The position numbers and the translations under genes are program-made. The notes beneath the pieces are model-generated. The model had not been told where the DNA came from and did not search any database. It was given only the letters and a program-made list of their open reading frames with translations. From NCBI GenBank assembly GCA_020444065.1, contig JAHLLQ010000008.1, forward strand, positions 142,138-191,448: DNA of 49,311 nucleotides, read 5' to 3'. The stretch is from a bacterium (GTDB taxonomy: Bacteria > Sumerlaeota > Sumerlaeia > SLMS01 > JAHLLQ01). Positions within the stretch are counted from its first letter, which is position 1. Every line of letters begins with the position of its first letter. Shown piece after piece: positions 1-49,311 of the stretch.

Positions 1-134
1 CGTGACTCTGGTCAGAACCGAGAATCAACGAGATTCCAGTTCCCCACCGACTCGAAGGCCAATTCTGAGTCCTTGATGTTATTGGTTTTATTGCCCCAGG
101 CAATCCGGTCCTAGAGGCACTTGGCCCTTAAGTG

Positions 135-166
135 CTGCACCCCTCTCGCAATGGAGAGGGGTGCAG
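135..166 (-). terminator. GC-rich hairpin behind the giant secreted protein gene
   Basis: A perfect 13-bp inverted repeat (CTGCACCCCTCTC / GAGAGGGGTGCAG) with a 6-nt loop starts 30 bp after the stop codon of the minus-strand gene ending at 196. No T-run follows on either strand, so this is a stem-type or Rho-assisted terminator, or an RNA 3'-end stabiliser, rather than a textbook intrinsic terminator. Positions 1-134 beyond it hold nothing I can assign. Confidence 0.6.
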
Positions 167-195
167 TGTTCTTCCAGCAGGTTGCAGGTGATCGC

Positions 196-3100
196 TTATG
201 GTGTCAGATCCGACGCGTCGCGCACGCCGTCTTCGTTCAGGTCCAGGTTATCCAGCGGAACCACCGGTGTTCCGTCGATTCCGATGATATCGCTGATTAG
301 GTCAGCCTGCGTTTGCGGAATGTCGCCGAGCGTGTTCAGAACTTCATTCGTCACGATCACATCTTCGGTGTCGAAGACAATCGAAGCGGTGTTGGCGATG
401 ACCGTGGTCAGGTCGAGAGGCTGATCGGGTTTCGGATTCACGCTGAAGACAACTCGTCCTTCGCCTCGCCCGGTTTCATCGTTCGGAGGAAGGAAGCCGG
501 CAAAGGCGTCCTCCGGCCATTCGCCTGTGGCCGGATCGATCGTGTGGAAGACAAACTGCACACGGCCTGTGGCGCGATCGAGTTCGCCGGTCACGTCGAC
601 CCAGTATTCGGCCGGCACGTCTTCGCGATAGTCGCCGATCACGACGCGTTGGTCGACTGCCTTGGCGTCTTCAACGATCGGAAGCGTCACATCGCCCCAG
701 GCGATTTCGGTCACGCGGAAGGTTGTCCAGTCCAGCGTGTCGGGCAGGTCGTCGACAACAAACACATCCTGTGCGGGCACGGTCGCATCGGACTTGTTCT
801 CGAAGTAGATCGAGTAAACGAGTTTCTCATCCGTCTCAATGATGTGGCGCGCGCCCCAACCATCCGGTCCGACCTTTTCGTTTGGATCGCGCGGCACGAC
901 GGCGCTTCCACCATCGGGGCCGAACGGGCCATGTCCAGGTGGCGCAGGGGTCGGTGGGGGAGAGGGCGGGCACTTGGGCGGGCAACCCTCGTTCTTGCAG
1001 CACTCCGGCGGCGGCGAAGGCAGATTGCGTGAGGCGTCTGCAATATCGTCGGCTGCGCGTTTAGCGGGCTGCGCTTCCGGTGCGGCGGCAGGATACATCG
1101 CAGCCGGCAATGCCGACGGCGAGGACCACACGCTACCGTTCGCGGAGGTCGCGTACTTCAGAATGGAATCGCCGGTCGTGGTCAGGTCGCCGTCTGTGTC
1201 TTCGCTCCACACAGCCAGGAACCCAGTGCCGGTGGCGGCGATGGTGGGAGTCCCACAGAGAGGCGAACGACTGAGTTCCGTCGGCATGGACCACGTCGAT
1301 CCGTTGCCGCCAGAAGCCCACACGATGATTTCACCATCGACCGAGTTCAACCATACGACGGCCATGTTACCGGAGCTATCGATGGCAATGCGGGGCCGAT
1401 CGTTCTGGCCGGGAGGCATGGTGGTCAGCGAAGCGGGGGCGCTCCAGACGCCGGTCGTGCGCTTGGCAATCACGATCGCGGTCTCTTCCTGGGCTGCGAT
1501 GATTTCGGCAACATCGGAGGCTGAAGTGAGTCCGGTCGAATCCGCTCTTGCCCAGACGGCGACCAGGTCGCCGACCCCATCATAGACCATCGACGGGTCG
1601 TTGCTGAAGCTCACGGTCGAATCGGCGCTCGCCTGATTCGATGCTGCGGTTCCGTCGCAGGATGCAATAGTTACCAACGATCCCAGCGCCGTGGCATAGT
1701 TGCCTGTTTCTTTCTTCCAGATGACCTCGGCACCACCGCCGGGCGTGCGCATGGCGACAGCCGGTCCGTCGTGGTACAGATCCGACGCAACGTCGGCGAC
1801 AACCGGCGTGCCTTCATACACACCGTCTGTTCCAACAAATGGATCGATGGTGGTTTCCAAGGTTTCGATTACGGGATAACCCTCTTCGTAGGTGCGCCAG
1901 ATCTCGGTGATCTTCGATCGCGATGCGATTCTCTCATGGCCGACGCGGAAGTCCTCCTTCGAACTGCAACGCCCACCCATCTTCTTCGTGAACTTCTTGT
2001 TCACGATCCCACGGAATACGGAGATCGTTCCGTAGATCGTCAGGCAGAGTTGATCAGCGCTGGCGCCAGGTTTGGGTCCGCCGAACGTATAGGAGACGGC
2101 GCCAGTGATATCGAATCCCGCGCCAAGATCCGTAGCGCCCAGATAGTCGGTGAAGTTCGCTTTACCACCGCTGTTGAGAGCGAGTTCTGCCGATCCGTAG
2201 TGCGGCCATGAGCCAGGCTGGTTGGCAAACCAACCGAGCTTGCCGCCCAGGCTGCCTCCGGCTGTTATTGCAGGCGTCAGCGTTCCGACCGGAATGCCGC
2301 CGATCAGCACCGGGATGGGTGTATCTACGGTTCCCTGCAGGATACCATTCATGGCAATCGTCGTGCTCTTCTTCATGTAGTAGCACTGGGGCTTCTTCAG
2401 GTAGTAGCTGGTTGTTCCGGTGACGTTGCCGCCGATGTCGAGCTTGCCGCCGAGCGTCACCTTCAACTCTGCGGTCAAGGAATCGGAGAAGCCTTTGCAG
2501 CTCGGTGCGTCGCGACAGGCCTGACCGGACGCGCCGAGGGCGAATTTCTTGCCGATTGTCTTATCAGCCGGCGGAGGCACGGGCAGGTCGATTCCGAACT
2601 CCCAACTGTCGCACACGGTGTCCGGCGTAGGAAGCAGCACAGGTTCCGTCAGCGTTGGTGTGGACGACGGCCAACTTCCTGCGGAGTTCACATCGATGGC
2701 AGCGAAGTAGAGGTCGCTGTCGTCCTCGACAGTCCCCGTTGTGTTGCGCTGCAGCCAGAAAACCATAACGATGCCGGAATCATCGACGACAACTTCGGGC
2801 AGCGTATCCTCGTTCGCGTCGGAGGTCAGTTGCACTGGCGTTGTCCACAGCAGATTGCCGGTGTCAACCTTGCCGACCGACCAGTAGATCGTGGCCGCTT
2901 CTGCCTCTCCGGGGATGGATTGCCAGACCGCCACGTAACCGGGTTCGCCGACGCCGAAGAGTTCTTCGTGCCAGGCCACGGAAACGGCTTGGCCATTTGC
3001 GTCGGCCAGATCCGCAGCCGTGGTCCACGCGCCGCCAGACCACTGGGCTGTTCTAAGTGTTCCGCCGTGTTCCCAGGCCAGAAGTACCTCGCCGCCAGAC

Positions 3101-6100
3101 GCGGCAACGAGGTCCGGATTGAGATCCTGGGCGACATTGTCGGCCACGTCGGGGGCAGCCGCCAGCGGCCACGCCACCAGGTCCAGGCCGTTGATATCCG
3201 ACTGGCCGATGATTTCAATCTGGGGATAGGGATCGAGACCGTAGCCGTCGACGCTGATCAGGTACGTTGTATCCGTTAACTCTGGAATCACATACCGGCC
3301 TTTTGAATCGGTGATCCCGACGGCGAAGAGAGATTCATCTTCGGACAATGCCGTTACGGCGACGCCGGATTTCGCAGCGCCGGTCTGGCCGTCCGTTACG
3401 ACGCCGGAGATGGCAGCGACATCGAGGCCGGCCTCTGCGCGAATTTCGAGATCCAGGAGTTTGTGGATGGCATGCGTTTCCTGTCCGCGGGCCTGGAGAC
3501 GTGCAGCGTTCTGGTACAAGACAGCTCGCAGTTCCGCCCACGTGGAACCCAGCCGGGTCTTTAGCCCCGGCCAGACGGCGTCCCATTCGACGAGCGTCAG
3601 GTAGGCGGGTCGCATCGTGTCCTTGTAGGTCTCCAGATCCAACGCACCCGTATCGGCGGCATACCAGGACCAATCGAAGGAGTAGTGCTTTTCTCCGTCC
3701 ACGCGATAGGAGATCGGGATTCGATTCGTTTCCCCCGGCGGGAGAATGGAAGCCGGTGAGGTACTGCTCGTCGCCAGCAGATGAATATCGCCGCGAACGA
3801 ACTCGTCCGCGCTGCTCAGGCGCCACTCCACATCATCCGTGTTTTGAATCGTCACCCACGGGGCATCCATGTCGGAGTCGCCGGTGTTCTCGTAGATCAG
3901 GTACATCGTTGCCGTGCGGTTGGGACGGATGAACGGATTCACGTCGAGCCACAACTCGAGGTTCGGCCCAACGCCCGGTTCGATAGTGAATGCCTGGGCC
4001 ATAACCTGCTCTTCGCTATCCGGCCAGATCACGGCCACATCCGTGGGACCCGTGGCCAATCCTGACAGATCCATCGGAACGATCAGTTCTGAGGAAGACT
4101 GGGCGCTCGGTGCAAAGGACCCAAGCGCCGTTGCACCGCTGCGGAGTTCGACTTGCATCGCGCCCTCAAAACCCGCGCCGATCACATGTTGCGTAGTCGT
4201 ACCGGCGTTACCGCCGGAGACAATCGTCACATGAGTCGCGCGACGGGCAACATCCTCGCAGGAAATGTTGAATCGTCCTGCCGGGGCAGGATCGTTTTCC
4301 ATATCCTCGTATAGGACCGTGAAGACATAGGCGCCGGCGATCGGTTCCGGAATGACGAACTCGAAGCCGCCGTTGTTCGCTGCACCCTCCCAATCGTGAG
4401 AGGCTTCCGTCGGGGCTAGTCCACGCCGTCCCCAAAGCTGCCAGGTGCCCGTGCCTTCCAGTGGATCGACTCGCACGAGCACATTCTGCGCTTCGCCGTC
4501 GGCCAGATTGAGTTGGAAGTCAGCGAAGTCGAGGCTATCAACCGTCGCCTCGATCGCCTCGCCGAGTGTGATCTCCGTTCCCGCGCGGGCGACTGCCCCG
4601 TCAGGCGAAATGGCCCACGGATACACGAGGATGCCGTTGCCGATGGACATGCCCTGGCCCTGCGGGTTGATTGAGTAGTGATTCGGCCCAGTCGGATGGC
4701 CCCACCAGTGGAACCGCGCATCGACGACAGTGTTCGGTGTGCTATTCATCATCGACGTCTTGCCGTTGTAGAGTTGGTTGTTTACCAGGGTCGGTTGGGC
4801 GTCGCTGTGGATTCGAATGCCACCCAGGCCGTCGTGCAACATGCAATTGCGCACGAAGACATCCGACGAGCCAATCAGAAGCATCGCGTCGTAGTACCAG
4901 GGCTGGCCGCCGCCCCAGGCGAGCTCGCAAGATTCGAGGTGGCCGGATGATCCCGGTGCGAAATCAATATTCCACCACTCTCCCTCGCTGGGGGGATCGT
5001 CGAAGGGGATGAATCGAATTGGTTGAGCGGCAGTTCCTCGAGCCTCCAGGCGTCCGGCCGCCTGTACCGCAAGGGAGTTGCCATTGCAGAGCAGAGTCAC
5101 TCCCGGGTCGATCGTCAGAGTTGTGCTGGTGGCAACGATGCTGTTGCCGCGCATCTCGTAGGGCAAGCCACAGCGCGAGATGCGAACGTCCTGTGTAAGC
5201 GTCTTGCCCTCCACCCAGACAACGTCGCGGGCCGTGTTTTCTGCAGACAGTCCCCGCATGCTCGGTTGCATGTCCAGCGTCTCCAGCTTGAAGGCGGTGC
5301 CGCCCGTGTCGCTGATGTCGACATTTTCGATCGTCGGCGAAATCCCGATACCATTCAGGTTCACGCCATCGCGTCCCAAGAAACGGAATCGGCTGTTGCG
5401 CAACGTCACATCGGAGCTTTGGATTCGAATTGCCGGGTTGTACTGGGCCCCGTACTCGAAGAGGCAGTGCTCGAACGATGCAATGCCGCCCGCAGCGACT
5501 AGAATGGAATCCCAATCGCCACGATTTGGCGTCTCTGTCAGGTAGCTCGTAAAGACGATCGGATCCTGCTCCGTTCCGTTCGCCACCAGGGTTCCACCGT
5601 CCTGCACGGTCATGACCAGGTGAGACGTGGAGCCGGTCGGGCCGAAGCGCACCTCAAGGCCCGGGCCGATTGTCAGGCTGGCCCCGGGAGTGACTACTGG
5701 GGAGTAATCGAGTCGAACGATTCCCAGCGAAGAATCCCACACGATATCGCGCGTCAACGGCTTCTCCGGCCGCGCGAGAATGTGTACGCCATCCGTACCG
5801 TTTTGCTGGAACGTCAGATTCTCGTAAAACGGCGCCATATCGATGGAGCCCTGCTTGATGGCGTAGTCGCCGTTCTGCACAAACGTTGCCGTCTGAACGC
5901 GGGGCGCCTGATGGCGATCTTCCAGCACCAGGCCATTGAGGCTATTGCTGGTGAACGTGACGTCAGACAGCACAGGGCTGATGCCTTCACCGAGGACTGT
6001 CACGCCGGAGTTGCTCGAGAAGCCGAATTCGCAGTGATCGATGTCCACAGAGGAACTGGAGATTTTCACCATTCCGCCGCCGTGCATCATGGTGCAGTGG

Positions 6101-7575
6101 GAAAGCACCGCCGACGCGCCGGCTGCGATATTGAAGGTGTTCCAGTCGCCGCGGCTCTGCTGCTCATTCGCGGAGACCATCGTAATTGGCAACAGCTCCG
6201 TCCCTGCGGCGGTGAACGTCCCACCGGCTTGCACATTCCAACTCAACCGACTTGTAGATCCATTGCCGCCCATCAGAATATTCACGCCCGGCTCGATCGT
6301 GAAGGAGGCGCCATCGGAAACGAAGACGTCTCCGCTTCCGTTGAAGTAGTAAGGAACGCCGCACTCGGTCAGCGTCGTCGCTCCCGTGATCGTTCCATTC
6401 TTGATCTGAATCGCGTTTCGTCCGTTGTTTGTGAGTGTGATGTCCCGATAGACGGGCGACATATCGATGGTGCTTTGCCAGATTGGCATGGTGGGACAAT
6501 CTTGCACCGTGACGCGCTCGAAGCTGGGCGTGATCATTGCCGCTTCCAGCGTGATTCCGTCCGATGAGGAATGCTGGAATACACAGTCGGAGACTTGCAG
6601 ATTCGATGTACTGACGATCATCAGGCGATAGCCTGCGCCGCCGTATTCGACCGTGCAGTGCTGCAGTTGGCCAGTTGACCCGGCATTGAAGTCGATCCGG
6701 TTCCAGTATCCCGGTGTCGGTGTTTCTTCCGCAGATGTAATGAGGATCGGATCCAGTTCCGTCCCCAGGGCCGTGAGTGTTCCGCCAGACTGAATGTGCC
6801 AACTCAGCCGACTGGTGTATCCCGAGCCGCCCATGTAAACCACGACGCCCGGATCGATCGTCAGAGAACCGCCATCCTGAACATACAGGTCGCCGCCCGA
6901 CTCAAAAAGATAGGGCAGTCCGCAATCGAGAAGCTGCGCCGTCCCTGCGATGTTCCCACTCCGCACCAGAATCCGATCCTGAGCGTTGCTGCTCGCGGAT
7001 AGATTCGCGTACGCCGGGACCATGTCGGGTGTATTCTGATAGATGGCGCTTTCGACGCTCGATGTGATCGAGACGTTCTCGATCACCGGAGCGATTCCCG
7101 CGACATCCAGAAAGATCCCATCGCGCAGGCTCTGATTAATGGAGCAGTTCCGGATGGTTACGCCCGAGGACATGACTTTGAGCGCTCCATCCGTTTCCCC
7201 GCCGCGATTGAAGGTGCAATACTCGAACAGCACCGTCGAGCCAGTCGCCGCTTCGATGCGGCTCCAGTTCGTATCCGGCGTCGAGTTCTCGAATGTAATG
7301 GGGGAGCCGGAGGTTCCTTGGGCTGTCAGAGTTCCTCCGTTTTCCACCGTGAACCCTCGGTAGCGATTGATCTGAACGACGACACCGGGATCAATCGTGA
7401 GTGTCACTCCGGAGGGAACCGTCACCCATTCCGTGATGGCGACCGGACTATCCGCTGTTGTCCAGTGTGTGTCCGTGAGTAACGTCTGGGCGCGACCGAT
7501 CGCACAAATGGCCACTGTCAGACCCAACAGGCAAAGAACACGGGCGTACGCCCGTCCTTCCAAAGAGCGAATCAT
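196..7575 (-). CDS. Giant secreted multidomain beta-helix protein with C-terminal EF-hand/dockerin-like motif
   Basis: A 2459-residue exported protein. The start at 7575 is chosen because AGGAGG lies just upstream; an in-frame ATG 11 codons earlier lacks this. A signal peptide ends near IGRAQ. Five parallel-beta-helix modules follow, each opening with an LTIDPGV-like strand and then a GGTLTAxGT strand, at about residues 58, 237, 425, 633 and 819; the last closes with a WWGHPTGP motif. A carboxypeptidase-regulatory-like (transthyretin-type) domain lies at about 1390-1455. Sialidase/propeller-like strands surround a Cys-containing beta-rich insert, and a Pro/Cys-rich linker leads to a DUF11-like 'DPNEK...YSIYFEN' domain from about 2229. 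The extreme C-terminus carries a perfect Ca-binding loop, DLNEDGVRDASD. Substrate and role are unknown; a surface adhesin or polysaccharide-binding role is inference. A single EF loop is half of a normal dockerin. Confidence 0.9.
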   Translation of the reverse strand: MIRSLEGRAYARVLCLLGLTVAICAIGRAQTLLTDTHWTTADSPVAITEWVTVPSGVTLTIDPGVVVQINRYRGFTVENGGTLTAQGTSGSPITFENSTPDTNWSRIEAATGSTVLFEYCTFNRGGETDGALKVMSSGVTIRNCSINQSLRDGIFLDVAGIAPVIENVSITSSVESAIYQNTPDMVPAYANLSASSNAQDRILVRSGNIAGTAQLLDCGLPYLFESGGDLYVQDGGSLTIDPGVVVYMGGSGYTSRLSWHIQSGGTLTALGTELDPILITSAEETPTPGYWNRIDFNAGSTGQLQHCTVEYGGAGYRLMIVSTSNLQVSDCVFQHSSSDGITLEAAMITPSFERVTVQDCPTMPIWQSTIDMSPVYRDITLTNNGRNAIQIKNGTITGATTLTECGVPYYFNGSGDVFVSDGASFTIEPGVNILMGGNGSTSRLSWNVQAGGTFTAAGTELLPITMVSANEQQSRGDWNTFNIAAGASAVLSHCTMMHGGGMVKISSSSVDIDHCEFGFSSNSGVTVLGEGISPVLSDVTFTSNSLNGLVLEDRHQAPRVQTATFVQNGDYAIKQGSIDMAPFYENLTFQQNGTDGVHILARPEKPLTRDIVWDSSLGIVRLDYSPVVTPGASLTIGPGLEVRFGPTGSTSHLVMTVQDGGTLVANGTEQDPIVFTSYLTETPNRGDWDSILVAAGGIASFEHCLFEYGAQYNPAIRIQSSDVTLRNSRFRFLGRDGVNLNGIGISPTIENVDISDTGGTAFKLETLDMQPSMRGLSAENTARDVVWVEGKTLTQDVRISRCGLPYEMRGNSIVATSTTLTIDPGVTLLCNGNSLAVQAAGRLEARGTAAQPIRFIPFDDPPSEGEWWNIDFAPGSSGHLESCELAWGGGQPWYYDAMLLIGSSDVFVRNCMLHDGLGGIRIHSDAQPTLVNNQLYNGKTSMMNSTPNTVVDARFHWWGHPTGPNHYSINPQGQGMSIGNGILVYPWAISPDGAVARAGTEITLGEAIEATVDSLDFADFQLNLADGEAQNVLVRVDPLEGTGTWQLWGRRGLAPTEASHDWEGAANNGGFEFVIPEPIAGAYVFTVLYEDMENDPAPAGRFNISCEDVARRATHVTIVSGGNAGTTTQHVIGAGFEGAMQVELRSGATALGSFAPSAQSSSELIVPMDLSGLATGPTDVAVIWPDSEEQVMAQAFTIEPGVGPNLELWLDVNPFIRPNRTATMYLIYENTGDSDMDAPWVTIQNTDDVEWRLSSADEFVRGDIHLLATSSTSPASILPPGETNRIPISYRVDGEKHYSFDWSWYAADTGALDLETYKDTMRPAYLTLVEWDAVWPGLKTRLGSTWAELRAVLYQNAARLQARGQETHAIHKLLDLEIRAEAGLDVAAISGVVTDGQTGAAKSGVAVTALSEDESLFAVGITDSKGRYVIPELTDTTYLISVDGYGLDPYPQIEIIGQSDINGLDLVAWPLAAAPDVADNVAQDLNPDLVAASGGEVLLAWEHGGTLRTAQWSGGAWTTAADLADANGQAVSVAWHEELFGVGEPGYVAVWQSIPGEAEAATIYWSVGKVDTGNLLWTTPVQLTSDANEDTLPEVVVDDSGIVMVFWLQRNTTGTVEDDSDLYFAAIDVNSAGSWPSSTPTLTEPVLLPTPDTVCDSWEFGIDLPVPPPADKTIGKKFALGASGQACRDAPSCKGFSDSLTAELKVTLGGKLDIGGNVTGTTSYYLKKPQCYYMKKSTTIAMNGILQGTVDTPIPVLIGGIPVGTLTPAITAGGSLGGKLGWFANQPGSWPHYGSAELALNSGGKANFTDYLGATDLGAGFDITGAVSYTFGGPKPGASADQLCLTIYGTISVFRGIVNKKFTKKMGGRCSSKEDFRVGHERIASRSKITEIWRTYEEGYPVIETLETTIDPFVGTDGVYEGTPVVADVASDLYHDGPAVAMRTPGGGAEVIWKKETGNYATALGSLVTIASCDGTAASNQASADSTVSFSNDPSMVYDGVGDLVAVWARADSTGLTSASDVAEIIAAQEETAIVIAKRTTGVWSAPASLTTMPPGQNDRPRIAIDSSGNMAVVWLNSVDGEIIVWASGGNGSTWSMPTELSRSPLCGTPTIAATGTGFLAVWSEDTDGDLTTTGDSILKYATSANGSVWSSPSALPAAMYPAAAPEAQPAKRAADDIADASRNLPSPPPECCKNEGCPPKCPPSPPPTPAPPGHGPFGPDGGSAVVPRDPNEKVGPDGWGARHIIETDEKLVYSIYFENKSDATVPAQDVFVVDDLPDTLDWTTFRVTEIAWGDVTLPIVEDAKAVDQRVVIGDYREDVPAEYWVDVTGELDRATGRVQFVFHTIDPATGEWPEDAFAGFLPPNDETGRGEGRVVFSVNPKPDQPLDLTTVIANTASIVFDTEDVIVTNEVLNTLGDIPQTQADLISDIIGIDGTPVVPLDNLDLNEDGVRDASDLTP

Positions 7576-7765
7576 CTCCCTCCTCCTTCTGGAGCCCTCG
7601 AATGACACTCGAGCATTGTTAAAGCGATATAATTAGGGTAGCGATCGCACGCCATGCTATTGGGTGTCAATTGCCAAGGAAGAAGGCACAATGTTCTCCC
7701 GCGAGCTCTGTTTCGCAGGGCGCTCCTGTGCTCGCCGAGACCATGCACAAGTTGCTTGGATTGAA

Positions 7766-7842
7766 TGGCACGCCCGACAGGATTCGAACCTGTGACCTGC
7801 GGATTAGAAGTCCGCTGCTCTATCCAACTGAGCTACGGGCGC
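7766..7842 (-). tRNA. tRNA-Arg (anticodon TCT)
   Basis: A 77-nt cloverleaf. The acceptor GCGCCCG pairs with CGGGCGT (one G-U), the D-arm contains AGCTCAGTTGGATAGAGC, the anticodon stem-loop GCGGACTTCTAATCCGC carries TCT (reads AGA), and the T-arm is CAGGTTCGAATCCTG. The CCA end is encoded. No integrase gene or duplicated tRNA 3' end is visible nearby, so it is not evidently an attachment site. The flanks at 7576-7765 and 7843-8095 show no gene I can support. Confidence 0.98.
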
Positions 7843-8095
7843 GCATAGGATGGCTGCGTGTCGCAGCCGCGGGACATTCGTGCGGGATGGGGCGGGGAAA
7901 TCAACGGCAAATTGCGGCGGATGCGTCTCGCGCACTTCCCTCTTGAAGACAGCGGTCGTCTGTATCGCTCCACGCTCCGGGGAGCGCTCCCCCCAATAGG
8001 CGTTGACAGAGATTCGGGTGTCGGGGCCAATCGGGGCCTCAAACGTGTCCAACGAGCTACTTCGGGCCAAGACTTCGCGCAACTTGGGGTGACAA

Positions 8096-8779
8096 GTGTC
8101 TATTGTACGTCGAATTCTGACCGGTGGGGGAGACAGAAAGACGCGTCTCCACACAGAGCAAAACGAACTGATTGGAATGGGCGGATTCCTGCTCGATATC
8201 CCCGGCGCGGCCTTCATCAAGGCTCGCACCATGATTACGGGCAAGCGCCCCACCCTGCCTTGGTGGCCGACGCGGGTGATCCCTGTCGTGGATGCTCATC
8301 TCAACTCCGAGTCAGATGTTGTGGAATTTGGCTCCGGCAGCTCCACCATCTGGCTCGCTCGCCGCTCCCGTTCCGTTTATTCAATGGAAGACAATCCCAA
8401 GTGGGCGCAGATCACAACCGATCGCCTGAGTGAGTGCGGGCTGTCGAATGCGACCGTGACGTTCGCCGAAGGCGAAGCGTTCTCGTCGATTCCCGAGGAC
8501 AAGGGACCTTTCGATCTGGCCGTCGTCGACGGTAGCTATCGCTGGAAGTGCGTCGAAACCGTTCTGCCGCGCATGAAGAGCGGCGGCATCATCTACCTGG
8601 ACAACGCGGATGCGGACAAGGATCGGCAGCTCTATCCCGACAAGTCCATGGTGCGAGAAGCGCAGGCTCTGATGGAGGCCTACGCGAAAGAGAATCCCAA
8701 GGCGCGCCTCGTCAAGCTGCGCAGCCTCGCCCACGGCGAACTGGCCGCCACCGAAGGTTGGCTGCTCTACATGCCCTGA
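8096..8779 (+). CDS. Class I SAM-dependent methyltransferase-like protein
   Basis: A 227-residue protein starting at a GTG with a G-rich sequence (GGGGTG) upstream. The Rossmann core shows motif I VVEFGSGSS (about 75-83), an acidic residue ending strand 2 (MEDN, about 97-100), a motif like FDLAVVDGSY at about 139-148, and a following 'GGIIYLDNAD' strand. This is the usual fold of SAM methyltransferases. The substrate cannot be read from sequence; the nearest style is FkbM or catechol-O-methyltransferase-like small enzymes. There is no signal peptide, so it is probably cytoplasmic. It is monocistronic, convergent with panB, with a shared hairpin between them. Confidence 0.75.
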   Translation: MSIVRRILTGGGDRKTRLHTEQNELIGMGGFLLDIPGAAFIKARTMITGKRPTLPWWPTRVIPVVDAHLNSESDVVEFGSGSSTIWLARRSRSVYSMEDNPKWAQITTDRLSECGLSNATVTFAEGEAFSSIPEDKGPFDLAVVDGSYRWKCVETVLPRMKSGGIIYLDNADADKDRQLYPDKSMVREAQALMEAYAKENPKARLVKLRSLAHGELAATEGWLLYMP

Positions 8780-8806
8780 CTCAGTCACATTGCAATGAAG
8801 TCAGCC

Positions 8807-8831
8807 GAGCCCCCCAACGTTTGGGGGGCTC
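8807..8831. terminator. Shared hairpin between convergent methyltransferase and panB genes
   Basis: A perfect 11-bp inverted repeat GAGCCCCCCAA / TTGGGGGGCTC with a 3-nt CGT loop, 27 bp after the methyltransferase stop and 5 bp after the panB stop. It is flanked by only short T or A stretches. The position suits bidirectional termination. Confidence 0.7.
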
Positions 8832-8836
8832 TTGAT

Positions 8837-9700
8837 TTACTCGTAGGTGTGCTCATCCCCGGGGAATGTGCGTTCTCGCACATCGCGGGCGTACTTGCGG
8901 ATGCCGCGCAGCATGCCGGCCTTGGCATCCGCGTACTTGCGGACGAATGACGGTGGCTTCTGGGTGAATCCCAGCATATCGTGCAGCACCAGCACCTGGC
9001 CGTCGCAGACGTTGCCCGCGCCGATGCCGATCGTCGGTACCGTCAGTTCCTGGCTGATCCGATGCGCCAACTGCTTAGGTACGCATTCAAGCACCAGCGA
9101 GAACACGCCGGCTTCCTGCTGCCGCTGTGCCATCGCCAGCAGGCGCTCTGCGTCCCGCTCGGCGCGGCCCTGGACACGATAGCCGGACAGCGCATGGACT
9201 GACTGCGGGACCAGCCCGATATGTCCCATCACGGGGATGCCGGCGTCGACAATCGCCCGGATTTTCGTCAGAACCGAATCGCTGTGTCCTTCGAGCTTCA
9301 CTGCCTGCGCGCCGCCTTCCTGCATCAGGCGCCCGGCATTGCGCACGGCGTCTTCCGCGCTGGCCTGGAAGCTCATGAACGGCATGTCGGCAACGACAAG
9401 CGGCCGCGCCGCCCCACGGCACACTGCCGCCGTGTGCATCACCATCATATCCATCGTCACTGGCAGCGTCGTATCGAACCCATGCACCACCATTCCCAAC
9501 GTATCTCCCACCAGGATCAGATCGACGCCACCGTGGTCGGCGATCTGGGCCGTGGGATAGTCGTAAGCCGTGATCATGACGATCGGGCGGCCTGACAGCT
9601 TCATCTCTGCAAGGTGAGAAATCCGAACCTTCTTCGCGACTCCCTTGGGAGGCGGCGGAGGAACCGCCGGCTTCACCTCGGGGACTTCCATTTTGGACAT
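8837..9700 (-). CDS. panB: 3-methyl-2-oxobutanoate hydroxymethyltransferase (ketopantoate hydroxymethyltransferase)
   Basis: 287 residues. The enzyme transfers the one-carbon unit of 5,10-methylene-tetrahydrofolate to alpha-ketoisovalerate, giving ketopantoate, the first committed step of pantothenate and CoA synthesis, in the cytosol. The (beta/alpha)8 family signatures are all present: VGDTLGM (metal ligand D66), VADMPF (D105), VKLEG (K135, E137), VPQSVHALSGYRVQGR, and LVLECVP with the catalytic Glu at about 205. An N-terminal Pro-rich extension of about 22 residues (PAVPPPPPKG) precedes the core and is unusual. GGAG lies 9 nt before the ATG. No other pan gene is adjacent. Confidence 0.97.
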   Translation of the reverse strand: MSKMEVPEVKPAVPPPPPKGVAKKVRISHLAEMKLSGRPIVMITAYDYPTAQIADHGGVDLILVGDTLGMVVHGFDTTLPVTMDMMVMHTAAVCRGAARPLVVADMPFMSFQASAEDAVRNAGRLMQEGGAQAVKLEGHSDSVLTKIRAIVDAGIPVMGHIGLVPQSVHALSGYRVQGRAERDAERLLAMAQRQQEAGVFSLVLECVPKQLAHRISQELTVPTIGIGAGNVCDGQVLVLHDMLGFTQKPPSFVRKYADAKAGMLRGIRKYARDVRERTFPGDEHTYE

Positions 9701-9862
9701 TGCCAGTCTCCTTACTCAATCCACTGGCTACATATTACCACTCCGCTCGGACGGGGGGCAAGGGACAGCTTTCCCGCTGGACGCCGGAAAAGCCCCTGTC
9801 ATAACCTCCGTATTTGCTGGCCGCCACGGCTGTCGGCTCGAATTTGACGGTTGGAGAACCTG

Positions 9863-11260
9863 ATGCCGAAATACTTGATCATCGGAGCGGGCCCCACGGG
9901 GTTGGGTGCCGCCCGGCGCCTGGAGGAACTGGGTGAGCACGATTGGCTCCTCCTCGAGCGCCACGCCCAGGCCGGCGGCCTGGCGGGCTCGATCACGGAC
10001 GAGAAGGGCTTCACCTGGGACCTGGGTGGCCATGTCCAGTTCAGCCACTACGAGTACTTCGATGATCTGATGGACGAGCTTCTTGGCGTCGACGGCTGGA
10101 TCTATCACGAGCGCGAAGCCTGGGTCTGGATGCGCGATCGGTTCATCCCCTATCCGTTCCAGAACAATATCCGCTATCTGCCGCGCGAGGAAATGATCGA
10201 GTGCGTTCAGGGCATTGTGGAAGCCGTCGAAGGCAAGAACACCGCGCCTCGCCCAGGCAACTTCGCAGAATTCTTCACGGCCGCCATGGGCCCCGGCATC
10301 GCACGTGTTTTTATGAGGCCTTACAACTACAAGGTCTGGGCATACGAGCCGGAGAAGCTCGATTTTCACTGGATTGGCGAGCGCGTTTCCGTCGTCGACC
10401 TGAAGCGCGTCCTGGACAACATCTTCAACGACCAGGACGACATCTCCTGGGGACCCAACAACACGTTCCGTTTTCCGAAGACCGGCGGCACCGGATCGAT
10501 CTGGCGTGAGTGCGCTGACCGCCTGCCGCAGGAGCGACTCCGATTTTCCGCCGACGTCGCGCACGTCAACACCTCTCGGCGTGTGGTTCGTCTCGCCAGC
10601 GGCGAAGAGATATCCTACGAGCACCTTATCACCACAATGCCACTCGATCTGTTCATCAAGCAGAGCGATCTTGCCGCGGAGTTCGCACCCGCAGCAGAGA
10701 AGCTGGTTCACTCCAGCACGAACATCGTCGGCCTGGGCATGAAGGGCACGGCGCCGGAGCACTTGAAGACCAAGTGCTGGATGTACTTCCCGGAGGATGA
10801 CAATCCCTTCTACCGCGTAACGGTCTTCTCGAATTACTCGCCGGGCAACGTACCGGATCCGACGCAGTACTGGTCCCTGATGGCGGAAGTCAGCGAATCG
10901 CCCGACAAGCCCGTCGATCAGGAGCGTTTGCTCGAAGACGTCATCCAGGGCGCTCTTAATACGAAGCTCCTGCCCCAGCGCGAGGATCTCGTCGATACCT
11001 GGACGATCCGTTTAGAACACGGTTATCCGACTCCATCATTGCAGCGTGACGAGGCCCTGGCGATCCTGCTGCCACAACTTGCAAAGAGAGATGTTTACTC
11101 GCGCGGACGGTTCGGCGCCTGGAAGTACGAGGTCAGCAATCAGGACCATTCGCTGATGCAGGGAGTCGAGATCGTCAATCATCTTGTCCTCGGCGTCGAC
11201 GAGCAGACCCTCTGGTATCCGGCCATCGTCAATGGCCCCAAACCCTGGAAGAGTGGATGA
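9863..11260 (+). CDS. FAD-dependent oxidoreductase, UDP-galactopyranose mutase / amine-oxidase-like
   Basis: 465 residues from the ATG at 9863 (GGAG, 6 nt spacing); a TTG 12 bp upstream is less likely. The N-terminal dinucleotide-binding fold IIGAGPTGLGAARRLEE is followed by LLLERHAQAGGLAGS, the GxGxxG...E...GG pattern of the protoporphyrinogen-oxidase/UGM superfamily. WDLGGHVQFSH and the later FPKTGGTGSIWRECADRLP also recur in this group. Likely role: flavin-dependent modification of a nucleotide sugar or another envelope precursor; the exact substrate is not determinable. Only 4 nt separate it from the PfkB kinase gene, so the two are almost certainly co-transcribed. Confidence 0.8.
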   Translation: MPKYLIIGAGPTGLGAARRLEELGEHDWLLLERHAQAGGLAGSITDEKGFTWDLGGHVQFSHYEYFDDLMDELLGVDGWIYHEREAWVWMRDRFIPYPFQNNIRYLPREEMIECVQGIVEAVEGKNTAPRPGNFAEFFTAAMGPGIARVFMRPYNYKVWAYEPEKLDFHWIGERVSVVDLKRVLDNIFNDQDDISWGPNNTFRFPKTGGTGSIWRECADRLPQERLRFSADVAHVNTSRRVVRLASGEEISYEHLITTMPLDLFIKQSDLAAEFAPAAEKLVHSSTNIVGLGMKGTAPEHLKTKCWMYFPEDDNPFYRVTVFSNYSPGNVPDPTQYWSLMAEVSESPDKPVDQERLLEDVIQGALNTKLLPQREDLVDTWTIRLEHGYPTPSLQRDEALAILLPQLAKRDVYSRGRFGAWKYEVSNQDHSLMQGVEIVNHLVLGVDEQTLWYPAIVNGPKPWKSG

Positions 11261-11264
11261 GAAC

Positions 11265-12197
11265 ATGATCGCAACCGTGACGTTGAACCCGGCCATCGAT
11301 CTGTACTTCGAAACCGATGGCATTGAATTCGACCAGGTGCTGGTGTCCGAGCAGGCCACTCGCAGCGCCGGTGGAAAAGGCATCAACGTCTCGCGGATGC
11401 TCCACGAACTCGGCACGTCTACGCGCGCATTTGTCCTGATCGGTGGCGACGCCGGCCAGGAACTCGTCGGTCTCGGCAAACGCGGCGGCTTCGATATCCA
11501 GTACGTGAACACCGAGGTACACACGCGCATCAACGTCGTTATTCATGATCGTCAGTCAGGCAAACGCATCAAAATCAACTCGCCCGGCGGCGAGACCGAC
11601 GAACGTTATCTCGCGACCTTCAAACGCATGATCGAGCGCTACATCGCCGGCATGTCCGCCATCGTTCTCGCGGGCAGCGCTCCTCCCGGCTTCGGGCACG
11701 GCGCCTACGCAGATCTCATTCGCATGAGTCACCGACTTGGCTTGCCCGTGTTCCTCGACGCGAAGGGCGATCTGCTTGCCTCTGCCATGGCCGAGAACCC
11801 GACCGTCGTGAAAATCAATCGCGAGGAGTTGGAGGGCGTGCTGCAGCGTCCCGTACGCACGCCAAAGGAAATCGTCGCTGCTGCGCGGCCCTACATTGAC
11901 GCAGGAATCCGAATGGTCGTCATCACGACCGATCGTGAGGGAGCCATCCTCGTCGAGGCCGACCAGGCATTTCTTTGCCGTCCACCGGAAGTGTTTGACG
12001 TCGAAGCTGTCGGTGCCGGCGACTGCTTCATGGCCGGCGTGGTTCACCAGTACGCCGAAGGCCGCCGCGGCGCGGAACTACTCGCCTTTGCAACCGCCTG
12101 CGGCACGGCCTGCGCCAAGACCGCTGAAGATACTCTTGGTCCCAAGAACGAGGTGGAAGCGCTGTTGAAGAAGACCAAGGTCGAGCGGGTCGGCTAA
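11265..12197 (+). CDS. PfkB-family sugar kinase (1-phosphofructokinase/tagatose-6-phosphate kinase type)
   Basis: 310 residues. It starts with MIATVTLNPAIDLYF, characteristic of the FruK/LacC branch of ribokinase-like kinases. PfkB signature 1 is AGGKGINVSRML (about 35-46), and signature 2 contains AVGAGDCFMAG with the catalytic base D253 and the anion hole formed by GAGD. The family phosphorylates fructose-1-phosphate, tagatose-6-phosphate or related sugar phosphates with ATP. No PTS or fru gene is nearby, so the substrate is open; the tight linkage to the UGM-like gene hints at a joint pathway. The start is supported by GGATGAG just before the ATG, overlapping the end of the previous gene. 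Confidence 0.88.
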   Translation: MIATVTLNPAIDLYFETDGIEFDQVLVSEQATRSAGGKGINVSRMLHELGTSTRAFVLIGGDAGQELVGLGKRGGFDIQYVNTEVHTRINVVIHDRQSGKRIKINSPGGETDERYLATFKRMIERYIAGMSAIVLAGSAPPGFGHGAYADLIRMSHRLGLPVFLDAKGDLLASAMAENPTVVKINREELEGVLQRPVRTPKEIVAAARPYIDAGIRMVVITTDREGAILVEADQAFLCRPPEVFDVEAVGAGDCFMAGVVHQYAEGRRGAELLAFATACGTACAKTAEDTLGPKNEVEALLKKTKVERVG

Positions 12198-12281
12198 GGC
12201 ACCGTCCTCCCTTCCACCTTGCGCTTCTGCCCAGCCCCGGTGAACAAGAAGTAGCCATTCTCGCTGCGAGGTGTTCGACCC

Positions 12282-13565
12282 TTGAGACGATCCACGTTCC
12301 TGCCACTGCTCATCCTGATCGCGATTCTTGCCGCCACGGCATTCGCGCAGCCCGCCATCGACGGGCGGTCTGTTCCACCCGATGGCTGGCGATCGTCTGA
12401 TCTCGAAGCCCCTACAGGCCGCTACGGTGCCGTGGCCATGCGTCTGCAATCCGCCGCATTGGCCGAGAGTACCAAGACAGGTCTCTTGAACCTCGGCTGG
12501 AAACCCGTCAGCATTCAGGCCAAGGGCGATGCAACACTGATCATCGTTGGCAATCTTCCGTCGGCTGCAAAGGCGCAGTTCGTCGCCGACGAATTGAAAG
12601 CCCAGAAGCTCGCCGACGCAGAGATCGTCGCCTTGCCGCGCGGCACACAGGGCGCCGCCGCAGAGATTGAAGGTCCGTTCCTGCAGCCCTTCCTTCCCAC
12701 CCCCGGCCTTGCGAAGCCCTACGATTGGGAAGTCCGCGGAAAGGCGCGTCTGCGGGGCATACTGCGCAGCCTGCCCGAATACGACGTCGAAGAATTCCAG
12801 CAGCACATGACCTTGGTTCTGACCGGCGACAACGACAGCGGCTTCCGTGGTGCCGCTGCACTGGCCATCGCGAAGCGTCTCATGGACGAACACAGCGACC
12901 CCGACTTGACCCTGTTCCTCGCCGGCAAAGTCGCACGGAACGAATGGACCGCCAGTACGCCCGAGACGCTGCAGGCCGGCGAGTATGTTGCTGACATCCT
13001 GTACGGGAACCGTCGCGACTGGCGTGGAGCCTGGTCGGCTACCGAGGCTCTCATCAATCACCCGGATCGTACGCTGCAAGGACGCGTCCGCGATCGCTTG
13101 CGCCGGGCTGCGCTTCTTGTCGATCTGGCCGCGGGCTCTCAAACTCCGAAGCCTTCCTGGGGAGAAGTTCGCTCCGAACTGCGCCAGGCATGGGACTTAC
13201 TGCCCGCGGGCAATCCGAAGCTCGCCGCCAAGATCGAGCTGATGTACATGGAGACCTTTGCCTGGCAGGGACAATGGGATCGCGTCGAAGAGCTCGCACG
13301 CACATTGACCGAGCGCTATCCCGACCAGAAGGCGGAATCCGCTGTCGCTTCGGTTTTCCTGGCCCGTTCACTCGAACGCCGCAGCGGCATCGAGGAAGCA
13401 CTCATGATTCTCGATCGTGTGATCCAGCAGGACTACGCGCCGGGCGAGACTCTCTACATGGGTACCGAGGCGCTTGATATTCGCGAGATGGCAACGAAGT
13501 GGCGCAATCACTTCGCGCAATTGCAGGCATCTGCAGCCGCTGCCCTTCAGCAGGGCGACAAATAG
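12282..13565 (+). CDS. Exported protein with SPOR-like domain and helical-repeat C-terminus
   Basis: 427 residues from a TTG start (GAGG about 10 nt upstream). A clear signal peptide MRRSTFLPLLILIAILAATAFA ends at AFAQ. Residues about 45-125 contain a SPOR-like beta-alpha-beta pattern (LNLGWKPVSIQAKG, then IIVGNLPSAAKAQFVADELK), a fold that in known proteins binds denuded peptidoglycan glycan. The rest is helical and resembles TPR-like repeats (AWDLLPAGNPKLAAKIELMYMETFAWQGQWDRVEELARTL is the helix-turn-helix region). Periplasmic or cell-wall location is inferred. It follows the sugar kinase by 84 bp and may be in the same transcript. Confidence 0.7.
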   Translation: MRRSTFLPLLILIAILAATAFAQPAIDGRSVPPDGWRSSDLEAPTGRYGAVAMRLQSAALAESTKTGLLNLGWKPVSIQAKGDATLIIVGNLPSAAKAQFVADELKAQKLADAEIVALPRGTQGAAAEIEGPFLQPFLPTPGLAKPYDWEVRGKARLRGILRSLPEYDVEEFQQHMTLVLTGDNDSGFRGAAALAIAKRLMDEHSDPDLTLFLAGKVARNEWTASTPETLQAGEYVADILYGNRRDWRGAWSATEALINHPDRTLQGRVRDRLRRAALLVDLAAGSQTPKPSWGEVRSELRQAWDLLPAGNPKLAAKIELMYMETFAWQGQWDRVEELARTLTERYPDQKAESAVASVFLARSLERRSGIEEALMILDRVIQQDYAPGETLYMGTEALDIREMATKWRNHFAQLQASAAAALQQGDK

Positions 13566-13670
13566 ACCGGCCCGGATCTCGCGACACAGCGACACGAACA
13601 GACGTTCATACAATACGAGGGGTTCTGTCCGAGGCTCAGCGGCAGAATCTCGGTAGGGAGTTCTTTTTCC

Positions 13671-15350
13671 ATGAGCCGGCAAAACGAAGACCCAACACGT
13701 GAACCTGGCACACAGGAAGACTCAGGAGGGCTGGCTGATAAGCTTGGCCTCGAAATCCACCCGACGGTATTCTTCGTCTCAGCAGGCGTAATCATCGGCT
13801 TCGTCCTGCTGTCCCTGATCTTCCTCAATCAACTCTCCGCAGTCTTTGCCTTCATTCAAACCAACATCGCCGACAACGCAGGGTGGTTCTACATCCTCTG
13901 TGTGAACCTGTTCCTGGGGTTCACGGTTTACCTGCTATGCAGCCGCTACGGTCGGATCCGTTTGGGAGGACCGGACGCCAAACCGGAGTTCAGCCTGTGG
14001 GGTTGGTTTGCGATGCTCTTCAGCGCCGGCATGGGAATCGGCCTGCTCTTCTTCAGCGTCGCAGAGCCCATCTTCCATTACGCCACGCCGCCGCTGGGCG
14101 ACGAGCCTCAGACAGTCGAGGCCGCACGCAGCGCAATGAACATGACCTTCTATCACTGGGGATTCCACGCCTGGGGCGTCTATGCTCTCGTGGGACTCGC
14201 CCTGGCTTTCTTCGCATTCAACAAAGGGCTTCCGCTGACGATCCGCTCCGTGTTTTACCCGATTCTCAAGGAGCGCATTCACGGACCCGTTGGAAATCTG
14301 ATCGATATCTTCGCTGTCGGTGCAACGCTCTTTGGCGTCGCAACATCTCTTGGCCTCGGGGTGCAGCAGGTAAACGCCGGTCTCGCCCACTTGCTGCCGG
14401 TTCCGCAAAACTCTGTCGTTCAGATCGTGCTGATCGCCCTCATTACGGCGATGGCAACCGCATCCGTTGTCTTCGGTTTGGACAAAGGCATCCGTCGCCT
14501 TTCAGAGTTCAACATGTGGGTCGCCCTGACGTTGCTGATTTTTGTGCTTCTCCTCGGACCGACGATCTTCCTTCTCAACGGACTCGTTCAGAATATCGGG
14601 ACCTACATCCAGCGGCTGCCCGAGATGAGCTTCTTCACCGAGGCCTACACCGAGGGCACCTGGCAACGCGACTGGACCATTTTCTATTGGGCATGGTGGA
14701 TCGCGTGGTCGCCGTTCGTCGGAATGTTCATTGCCCGAATCTCGTTTGGTCGAACTATTCGTGAGTTCCTGACGGGAGTTCTCTTTGTACCCGTCATTCT
14801 GACCTTCATCTGGCTGACCGTTTTTGGAGACACTGCCCTTCACGAACAGATGTATGGTGGCGGCGGCATCGTGGATGCCGTGCAAAACAACATCCCGATT
14901 GCTCTGTTCGTTCTGCTGGAGAGATTCCCGCTCTCCATCATCACTTCAGTTCTTTCGATCGTCGTTGTGATCACGTTCTTCGTGACTTCGTCCGATTCGG
15001 GATCGCTGGTCATCGACATCATTACCGCAGGCGGCAATACGAACCCGCCCGTGCATCAGCGGATCTTCTGGGCCACTCTCGAGGGCGTCGTCGCAGCGGC
15101 ACTTCTTCTCGGCGGGGGATTGACGGCGCTCCAGACAGCAAGCATCACGACTGGCTTGCCGTTCACCGTTGTGCTGCTGCTTGTTGCTGTCAGTCTACAC
15201 AAGGGACTTCGTGAAACCTATCGCAGCGATAGGAAGTTGATCAAGCCTGCGACCGGTCACGGAAAGCGCATCGAAGCCCCGAAGCGAGCATTGGCGCGCG
15301 GCGTTCCACGCTATCGACCGACGTCACGGAAGGCTTCGAAGACAACTTAG
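13671..15350 (+). CDS. BCCT-family transporter (betaine/carnitine/choline type)
   Basis: 559 residues with about 12 membrane segments. Family marks: GMGIGLLFFSVAEPIFHY (about 120-137), and the BCCT signature at about 335-358 with the aromatic run WAWWIAWSPF (about 340-349) that forms the substrate cage in BetP/CaiT. SSDSGS (about 440-445) in TM10 is also conserved. It imports quaternary ammonium osmolytes by Na+ or H+ symport at the inner membrane. The cytosolic tails are short, with no long regulatory C-terminal domain like that of BetP. GGGAG precedes the ATG by about 10 nt. Its stop codon overlaps the stop of the convergent gene at 15347. Confidence 0.95.
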   Translation: MSRQNEDPTREPGTQEDSGGLADKLGLEIHPTVFFVSAGVIIGFVLLSLIFLNQLSAVFAFIQTNIADNAGWFYILCVNLFLGFTVYLLCSRYGRIRLGGPDAKPEFSLWGWFAMLFSAGMGIGLLFFSVAEPIFHYATPPLGDEPQTVEAARSAMNMTFYHWGFHAWGVYALVGLALAFFAFNKGLPLTIRSVFYPILKERIHGPVGNLIDIFAVGATLFGVATSLGLGVQQVNAGLAHLLPVPQNSVVQIVLIALITAMATASVVFGLDKGIRRLSEFNMWVALTLLIFVLLLGPTIFLLNGLVQNIGTYIQRLPEMSFFTEAYTEGTWQRDWTIFYWAWWIAWSPFVGMFIARISFGRTIREFLTGVLFVPVILTFIWLTVFGDTALHEQMYGGGGIVDAVQNNIPIALFVLLERFPLSIITSVLSIVVVITFFVTSSDSGSLVIDIITAGGNTNPPVHQRIFWATLEGVVAAALLLGGGLTALQTASITTGLPFTVVLLLVAVSLHKGLRETYRSDRKLIKPATGHGKRIEAPKRALARGVPRYRPTSRKASKTT

Positions 15351-15970
15351 GTGTCTTCCGGTGGGAGCTTCTGCAGCGCACGAATGAGTTCCAGCAGATC
15401 ATCCTGGTTTACCGGCCCCTGCTTCGACTTCACCGTCTCCCATATTCGGGGGCTGAGAGTCGGAGCAGTCGCCTTGTGTCCATCTTTCCACTCGATGGAT
15501 TCGGGCGTCAGGCCATCGAAGAGGCCCAGGTTCGCATTTTCATTCTGAAGGAAAGCGCGCCCCTCCTCATCAATCGTCTGCGTGAAGACGCCCTGTACTT
15601 CGCCGATCGGCGCACACAGTCCAGTGGCGGGGGAGTCCGGGCCGAGAAAGAGTAGATAGACCTGTCCTGGCTCCAGCCAGATCGCCCCCTCATCGCCGAT
15701 CGTCTTCGACGGCGCACGATGTCGCCACGTCACCTGCGAATCGGCACGCCATGACCCCTTCAGATCATCGACCACTTCCAGTGTCGTCTCCCACGCGCCA
15801 ATCGCGCCCCCACCCGGCAGAGGGACGTTGACGATCCGCGTCTCGCCGGCCTTCACCATCACGATCCGGTCTGCACCGGCGGTCAGATCTTGAACCGGCA
15901 GCGGGACCAGCGACTTGGCGAACGCCGCACCGGCGATCAGCAGGATTGCAATGAAGAATGCTCTGCGCAT
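15347..15970 (-). CDS. Small exported protein of unknown function
   Basis: 207 residues from the ATG at 15970 (GGAG, 6 nt spacing); another ATG lies 12 bp upstream. It has a signal peptide, MRRAFFIAILLIAGAAFAKS. The mature part is beta-rich (DRIVMVKAGETRIVNVPLP, then AWETTLEVVDDLKGSW and WLEPGQVYLLFLGPDS), like an exported beta-sandwich, and ends in a short helix. I do not recognise a family. Convergent with the BCCT gene: the stop codons TAG and TAA overlap within four bases, with no terminator between them. Confidence 0.75.
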   Translation of the reverse strand: MRRAFFIAILLIAGAAFAKSLVPLPVQDLTAGADRIVMVKAGETRIVNVPLPGGGAIGAWETTLEVVDDLKGSWRADSQVTWRHRAPSKTIGDEGAIWLEPGQVYLLFLGPDSPATGLCAPIGEVQGVFTQTIDEEGRAFLQNENANLGLFDGLTPESIEWKDGHKATAPTLSPRIWETVKSKQGPVNQDDLLELIRALQKLPPEDT

Positions 15971-16167
15971 GGTCGTCTCCATTCACTCGTTGGTTACAAT
16001 CGCCCAGAGCATCCTGACAATCGACATCTTATTCCGTCTCGCACAATCCAATCCTGCTCTGTGATTCCCTAACAATTGTCTTGTGGGAAGCTCTCTATCG
16101 ACGCTCTAATTCACGGTTCGACAGGGACCTGGAGGCAGCCGCAGTGCTCGGCCGACAGCAATACTCG

Positions 16168-18054
16168 ATGCTGAAGATACCGCAGTCGCCGCGCCATGTG
16201 CGCCGGCGCCAGCGCTTCATTGTACTCGCCGCCCTGGCTTGTTTCATGGTCTTTGCGCGGCTTGCTCAGGCAGCCGGTGGACACGGCGAAGTGACCATGA
16301 CTGACAGCGTCGAATGGTTTCCGCTCGCCATCGGTCTCCTGGGCGGACTCGCCATTTTCCTGTTCGGCATGGAGGAACTCAGCGACGCCCTGCAGGCCAT
16401 CGTTGGCAAGCGCATGAAGCACGTCATGAGCAAACTGACGTCGAATCGTTTTGTCGGCGTCATCACGGGCGCGCTTGTCACCGGCGTCATCCAATCCAGC
16501 AGCGTGACCACCGTTCTCGTTGTAGGCTTCATCTCCGCCGGCCTGATGAATCTCTCGCAGGCCATCGGTATCATTCTTGGTGCAAAGATCGGCTCCACGA
16601 TTACCGGCCAGATCATAGCCTTCAAAGTCACCAAGTACGCCCTGCTACTTGTGGCAGTCGGCTTTGGCACGGGATTCATTTTCAAAGAAGGCCGTGCCCG
16701 GCATTATGGCCAGCTTGTCTTCGGCCTCGGCATGATCTTCTTCGGAATGGCCGTGATGGGTTCGACGATGGAACCTCTGCGCGGTTACCAGCCATTTATC
16801 GATACGATGGCTCACATCCGGAACTGGCCGCTTGCCATCATTGTCGCGGCACTCTTCACATCGCTGATCCAATCCAGTGCAGCCACAATGGGTATTGTAA
16901 TTGTCTTGGCATCGCAGGGCTTGGTTCAGGTTGAAGCAGGTATTGCGCTCGCCCTGGGGGCGAACATCGGAACCTGCGCCACCGCCGGCCTGGCCGCGAT
17001 CGGGAAGCCGCGCGAAGCCGTTCGCGCCGCTCTTGCGCACGTCACCATCAGCATCGTCGGAGCCGCCATCCTCCTGCCCTTCATTCCGCAGTTTGCCGAT
17101 TTTGCGCGTTCCATTTCCCCCAGCGCTGCCGAAGGCCTCACCGGTCAGGCTGCTCTGGCCGCCGTAGCGCCCCGCCAGATCGCCAATGGCCACACGATGG
17201 TCAGTATCCTCATGGCGGCCATGTTCCTTCCCTTCGTTGGCCCCTTCGCTCGCATTCTGGAAAAGATCCTCCCCGAGAAGGAAATCACTCCGCAGGAAGC
17301 CAGCATGCGCGAGTGGATTCCGAAATACCTCGACGAAGAACTCATCGAGACGCAGGAAGTCGCTGTCGAAATGGTGCGCCGCGAAGTCGAACGTATCGCG
17401 CGCAACGTTGGCCGGATGCTCGATGCGCTGCCTGCCGCGATCTTCGATGGCGACATGAGCGCCATGAACCAGATTCGCGATCGCGACAACAAGGTCGATT
17501 CGCTCCATCGCCAGGTGATCGAGTACATCTCCCGCCTGAGCATGGAAGACCTCAGCCATTCTGCCGCCGATTCCGCGATGACCGCCATGGCCGTTTCGAC
17601 CGAACTCGAAGCCATCGGCGACATCATCGAGAATAACTTCACACACCTGGCCGAGAACGTCGCCAACGGCACGGGGAAATTGGCTCCCGAATTCTCCGAA
17701 CCGCTCCGCAAGTATCACCAGCTTGTCTTCTGGACCTTCGAATCCGTTGCCACGGCATTCGCCGAGGACGACAAGGAAGAAGCTCGCGTGATCATGAACA
17801 TGAAGGGCGAAGTGAACGCCCTCGATGCCCAGGTTCGAGCCGACCAGACCGAAATGATCCGTCGCGGCAAGGCTGACGCCGTGAAGACCATTATTCTCCA
17901 GACCGACATCATGGAGAACCTGAAGCGCATCTACTACCACGTCAAACGCATCGCCAAGATGGTCGCGGGCGAAGGCGATGTCCGCTCCTGGGAAGAGCCG
18001 CCCAAGCCGACCGTCCCAGAGATTCCGGAAGAGGTCCGCTCCGGAGTCAGTTGA
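16168..18054 (+). CDS. Na+/phosphate cotransporter (NptA/PNaS type) with C-terminal PhoU-like domain
   Basis: 628 residues from the ATG at 16168; the frame is open to a TTG at 16081, and neither has a strong ribosome site, so the start is uncertain. The family's two inverted membrane repeats each carry the substrate motif: QSSSVTTVLVVG (about 109-120) and QSSAATMGIVIVLAS (about 235-249). GANIGTCATAGLAA and GAKIGSTITGQ accompany them. From about 390 on, a helical PhoU-like region (DNKVDSLHRQVIEYISRLS) completes the usual architecture. It imports phosphate with sodium at the inner membrane. No pst or pho genes are adjacent. Confidence 0.92.
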   Translation: MLKIPQSPRHVRRRQRFIVLAALACFMVFARLAQAAGGHGEVTMTDSVEWFPLAIGLLGGLAIFLFGMEELSDALQAIVGKRMKHVMSKLTSNRFVGVITGALVTGVIQSSSVTTVLVVGFISAGLMNLSQAIGIILGAKIGSTITGQIIAFKVTKYALLLVAVGFGTGFIFKEGRARHYGQLVFGLGMIFFGMAVMGSTMEPLRGYQPFIDTMAHIRNWPLAIIVAALFTSLIQSSAATMGIVIVLASQGLVQVEAGIALALGANIGTCATAGLAAIGKPREAVRAALAHVTISIVGAAILLPFIPQFADFARSISPSAAEGLTGQAALAAVAPRQIANGHTMVSILMAAMFLPFVGPFARILEKILPEKEITPQEASMREWIPKYLDEELIETQEVAVEMVRREVERIARNVGRMLDALPAAIFDGDMSAMNQIRDRDNKVDSLHRQVIEYISRLSMEDLSHSAADSAMTAMAVSTELEAIGDIIENNFTHLAENVANGTGKLAPEFSEPLRKYHQLVFWTFESVATAFAEDDKEEARVIMNMKGEVNALDAQVRADQTEMIRRGKADAVKTIILQTDIMENLKRIYYHVKRIAKMVAGEGDVRSWEEPPKPTVPEIPEEVRSGVS

Positions 18055-18081
18055 TCCGCCGCCACAGCCCGACCAATCGAA

Positions 18082-18109
18082 AACGCCCCCTGCTTTCGCA
18101 GAGGGCGTT
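18082..18109. terminator. Hairpin between convergent Na/Pi transporter and rpmA genes
   Basis: AACGCCC-C-CTGC / GCAG-A-GGGCGTT with a TTTC loop and one internal mismatch. Read on the minus strand the stem is followed by TTTT-CG, so it best fits the end of the rplU-rpmA transcript; it could also act on the plus strand. Confidence 0.75.
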
Positions 18110-18133
18110 CACAATTCGTTGGCTGACTGCGCC

Positions 18134-18409
18134 TTACTTGCTGGCGGCGAACTCTTCGGCGGGAATGATGTGGACGTACTTGCGTCCGGTTCCCTTGCGC
18201 TCGAACTTCACGTGTCCGTCCACCTTGGCGAACAGAGTGAAATCCTTGCCCTGGCCGGTGTTGCGGCCGGGGTACCACTTGTTGCCGCACTGGCGAATCA
18301 CGATCGAACCGCCGGTCACAAACTGCTCGGAGTGAGCCTTTGTGCCGCGCCGTTGACTATTGGAATCGCGGCCGTTACGAGTCGAACCTACGCCTTTTTT
18401 ATGAGCCAT
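18134..18409 (-). CDS. rpmA: 50S ribosomal protein L27
   Basis: 91 residues. It begins [20 protein letters not shown], the flexible N-terminal arm that reaches the peptidyl-transferase centre, followed by the conserved [27 protein letters not shown] and VKFERKG. There is no cleavable N-terminal extension of the Firmicutes type. AAGGAG lies 8 nt before the ATG. It sits 21 bp after rplU, the standard bacterial order, and is followed by a hairpin. obgE, often the third gene, is not here. Confidence 0.98.
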
Positions 18410-18430
18410 TGGATGCGCTCCTTTCTCGTA

Positions 18431-18766
18431 TTATTCGGCCGGCAGTTCCTGGCCGTCCTTGAGGATTCCGGTGATCCGCAGCTCCGTGAAGGGCTGACGG
18501 TGGCCGTACTTCTTCTTGAAGCCCTTACGGCGCTTGAACTTGAAAACAATAACCTTACGGCTCTTGCCGTTTCGCACCACCTGCGCCCGAACGGCGGCAT
18601 TGGCGACGACCGGCTGGCCGACTTCCACATCCTCGCCCCGGCCAATCAGCAGAACGTTGTCCAGATCCACCTGGCTGCCGCTCTCGACATCCAGCTTCTC
18701 GACCTGAATCACGTCGCCGGGCGACACGCGGTATTGGTGACTTCCCTGGCGGAGAATCGCGTACAT
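18431..18766 (-). CDS. rplU: 50S ribosomal protein L21
   Basis: 111 residues from the ATG at 18766 (GGAAAG 6 nt upstream); a TTG six codons earlier is in frame but lies in the ribosome site. MYAILRQGSHQYRVSPGD, the VLLIG strand, and the basic KVIVFKFKRRKGFKKKYGHRQ block with the TELRI ending are family signatures. It binds 23S rRNA domain I. First gene of the rplU-rpmA operon, with its own promoter candidate and a structured leader. Confidence 0.98.
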   Translation of the reverse strand: MYAILRQGSHQYRVSPGDVIQVEKLDVESGSQVDLDNVLLIGRGEDVEVGQPVVANAAVRAQVVRNGKSRKVIVFKFKRRKGFKKKYGHRQPFTELRITGILKDGQELPAE

Positions 18767-18798
18767 GACAGTCTTTCCTGACAATACTTGGGTTCCTG

Positions 18799-18818
18799 GC
18801 GCGGAGATCCCCCCGCGC
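18799..18818 (-). promoter_or_regulatory. Hairpin in the rplU leader
   Basis: GCGCGG and CCGCGC form a 6-bp GC-only stem with an 8-nt loop, between the promoter candidate and the rplU ribosome site. r-protein leaders often hold autoregulatory structures; this one is short and matches no leader family I can name. Confidence 0.3.
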
Positions 18819-18830
18819 GAAGGGCTCGAA

Positions 18831-18860
18831 TTGGTACTGGTAACGGGGGGCGCCTGTCAA
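18831..18860 (-). promoter_or_regulatory. Candidate sigma-70 promoter of rplU-rpmA
   Basis: Read on the minus strand: a perfect TTGACA (18855-18860), an 18-nt spacer, and TACCAA as a weak -10 (18831-18836), about 65 bp upstream of the rplU start codon. The consensus -35 and the position support it; the -10 matches only three of six bases. Confidence 0.45.
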
Positions 18861-18893
18861 GCCTTGGATGACCGATTCGGCGCCCTTTTTTTC

Positions 18894-21485
18894 CTATTTC
18901 GAGGACGCCACGATCGCCAGCGAGCGGCCCGGCACCTCGATCGAGCCATTCACGCTGCCCAGCGGCTTTGTCCCCACCTTATCGCCCAGCGCGTAAACGT
19001 ACCCATGATCCATCGAGGGCACGTTGAACGTCTGTGGACGGGCGTCTGGATTGATGAACACAGCGACCTTCTGCCATTCCTCACCTTCCAGGCCCTTGCC
19101 GTCCAGCGTGAAGGCAATGGCCGTCGGCACCGGCAGTGCGCTTTCCGTGAACGACAGGCGGTCCCTCACCTCGTGGGCGGTCTTCAGGCGGAAGATCGGA
19201 TGGGCCTTGCGCAGGGTGATGATGCCCTTGAAGTACTCCACCACGTCCTGATTGTCCTTCTTCCAGACCCAGTCGATCTCGTTGATCTCGTCCGGCGAGT
19301 TGTAACTGTTGTGCACGCCGTCCTTGGTCCGCAGCATCTCGCAGCCGCCATGGAAGAACAACGTGCCCTGCGAGACTCCGAGGATTCCGAAGGCCAGCTT
19401 CTGCATCTGCTTCAGGTCCTCGACGCTGGCGCTGGGGGAGGAGTGCTTCAACTTATCCCACAGCGTCAGGTTATCGTGGCAGGTCACGTAGTTAATCGAG
19501 TCGGTCGGGTTGGTCGCCCAGTCGCTGATCGAGCCGGCGATTCCGTGCTTCACGCCGTCGCGCCGGCCGCCGTTCTGAACGTAGCCGCCATCGGTGCCCT
19601 CCGTGGAGCCCTTGATCGCGTCTCGGATATGATCGTTGAAGGCGGCCAGGCCCGTACCTGACACCACGCCCTTGTCGGTCAGGCGACTCAGGCCGGGCGT
19701 TCCGCCAGCCCACGGCTCGCCGTAGATCAGGATCGTCGGATCGATCTTGTCCATTTCCTTGCGGAGTTCCTGCAGCGTCTCCAGATCGATCAGGCCCATC
19801 AGGTCGAATCGGAACCCGTCGACCCCAAACTCCTCAACCCAGTACTTGCAGGAATCCAGCAGGTACTTGCGGGCCATCGGCGCCTCGCTGCGGAACTCGT
19901 TGCCGGTTCCCGATCCGTTCCAGAACGAACCATCCGGCTTCATGCGATGGTAGTAGCCCGGCGCGATTTGCTCGAAGGTCGAGGGCGGCGCCGTGTGGTT
20001 GTAGACCACGTCCATGATCACGCGAATGTCCGCAGCGTGCAGTGCCTGCACCATCTGCTTGAACTCGCGGATCTTGCTCTCATTCTTGTAGTCCGACGCG
20101 AACCAGCCGTCGGGCGAATTGAAGAAGCACGTCATGTAGCCCCAGTTGTAGACCGGGTCCGACTCGTCGTTATCGAAGTCCTGCGGCGGCATCAACTGAA
20201 CGTGCGTCACGCCCAGTTCCTTCAGGTGATCGATTGCCGTCTTGATCTCCGGATTGCCGGGCATGTGCGTACCGGCCTCGACGAAGCCAGTGTACTTACC
20301 CTTCGCCTCGACGCCGGAATCCGCCGCGATTGTGAAGTCCCGAACGTGCATCTCGTAAATGATCGCGTCTGTCGGAGAATCGCCGTAGACTGGTCGCTTC
20401 ACCGGGCGGAAGCCTTCCGGATCCGTCTTCCGCAAATCGGTAATGCGCCCACGGCCCAGCAGGTCCGTCGTATTTGTCGCGCTCGGATCGTAGACTTCAG
20501 GCGACTTGCCGAAGCGCTTGGTATCCACCTGCACCATGTAGAATCGCCCTGCCAGATCGCCGGCCACGGTGGCTTCCCACACGCCTTTTCCGGCACTCTC
20601 CATCGGCACTTCCTTGCGACCGGCATCACCCGCTCGTTCGTCGTACAGAACCACCCACGCTCCCTGCGCGGTGGGGGAGAACAGCCGGAAAGTCGTGGCA
20701 TCCGGCGAATACACGGCGCCCATAGGCTCGTCCGAGTAGTAGTACTCTGCGTTCATCAGAATCTTCCTGGGAACGGCAACCGACGAGCGGTAGCCGATCG
20801 CTTTGGCAGTCACTTCTTCCGCGGTGATATCGATTGGCTTCTCGAGCGTGAAGGCGACCATGAATGTCTGGCCGGCCGATGGCTGCACCGGGCGCGCCTT
20901 GACGGCGGCGATCTCCTCGCCATCGACTTCCACACTGAAGTTCTTCGGATCGACCTGCTTCACATTCAGCGGATGAGAGAAAACCAGCGCCATCTTGTCT
21001 GCTGCGTCGATGAACGCGCTGGCAATCTTCGGACTGATATCCGGCTTCTCCGAGTAGATCCGCCGATCATTGCCGATCAGCCAGATCTCGTACCCCATGT
21101 CCTCTGTCCAGTAGCGATCGCTGCCATCCTTGTGATCCCACGACTGATACAGCCGAGGAATGAACCCAATCCGATCGTCATCCGTGCCCGTTACGCCGTA
21201 CTGGCTCGTGTCGACCTTGAAAACGACGCCAAAGTCATCGCGGCCCGAGGACATCACCTCGGGGCTCTCTGGCTCCTGCTCGCCCAGGCCATCCCATGTC
21301 CAAAGGCTTGCGCGCGTGTAGTCGCCATCATAGCGGTGATAGTGGATTGTCAGAGTCTCTCCCGAGTCTGATACCACTGGTTCTGCTCGCAATGTTTGAT
21401 CTTGTAGCATGGTTGTCATGAGAATCGCCGCGATGATTATGAGTGTTGGTTGGGCGCCAAAGCCGATCAGGCCTTTCCGATTCAT
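18894..21485 (-). CDS. pulA: Secreted type I pullulanase (alpha-1,6-debranching)
   Basis: 863 residues. An N-terminal hydrophobic segment (LIIIAAILMTTML) marks export. Domains: CBM41-like PUD at about 45-140, an Ig-like part, CBM48 at about 250-340, then the GH13 barrel. Type I pullulanase mark YNWGY is at 446-450; GH13 regions are DVVYNH (492-497), GFRFDLMG with nucleophile D561, LIYGEPWAG with acid/base E590, and CHDNLT with D671. The family hydrolyses alpha-1,6 branches of pullulan, glycogen or starch. The usual YNWGYDP is YNWGYMT here. An AAGGTGA sequence lies before the ATG. The pairing with glgC in this window fits alpha-glucan use, but the two genes are 16 kb apart. Confidence 0.95.
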   Translation of the reverse strand: MNRKGLIGFGAQPTLIIIAAILMTTMLQDQTLRAEPVVSDSGETLTIHYHRYDGDYTRASLWTWDGLGEQEPESPEVMSSGRDDFGVVFKVDTSQYGVTGTDDDRIGFIPRLYQSWDHKDGSDRYWTEDMGYEIWLIGNDRRIYSEKPDISPKIASAFIDAADKMALVFSHPLNVKQVDPKNFSVEVDGEEIAAVKARPVQPSAGQTFMVAFTLEKPIDITAEEVTAKAIGYRSSVAVPRKILMNAEYYYSDEPMGAVYSPDATTFRLFSPTAQGAWVVLYDERAGDAGRKEVPMESAGKGVWEATVAGDLAGRFYMVQVDTKRFGKSPEVYDPSATNTTDLLGRGRITDLRKTDPEGFRPVKRPVYGDSPTDAIIYEMHVRDFTIAADSGVEAKGKYTGFVEAGTHMPGNPEIKTAIDHLKELGVTHVQLMPPQDFDNDESDPVYNWGYMTCFFNSPDGWFASDYKNESKIREFKQMVQALHAADIRVIMDVVYNHTAPPSTFEQIAPGYYHRMKPDGSFWNGSGTGNEFRSEAPMARKYLLDSCKYWVEEFGVDGFRFDLMGLIDLETLQELRKEMDKIDPTILIYGEPWAGGTPGLSRLTDKGVVSGTGLAAFNDHIRDAIKGSTEGTDGGYVQNGGRRDGVKHGIAGSISDWATNPTDSINYVTCHDNLTLWDKLKHSSPSASVEDLKQMQKLAFGILGVSQGTLFFHGGCEMLRTKDGVHNSYNSPDEINEIDWVWKKDNQDVVEYFKGIITLRKAHPIFRLKTAHEVRDRLSFTESALPVPTAIAFTLDGKGLEGEEWQKVAVFINPDARPQTFNVPSMDHGYVYALGDKVGTKPLGSVNGSIEVPGRSLAIVASSK

Positions 21486-21610
21486 CGTTCACCTTCTGTT
21501 TTCGGGGGATTGGAATGGAAATCGCCGCATCCCGCTAACGACTCTTGCCGGCCTATCTCATCGAAGCAAGAGAAAGACCATCGCGGCAAAAGGCTTCTTA
21601 CTAAAGGGCT

Positions 21611-21629
21611 TGCCCCCGAAGAGGGGGCA
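21611..21629 (-). terminator. Hairpin after the TPR-kinase gene
   Basis: TGCCCCC / GGGGGCA, 7 bp with a 5-nt loop, 8 bp after the kinase stop and upstream of pulA on the same strand. No T-run follows the stem on the minus strand. Confidence 0.5.
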
Positions 21630-21636
21630 TCGCGGC

Positions 21637-24600
21637 TTAGTCCAAGTCCAGTTCGTCCAACTCGTCAGCCGCCGGTTCCGCAGATTTCGGAGGCTGGCTG
21701 TGTGTATCGAAGATCCAGTGCCCCTCGATGTCCGTCTTGCTGGGTAACGGGCTGTCGCTCACGCGATCGCGCGCATTTCGGCGGAACTCTCGGGCACTCT
21801 GCAGTCTGCGATGAATATCCTCCAGCCGATGCGGCGCCGTCGGGATGTCATCCTCCGGATGCAGTTGCTCCGCCGAGGGAAGTTCAAGATCCAGCTCTGA
21901 ATCCAGGTCCACGGGTGACGCGTAGCCGGGACTCAGGTCGAGTTCGAAGTCCGAATCGAAATCTGGATGATCGTCGGCGCCCACATCCAACTCCTGACTG
22001 GCGTCTACCGGCACGTCCAACTCCGAATCCAGGTCCGGGATAGGGATCTTGGCCTCCAGCGCCGGATCGGATTCCTCCAGCGGTCCCAGATCATCCGTCC
22101 AGGTCCCCTCATGCAGGTCGCTGGCGGACGACGTTGCCGCCTGCGAGGGTCGGGCCATCCGATCATGCCGGTCGGGATCGAAATCCTCGTCCCCAAAATC
22201 GAAGTCGCTTTCCAGATCCTCGGGCGCAGGCGACTCACGCGGTGGCTGCTGCGGCTCGAGAACAACGCCGCTCTCCGGACGATTCGGGTCCACATTGAAT
22301 GGCACATGGGGCGGGACTGGACCGCGGCGCTGCGCAGAACGCACCAGCACAGGAGGCGGCGTCGCATCGTGCGCCGACGGATTCAGGCGATCCGGATTGC
22401 CACCCACCGCAACGAAGACCTCTTCCAGTGAGGCCCGCAAGTCCATCGCCGTTTGGAAACGCTCGCCGGGGTTCTTGCGCAGGCACTTCATGATGACGAC
22501 ATCGACGGGTTCCGGCACCGTGCTGCAGATCTCGCGCGGGGGAGTCGGCAGCACGTTCACCTGCTGGTAAGAAATATCGCCGGAGATGAACGGCGGTGAC
22601 CCAATGAGCATCTCGTACAGGATGATCCCCACCGCATAGATGTCCGACCGCGCGTCGATGCGCCCGCCGTGAACCTGCTCTGGCGACATGTAGCGAGGCG
22701 TTCCAATCAGCGCGCCCGTCGGAGTGAATGTCGCTTCCTCGATGTGGACGATGCCGAAGTCTGTTACCTTCACGACACCGCCGGAACTCACCATGATATT
22801 GTCCGGCTTGATATCGCGGTGGATGATGCCCTTGCGGTGCGTTGCATCCAACGCATCGCACATCTGGACGCACCAGTCGAGAACCTCGATCACATACTCC
22901 AGATCGATGTCGACCGTATCGGCGAACTTGTCTTCAACGATATCGCGCAGCGAAGGTCCATCCACAAACTCCATTGCGATGTACGACTGGCCGTAGACGT
23001 TCGAAATATTGTAGTCGAGGATGTTCACGATGTTGCGGTGGTGCAGTGTCGCCGCGATGCGCGCTTCGCGGAAGAAGCGATCGATCGCCTTGTCGCTTCC
23101 GCTCAAGCCTTCGCGCAGAATCTTCATGGCCACGATCGTGTTCGTCTTCAGGTCCATGACCTTGTGCACGACACCCATGCCGCCGGAACCGATCTTCTCG
23201 ACGTACTTGTAACGCCCGATCGAGTGATCGCCGATCAGTTCGCGCATGCGCGGATCGATGGCAAACTCCGCACCCGCGGCCGCGACTTGTTGCTCGAGCA
23301 TCGCGATCTTGTCGCTGATGTCTCGGAAGTCCGGATCGAAGTCCTTCACCAGCGTCGCGGCCTCCAGCGCCAGGTTCCATTGCTCGGCGTTCTGGAACGA
23401 AATCATCAGATCGTACAACTGCTCCAGATCTTCCGAGTCGAGGACTGGAAGCTCCTGGTACTTCTGGAAAGCCGCCTTCAGATCGCCGGCGCGGTACAGC
23501 GCAATCGCCATGCGGCGATTGGCCTTCATGCCGAACTCCGGGTATGTCGACGCGCGGCGGTACTCCTTCATCGCGCGCTCGATGTTCCCACGATCCAGAT
23601 GCATGTCACCGAGCTTAAGGCGCACCTCGCACGAATCCGGATCCTTGATCAGAATCTGCTCGCACGCCTGCACCAGGCGCTGGCGGATGTCTTCCAGTGT
23701 GTTGTCGAGGAACAGCGCGCGCTCCGCGTAATACAACGTCCGTCGCCAGTCGCGCCGCTCCGCAAAGAAATTCGTCAGGAACGCCATGTGCCGTTCGCTG
23801 ACTTCCGGAACGCGTTCCAGCAATGCATCCAACGGTTCCAGGATCGCCTTGTAGTCCTGGTAACCCAACTCAAGCGCACGGAGATAACATTCAAAGGCCT
23901 GCTGCCAGCGACGGTTTCGCCAGTGCAATTCCGCCAACTGCAATTCCGTGTTGATCTCGATTTCCCACTCGGCCGAATGCTCCGACGGCATCGGCTTCGG
24001 CGTGTCCTCGCGTTCGAACTCGCCTTCCTGGGCTTCGAGCAAAATGTCGTGTTCGTTGATGAATTGAAGCAGGTAAACGGCAGTGTCCAACTCGCCGCGC
24101 TTCTCGAGCAGGATCGTGATTTCGTTCAGCAGTGCCTTCGCTTCTTTATCCAGTTCGATGTGCGACAGATAATCGAACGCCTGGCGGTAGTCCTCGAGAT
24201 CGATCAGGATGCGCGCCAGCCGCTTCACAAGCGCCGGATCGGTCGACAGGGATTCCGCATCGATTTGCCGCGCCCACATCAACGCTTCCTGGTGGTGACC
24301 TTGCAGCAGCGACACATTGCAGATCTGGCGGATGGTCGACGTCGTATTCTCTCGGTCATCCTGAAGCTGCTCGATCCGACGCGTCAGGAAACTGTAATAG
24401 GCCCCCAGCGTCGCCCCGTCGACTTCACCTTCTTCCAGCAAGCGGCGGTACAGCAGGTCTGCTTTGTCGTAGTGACTCAGTCGCTGGTAAACATCGGCGA
24501 AGAAAACCGCAACATTCGGCGGCAGCTCAAAGAGGTTCTGCACCGCCTCGAAGTGATTGATCAGCGGTTCCAGATTCTCGATGCCGAGGGCCAACGCCGA

Positions 24601-25014
24601 GCGATAGTGCTGCAGCGCATCGCGGTACTCCCCGCGGATCAACTGCAAGTCGCCAAGCGCCCGGTGGATGTCTGGGGAATCGGGGTACTCCTGGCTCAGG
24701 CTCCGAAGCTGATTGATCGAACGACCCAATCCCTCCGAATCGATCTGCTCCAGACTCGGCACATCCCGGGTCAGCGCGCGCCCCTGGCCGATCATGTACC
24801 CGATCGACAGCGCCCGCTGCAGTTTCACATCCGTTGGGAACAGCTCGCTGGCCTGCTCGTAGAGCTCCAGGGCGCGCTCGTGAAAGTGCCCAGCCTGAAA
24901 ATAGGCCAGCGCAAGCTGGCGAACCAGCTTATCGTTTTCCGGATGGGAGCGACACGACTTCTCAAGGGAGTCGATCGTCTTCAGGGCGATTTCTCTTTGA
25001 GGTGCCGAGGACAT
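21637..25014 (-). CDS. TPR-repeat / Hanks-type Ser/Thr protein kinase with acidic C-terminal tail
   Basis: 1125 residues. The first about 580 are helical TPR-like repeats (e.g. LGDMHLDRGNIERAMKEYRRA). A complete kinase domain occupies about 601-865: Gly-rich IGSGGMGVVH, VAMK lysine K631, catalytic loop HRDIKPDN (732-739), DFG 752-754, activation-segment end GTPRYMSPEQ, DIYAVGIILYEM. About 255 acidic, low-complexity residues follow, with repeated LDSELD(V/L) units, and no transmembrane helix. Bacterial Hanks kinases usually have the kinase at the N-terminus with sensor domains after it, so this order is reversed. It is probably a cytosolic signalling kinase or scaffold; its substrates are unknown. 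The ATG has only a weak ribosome site. Confidence 0.93.
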   Translation of the reverse strand: MSSAPQREIALKTIDSLEKSCRSHPENDKLVRQLALAYFQAGHFHERALELYEQASELFPTDVKLQRALSIGYMIGQGRALTRDVPSLEQIDSEGLGRSINQLRSLSQEYPDSPDIHRALGDLQLIRGEYRDALQHYRSALALGIENLEPLINHFEAVQNLFELPPNVAVFFADVYQRLSHYDKADLLYRRLLEEGEVDGATLGAYYSFLTRRIEQLQDDRENTTSTIRQICNVSLLQGHHQEALMWARQIDAESLSTDPALVKRLARILIDLEDYRQAFDYLSHIELDKEAKALLNEITILLEKRGELDTAVYLLQFINEHDILLEAQEGEFEREDTPKPMPSEHSAEWEIEINTELQLAELHWRNRRWQQAFECYLRALELGYQDYKAILEPLDALLERVPEVSERHMAFLTNFFAERRDWRRTLYYAERALFLDNTLEDIRQRLVQACEQILIKDPDSCEVRLKLGDMHLDRGNIERAMKEYRRASTYPEFGMKANRRMAIALYRAGDLKAAFQKYQELPVLDSEDLEQLYDLMISFQNAEQWNLALEAATLVKDFDPDFRDISDKIAMLEQQVAAAGAEFAIDPRMRELIGDHSIGRYKYVEKIGSGGMGVVHKVMDLKTNTIVAMKILREGLSGSDKAIDRFFREARIAATLHHRNIVNILDYNISNVYGQSYIAMEFVDGPSLRDIVEDKFADTVDIDLEYVIEVLDWCVQMCDALDATHRKGIIHRDIKPDNIMVSSGGVVKVTDFGIVHIEEATFTPTGALIGTPRYMSPEQVHGGRIDARSDIYAVGIILYEMLIGSPPFISGDISYQQVNVLPTPPREICSTVPEPVDVVIMKCLRKNPGERFQTAMDLRASLEEVFVAVGGNPDRLNPSAHDATPPPVLVRSAQRRGPVPPHVPFNVDPNRPESGVVLEPQQPPRESPAPEDLESDFDFGDEDFDPDRHDRMARPSQAATSSASDLHEGTWTDDLGPLEESDPALEAKIPIPDLDSELDVPVDASQELDVGADDHPDFDSDFELDLSPGYASPVDLDSELDLELPSAEQLHPEDDIPTAPHRLEDIHRRLQSAREFRRNARDRVSDSPLPSKTDIEGHWIFDTHSQPPKSAEPAADELDELDLD

Positions 25015-25109
25015 ATTCCGCGCGCGGTTGTTCTCCCAGTTCAGTGTCCGTTAATTCATCGGGCCAAAAGCCCTTTGAAGCAAGGAAGAACGCGTGAGCC
25101 GCCCGTAAT

Positions 25110-25125
25110 GGGTATAAATTTACCC
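25110..25125. promoter_or_regulatory. Inverted repeat upstream of the kinase gene
   Basis: GGGTA and TACCC arms around a 6-bp AT core, about 95 bp upstream of the kinase start codon. It has the symmetry of a dimeric repressor site, but no known operator consensus fits and no regulator gene is nearby. Confidence 0.25.
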
Positions 25126-25203
25126 AAAAACAGCCGACACACAGCCGCTAATACATGGCCTAGAAAGAATTACGCCGGTTTCAGACAATTGCGACAGGCG
25201 GGC

Positions 25204-26475
25204 TTACGTCAGTCCTTCACGCTTCGCCTGCAGCGCGATCGCGTTGCGCAGATACAACTCCATGCAGAAAATCACCAGCAGCAGGGCGAACACGCCCGCC
25301 GCAGACAGGCCCGCGATCAGTGTGCGCTTTGGCGCCACCCGCTTCTGGGGTGAAACCGGCGGGTCCAGTAGCCGCAGCGTGCTGTACTCCTCGCCGCTGG
25401 CAGACACCGCGCGCAGCTTCGCCTCAGCCTGGCTGGCCACGGTCGAATTCAGCCGAACAGCGTACTCCAGGCGGTTCAGTTCCACGCTCAGGCCGCCCGA
25501 TTCCGCCGCCAGACTCACTGCTTCGTCCCGCAGCGAAGTGACTTCTTCTTCGATTTCCGGAATCAACTGCTCGATACGGACCAGTTCGGCCTTCAAACGG
25601 GCGATTTCGCCGGCGGCCGCGCTGGGATCCGCCTCCATGCCCGCTAGCTCCACCTTGAGCTGCGTGCGGCGCTCCCAGAGGCCCGGCTCCGTGCCTTCGC
25701 CGATCTGCTCGATCGTCAGGCCGGTGCGCTCCGGCCCGGCGCGCATGTTGAAGCCCATGATGTCATTGCCGATCACATCCTTCAGCTTGGGCTGGGGCAT
25801 GAACGTCAGTTGGCGCATGGCGCTCGTCAGCTTCGACTCCACCATTTCCTGCTGCTTCTCGACATCCTTCTTCTTTGCGACCGTTTCCTGGACCTCGCCC
25901 TTGAGTTCCTCCGCGCGCCGGCGCGACGAATCCGCCAGGAACTGCGCCTCTTCACTCAGCATATTGCCGTACTTGTTGAGGATACGCTGGATCCACAATT
26001 CCATCAGGCGGCGTGACTGCCACGTCGACGTGCCCTTGGCGCGCAACTCGATCACCGGCGAGTACTCCGTCGAGATCGTCGTGTCCACCAGCGTCGAGGC
26101 GCCGGCGTAGAACCGCAGACGGTACTTCTCCAGCGGCTGCGTGATCTTGTCTGGGAACTCCGGATCGTTCTCGAAGCGCTCGTTGTACTGGTCCCGAATA
26201 AAGGCCAGCGTGTGATCCGCCGTGAACATGCTGCGGAACGCCGGTGCCGGCATGCCGGGCTGTTCGTCCTCGAGATTGATCGGGGGCTGAGGCCGCACAT
26301 AGATCAGTGCGCGGGTCTCGTAGATCTCTCCCGCAAATGCTCGCACCGCCAGATAGCACATCACGAACGAGGCCATCGTCAGGGCCACGATCCACCAGCG
26401 CCGCCTCCACAGGTGCAGCATGAAATCCGCAGTCATCAGGCCCGAAGGCGAAGTTTCCTGATCGTGTTCAGCCAT
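25204..26475 (-). CDS. Polysaccharide co-polymerase (Wzz/GumC-type chain-length determinant)
   Basis: 423 residues with two membrane segments (about 27-48 and 386-407) flanking a periplasmic domain rich in coiled coil (about 175-330, many Glu/Lys heptads). The Pro-rich DPPVSPQKRVAPKR just before TM2 is the hallmark of Wzz-like proteins. They set O-antigen, capsule or exopolysaccharide chain length in the inner membrane. There is no C-terminal BY-kinase domain, so it is a PCP-1/2a-type protein without kinase, or its kinase is elsewhere. GAGG just before the ATG supports the start. No polymerase or flippase gene is adjacent, so the pathway is not identified. Confidence 0.85.
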   Translation of the reverse strand: MAEHDQETSPSGLMTADFMLHLWRRRWWIVALTMASFVMCYLAVRAFAGEIYETRALIYVRPQPPINLEDEQPGMPAPAFRSMFTADHTLAFIRDQYNERFENDPEFPDKITQPLEKYRLRFYAGASTLVDTTISTEYSPVIELRAKGTSTWQSRRLMELWIQRILNKYGNMLSEEAQFLADSSRRRAEELKGEVQETVAKKKDVEKQQEMVESKLTSAMRQLTFMPQPKLKDVIGNDIMGFNMRAGPERTGLTIEQIGEGTEPGLWERRTQLKVELAGMEADPSAAAGEIARLKAELVRIEQLIPEIEEEVTSLRDEAVSLAAESGGLSVELNRLEYAVRLNSTVASQAEAKLRAVSASGEEYSTLRLLDPPVSPQKRVAPKRTLIAGLSAAGVFALLLVIFCMELYLRNAIALQAKREGLT

Positions 26476-26614
26476 GATCCTCAGTCGCTAGAGCCCCCGT
26501 AACGGGAGCGAAATCAACATCTCCCCCAAGAACCGGCGCCGGCCCTTGTGCGTCAAGGTCGATTGCCTTCCCGACCGGTCACACTGATCGACGCACTTCT
26601 CCGGAGCCACGGAG

Positions 26615-26666
26615 TTGACAATAGTAAATATTTGTCATTGACACCAGTTATTCAAGGGCGTAGCAG
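26615..26666 (+). promoter_or_regulatory. Promoter/operator region of the WD40 gene with doubled TTGACA
   Basis: Two exact TTGACA hexamers at 26615-26620 and 26638-26643. The second is followed after 17 nt by TAGCAG (26661-26666), a weak -10. GACAA (26617-26621) and TTGTC (26632-26636) form an inverted repeat around an AT-rich centre just upstream, which could be an operator or an alternative promoter element. Confidence 0.4.
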
Positions 26667-26709
26667 AGAGTTGAATCGATCAGGAAGTAAGAGGGTCAGG
26701 AGGTGGAAC

Positions 26710-29649
26710 ATGAAGTACATTCTTTGGGTTGGGATTCTTGCGGGATTGATAAGCACCACCAGTACCGTCGAGGCTCGGCGACCTCTGTTCCCGGAGCCAG
26801 CCATGAGCTATGGTGAGGGAAGATACATTGGTTTCGATCTCGAAGAGGTGAACGATGTCCTTGCCGTGGGAGAGTGGGGACGAGTGACATTCTTCGACGT
26901 GCAGACTGGAGATCAGCTACCCAACCAGTTGGAAGTCCCCGGCATGCCGTTTGCCGATATCAGCATCTCCCCGGACAAGAAACACCTTTGCTGTCTCGAC
27001 TATCAAGGAGGAGGGGTATGGGATATCGAGACAAATCAATTGGTTTGGGATTTGGAAACGGGAGAATACTACCGGAGCGACGCATCCGACTTCTCCTCCG
27101 ACGGTGAACGGATTGTTCTGCAATTGGCCCAGTTGCCCGGGATCTACGATCTGGCAACGCATCAACTTCTGATCACCTTGGAGAATCCTGATCGAGACCC
27201 CATCGACCCGACTCACTTCTCCCGCTTCGCATTCTCTCCGAATGAGAGCTATGTGCTGGGTATTGGGAACCACTGGGATAGCACTCACGCCGTAATGCTG
27301 ACTCAGTACGTCATCTGGGACAGCCAGTCGGGGCAGATTCTTCAATCAAGCAGCTTCAGTTCATTCGGAGCCGGCAACAATCAACTCATCGTCTTCGATG
27401 GTGATGAGTCGCGCTTTCTCTATTGGAGTTCATCGCACGCTCGTCTGACCAACTTCGCATCCTCTGTTGTGGAGTGGGAATACACAATTGCCGACGATGA
27501 AGCTCTCATGGGAGCGACGCTCTCCCGAGATGGCTCGCTCGTCGCACTCGGCTTCGAAAACGGGGAAGTTCGAGTCATCGATTGGGCCAGCGCTTCGACG
27601 ATTCGATCATTCAGCATCCCGCAGGCGTCCGAGCAGGGACCGAGATTTCTCCGATTCACATCGAACCAGAAGCGATTGATCGCCGGCGGACTGGACCTGG
27701 CGACATATATCTGGAACCTGGAAAATGGCGAGTTGGTGCGCAGAATTGTCCCCTCCGATCTGGAGGCCATCGAGACATATTCATCTGGCAGCGAGCGCAC
27801 TGAACTCTTCTGGGGATCCGACTATCCGATCGCTGTTTCCCCTGACGGCTCTATGATCGCTATCGGAGGCGTCATACATGACCAGACGAGTGGTGAAGTG
27901 ATCCAGCGAATCGAGGGACACACCGACTGGATTTCCTCTGTCCAATTCAGTGCGGATTCATCTCGAGTGATGACGGGATCATGGGACAGCACCTGTCGGA
28001 TATGGGACATCGCCACAGGTTTGAAGACGAAGCGGTTTGAACTTCCCGGCTGGGTCCATCGAGCCATCTTCTCGCCGAACGAATCGATGATCGGCGTGGG
28101 ATACGGCTTCAGAGACATTGCAGTACTCGATGCGAACCAGAAGACCGCCTCGCCGGACCGGGGCAACCTCTCCTTCTGGTCTACGCCTGGGATTTTCACC
28201 GATGTTGCTTTCACCCCTGATGGCACTTCCATAACAGGGGGCGGCGAGTTCTACCCAGCGGATATCGGCGCACAGTACATCCAGAGCGGCGGAGCCGTTT
28301 CGACCGAGTTCTCTCCCGATGGTCAACTTTGCTTGTTGGGAGACCAGGTGCTCTCCTGGCCCGCCGGCACAGAGCTCTACAGGATCAGCAACCTCTTCGA
28401 GGCCGAACTCAGTGCAGCGACATTTTCTCCGGATAGCAGCAGCCTCGCCTGCGCATTCAACCGCATTGGTGAACCAATCCATATCATCGACGCGCAAACC
28501 GGCGAGGATGAAGACCGCGTTGATCTTGGAGATCAGATGGTTCATCGGGACGCGCTCGTCCTAATGCCCGACGGCGAATCTCTTCTTGTTGGCATCGGTG
28601 GAGCCAAGGCGCTGCTCTTTGCCCCTGAGAAAGGACTTCCCCTCGAGGACTGGACACCTAACTGGCTCGATCAATTCGACGTCCCAGTGTTCTCGGAGAC
28701 TGGCCGAGCCCCTCTGGAGATGACGGCGATTGAGAGTTCGCAGCTCTTCGGCACCTGGGAGTCTCCCATTGTCCAGTTACCCTCGCACACTGTCAGCGCA
28801 GACAACTCCCTGGATGGCCAGACGATCATTCGCGCAACGGCACACATTTCCACGACCGAGACAAATCCAGCGCTGGTTCCTCAGGTCCGTGTGCGCGTCA
28901 ACATGGCCGATTTCCGGCAGGCCGATGTGCTCGTGATCGAATCAAGCGCAGGCGGGGAGTTCTCGCCTACGCCGGAGGGACGCGACTACACGCTGACGTT
29001 CATGCCGCCGGTCGGTGCGCCGGAGTGCCGCTTCTCCTTCGACATGCTGAACTTCGATCCCGCGGATTCACAGACAGCGATGACCCGATTGGAGTCGTTT
29101 ACCATCGAATCGACCGAGCAGGCGTTCCTTGATGGAGCGCGCACTGAGGCAGTTTATGACTTTGAGATCGACCAGGGAAGTTGGGAGTTCTTCGCGCTCG
29201 ATCCGCTTGCCATGTCCGAACACGCCTACGATGCCGCGGGCGGCCGCCTGGGACTGGCTGCCGCAGATACGGAGGGTCTGCAGTTCGGAGCATGGAGCAC
29301 CAACGCCGATGATGTCGCAGTAGAATCAGGCAGGCTGTACTTCGCCCGATTCACGATCGGCACCAATGTCAGCGAACTATACCGGATGCCCTACATGAGA
29401 TTGCGCTTGAACGAATCCTCGTACTGCGGCGCGCAGTACACCGAAATTGTCCCTGGGGGCGCGATGACACATCTTCCATCGCCGGGTGCTCCGCGGACCT
29501 TTTCCTGCTTCTTCCCGACCGGGGTGGGGGAGGGGCAGGCACTCCGTCCCTCCTTTGATATTCTGGCCGACACATCGTGGCCCAATGTCTCAACAGAGGA
29601 CTGGATCTATCTCGAGCGACTCGAACTGCTTTCAATTGCCACGCCGTGA
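26710..29649 (+). CDS. Exported WD40-type propeller protein with C-terminal beta-sandwich regions
   Basis: 979 residues from the ATG at 26710, which has AGGAGGTGG immediately upstream; an earlier in-frame start at 26548 would lengthen it without a ribosome site. The signal peptide MKYILWVGILAGLISTTSTVEA predicts export. At least eight WD-like repeats fill about residues 30-650 (e.g. IQRIEGHTDWISSVQFSADS, SRVMTGSWDSTCRIWDIATG). Two C-terminal beta-rich stretches, from about 690 and 855, look like carbohydrate-binding or jelly-roll modules. Ligand unknown. Codon use looks somewhat less GC-biased than that of the neighbours by eye. A genuine T-run terminator follows. Confidence 0.8.
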   Translation: MKYILWVGILAGLISTTSTVEARRPLFPEPAMSYGEGRYIGFDLEEVNDVLAVGEWGRVTFFDVQTGDQLPNQLEVPGMPFADISISPDKKHLCCLDYQGGGVWDIETNQLVWDLETGEYYRSDASDFSSDGERIVLQLAQLPGIYDLATHQLLITLENPDRDPIDPTHFSRFAFSPNESYVLGIGNHWDSTHAVMLTQYVIWDSQSGQILQSSSFSSFGAGNNQLIVFDGDESRFLYWSSSHARLTNFASSVVEWEYTIADDEALMGATLSRDGSLVALGFENGEVRVIDWASASTIRSFSIPQASEQGPRFLRFTSNQKRLIAGGLDLATYIWNLENGELVRRIVPSDLEAIETYSSGSERTELFWGSDYPIAVSPDGSMIAIGGVIHDQTSGEVIQRIEGHTDWISSVQFSADSSRVMTGSWDSTCRIWDIATGLKTKRFELPGWVHRAIFSPNESMIGVGYGFRDIAVLDANQKTASPDRGNLSFWSTPGIFTDVAFTPDGTSITGGGEFYPADIGAQYIQSGGAVSTEFSPDGQLCLLGDQVLSWPAGTELYRISNLFEAELSAATFSPDSSSLACAFNRIGEPIHIIDAQTGEDEDRVDLGDQMVHRDALVLMPDGESLLVGIGGAKALLFAPEKGLPLEDWTPNWLDQFDVPVFSETGRAPLEMTAIESSQLFGTWESPIVQLPSHTVSADNSLDGQTIIRATAHISTTETNPALVPQVRVRVNMADFRQADVLVIESSAGGEFSPTPEGRDYTLTFMPPVGAPECRFSFDMLNFDPADSQTAMTRLESFTIESTEQAFLDGARTEAVYDFEIDQGSWEFFALDPLAMSEHAYDAAGGRLGLAAADTEGLQFGAWSTNADDVAVESGRLYFARFTIGTNVSELYRMPYMRLRLNESSYCGAQYTEIVPGGAMTHLPSPGAPRTFSCFFPTGVGEGQALRPSFDILADTSWPNVSTEDWIYLERLELLSIATP

Positions 29650-29731
29650 GGCGGGACGCCCTTAAATGGAACAGAGGCGCCGGACTGTCCTCGAAGGTGA
29701 CACGGTGCGCCTCTGACCCACAAAATGTTGC

Positions 29732-29763
29732 GCGGCTGCCTACTGCAGGCCGCTACGTTTTTT
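29732..29763 (+). terminator. Intrinsic terminator after the WD40 gene
   Basis: GCGGC-TGC / GCA-G-GCCGC hairpin with a 5-nt loop and one bulged G, then TACG and six T. It is the only hairpin in the window followed by a clear T-run of this length. It stands about 80 bp after the WD40 stop. Confidence 0.8.
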
Positions 29764-29813
29764 CACACAAAGCTCTCGAAACCTGAAGAAGTACCTCTCG
29801 TTCGAATGGCGTT

Positions 29814-30002
29814 TCAGACTTCTCTCTCCTCGCACTGGGCGAGGTAATCGTCCCACTGCTCAGTCTCTGATTGCGAATTCGTCGGCTTCTGAACCTCGCG
29901 GCGATTCCACAGGGACTTTGTTGGGCGCATGTGTGAAGGGAACTTGCTGAAGTCGATGGGTAAGGGAGTTCTGTCGTACTGCGGGTAATAGTTGCCAGTC
30001 AT
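29814..30002 (-). CDS. Small orphan protein (62 residues)
   Basis: Chosen start is the ATG at 30002 with AAGGTGG about 6 nt upstream. The product begins MTGNYYPQYDRTPLPIDFSK and ends EEREV; it is polar, with no signal peptide or membrane segment. I recognise no family. The support is the good ribosome site, an otherwise empty gap, and codon use that is not plainly a shadow of another gene. It could still be chance. Confidence 0.4.
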   Translation of the reverse strand: MTGNYYPQYDRTPLPIDFSKFPSHMRPTKSLWNRREVQKPTNSQSETEQWDDYLAQCEEREV

Positions 30003-30457
30003 GGTACCCACCTTTCCCTGATGTTACATCCTTTGTTCGGAGCCTACAAAGGCAAGTTCCGGGCCCACTACATCAGTTCGTATTGCCAGTCTGCTTCTGT
30101 CCACGTCGCGACGTCATATCGCCTGCATTATCAGGACATTTGCATGAGCACGGGGTCGGTCGGTCGAGCAGATCCTTACCGATTCCGGTGGTCTCCTTTT
30201 GCCCCGGCGGAAAATTCCGCCCACCAGGCCGACCCCTTGGAACCACAGGCATAAGCGCCTTTATTGCCACCCGAAAACACGTTCCCTCATTTGTTGTTAC
30301 ACTGCGGAATTCAGCGCCGATTGTCAACTCCGATCACTGTCCAGATCTGGCATAAGTGCGACTCTTCAAACACCGATGATGCGCCGCAGCAATTCTTCGC
30401 GTGACATGCATTTCGGGTTGGGACAGATTGTCCCGTGTCCTCAGGACGCACTTTGCC
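30003..30457. other. Intergenic stretch without a supportable gene
   Basis: 455 bp. Overlapping open frames of about 80-180 codons occur on both strands but lack ribosome sites and look like chance frames. It holds a perfect 16-bp dyad, GGCGGAA-AA-TTCCGCC (30206-30221), and a second one, GGGACA-GAT-TGTCCC (30420-30434), just before the small membrane protein gene. Either could be an operator or an RNA hairpin. Confidence 0.5.
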
Positions 30458-30739
30458 ATGAAGCGACCTTCCCTGCGATTCACGTGGACCTCGCGCCTCA
30501 GCGGCGCCGCTGCTCTTGGCGTGTTCATCGGGCTCTGGGGGCTCGACATCTTCTTCCCTGCGTTTCACGACTGGTCGCGCCAGCTCGAGATCGACTTCTT
30601 CGGCATTCCTCCGCGCCACCCCGGCCAGCTAGTTCCCGGAACATCCGCCGTCGCCGCCGGAATCCTCTTCGCCATCGTCGGTTTCGTCACCGATTTGACC
30701 ATCTACCGGCGCCAATCGGCCGAATGGGAAGATGATTAG
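30458..30739 (+). CDS. Small membrane protein (93 residues), two predicted helices
   Basis: Starts at the ATG at 30458 (AGGA about 11 nt upstream). The basic N-terminus MKRPSLRFTWTSR is followed by a hydrophobic helix (LSGAAALGVFIGLWGLDIFF), a loop with HPGQLVPGTSA, and a second helix (AAGILFAIVGFVTDLTIY) ending in RRQSAEWEDD. No family recognised. It lies 132 bp before the ATPase gene on the same strand, so it may be an accessory part of that module, though the gap makes co-transcription unsure. Confidence 0.55.
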   Translation: MKRPSLRFTWTSRLSGAAALGVFIGLWGLDIFFPAFHDWSRQLEIDFFGIPPRHPGQLVPGTSAVAAGILFAIVGFVTDLTIYRRQSAEWEDD

Positions 30740-30871
30740 GGTGTTACGGCCCTGAAGAGATGATCTGAGTCAGGATGTCGTCACCATCCACTCGAATGGC
30801 GGATTCCTGTTGTCTCTCCGAGCGGAAGGTCGAGACTGGGCTCATCAAGCACACAGGGTAGGGAACACAGT

Positions 30872-32062
30872 ATGATCACAAAGTTCCAAATAAAGAACTT
30901 CAAGTCTCTGGCGGGCTTCAGTCTGCCGCCTGACAAAGATCGGCTGGGCCCCATGGTTTGTCTCGTGGGGCTAAATGGAGCTGGGAAATCCACCGTTCTG
31001 CAGGCACTGGACTTCGTGGCCCATCTGGTCACCGGGCAACCACTCGCTTGGCTTGCAAAGCGCCGATGGGTACGAGACGGCTTCGTCAGTGCATTCTCGG
31101 GGGTTCGTTCCAATACTATCGAAATCCATATCGAGCTCGAACTCCCAGATGATGTTGTCGTCTGGGATGCAAGATATGACTGCGATCAACACCGGTGTCA
31201 GAAAGAGGAGTTGGTTTGTAAGAGCACAGGGGACAAATACCTGGAGGTTGAGGGTGGCACCCTCTCGGTGAAGTCTGTAGAGGGGGAAGGCTCGAAACAC
31301 AACTACAAAATCCCCTTCGAATATGGTGGCTCGGTCATCTCGCAACTCAAGACCTCAGAAATTCACCCGATCATAGGAGACTTTCGGACCGTATTCACCA
31401 GGCTCCGCGCTTTGGAGCTGCTTTCCCCCTCAATCCTCAGAAGCCGAGCGCGTGGAGATGAGCAGATCGGATATGGGGGGGAGAACCTCTCCGTTTTTCT
31501 GGAATCGCTTTCGGATGATCAGCGAGAAGAACTCACCCAGAGGCTCCAAGGCTTTTACCCCACAATGGATAGCTGGGACATTGAAACATCAGCGGCCGGG
31601 GGGTGGAAAGGGATCCAATTGCAGGAACACTACCCCAATGAAGCCCGCATCGGCGCAGAGCACATCAACGACGGCTTTCTGCGTGTGATAGCCATTCTCT
31701 CTCAGGCCTACACGGAAGATCGCTTCGTACTGATTGATGAGATCGAGAACGGTATGAATCCCGAAATTGTCGAGAAGCTGATGGACTTCCTGGTAGAACT
31801 AGGTAAGCAGGGCAAGCAGGTCATTGTCACGACGCACAGCCCGCTCATTCTGAACTACCTTGAGGACGAGGTCGCTGAGAAGGCAGTCTATCTTCTCTAC
31901 CGGAATAATCTGGGACATACCAAAGCTGTTCGCTACTTCTCGTTTCCCCAGACAAGACGCAAGCTTGAGGCGCTTGGTCCTGGTGAGGTCTATGCTGACA
32001 CACCTGTCTCCGACTTGGTGGACTCTCTTGTTCGAGAGGACTCGGAGGGGTATGGAGAATGA
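30872..32062 (+). CDS. RecF/OLD-like ABC-class ATPase of a putative two-gene defence module
   Basis: 396 residues. It begins MITKFQIKNFKSLAGFSL, the beta-strand start typical of AAA_15/AAA_21 (OLD, RecF, Rad50-like) ATPases. Walker A is GLNGAGKS (33-40), a signature-like INDGFLRVIAIL at about 265-276, Walker B FVLIDEIENGMNP (285-297; D289, E290), and an H-loop TTHSP with H322. It lacks a fused Toprim domain; this is supplied by the next gene, whose ATG overlaps its stop (ATGA). In known systems of this shape (PARIS AriA, AbiL AbiLi, split OLD) the ATPase senses phage and controls a Toprim partner. Function here is inferred. Confidence 0.85.
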   Translation: MITKFQIKNFKSLAGFSLPPDKDRLGPMVCLVGLNGAGKSTVLQALDFVAHLVTGQPLAWLAKRRWVRDGFVSAFSGVRSNTIEIHIELELPDDVVVWDARYDCDQHRCQKEELVCKSTGDKYLEVEGGTLSVKSVEGEGSKHNYKIPFEYGGSVISQLKTSEIHPIIGDFRTVFTRLRALELLSPSILRSRARGDEQIGYGGENLSVFLESLSDDQREELTQRLQGFYPTMDSWDIETSAAGGWKGIQLQEHYPNEARIGAEHINDGFLRVIAILSQAYTEDRFVLIDEIENGMNPEIVEKLMDFLVELGKQGKQVIVTTHSPLILNYLEDEVAEKAVYLLYRNNLGHTKAVRYFSFPQTRRKLEALGPGEVYADTPVSDLVDSLVREDSEGYGE

Positions 32063-32808
32063 AGTGGCTGGTTTCCGGCGAGGGGGCAACCGACATCGGG
32101 ACGTGTGCCATCGGGAGTTCGGTCTCTTGCCGCGGGGAGCAATTCGAGATCGGCCCGATGGCGGCGATCATTGATCGATTGCTTGAGCCAATTGTCGATT
32201 ACTCTCCCCTCGCTTTCGAATCAATCTGCCTGCTTCGAAAGCAGGACCTGACCAGACGCTCCAGACGCTCCAAGTCACTTCGGTTCGTTGCTCTCCCCGG
32301 CAAGAAAGCCGACACAGGGACGCGCTTCTTCTTCAAGAATGCCCTCGCCCTTGCGCGAGCAGCCCGGGAGATGGAGGCGGAGGACCGATGTCCCGTATGC
32401 GCTGTGTTATTCAGAGATGCTGACGGCACTCACACCAGCTCCGAAACTGAATACGCTCAGAAGCTCAAGTCCATGGAACTGGGTTTCAAAGCGGCTGATG
32501 GGTTCGATCGGGGTGTTCCGATGATTCCCAAGCCAAAGAGCGAAGCCTGGCTCATCTGCGCTCTCAAAGAAGACTCTCCCTACTCATTTTGCGACCGATT
32601 GGAAGAGACACTCCCCGGCAATGATGACAGCCCTAATTCGGCGAAGATGCAGCTTGCTGAGATCCTTCTCGCCAAGGGGAAATCGACTTCCGATCTGGCC
32701 GAGATGGTGATGAACCAGGAGATACATCCAGACCGGATTGATATGCCCAGCTTCAACAGCTTCCGCCAACGCCTTGAACTCGTTGCCCGCGAGATGATCC
32801 GGTCGTGA
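32059..32808 (+). CDS. Toprim-fold (DUF4276/RloB-like) partner of the ATPase
   Basis: 249 residues. The Toprim pattern is visible: an early glutamate in VSGEGATDIG (E8) and a later DxD in VLFRDADG (D120, D122), with a strand between. MIPKPKSEAWLICAL (about 155-169) is typical of DUF4276-like proteins. A CPVC pair (111-114) may add a metal or disulfide site. The start overlaps the ATPase stop by 4 bp, showing translational coupling. By analogy with AriB and AbiLii it is the likely nuclease/toxin effector. The family assignment is from motif reading only. Confidence 0.75.
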   Translation: MKWLVSGEGATDIGTCAIGSSVSCRGEQFEIGPMAAIIDRLLEPIVDYSPLAFESICLLRKQDLTRRSRRSKSLRFVALPGKKADTGTRFFFKNALALARAAREMEAEDRCPVCAVLFRDADGTHTSSETEYAQKLKSMELGFKAADGFDRGVPMIPKPKSEAWLICALKEDSPYSFCDRLEETLPGNDDSPNSAKMQLAEILLAKGKSTSDLAEMVMNQEIHPDRIDMPSFNSFRQRLELVAREMIRS

Positions 32809-32921
32809 CGGCGACCTTTGGCAACTACTGAGCAAAACACGGTTGATCTCAAACGGGTGACTCTTCCACCCTGGGGCAGCATTTTGAAGACTTGCTAACT
32901 TGGCCGGGGCTGCTTCCGACG

Positions 32922-35528
32922 ATGTCTGAGTTTCACGACCAACTGATTGGGTTCCTTCGCCGCGGCGACGCGCAGAGCGCCCTCGTGACCGCTCAGAAGT
33001 GGATTCAGATCGGGGAGGCGCCGGTTCGCGAGACGGCGATTGAGATCGCCAAGGCTGTCGGCCAGGTCTATCGCGACCTGATTTCAGACCCGGTTCACGA
33101 GTTCATCGGCCTGGCGGAGCAGAAGCTCGGCCCAGAGGCGGGCGGCCTCGTCGGCAAAGCCGTCGGCCGCTTGATCAAGATGACGGAACAGTGGGAGCCC
33201 AGGCTGCGCTCCTGCTACGAGGAACGCATGGCGCGCGAGCTGCGCGACTTCGTCCGCAGCAAGAACTGGAACGAGGCCCTCGGCAATGTTGAAGCGCTTT
33301 GCCGTCCAGTCCGCGGCGGCGATGACGAACTCCGCCAGCGCGCTCTCTACGTCGGCAACGTTCTCGGCACCTGCCTGAACCATCCGAAGGAAGCCGATCA
33401 CCTCCTGAAGCTTGTCGCGAAGGACCCCGAGGCCTATGGCGTCACGCATCGGCTTGTCTCTGAAATGCAGGAAGCAAAGGACGATCGCCATTCGCGGATG
33501 ATGGCAACCCAGGTCGACAACATTGAGAACCAGTGGACGCAGACGCTGCGCTCGACCCAGGTCGACATCATGCAGTTGATGCCGCCGCGAAACGAGATGG
33601 GCGATCCCTCGGAAGAGAACCTTCGCGATGTTGGCGATATCTTCCGCTCGATCCTGCGCGTTCCGATCATGAAGCGCGAGACGGATCTGCTCGTCGATGC
33701 GACCTTGTTGCTCGTGGATTTCACGCCGAAGGAGCTTGCGTACGCCGCTGCGGCATCCGGTGTTGAAGGTCGAAGCTACACCGAGTTGGGCTTCCGGGCC
33801 AGAAAGACCATCGCGCTGGTCTTCTCATCGCTGGGCGAGAATCCATTTTTCACACAGCTCTACGGCCAGTGGGCCGAGGATCAGTTGGAGACGCGCTACG
33901 CCGGCCAGGTGATCGAGTTCATGGGCGCCATTCGTTGCGATGACTACGCTCCCTTCCTGGCGGACCTGTGGCAGCGCCGAAGCTACAAACATCTGCGCTC
34001 CGAACTCGCCACGGCGCTCGCGAATTTGGCTTCGCCGGAATCGGCGGACCTGATGCTGAACGAGCTCAAGACCCTGACGACAAAACGCGTCATCGACCCC
34101 GCCGCCATGCGCGAAGCCGAGCGTCTTCTCGCCGGGCTGGGCCGAATCGTTCGTTCGCCAAGAACCGATGACAAGGTTCGCCGGCACATCGTCTCGAAGA
34201 CGCTTTCCATGATGCCGCGCGACAACATCAAGCTCTCCAACGAGGCGGTCATGCAGGTTCTCTCGGCGCGCCCCGACGTCCTGTCCGATGCACAGCGGCG
34301 ATGGGCCATCGATCGTCTGGTGGATGCGTTGTGGGTGCCGGATCAGTCGACCGAGATGACTCGCGGCGAGGATCGGGCGGACAACTTCCTTGGTGCGCGC
34401 AATCCGATCATGAAGGCGCTCAAGAACATCGGCACGCAGGATCCCGATCACCTTTATGCAGGACTGGAGCGCCAGTCGGCGCGGTATAGCGGTGCGATGA
34501 TGGCCGCGGCAGAGATCCTCGAGGAGATTCACGATCCCCGCTCGGTTCAGGTGCTTCAGAAGATGCTTCTGACCGCCTCGATGCACGACGAGGAACGCGA
34601 GTTGCCGACGCAAAAGGAGACCTATTGGGATCCCGCCGAGCAACGCCGCAAACCCCTCACCAAGCAAATGGTGACCAGCTCGCTGGTCGAGTCTCTCGGC
34701 CATATTGGTACACCCGACGCAAAGAAGGCTCTTCAAAACTTGCAACAGCAGGTGCAGATGGGTCGTGTGAAGAGCTTTGGCAAGCAGGCCGAAGAACTCC
34801 TCGTCAAGACTGTGGGTGCTCCGATGGGAACCGCATCCGAACACGCCGGTTCGGATGCCCCGGATGAGCAATCGGAATCCAGAAAGCCAGAGAAGGCCGA
34901 TCCGGACGAGGTGAAGAAGCTGATCAAGGCGATCTCCGCTTCTCACTTCTTCAAGGGCTCGGCCAAGCGCGCGCAGGCGAAGATTATGGCGTTGGTTCGA
35001 CTCGCGCAGATCAAATCTGTCGATGCGCTCGATGCGATTGCGAAGAACCTGGCCGACAAGGATCCGATGGTGGCGTCCGCGGCGATCTCTGCGCTGGCCG
35101 ATTACGGCGGACCGGGCCAACCGGGTTACATGGTAGAACTTGTCATGGAGAAGGTGTTCGAAGCCCTCGAACACAAGGATCCTGCGATGCGCCAGTCAGC
35201 GACGAAGCTGCTCCGCGAACTCGGTCCGAATCGCCCGGAGATTCGCCGTCGCGTCGTTGAGTACGCCAAGACCATCGACGATCAGAAGATCAAGCTGCGG
35301 CTGAAGATGGCCATGGAGGATACGACTGGCAGTCCCGTGGATGAAAACGGGCGAGTCGTTCAGTTGCCGGATGAGGAGAAGGAAGAGGCCCAGGATTACC
35401 AGAAGAGTCTGCAGGCGGCTTCTGAACGCCGAGATCTCGATCTAAAACGCGAGTACTTCGAACGTCGCCGTGCCTGGATCGCCGGCGGCAAAGAAGGTCC
35501 CCCACCTCAGCCGCCTCCGGGCACGTAG
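32922..35528 (+). CDS. Large HEAT-like helical-repeat protein
   Basis: 868 residues from the ATG at 32922; a TTG at 32892 is in frame and neither has a clear ribosome site. No signal peptide or membrane helix. Long runs of paired amphipathic helices resemble HEAT/armadillo repeats, most clearly near the C-terminus (VDALDAIAKNLADKDPMVAS, AAISALADYGG, and the following EALEHKDPAMRQSATKLLREL). The end is charged and Pro-rich (GKEGPPPQPPPGT). Such proteins are scaffolds; the partner is unknown. The next gene starts 8 bp downstream. Confidence 0.75.
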   Translation: MSEFHDQLIGFLRRGDAQSALVTAQKWIQIGEAPVRETAIEIAKAVGQVYRDLISDPVHEFIGLAEQKLGPEAGGLVGKAVGRLIKMTEQWEPRLRSCYEERMARELRDFVRSKNWNEALGNVEALCRPVRGGDDELRQRALYVGNVLGTCLNHPKEADHLLKLVAKDPEAYGVTHRLVSEMQEAKDDRHSRMMATQVDNIENQWTQTLRSTQVDIMQLMPPRNEMGDPSEENLRDVGDIFRSILRVPIMKRETDLLVDATLLLVDFTPKELAYAAAASGVEGRSYTELGFRARKTIALVFSSLGENPFFTQLYGQWAEDQLETRYAGQVIEFMGAIRCDDYAPFLADLWQRRSYKHLRSELATALANLASPESADLMLNELKTLTTKRVIDPAAMREAERLLAGLGRIVRSPRTDDKVRRHIVSKTLSMMPRDNIKLSNEAVMQVLSARPDVLSDAQRRWAIDRLVDALWVPDQSTEMTRGEDRADNFLGARNPIMKALKNIGTQDPDHLYAGLERQSARYSGAMMAAAEILEEIHDPRSVQVLQKMLLTASMHDEERELPTQKETYWDPAEQRRKPLTKQMVTSSLVESLGHIGTPDAKKALQNLQQQVQMGRVKSFGKQAEELLVKTVGAPMGTASEHAGSDAPDEQSESRKPEKADPDEVKKLIKAISASHFFKGSAKRAQAKIMALVRLAQIKSVDALDAIAKNLADKDPMVASAAISALADYGGPGQPGYMVELVMEKVFEALEHKDPAMRQSATKLLRELGPNRPEIRRRVVEYAKTIDDQKIKLRLKMAMEDTTGSPVDENGRVVQLPDEEKEEAQDYQKSLQAASERRDLDLKREYFERRRAWIAGGKEGPPPQPPPGT

Positions 35529-35536
35529 GTGGATTC

Positions 35537-37249
35537 ATGGCATCGCCCCACAAGCGATTGAGTTTCTTCTGGCCTGCGCTTCCTGCCGCGGCCCCGCATC
35601 GCGATTTGCGGATTTGGGCGATCGGCCTGATCGTCCTGCGGTTCGCATTCGGATGCTGGTTGGCCTTCTCGCAAACCGTTACGATCGATGAGCCGGATTT
35701 CACGGCCGGCGGCATTGCCGCCTGGCGCGAGGGACTCTTCGAATTCGAGACCCAGAATCCACCGCTCGGGAAACTCGTGCTGTCGCTTCCATGGGTGCTT
35801 GCTGGCGAGCAACTGCCCGATCGCGCCGCGTATGCAGAAGCGTGGCACACGCACGATCACTACGAACTCGGCCAGGCCATTCTCTTTCACCAATCGCCGG
35901 AACGGTTGCAGTTGCTGCTCGGCCTTGGGCGACTCGCCGTGCTCGTCGTGTCTTCGCTTCTTTTGTGGCTGATGTTCTGCTGGCTGGCACGATCGGTTTC
36001 TGCACGGGCGGCTCTTGCGGCCGTCGCCGCGGCATTTATTGAGCCAAACTTTCTCGGGCATTCCACGCTCGCAACATTAGACGTTCTGGGCGCCGTTACG
36101 ATCTTCGGCGCGGTCCTCGCATTCGAGCACGCCCTGCGCCGAGGCCGGTGGGGGAGTTGGGCCCTGTTCGCAATCCTCTTGGCCGTCGCCATCGGTACCA
36201 AGTTCTCCGCCGTGCTGCTCGGGCCGATCCTCGCCGTGCGTTTTGCCATTCACTTCGCCGGACGCCCTTCGTCTGCGGCGAGGAACTTGTTGCGGTCGAT
36301 CGTCGTCGTGCCTGCACTGGCATTCCTCTGCCTTTGGGCGATCTACGGATTCGAGGTGGGGACTTTCGCGGACTCGTGGGAGGGCGGGAATCGCAATCCC
36401 GAACGCACTTTCGAACAAGTGCTGCAGGCGCGCCACGTTCAGGAAAGCACGGCACACCTCCTGACCGAACGCCGAATTCCGATGCCCTCGGCGACCGTCG
36501 GCATGATGCGCATTCGCGAGGTCGCCGCGCTGGGCCGGCCAACGATGCTGTTCGGCCGGATCTATCCGGAGGGCACACGGCTCTTCTTCCCTGCGATCCT
36601 GGCAATCAAGACTCCACTCGCAATTCTGCTCGCCGCGATCGTAGGAAAGCTCTGGCTTCTTGCCGCCGCCAGCCGTTTCTCCCGGCGTCGACTCGAAGCC
36701 CACATCCGGCGCCTTTGGCCGTTCTTCTATGCCGCGATGTTCTTTCTGTTTATCTGGACATCGAAGAGCACCATCGCGTGGCGCTATCTTCTTCCCGTCG
36801 TCCCGTTCCTGCTCTGCCTGGCCGGAGTTGGTGTCGAATCGATTCTGCGAACCCGGTGGAGTCGCCCGGCCATGGTCGTTTTGATCGTTCTGGCAATCTT
36901 CCCGCTCGCGAATGTCGGCCGCGGCATCGGCTTTTTTAATGCCGCCACATTGCCTGCCGAGCCCTACAACCTTGCCGTCGATTCCAACCTGGATTGGGGA
37001 CAGAGCCTGAGCGTGCTGGACTATCTGCAGGGCGCACAAGGAGCCGTCTTCGCTCCCGATCCGGAATACTACGGCATCGATCTGAAGCCCCTCGGCCAAG
37101 GCGATTCCACGGTTGTTCTTAGCGCCACCGAGTACTGGGGACTGGGGGAGGCGCCGGATGAACTGGTCGCGCCGTATCGAGACCGCGAGCCGGATCGGAT
37201 CGTCGCTCACATGTTCCTCATTTGGGATTCGCCGGCTTCTCAGGAATGA
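35537..37249 (+). CDS. GT-C glycosyltransferase, GT39/ArnT-like integral membrane protein
   Basis: 570 residues, about ten hydrophobic helices. The first loop has the acidic pair in TVTIDEPDFTAGG, as in PMT/ArnT-type enzymes that use a lipid-linked sugar; ENP/NPPLGKL-like text follows (QNPPLGKLVLSLP). Late in the chain, AVDSNLDWGQSLSVLDYL matches the 'DSNxDWGQ' motif seen in this bacterial subfamily. It probably transfers a sugar from polyprenyl-phosphate to an envelope acceptor on the outer face of the membrane. AGGTGG precedes the ATG; the HEAT-like gene ends 8 bp upstream, so they form a unit. Confidence 0.85.
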   Translation: MASPHKRLSFFWPALPAAAPHRDLRIWAIGLIVLRFAFGCWLAFSQTVTIDEPDFTAGGIAAWREGLFEFETQNPPLGKLVLSLPWVLAGEQLPDRAAYAEAWHTHDHYELGQAILFHQSPERLQLLLGLGRLAVLVVSSLLLWLMFCWLARSVSARAALAAVAAAFIEPNFLGHSTLATLDVLGAVTIFGAVLAFEHALRRGRWGSWALFAILLAVAIGTKFSAVLLGPILAVRFAIHFAGRPSSAARNLLRSIVVVPALAFLCLWAIYGFEVGTFADSWEGGNRNPERTFEQVLQARHVQESTAHLLTERRIPMPSATVGMMRIREVAALGRPTMLFGRIYPEGTRLFFPAILAIKTPLAILLAAIVGKLWLLAAASRFSRRRLEAHIRRLWPFFYAAMFFLFIWTSKSTIAWRYLLPVVPFLLCLAGVGVESILRTRWSRPAMVVLIVLAIFPLANVGRGIGFFNAATLPAEPYNLAVDSNLDWGQSLSVLDYLQGAQGAVFAPDPEYYGIDLKPLGQGDSTVVLSATEYWGLGEAPDELVAPYRDREPDRIVAHMFLIWDSPASQE

Positions 37250-37352
37250 TCCTCGCAACGATTAAGAATGCCACCGGAGCGGGCTTGCGCCTTCGATCCG
37301 GATTGGTTACACCGGTAATGCATCCGAGCTTCCCGGGAAGGAGTCTCCCCCC

Positions 37353-38618
37353 ATGCGCCGTACATTAACTGTGATTCTTGGCGGAGGTGCCGGTTCGCGC
37401 CTTTTCCCACTGACGAAGTACCGCGCCAAACCCGCCGTCCCGCTGGCCGGCAAGTACCGTCTGATCGACGTCGCGATTTCCAATAGCATCAACAGCAACC
37501 TGCGACAGATTTTCGTACTGACGCAGTATCTCTCCGGTTCGCTGAACCGCCATGTCGCACAGACCTATACCTTCGACATTTTCTCGCGGGGGTTCGTTGA
37601 AATCCTCGCCGCCGAGCAGCGCGAGGAGGGCGGTCGCTGGTACCAGGGAACGGCCGACGCCATTCGCCAGCAATGGCAGACGCTCCGCGACTTCACGGAC
37701 ATCGATCAGTTCCTCGTGCTGCCGGGCGATGCGCTGTACCACATGGACTATCGCCCGCTGATTAAGCAACACCGAGAGAGCGGCGCAGAGATTACGATCG
37801 CCGTCAACACGATCGAGCGCAAGAACGCCCATCACTTCGGGCTGATGGCACTTGCTCCCGATACCACCGTGACCGAGTTTCGCGAGAAGCCGAAGGGCGA
37901 CGCGATGAACGGCATCGAGGCCCCCGCCCAGATGCTGAAGGAATTCGGATCCGACTCGCCTCCTGGCGATACATTCCTGGCTTCCATGGGCGTCTACGTC
38001 TTCAACCGTGACGTGCTGGAACGTTACCTGGTTCAGACCGATCACGTCGATTTCGGAAAGCAGATCATCCCCGACGCGATCGAGAACTATCGCACGCAGG
38101 GATTCATCTTCCCCGGCTACTGGGAAGATATTGGAACAATCCAGGCCTTTTTCGATGCGCACATGGACTTGTTGAAGGAGCCTCCCGCATTTTCCTTCTC
38201 GAATCCGCACCGGCCGATCTTCACGCGGCCACGCTTCCTGCCGAACATCAACATCACGCGTTGCGATATCGGACGCGCTCGCATCGCCGAAGGCAGCAAC
38301 ATCGAAGGCGCGACGATCAACAACTCGATCATCGGCCTGCGCACGCGCGTGCAGGAAGGGGCTCTGATCGAAGACTCGATCGTCATGGGAGGCGACTGGT
38401 ACGAGCCCCGCGACCTGGATGGAAAGATGACGTTAGGCGTCGGTCCCGACTCCGTCATCAAGCGATGCATCGTCGACAAGAACGCCCGCATCGGCCGAGG
38501 CGTGAAGCTGATCAACGAGAAGGGGCTCCAGGAAGCCGAGGGCGACAACTACATCATCCGCGACGGCATCATTATCATCCCGAAGGGCGTGACCATTCCG
38601 GATGGTACGGTGATTTAG
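37353..38618 (+). CDS. glgC: Glucose-1-phosphate adenylyltransferase (ADP-glucose pyrophosphorylase)
   Basis: 421 residues. It makes ADP-glucose from ATP and glucose-1-phosphate, the controlled first step of bacterial glycogen synthesis. The N-terminal nucleotidyltransferase has GGGAGSRLFPLTKYRAKPAV with the activator-site lysines and arginines, then AGKYRLIDVAISNSINS and VLPGDALYHMDY. The C-terminal left-handed beta-helix is present (hexapeptide-type INNSIIGLRTRVQEGALI, IVMGGDWYEP). AAGGAG lies 9 nt before the ATG. A 13-bp hairpin follows. No glgA or glgB is adjacent, but the pullulanase at 18894-21485 is part of the same glucan theme. Confidence 0.97.
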   Translation: MRRTLTVILGGGAGSRLFPLTKYRAKPAVPLAGKYRLIDVAISNSINSNLRQIFVLTQYLSGSLNRHVAQTYTFDIFSRGFVEILAAEQREEGGRWYQGTADAIRQQWQTLRDFTDIDQFLVLPGDALYHMDYRPLIKQHRESGAEITIAVNTIERKNAHHFGLMALAPDTTVTEFREKPKGDAMNGIEAPAQMLKEFGSDSPPGDTFLASMGVYVFNRDVLERYLVQTDHVDFGKQIIPDAIENYRTQGFIFPGYWEDIGTIQAFFDAHMDLLKEPPAFSFSNPHRPIFTRPRFLPNINITRCDIGRARIAEGSNIEGATINNSIIGLRTRVQEGALIEDSIVMGGDWYEPRDLDGKMTLGVGPDSVIKRCIVDKNARIGRGVKLINEKGLQEAEGDNYIIRDGIIIIPKGVTIPDGTVI

Positions 38619-38647
38619 GCGAAGCCGTTCGCGGTTTCAGGAATGCA

Positions 38648-38684
38648 GAGAGCCCCGGACCAGGCAATGCCGTCCGGGGCTCTC
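38648..38684. terminator. Shared hairpin between convergent glgC and hsp70-like genes
   Basis: A perfect 13-bp stem GAGAGCCCCGGAC / GTCCGGGGCTCTC with an 11-nt loop that itself contains GGC-AAT-GCC. It stands 29 bp after the glgC stop and 24 bp after the hsp70-like stop. Only a modest T-rich tail on the plus strand. Confidence 0.75.
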
Positions 38685-38708
38685 GTTGTCTTCCTGGGGC
38701 GATCGCTT

Positions 38709-40586
38709 CTACTCGCTGGCGGCGTCGCTTTCGCGCACATTGAACTCGAGCTTCCAGCGATTCTCTGTTCCGCGTTCCACACACCACAGCTCCAGAACGC
38801 CGATCTCCGTCAGATGCGCGCGGAGGTCCACTTCGACGGCACGGCCCTCGTCTCCGTCCCCGCTATCCGCTGGCAGCTTCGTGACGATCGGGCTGTGTTC
38901 CTCCGTGTCCTCGGAATCCATATCCGTGATCATGCCGGGCTGATCCTGGCGCCGCATTGTGGAACTGAAGAAGCGGAACTCCACCTCTTCGCCGGTCCAC
39001 ATGCAAAGGTCCATCGGTTCGCCGGAGATGTCGCGTGTAGTGCCTTCCTCCATGCCATGCGGGACGAGGCACAGGAGCTTGATCGGCGGCTCCATGCCTG
39101 GAACAGCCGGCATCGGAGCTTCGAATCCGACGTAGTAGCTGCGCGCGCTGCCGCCGCGAATGCGGATACCTTTTCCACGGCGGGCGACACCGAGATACGC
39201 CGCTCCGCGAGAGACGGCCAGATCGAGATCGGTTCCGTGCAATGCACGCGGCGCCTCGCGCCCGGCCTCGCAGCTCCAGTTCGTGATGACTTCCATCACG
39301 CGATCCTGCAGCGGCTGCGCGCGGAACACGCCGCCGTTGAAGAGAATCGCCGTCGGCAGAATCGCGCCGCCACCATTGGCCAACTCGGGCAGGACTTCCG
39401 CCACCATCTCTGAATGCCGCGACAGGAACGCCGCCAGGTGCCGCGTGATCGCCGCGTCCTGGGCGTACGGCAGGCCGGCTTCCCGGAATCCGACACGTCG
39501 CTGACGCGCCGGCTGATCGCTGAGGCCGCAGTGTGGGAAGAACCCGTTGAGCAAGAACTCATCGAGACCTTCGCGCTTCAGCTCCGTGCGAATCGTCCCA
39601 CCAATCACCGAACTGCCTCGGCCCAGCAAGGCAATCGCGTGCTCCGTGACATTGGGATCGGACAGCAACTTCTCTTTGCCGATTCGGCATTGCTGCGTCA
39701 GAGCCGCCATCTGGAACGCATCGAGCTTTGTCCCACGCTCCTGCTGCAGCTTCTGCGCGACGCCGTAGGCCAGCGCCAGGTCCATGTTGTCGCCGCCGAG
39801 CAGAATATGCTCGCCGACGGCCACGCGGCGCAATTGCAGCTCACGATCTTCCTCGGTCACGGCGATCAACGAGAAATCCGTCGTGCCGCCGCCTACGTCG
39901 ACTACCAGAACCAGGTCGCCAACGCTGACTTGCTTGCGCCATTTCGGGCCAGCGCACTCGATCCACGAGTAAAGGGCCGCCTGCGGCTCTTCCAGCAGAT
40001 GCAGATTTTGGAAGCCGGCGCGCTCCGCCGCGGCGACGGTCAGGTTGCGTGCGCCTGCGTCGAACGAAGCCGGGACGCAGAGCGTGATCTCCTGGTTCTC
40101 CAGCGCAACGTCTCCATCCCCCTTTGCGACCGCGTGATCCCACGCTTCCCGCAAATGGTTCAAGATCATCGTTGCCACTTCGGCGGGGGAGCGCTTGGCC
40201 TCTTCCTCCGGACTTTGCCACGGCAGGATGCGCCCCTCGCGATTCACACCGCCGTGACACAGCCACGACTTGCTCGAGTGAATCAACCGCGTCGGGATTT
40301 TCGCACCTTGCTCGCGGGCAAACTGTCCGATCGCGACTTTCGCTTCTGCTCGCCACGGCAAATGGAGACTGTCCGGCGGCAATTCCTGTCCGCCTGCCAC
40401 ATAGATCGCCGATGGCAACGTTGGTCGCGATTCGACCGCGCCCGGTGCTACGACCTGGGGAACGGCAAACTCACGCACCGGTACTTGCGCGTCTGCGTCC
40501 CCAATTTCGGCGGAATCAACAAACGACAACGTCGTGTTCGTGGTTCCAAGATCGATTCCTACGATATATTTCGAATGTTCCGACAT
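38709..40586 (-). CDS. Hsp70-family (DnaK-like) protein of the DUF2760-linked group
   Basis: 625 residues. The actin-type ATPase is intact: phosphate-1 GIDLGTTNTTLSFVD (10-24), EEPQAALYSW (about 199-208), phosphate-2 VVDVGGGTTDFSL (about 228-240), and the adenosine motif ILFNGGVFRA. Past the ATPase the substrate domain is short and divergent (EVEFRFFSST, then WCVERGTENRWKLEFNV), without the helical lid of canonical DnaK, and no EEVD-type tail. It is a specialised Hsp70 chaperone, not the housekeeping DnaK. AGGAGG lies 6 nt before the ATG. It follows the DUF2760 gene by 97 bp, the conserved pairing for this group. Confidence 0.92.
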   Translation of the reverse strand: MSEHSKYIVGIDLGTTNTTLSFVDSAEIGDADAQVPVREFAVPQVVAPGAVESRPTLPSAIYVAGGQELPPDSLHLPWRAEAKVAIGQFAREQGAKIPTRLIHSSKSWLCHGGVNREGRILPWQSPEEEAKRSPAEVATMILNHLREAWDHAVAKGDGDVALENQEITLCVPASFDAGARNLTVAAAERAGFQNLHLLEEPQAALYSWIECAGPKWRKQVSVGDLVLVVDVGGGTTDFSLIAVTEEDRELQLRRVAVGEHILLGGDNMDLALAYGVAQKLQQERGTKLDAFQMAALTQQCRIGKEKLLSDPNVTEHAIALLGRGSSVIGGTIRTELKREGLDEFLLNGFFPHCGLSDQPARQRRVGFREAGLPYAQDAAITRHLAAFLSRHSEMVAEVLPELANGGGAILPTAILFNGGVFRAQPLQDRVMEVITNWSCEAGREAPRALHGTDLDLAVSRGAAYLGVARRGKGIRIRGGSARSYYVGFEAPMPAVPGMEPPIKLLCLVPHGMEEGTTRDISGEPMDLCMWTGEEVEFRFFSSTMRRQDQPGMITDMDSEDTEEHSPIVTKLPADSGDGDEGRAVEVDLRAHLTEIGVLELWCVERGTENRWKLEFNVRESDAASE

Positions 40587-40683
40587 GAATTCCTCCTGTC
40601 GTCAGGGCAACTGAGAACTCCCGATCGTGCTCGGTTCGATAAGCACAACCGCCTCTTCGCTGATTGCGAGAAAGGTGAGAAGC

Positions 40684-41169
40684 TCAGACCACTTCCACTT
40701 CCGCCGGGTGGACGATCGTGTGATCGGCATCTGCCGGCACGGTGGGGAGGTGCGTTTCTGCGGCGCGCCAGCCGCGATGGTTCAGCGTTCCCTTGTATGG
40801 CGGTTCGCCGCTGACATTCCCAATGACGGAGATCGCCGATGCGTCGAAATCGGCGGGGACTTCCACCGCGGCGCCTTCGTCATCCTGCAGAACACGTTCC
40901 AGTTTGAAGCGCTCGTCGAGCACCGTGCGACAGCCGCTGTGGATCTGGCGCACAGCCGCGCCCACGTCTGCATCGGAAAACGAGGAGATATCCTCCATCA
41001 GGAAGTCCACAAGGCGCCCCTCCTTCTGCAATAGCCCAAGAACCTGAATGGCCGGAGCCGTCGAGCCCTGGAAAGCCGTCGCCGGGGGAGCTTCCGCCGC
41101 AGCCACGCCCTGCTGGTCTCCGTGAATGAAAACGCGGAGAAAGGCTTTGATCGCCTGAATCAAATGCAT
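40684..41169 (-). CDS. DUF2760 protein, partner of the Hsp70-like gene
   Basis: 161 residues from the ATG at 41169 (AAGGA 7 nt upstream); the frame runs open to 41256 but the extra part is Arg-rich and unlikely. Begins MHLIQAIKAFLRVFIHGD. The middle AIQVLGLLQKEGRLVDFLMEDISSFSD and the end GTLNHRGWRA...LPTVPADADHTIVHPAEVEV match the conserved DUF2760 layout as I remember it. The family is known mainly for sitting before an Hsp70-like gene, as here; the biochemical function is not established. A cofactor or client adaptor is inference. Confidence 0.85.
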   Translation of the reverse strand: MHLIQAIKAFLRVFIHGDQQGVAAAEAPPATAFQGSTAPAIQVLGLLQKEGRLVDFLMEDISSFSDADVGAAVRQIHSGCRTVLDERFKLERVLQDDEGAAVEVPADFDASAISVIGNVSGEPPYKGTLNHRGWRAAETHLPTVPADADHTIVHPAEVEVV

Positions 41170-41405
41170 GTCGATGTCCTTCTTGCCATAGAGTTGCCGG
41201 TTCGCCGCCCGCGCCCGGCGGGGTGATTCCTGGCCTATCGGCAGACCGGCCCGCAAGGGCGAATCCCCCCGCGCACACGGTCCAAATCTGCCATTTCAGC
41301 TAAAGCCTTTATCCCCGAGGGCCCCAACTTCCCTTGCCTCACAGGAACTCCTATGACATTCTGAAGTCGTGGAAGAAACCATCCTGTCACAGGAGGTACC
41401 GCCCC

Positions 41406-41675
41406 ATGACCCAAAGTCATCCCGAAGGCTACACCCTGGTCTACACGTCCGAGCAGCCTGAATTCGCCGATTTGATTCGCAGCGTGCTTCAAGACGAAGG
41501 ATTCTCCGTTTTTGAGGCCCACGCCGATGGCGGTGGGATCTTCCGTATCAGTTGGGGGACGGAGATCTTCGTCGAAGATGAGCACGCCGAGGAAGCCAGG
41601 ACCTTCCTGGAAAGCTATCTGAATCGCCAGGCCGCGGAAACACCGGCCATTGAGGAAGACGGGGACTATACGTAA
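41406..41675 (+). CDS. DUF2007-like small protein
   Basis: 89 residues, starting at an ATG with AGGAGGT 8 nt upstream. The pattern YTLVYTSEQPEFADLIRSVLQDEGF, then a glycine-rich turn and a 'IFVEDEHAEEARTFLESYL' helix, matches the ferredoxin-like DUF2007/putative signal-transducer fold. An acidic tail (AIEEDGDYT) follows. It is cytosolic; role unknown. Convergent with asnB, with 17 bp between their stops. Confidence 0.75.
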   Translation: MTQSHPEGYTLVYTSEQPEFADLIRSVLQDEGFSVFEAHADGGGIFRISWGTEIFVEDEHAEEARTFLESYLNRQAAETPAIEEDGDYT

Positions 41676-41692
41676 GCATTCGACTCTGCGCG

Positions 41693-43615
41693 CTATCCAT
41701 CCACGCGCCGTTGAAACCAAAGCTCCAGCATCAGCAACGCCCACAGTCGCTTGCCGTGATCATCGCGCCCTGCCTGGTGCTCGCGGATAAGGCGTTGGAC
41801 TTCGCGTGGCCGGAACAGCCCGCGATCACGAGCCGTCTGTGAAAGCAGCGTGTCGCGCAGCATCGGCTTCAAAGGTCCGCGCAGCCATTCCCCGACCGGG
41901 ATGGCAAAGCCCTGCTTTGGCCGAGCCGTGATCTCCGGTGGCAAGAGCTTCGAAAACGCGCGTTTCAGCAGGTACTTATGCGTGCGGCCGTGAAGCTTCA
42001 GATCCGCCGGCAGCTTTGTGGCGAAGTCGACGTGCTCCGAATCCAGGAACGGCGAACGGCCCTCCAGCGAATGCGCCATCGTCATGCGATCCGCCTTCAC
42101 CAGCAGCACAGACGCCAGATACAGCGGGAAGTCCGTCGCGAGCGTTGCATCCAACGCGTTCTTCGTGCGGCTCTTCTGAAAGATCCGGCGATGCAGGTGC
42201 GCTGTGCTCGGCGCACCCGAAAGGCGTCGGAATTCCGGCGTCGCCAGCGCGCGCTTCGTCCGTTCGCTGAAGTAGCTCGACCAGCGGAGCAGACTCGCCT
42301 CGGGGCCGACCTCCATCACCTGTGCCAATCGACGAATGCCCAGGGCCCAGTTGCGCTCCGGCGGAATGTCCGTCCGAATGGGAACGACGCGCGACAGGGC
42401 TCGCCATGTTGCAGCGGCAGGACGCGATGCACCCGATCGAGTCAGCCAGTTGATCGGCCACGTCATCTGATCAAGGAGATGGCGCTGATAACCCGCGTGC
42501 GTCTCGTCGCCTCCGTCCCCATTGAGGGCAACGGTCACATGTTGGCGCGTGATGCGGGAAAGATGATACGTCGGCAGCGCTGCCGGGTCCGCGAAGGGCT
42601 CATCGACCGCATCGACAATCTTCGGAAGGGTCTCCTCAACATCCCAGCGCACCGTCTCTTCGACGTGCTCGGTACCGAAATGCTTCGCCACACGCCGCGC
42701 ATGCTGCGCTTCACTGAATCGCTTCTCTTCGAAGCCGATCGTGAACGTCCGTACCGGCGCATCCGATTCCGCAGCCATCAAGCCGACGATGATCGAACTA
42801 TCGATGCCACCGCTCAGGAACGCACCGAGCGGAACGTCCGAAATCAATCGGCGCCGAACGGATTTCGTGACAACGTCACGTAGTTGCTCAGCGAGTTCGT
42901 CCTCGGTGCCCTTCCATTTGGGCTCGAAACTCGGGTGCCAGTATCTCGCCACCGCCGGCGTGCGCCCTCGGCTCGGCATCCACTTCATCATGTGCCCGGG
43001 CGGCAGCTTGCGAATCGCCTCAAAGGCCGACCGCGGCTCTGGCGTGGCCTGCAGGGACAGGTAATGCCACAGCGACTTGTGATCGATGTCTTGGGGCACC
43101 TCAGGGTGCAGCAGCAGCGACTTGATTTCACTGCCGAAGATCAGCCCGATTCCCGGTCGATAGCAGTAATGCAGCGGCTTCTTGCCCATCCGATCGCGCG
43201 CCAGGACGAGCACTCCGCGCACCGAATCCCAGATCGCAAACGCAAACATCCCGTTCAGGCGTTCGCTCAGGCTCTCCGGCCCCCACTCCTCGTAGCCGTG
43301 TGCCAGAACTTCCGTGTCGGTCGATGTGGCAAACTGGTGGCCGAGGGCCTCCAGTTCATCGCGCAATTCGACGAAGTTGTAGATCTCGCCATTGAAGACC
43401 ACGGCGATCGTGCGATCTTCATTGTAGATAGGTTGATCGCCGCCGGACAGGTCGATGATCGAGAGCCGGCGCATTGCGAGTCCGACGTTGCCGGCCAGGT
43501 GAAATCCATCGGCATCCGGACCGCGATGCACGATCTCCCCATTCATCTTCGCCAGAACTTCGCGCTCCGCGGGGCGCTCAAGATCGGCGTAGACGAATCC
43601 GGTGATACCACACAT
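41693..43615 (-). CDS. asnB: Asparagine synthetase, glutamine-hydrolysing
   Basis: 640 residues. The N-terminal class II amidotransferase begins MCGITGFVY with the nucleophile Cys2; HRGPDADG and FNGEIYNF are also present. The ATP-pyrophosphatase P-loop is SGGIDSS (268-274), followed by EKRFSEAQHARRVAKHFGTEH and LNGDGGDETHAGY. It makes asparagine, AMP and PPi from aspartate, ATP and glutamine. Members of this size also serve exopolysaccharide clusters as amidotransferases, which would fit the PCP and GT-C genes here, but that is inference. It lies 153 bp after the 51-residue membrane peptide gene, possibly one transcript with rne. Confidence 0.95.
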   Translation of the reverse strand: MCGITGFVYADLERPAEREVLAKMNGEIVHRGPDADGFHLAGNVGLAMRRLSIIDLSGGDQPIYNEDRTIAVVFNGEIYNFVELRDELEALGHQFATSTDTEVLAHGYEEWGPESLSERLNGMFAFAIWDSVRGVLVLARDRMGKKPLHYCYRPGIGLIFGSEIKSLLLHPEVPQDIDHKSLWHYLSLQATPEPRSAFEAIRKLPPGHMMKWMPSRGRTPAVARYWHPSFEPKWKGTEDELAEQLRDVVTKSVRRRLISDVPLGAFLSGGIDSSIIVGLMAAESDAPVRTFTIGFEEKRFSEAQHARRVAKHFGTEHVEETVRWDVEETLPKIVDAVDEPFADPAALPTYHLSRITRQHVTVALNGDGGDETHAGYQRHLLDQMTWPINWLTRSGASRPAAATWRALSRVVPIRTDIPPERNWALGIRRLAQVMEVGPEASLLRWSSYFSERTKRALATPEFRRLSGAPSTAHLHRRIFQKSRTKNALDATLATDFPLYLASVLLVKADRMTMAHSLEGRSPFLDSEHVDFATKLPADLKLHGRTHKYLLKRAFSKLLPPEITARPKQGFAIPVGEWLRGPLKPMLRDTLLSQTARDRGLFRPREVQRLIREHQAGRDDHGKRLWALLMLELWFQRRVDG

Positions 43616-43768
43616 GGGAAACTCGTCGGGTGAGAAGTGCGCCGCTCGGGGCGCGTGCTGGGCCTGACAAACAAGAGCGGCGACGAATCGCCGCCCTCGA
43701 GATCAAAAGAGACTTGCCTGGGCATGCACGAGGGACCGGCAGCGAACCCATCCCGTCGCGCTCTGCAG

Positions 43769-43924
43769 TCAGTTGCGCATGATCCAAGTGAAGACCAGGG
43801 CCAGGAACGCGATTGCCGAAACGACCGCGCCGGTCCAGAAGGCGACTTCCATTCCCAGTGAATCATGCATGCGCTTGGAATCGATATCCCGAGCGATTTC
43901 CTTGGCGTGTTGCGGTGTTGGCAT
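43769..43924 (-). CDS. Small single-pass membrane protein (51 residues) coupled to the RNase E/G gene
   Basis: MPTPQHAKEIARDIDSKRMH, then an amphipathic stretch and one hydrophobic helix (AFWTGAVVSAIAFLALVFTW), ending in IMRN. A cytosolic N-terminus of about 28 residues with an inner-membrane anchor is inferred. Its AAGGAG ribosome site lies inside the last codons of the RNase E/G gene, and that gene's TAA stop falls between the ribosome site and this ATG. This arrangement implies translational coupling and is good evidence that the gene is real. No homologue recognised. Confidence 0.7.
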   Translation of the reverse strand: MPTPQHAKEIARDIDSKRMHDSLGMEVAFWTGAVVSAIAFLALVFTWIMRN

Positions 43925-43930
43925 GGGCTG

Positions 43931-46735
43931 TTACTCCTTCTTGGTCTTCGCGGCCTTCTTGGCCGCCTTCTTGGCACTTGATTTCTTGGTGGCTTTCTTC
44001 GCCGCGGCCTTCTTCACCGTCTTCTTGGCAGCGGACTTCTTCACGCTCTTCTTTGCGGCTGTTTTTGCAGCTTTCTTGGCCGCCTTCTTGGCGGATTTCT
44101 TCGCTGCCTTCTTCGCCGCAGACTTCTTTGTGGCCTTCTTGGCTGCTTTTGTTTCCTCGGCTACTTGCGCAGGAGCGGTGGACTTCTCCTCCGCAGCCGC
44201 TGCCGCCTTCTTGGCGGATTTCCTGGCACGGCGTCGAGCAGGTTTCTTCTCCGCCTCCGGCTTGGCCGGTTCGGGAGTCGGTTCCGGCGGGGCAGTTGCG
44301 GTTGTTGGGGCCTCTTCCTTCCGTCCCCGACGACGTCCGCGGCCACGGCGCTTCGGCTTCTGCTCTTCGGCCTTCGTCGGCTCTTCCGACTTCGCTTCGG
44401 CGGCCGGTTTCGGAGCTTCCTTCTCGGCCTCGTGACGCGACTTGCTGCCCCACGAACCGACGATTTCGATGCCTTTTCGCTTCGGCTGCTCTTCGGCCTC
44501 GGGGCTTGGCGCGGGCTTCGGAGCCGGCTTTTCCTGCGCGCGAGCCTCGCTTGGCTTCGACGAACCCCAGCTCGAAACGATCTGGATTCCGCTCTTGCGC
44601 GGGGTAGCTTCGGCGGGCGGCTTTGGTGTATCCGCGGCTTTCGGCTCGTCAGACTTCGACTCTTGAGCCTTCTGCTCCCCGCGTGGCGGCCGCGGCGGAC
44701 GCTGGCGGCGTCCTTGGACGGCAGGAGTCGCCGACTCAGCCGGCGCCTCCTTGGCCTTTTCCTCCGACTGCTCCGATGTTTCTTCGCCTGATTGTTCGGC
44801 CTGCTGGCCTTCCTGCTCCTGGCGGCGGCGACCGCCGCGCTTGCCACGACGTGTCCGCTTCCGGCGGCTGCGCGATTCCTGCTGCTGATCCTGCTCGGAG
44901 GATTCAGCCTTCGGCTCTTCCGCTGTCGGCTCTTCGCGTGGTTCATCCTTCTTGCGCTGCTTCTGCTCCTCGCGGGCGCGGCGCTCCAGGTCCTTTGTTT
45001 GCTCGACCGACTTCTCGTATTCCTTCTTGTCGCGGCGGCGGATTTCTTCCTGCGAAGGCTTGTCCTGCTTGCGCTCCCGGCGCGGCAGAGACGGCTCCGG
45101 TTTTTCTTCGTACGGAATCGATGCCGTCACCGTTTCCTGCTCGTGAACGCGCATCTCAGGCAACGCCACCGCCGGGTGCGACGGACGCTCCACGCCGGTC
45201 AGTTGATAATCCTCGCGATGCAGGCGCGTGTCGGCGCGCAGGATGATCTCCACCCCGCGTCCGTTCATGACCTCGCTGAGGTACGGGGCGAACTCGCCCT
45301 GCAACCTCTCTGCCATCGACGTCTCACAGGACACGACGACGGCGCTGTACTTGTCCGCCTCGTTCATCATCAGCAGCAAATCGTTCTTCATCCGCCGCCA
45401 GACTTCATCCAGGCGCAACACATGGCCCTCGCCGCGGCAGTACGGGCAGGCGTCGAAGACCTGCTTCTGCAGCGACTGGTACTTGCGCTTGCGAGTCAGC
45501 ATCATCAGGCCGAAATCGCCGATCCGGCCGACAGTGCTCTTGGCTCGGTCCGGCTTCATGGCCGTGGCGAACTCGTCACAGACCTTCGACTGGTTGTCGC
45601 GCGACATCATGTCAATGAAGTCGATCACGATGATGCCGCCGATGTCGCGCAGGCGAATCTGCTGGGCGATGGCCTCGCAGGCCTCCATGTTCGTCCGCAG
45701 CGCCGTTTTCTCCAGGTCCTTCGTGCCCGTGAAGCGGCCGGAGTTGACGTCGATCGCCGTCAGCGCCTCCGTTTCCTCGATAATCAGGTAGCCGCCGGAC
45801 TTTAGCCAGACCTTGCGGTTCAGCGCCTTCTGCAGTTGGTGCTCGATCAGGAACCGCTCGAAAATCGGCTCCGGATCGTCGTAATGCTCGACCTTGTCGA
45901 CCAGCTTGCGCAACTGCCGCGACAGCGTATCGCGCAGCTCTTCCGAATACTCCGCATCATCGACATGAATCTCGTCGATATCCGGGCGGAAGGCATCGCG
46001 GACCAGCCGCGGGATGATATCGTGATCGCTGTGAACGAGCCCGGGGTTGCTCAGCGAACGGAATCTCTGGACGATCGCATCCCATCCGTCGCGCAGCATA
46101 TCGACGTCGTCGCTGATATCTTCCTCATCGGCACCCAGGCCGGCGGTTCGCATGATCAGCGAGAACTGCTCGGACTTCAGCGAGTGCAGCAGCTTCTTCA
46201 GCTTGAAGCGCTCCTGCCCCAGCGCAATCCGGCGCGAGACGCCGCCGCTCTGGCCCGGGAAGGGCAGCAGAACGACGTACCGGCCCGCAATCGCCAGGTT
46301 CGTCGAGACGCGCGGCGCCTTGTCGCTGATCCCGTCCTTCACGACCTGGACCGCGATCACGTCGCCCTTCTTCACGGGCGCTTCGGCGTTTGGGTTCTTG
46401 GGATCAGGTCTCGGGCGGCGGCCCTTCGAAACGATGCGGCCGGGGAAGACCTTCTTCGAGGCCTCCTGCAGCGCCTCGTCCAGGTCCTCCTCCAGCATCA
46501 CCAGGGACTCCGGGCGGATGTCCATGAAGTGAAGGAAGACGTTACGTTCCAGGCCGATGTCAACGAACGCGGCCTGCAAACCGGGCACGACATCGCGGAC
46601 AATTCCGCGATAGATATTCCCGACGATCGACTTGGTGGTGAGGCTTTCCCGGTGGAATTCGACGAGTTTGTTATCTTCGAGGAAGGCGACCCGGACATCG
46701 CAGTCCCCACGATTAATGATGACCTTTTTCTGCAT
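43931..46735 (-). CDS. rne: Ribonuclease E/G with long disordered tail ending in a histone-H1-like Ala/Lys segment
   Basis: 934 residues. Catalytic half (about 1-520): S1 domain (IYRGIVRDVVPGLQAAFVDI), DNase I-like subdomain with Mg ligands D329 (TAIDVNSG) and D372 (VIDFIDM), and the Zn-link CPYC (430-433) that joins protomers in RNase E. It starts 5'-monophosphate-assisted mRNA decay and 9S/tRNA processing. From about 550 the chain is charged and disordered. Arg-rich patches (RSRRKRTRRGKRGGRRR) suit RNA binding. GI(Q/E)IV(S/G)SWGS occurs twice (716-725, 755-764). The last about 95 residues are repeats of AAKK/SAKK. AAGG is just upstream of the ATG. Confidence 0.95.
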   Translation of the reverse strand: MQKKVIINRGDCDVRVAFLEDNKLVEFHRESLTTKSIVGNIYRGIVRDVVPGLQAAFVDIGLERNVFLHFMDIRPESLVMLEEDLDEALQEASKKVFPGRIVSKGRRPRPDPKNPNAEAPVKKGDVIAVQVVKDGISDKAPRVSTNLAIAGRYVVLLPFPGQSGGVSRRIALGQERFKLKKLLHSLKSEQFSLIMRTAGLGADEEDISDDVDMLRDGWDAIVQRFRSLSNPGLVHSDHDIIPRLVRDAFRPDIDEIHVDDAEYSEELRDTLSRQLRKLVDKVEHYDDPEPIFERFLIEHQLQKALNRKVWLKSGGYLIIEETEALTAIDVNSGRFTGTKDLEKTALRTNMEACEAIAQQIRLRDIGGIIVIDFIDMMSRDNQSKVCDEFATAMKPDRAKSTVGRIGDFGLMMLTRKRKYQSLQKQVFDACPYCRGEGHVLRLDEVWRRMKNDLLLMMNEADKYSAVVVSCETSMAERLQGEFAPYLSEVMNGRGVEIILRADTRLHREDYQLTGVERPSHPAVALPEMRVHEQETVTASIPYEEKPEPSLPRRERKQDKPSQEEIRRRDKKEYEKSVEQTKDLERRAREEQKQRKKDEPREEPTAEEPKAESSEQDQQQESRSRRKRTRRGKRGGRRRQEQEGQQAEQSGEETSEQSEEKAKEAPAESATPAVQGRRQRPPRPPRGEQKAQESKSDEPKAADTPKPPAEATPRKSGIQIVSSWGSSKPSEARAQEKPAPKPAPSPEAEEQPKRKGIEIVGSWGSKSRHEAEKEAPKPAAEAKSEEPTKAEEQKPKRRGRGRRRGRKEEAPTTATAPPEPTPEPAKPEAEKKPARRRARKSAKKAAAAAEEKSTAPAQVAEETKAAKKATKKSAAKKAAKKSAKKAAKKAAKTAAKKSVKKSAAKKTVKKAAAKKATKKSSAKKAAKKAAKTKKE

Positions 46736-47094
46736 AAACCTTTTGTATTGAGAATCCTTTGTCTCGAATGAGGGGACGCTGCCGATCCGACCTGCGGCCT
46801 AGTCTTTGCGGCGCAATGGCGCGGCGCGAAACCCCGTAATATCAATCTTCTACGCTTGTCTTGCCAGCCCGGCTTTCAATTCTGCGGCCGAGCGAGGAAA
46901 CCTGGTCCAGTCTGCATCTCCGGCGCGGGGACGCAACCCCGGCGCGCAGAGCACTGCCATACTCCCTCGGTCATATTAACCCCCGCCCCCCGGTGGGAAG
47001 GCAAGGAGAATGGTGCAGACCCGGCTCCGGGGCGACGGTCCAATTGATGGATTCGGCGGGGAAGTCTCTCCGGCAAATCACGATCCATGCGTTC
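46736..47094. other. Intergenic stretch between RNase E/G and the GTPase-nuclease gene
   Basis: 359 bp without a supportable gene. It should hold the RNase E/G promoter (no good -35/-10 pair seen) and the end of the gene ending at 47095. A short hairpin CGGGG-ACGCAA-CCCCG at 46926-46941 is the only structure noticed. No T-run. Confidence 0.5.
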
Positions 47095-49311
47095 TCACTG
47101 TTCGCCAGAGAGCATACGTCTTTGCCAACGGCGGATGCTGGTCATGTCGAGTAACTCGCCTTTGAATTCGATCTTGTCGACCCTCTTCTTTCCCCCCTCA
47201 CTTGCGTCTTGAAGGTAACTGCTGATATCCATCCATCGCACTTGGTCGAATTCGAATTTGTCTCTTGCGGGGAAACGGCCATCAGTCTCCGCAAACGTTC
47301 CAATGACAAGCATCACGGGCGATGGCTGTTTCAGCCAGTACTTGACCCAAGCCTGCTTCTTGATCCGGAAGTACTCCTTCCCATCCGCGTGCCTCTCCAG
47401 ATGGGAGTTCCCGGATTTCAGTTGCAGGTACAGTCGTTTTCCCGTGCCTTTTCCATCATCATCGGTGAACTCGAGCTCCATATCGATGCCCTCGTCCTCC
47501 GTCCCGGGAATCTCAAAGCACTTTTGATCGGCACTCGTAATGCGGGCCCCGACCTCCAGAACGAGCAACTTGCCCTTTCTCCGAGTATCCAGACGCTCGG
47601 CATTCATCTTCTCCAAGTCTTCGACTTGTCTGCACAGATCATCGTCAGCGAACAGGCGCTCCAGGTCATCCCAAAGAGGGAACCGCTTATCGCATAGATC
47701 GCACTCGACAGTTGCCTGCTTCTTCTTCGAGCGCAGCTTCTTCATCAGGATTTCAGGATTGCCTTTGGGGGCGTGGCAATGGGGGCAAACGTAATGGCGC
47801 AGCCTTTTCACGCTTTCCGTGCGCCTCTTCAGGTGCGCGTGGATGTATTTTGCGAAGATCACCTGCTCCTGGATTGTAACGCCCTTCGCGAAGTAAATAC
47901 TAATGTCTCCGTGGTCGACCGCATCGCGAGTCAGCTTGACACCCATGTGGTGTTTGCCCGCCAGAGTCTGGAAGTCCGCCGCGTCGCGCCATAACTGGCT
48001 CAACTCGAAGGATTCGCATTCTGAGAGCTTCACGACGAGCGTTGCGTAGATTTCATCCAGATAGCCCTTCACGCGATACGTGACGAACACCGATGGGTAC
48101 TTCTGGATCGCGGGGCGATCGCGACCGCAGTGGCTTGGAAAGACCAGTTTGTCGCCCTGACGCAGACAAAGGCCCCGCTCCTCCAACTGTCTTTCCATCT
48201 CGCGCAGAACGACTCGTTCCTCGGCCTCCGGGAGACGTTTGATCTCTTCGATCTCACCATCGCGCTGCACAGTTTGAAACACGAGTTTCCCCTTGGAAAT
48301 GCTCCGCAGGGGCAGGCAGCCCAACTCGGTCGGATCCTGCCGCAGAGTGCGGATAACTGCCTGGGCATAGACGCTCACCCACTCCGGTTTCAGGAGGATG
48401 TAAGTTCCGTAATCCAACTCCTTGACCACACCCGGACTGTCCAAAAGCCCGATGACAGTCCGTAATGTCTCATCATCGAATTGCCTTTCCGTCGGCAACC
48501 GTTTCTGGAGCAAGTTGCGCAGTTCCTTGAAGGTAAGAAGCGCCTCCCCTTCATCCCGCAGTGCCAGGATCTCATCTTTGATCATCTTGTAAATGACGGG
48601 CGATGTGCGCTTTGCCAACTTGTCCCAGGGAATGTCCGTCCGAATTGCCTCGCTCAGCTCCTTGCAGCCGCTCCCTTCCTTGGCACTTGTTTCGAAGTAT
48701 TGAAAACCGCATTCCCTCGCGAATTTGCTCAATTTCGCTCTGCTTGCCTTGAAGCCCGCATCGATTCGCCCGGCCACCAGGAACTGAGGCGTATCGGGAT
48801 CTTTGCATCGGCGCAGTGCCATCTGCCAGTCGCGCAACCCTGGAAGCACATCCTCTTTGTCCGCATCGAACAGCAGCAGTATCAGCGCCGCTCGATCCAT
48901 GTGCAGTTGGTGAATCAATCGCTGATCCGATTGGCCTCCAAAATCCCACAGCCAGACCTCTCGTTCAACTTCTGCCTCGCTGGAATTTGTCGAGAGCCGC
49001 CACTGAGTCGACCAGGCGCCGACCGTTGACCCATCGCTTGGCCGCCACCTTCCAGTCGCCAGGTGATGGGCCAGGCCTGTCTTCCCCGCGCTCGTGTCTC
49101 CTACGAGCAGGACTTTGGCATTCGTGTACTCAACCTCACCTCTTTGCGATGGTCGGGCAGATGAATCGATGGACTCCATCTCCAGCCGGATATTCCAAAT
49201 GCGCATGACACCATTCCCCGCAGCAGAATGGACGCGGCGTCCATCAGGGCTCCAGCAGACGCTCCCGACGCGTTCCGTGTGGCCTTCCATGACGCGGAGG
49301 CAGCGGCCCGA
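47095..49311 (-). CDS. WD40-Roc(GTPase)-COR-zinc ribbon-DUF4365 protein, 5' end outside window
   Basis: 738 codons visible; the frame is open at the window edge, so the N-terminus is missing. Numbering is from the first visible Met (49290). A WD repeat ends the N-terminal part (GHTERVGSVCWSPDGRRV, then MRIWNI). Ras-like Roc domain: P-loop GDTSAGKTG (64-72), G3 DFGGQ (116-120), G5 TSAKEG (201-206); the G4 NKxD is AGRID, so guanine recognition is atypical. A COR-like winged-helix region occupies about 225-490. Zinc ribbon CPHC...CDLC (502-533). A DUF4365-like domain (about 560-700) has EGIDMELEF with D603 and YLQLKSGN with K625, a PD-(D/E)XK-like pattern. It is probably an immune or cell-death effector with sensor, switch and nuclease; this is inference. 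Confidence 0.85.
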   Translation of the reverse strand, partial: SGRCLRVMEGHTERVGSVCWSPDGRRVHSAAGNGVMRIWNIRLEMESIDSSARPSQRGEVEYTNAKVLLVGDTSAGKTGLAHHLATGRWRPSDGSTVGAWSTQWRLSTNSSEAEVEREVWLWDFGGQSDQRLIHQLHMDRAALILLLFDADKEDVLPGLRDWQMALRRCKDPDTPQFLVAGRIDAGFKASRAKLSKFARECGFQYFETSAKEGSGCKELSEAIRTDIPWDKLAKRTSPVIYKMIKDEILALRDEGEALLTFKELRNLLQKRLPTERQFDDETLRTVIGLLDSPGVVKELDYGTYILLKPEWVSVYAQAVIRTLRQDPTELGCLPLRSISKGKLVFQTVQRDGEIEEIKRLPEAEERVVLREMERQLEERGLCLRQGDKLVFPSHCGRDRPAIQKYPSVFVTYRVKGYLDEIYATLVVKLSECESFELSQLWRDAADFQTLAGKHHMGVKLTRDAVDHGDISIYFAKGVTIQEQVIFAKYIHAHLKRRTESVKRLRHYVCPHCHAPKGNPEILMKKLRSKKKQATVECDLCDKRFPLWDDLERLFADDDLCRQVEDLEKMNAERLDTRRKGKLLVLEVGARITSADQKCFEIPGTEDEGIDMELEFTDDDGKGTGKRLYLQLKSGNSHLERHADGKEYFRIKKQAWVKYWLKQPSPVMLVIGTFAETDGRFPARDKFEFDQVRWMDISSYLQDASEGGKKRVDKIEFKGELLDMTSIRRWQRRMLSGEQ

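What the first reader, a model, noticed from the sequence alone, without database searches (positions are those of the whole stretch)
43931..44220. RNase E/G carries a histone-H1-like Ala/Lys tail
The last about 95 residues are near-pure repeats of AAKK, SAKK and TVKK, like the C-terminal domains of histone H1 or bacterial HU-type tails (mycobacterial HupB). Fused to the mRNA-decay nuclease, such a tail could bind DNA or RNA and tether decay to the nucleoid or form condensates. I know of no standard RNase E with this ending.
Basis: partly seen in the sequence, partly recalled or inferred. Interest (0 to 1): 0.62.

Follow-up and report, generated by a model that had tools for sequence, protein, structure and literature searches.

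The report
Lysine-only tail on Sumerlaeota RNase E
In an uncultured group of bacteria (Sumerlaeota) the main mRNA-cutting enzyme ends in a long tail made almost only of lysine and alanine, kept as a basic tail in all twelve related genomes examined but also found on unrelated enzymes of the same cells, so it is probably a general phosphate-gripping arm rather than a tether peculiar to mRNA decay.

Summary
The window's only RNase E/G gene (43931-46735, minus strand, 934 aa) ends in a run of 72 residues containing only K/A/S/T/V (862-933), with 33 Lys and no Arg in the last 75. It is neither a frameshift nor a recent DNA expansion. Independently assembled relatives confirm it: all 12 genomes of the same order have RNase E ending in a basic, K-rich disordered tail. 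79 sampled RNase E/G proteins from outside the order have none. The tail is not special to RNase E: the same genome carries KA arms on at least eight other proteins plus a stand-alone H1-like protein. The metabolic enzyme PPDK keeps one in 11 of 11 readable relatives, topoisomerase I in most, PTS enzyme I in none of 11. Best reading: a polyanion-gripping arm on a scaffold-type RNase E (Arg-rich boxes, two conserved WG microdomains), mainly raising RNA avidity; DNA tethering or polyphosphate binding is not excluded. New finding: a 36-60 aa single-pass membrane protein is encoded directly after RNase E in all 12 order genomes and nowhere else convincing in 41 genomes, although the neighbourhood is not conserved.

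The parts
43931..46735 (-). RNase E/G gene, 934 aa, only one in the genome
45191..46735 (-). catalytic half (residues 1-515): D329 and D375 align with E. coli D303/D346, R196-T197 with the 5'-sensor R169-T170, CPYC 430-433 with the Zn-link
   Evidence: phmmer alignment with 2bx2; 70% mean column identity in 12 order members. Residue roles in E. coli are from general knowledge
44822..44875 (-). Arg-rich box 1 (residues 621-638, SRSRRKRTRRGKRGGRRR), conserved through the order; AR1-like RNA-binding candidate
44555..44596 (-). WG microdomain 1 (residues 714-727, KSGIQIVSSWGSSK)
   Evidence: W and G invariant in 5 of 5 family members; the two WG motifs hold all Trp of the disordered region in each
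44441..44479 (-). WG microdomain 2 (residues 753-765, RKGIEIVGSWGSK)
44318..44359 (-). Arg-rich box 2 (residues 793-806, KPKRRGRGRRRGRK)
   Evidence: sequence; composition
44207..44248 (-). Arg-rich box 3 (residues 830-843, KKPARRRARKSAKK), transition to the tail
43937..44152 (-). the H1-like tail: 72 residues of only K/A/S/T/V (862-933), Lys-rich, no Arg
43934..43939 (-). AAGGAG, a Shine-Dalgarno-like hexamer made by the tail's last Lys/Glu codons, 9 nt before the next ATG
   Evidence: sequence; function inferred
43769..43924 (-). 51-aa single-pass membrane protein gene, starts 6 nt after the RNase E stop; homologue directly downstream of RNase E in all 12 order genomes

Best explanation
This is a scaffold-type RNase E of the phylum Sumerlaeota. 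Behind an intact catalytic core lies a ~400-residue disordered region with Arg-rich boxes, two WG microdomains and, at the very end, a Lys/Ala arm. The arm most likely works as a non-specific polyanion grip: its ~31 net positive charges hold phosphate backbones, chiefly of the RNA substrate, raising avidity and residence time and adding valency for ribonucleoprotein clustering, much as Lys repeats raise the processivity of Streptomyces topoisomerase I. The small membrane protein made from the next cistron is the likely membrane partner of the enzyme. Shown: sequence anatomy, a basic tail in 12 of 12 order genomes, recurrence of the arm on other proteins, the conserved gene pair. Inferred: nucleic-acid binding, preference for RNA, clustering, membrane partnership.
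For: Tail in 12/12 order genomes with changing sequence but kept charge (net +12 to +31 in the last 70 aa) and few hydrophobic residues; protein-level selection (GC1/GC3 and codon mixing); charge segregation in the disordered region exceeds shuffles in all 12 (z 4.7-9.9 in 11 relatives, 5.3 in the window), as in condensate-forming RNase E where basic blocks bind RNA (PMC10412687). Class members of family f6 instead carry a basic disordered extension at the N-terminus, fitting a position-independent electrostatic role. Lys-rich low-complexity segments are enriched in DNA-binding proteins and reported in RNA binding (PMC6821194); Lys repeats stabilise TopA on DNA (PMC7398561); the disordered Lys-rich domain of RNase R serves tmRNA-SmpB/ribosome contacts and binds polyP (PMC12345225).
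Against: No binding data. The tail is Lys-only while the same protein already has Arg-rich boxes of the kind usually assigned to RNA, which suggests a different job. Arms of the same kind sit on enzymes without nucleic-acid substrates (PPDK, XdhC, LeuA-like, DJ-1/PfpI), so RNA need not be the ligand.
Confidence: 0.5

Rival explanations
1. Nucleoid tether: the tail binds DNA like histone H1, HupB or the KPAA domains of AlgP/PhaF and keeps RNase E on the nucleoid, coupling decay to transcription.
For: Composition matches H1-like tails; KPAA peptides and Lys repeats bind DNA (PMC9239181, PMC7398561); a stand-alone H1-like protein exists in the same genome; topoisomerase I of most relatives, UvrA and an endonuclease III-like protein of G001 have similar arms. 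Absence of Arg sets the tail apart from the Arg-rich boxes.
Against: Same arms on metabolic enzymes. A membrane-protein gene is coupled to RNase E in all 12 genomes, which, if it is a partner, argues for the membrane. No DNA-binding data.
Confidence: 0.2
2. Shared address arm: KA arms on RNase E, PPDK, topoisomerase I, DUF4912 proteins and others bind one common polyanion hub, such as polyphosphate granules, and so co-localise unrelated enzymes.
For: PPDK arm in 11/11 readable genomes, PTS enzyme I (same Pfam domain) in 0/11; arms on at least eight other proteins of this genome; polyphosphate kinase present; AlgP, an H1-like protein, organises polyP granules (PMC9239181) and Lys-rich regions bind polyP (PMC12345225).
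Against: Tail composition of RNase E and PPDK matches within genomes only weakly (permutation p=0.056; 0.085 with one genome per genus). No evidence that these cells make granules.
Confidence: 0.15
3. Lineage-wide low-complexity habit: KA arms arise easily by codon repeat expansion in this GC-rich family and are tolerated at protein ends with little function.
For: Tail sequence and length vary; arms occur on many unrelated proteins and differ between close relatives (for example TopA arm in G001 but not in G000).
Against: Kept in 12/12 RNase E and 11/11 PPDK while absent from all 11 PTS enzyme I; acidic and hydrophobic residues almost excluded in the own family; low GC1 held in a GC-rich gene.
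Confidence: 0.12
4. Frameshift or misassembly in a repetitive end.
For: Repetitive ends do break assemblies: the contig of G001 stops inside its RNase E tail.
Against: Open frame continues with the gene's GC3 and codon use; eleven other assemblies show a basic tail; the small gene follows directly in all.
Confidence: 0.01

Closest known systems
RNase E of E. coli and other gamma-proteobacteria (degradosome scaffold)
   Same: Catalytic core, then a long disordered region with Arg-rich boxes and short microdomains (PMC4435900)
   Different: Microdomain sequences differ (two WG motifs), the end is a Lys/Ala arm, and a membrane-protein gene sits next door
Caulobacter RNase E (BR-bodies)
   Same: Charge-segregated C-terminal disordered region; Trp-containing PNPase motif GWW (PMC10412687)
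   Different: Caulobacter's last ten residues are the PNPase site; here the WG motifs are internal and the last residues are the Lys arm
Streptomyces topoisomerase I Lys repeats
   Same: Enzyme with C-terminal Lys repeats that hold nucleic acid and raise processivity (PMC7398561)
   Different: Different enzyme and substrate; binding here untested
AlgP/PhaF KPAA domains and mycobacterial HupB tail
   Same: Lys/Ala-rich disordered C-terminal domains resembling the H1 tail (PMC9239181; HupB from general knowledge)
   Different: Fused to a nuclease; no Pro in the window's tail; no demonstrated DNA or granule binding
RNase R basic domain
   Same: RNase with a disordered Lys-rich C-terminal segment used for contacts and polyP binding (PMC12345225)
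   Different: Unrelated catalytic fold; exonuclease

Membership tests
RNase E/G | RNase_E_G catalytic domain above curated cut-off | tested here: met
   Pfam 318.9 bits against 25.5; TIGR00757 446 against 326
RNase E/G | catalytic Asp pair, 5'-sensor, CPxC Zn-link | tested here: met
   aligned to 2bx2; invariant or nearly so in 12 order members
RNase E of E. coli type | NCBIfam RNase E equivalog score | tested here: not met
   278 bits against cut-off 908; it belongs to the RNase E/G family, not to the E. coli-type equivalog
Degradosome-scaffold RNase E | long disordered non-catalytic region with Arg-rich boxes and conserved microdomains | tested here: met
   (disorder judged from composition)
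Degradosome-scaffold RNase E | binding of PNPase, helicase or enolase | not testable with these tools
   PNPase gene exists in the genome; binding unknown
Degradosome-scaffold RNase E | own membrane-targeting amphipathic helix | not tested
   no search for such a helix was run; a separate single-pass membrane gene follows
BR-body-forming RNase E | charge-block disordered region | tested here: met
   windowed charge variance z=5.3 against shuffles
BR-body-forming RNase E | RNA-dependent phase separation | not testable with these tools
   needs purified protein or imaging
Histone H1-like/HupB-like tails | Lys/Ala-dominated low-complexity tail | tested here: met
   46% K and 34% A in last 70 aa
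Histone H1-like/HupB-like tails | DNA binding and nucleoid location | not testable with these tools
   needs binding assay or imaging

The most novel reading that the evidence does not exclude
Sumerlaeota use KA arms as a shared address label: RNase E, PPDK, topoisomerase I and others are gathered on one polyanion hub (nucleoid or polyphosphate), and RNase E is also linked to the membrane by a dedicated one-helix partner encoded in the next cistron, giving an mRNA-decay architecture not described before.
Probability: 0.15. Interest if true: 0.78.

Novelty: new variant of a known kind. Interest (0 to 1): 0.5.

Why it matters
RNase E non-catalytic regions have been charted mostly in Proteobacteria. 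A phylum in which the enzyme ends in an H1-like arm, where the same kind of arm is kept on PPDK and topoisomerase I, and where a tiny membrane protein is always encoded next door, gives directly testable cases of how disordered basic arms and partner proteins place an mRNA-decay enzyme in the cell.

Tried and rejected
Single-protein search of genome contigs found nothing; the alignment search worked. The genome search with the protein failed twice, as did a sample centred on Actinomycetota, so full-length RNase E of that phylum, cyanobacteria and most Proteobacteria were hardly sampled. The first, stricter KKAAKKAAKK pattern found nothing in the genome. Tested whether RNase E and PPDK tails share a genome-specific dialect: inconclusive. 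Rejected: artefact; recent DNA repeat expansion. No paper found in the searched library describes a Lys-rich RNase E tail, a Lys-rich PPDK tail or Sumerlaeota RNases (titles and hits). No structure prediction was run: single-sequence folding of a disordered tail would say little, and complexes cannot be modelled here.

Full report
Source and gene. The window lies in a 5.2-Mb, 97% complete genome. The gene at 43931-46735 (-) is the genome's only RNase E/G, 934 aa, with a standard catalytic core: Pfam and NCBIfam matches over cut-off, catalytic Asp pair, 5'-sensor and CPxC Zn-link aligned with E. coli RNase E 2bx2 (residue roles from general knowledge).

The tail. Residues 862-933 are one unbroken run of K/A/S/T/V; chance expectation ~5e-32. 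The last 75 residues have 33 Lys and no Arg, whereas the disordered part upstream has 40 Lys and 41 Arg (p=1.5e-8). Codon use is mixed (Ala by all four codons, Lys AAG 30: AAA 7, counted over residues 839-934) and GC3 stays at 0.75 while GC1 falls to 0.40: the repeat is in the protein, not a recent DNA expansion.

Relatives. In all 12 genomes of the order (own, four of the same family, seven of the sister family) RNase E has a 300-450-residue low-complexity C-terminal region ending in a basic tail (G001's tail crosses a contig end and appears to continue in L080). In family f1 it is Lys/Ala; in f2 richer in Thr, Ser, Pro and Arg, so the H1-like purity is a feature of the window's family. In the wider class, members of families f3, f8, f11 and f13 have short proteins without a tail; family f6 has a basic disordered extension of several hundred residues at the N-terminus; two others (L021, L022) have KA-like C-terminal tails. 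Among the 79 RNase E/G loci sampled from outside the order (nearly all from other phyla) none has such a tail, but that sample is weighted to short RNase G-like forms and hardly covers proteobacterial, cyanobacterial or actinobacterial RNase E.

Rest of the disordered region. Conserved through the order is an Arg-rich box (RTRRGKRGGR). In family f1 only, two copies of a motif (hydrophobic-x-hydrophobic-hydrophobic-x-x-Trp-Gly) are invariant at Trp, and all Trp of the disordered region lie in them in all five proteins. They look like partner-binding microdomains of the type known from other RNases E (PMC4435900; Caulobacter's PNPase site is GWW, PMC10412687). PNPase exists in the genome; partnership is untested. 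Charge is more segregated than in shuffles in all 12 proteins.

Not only RNase E. A search for AKKxAKK-like DNA in the own genome and relatives (reversed control patterns 0-3 hits per genome) and inspection of the reading frames show KA arms in this genome on PPDK (C-term), a DUF4912 protein (N-term), a protein with a DksA/TraR-like zinc finger (by eye; no Pfam match at 1e-5), an LMW phosphatase, DJ-1/PfpI, XdhC, a LeuA-like synthase and an HD-domain protein (the last three short), plus a stand-alone H1-like protein. Orthologue checks: PPDK has the arm in 11 of 11 readable genomes including class member G012, whose RNase E has none; topoisomerase I in most order genomes (not in G000); PTS enzyme I, which shares a Pfam domain with PPDK, in none of 11. 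The arm is therefore a repeatedly used module kept on particular enzymes, some without nucleic-acid substrates. Whether the arms of one genome share a dialect is undecided (p=0.056).

A coupled membrane protein. Six nucleotides after the RNase E stop, at 43769-43924 (-), starts a 51-aa protein with one hydrophobic helix; the tail's last codons form AAGGAG nine nucleotides before its ATG. A homologue lies directly behind RNase E in all 12 order genomes (in G006 partly, at a contig end; in G001 about 240 nt downstream), a profile built from these finds each at that place and nothing else convincing in 41 genomes (the strongest hit elsewhere, E=5e-6, lies inside a 561-codon frame); an ORF of this kind appears at random points at a rate of 1.25% against 10 of 10 here. 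Between G002 and G004 changes fall 8, 9 and 31 on codon positions 1, 2 and 3, as in a selected protein. The four window neighbours tested were not found next to RNase E in relatives, so the link is specific. Pfam and NCBIfam give no match over cut-off. A membrane partner of RNase E is the natural guess; it is not shown.

Mechanism. Best reading (0.5): a polyanion-gripping arm that raises RNA avidity and valency of a scaffold-type RNase E, by analogy with Lys repeats of Streptomyces topoisomerase I (PMC7398561), RNase R's basic domain (PMC12345225) and basic blocks of Caulobacter RNase E (PMC10412687). Nucleoid tethering (0.2) and a shared polyP-like hub (0.15; polyphosphate kinase present) remain possible; a neutral habit (0.12) is made less likely by the 12/12 and 11/11 conservation against 0/11 for enzyme I. 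Binding, location and clustering are inferred throughout.

Noticed in passing
43769-43924 (-): 51-aa single-pass membrane protein gene immediately after RNase E, apparently translationally coupled; homologue at the same place in all 12 order genomes, no family match over cut-off.
   Followed up: yes
44555-44596 and 44441-44479 (-): Two copies of a conserved hydrophobic-x-WG microdomain in the disordered region of RNase E, found only in the window's own family; the sister family instead has conserved RESSSERRARRRR and DPLGSLLDNIEQQL-like segments.
   Followed up: partly
L065 (G000:C6:127.2 kb), L210-L220: PPDK, a metabolic enzyme, carries a KA arm at its C-terminus in 11 of 11 readable Sumerlaeota genomes.
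   Followed up: yes
L062:2348-3067 (G000:C1:889.3-890.1 kb): Stand-alone H1-like protein of about 224 aa made of KKAAKKT/KRVKK repeats; similar small proteins in G001, G003, G004 and G012.
   Followed up: partly
L003, L005-L007, L011, L012, L018: Class members of family f6 carry the basic disordered region at the N-terminus of RNase E instead of the C-terminus.
   Followed up: partly
47095-49311 (-): WD40-type repeat followed by a Ras-like GTPase (Roc/COR-like) protein upstream of RNase E, running off the window end; read by eye only.
   Followed up: no
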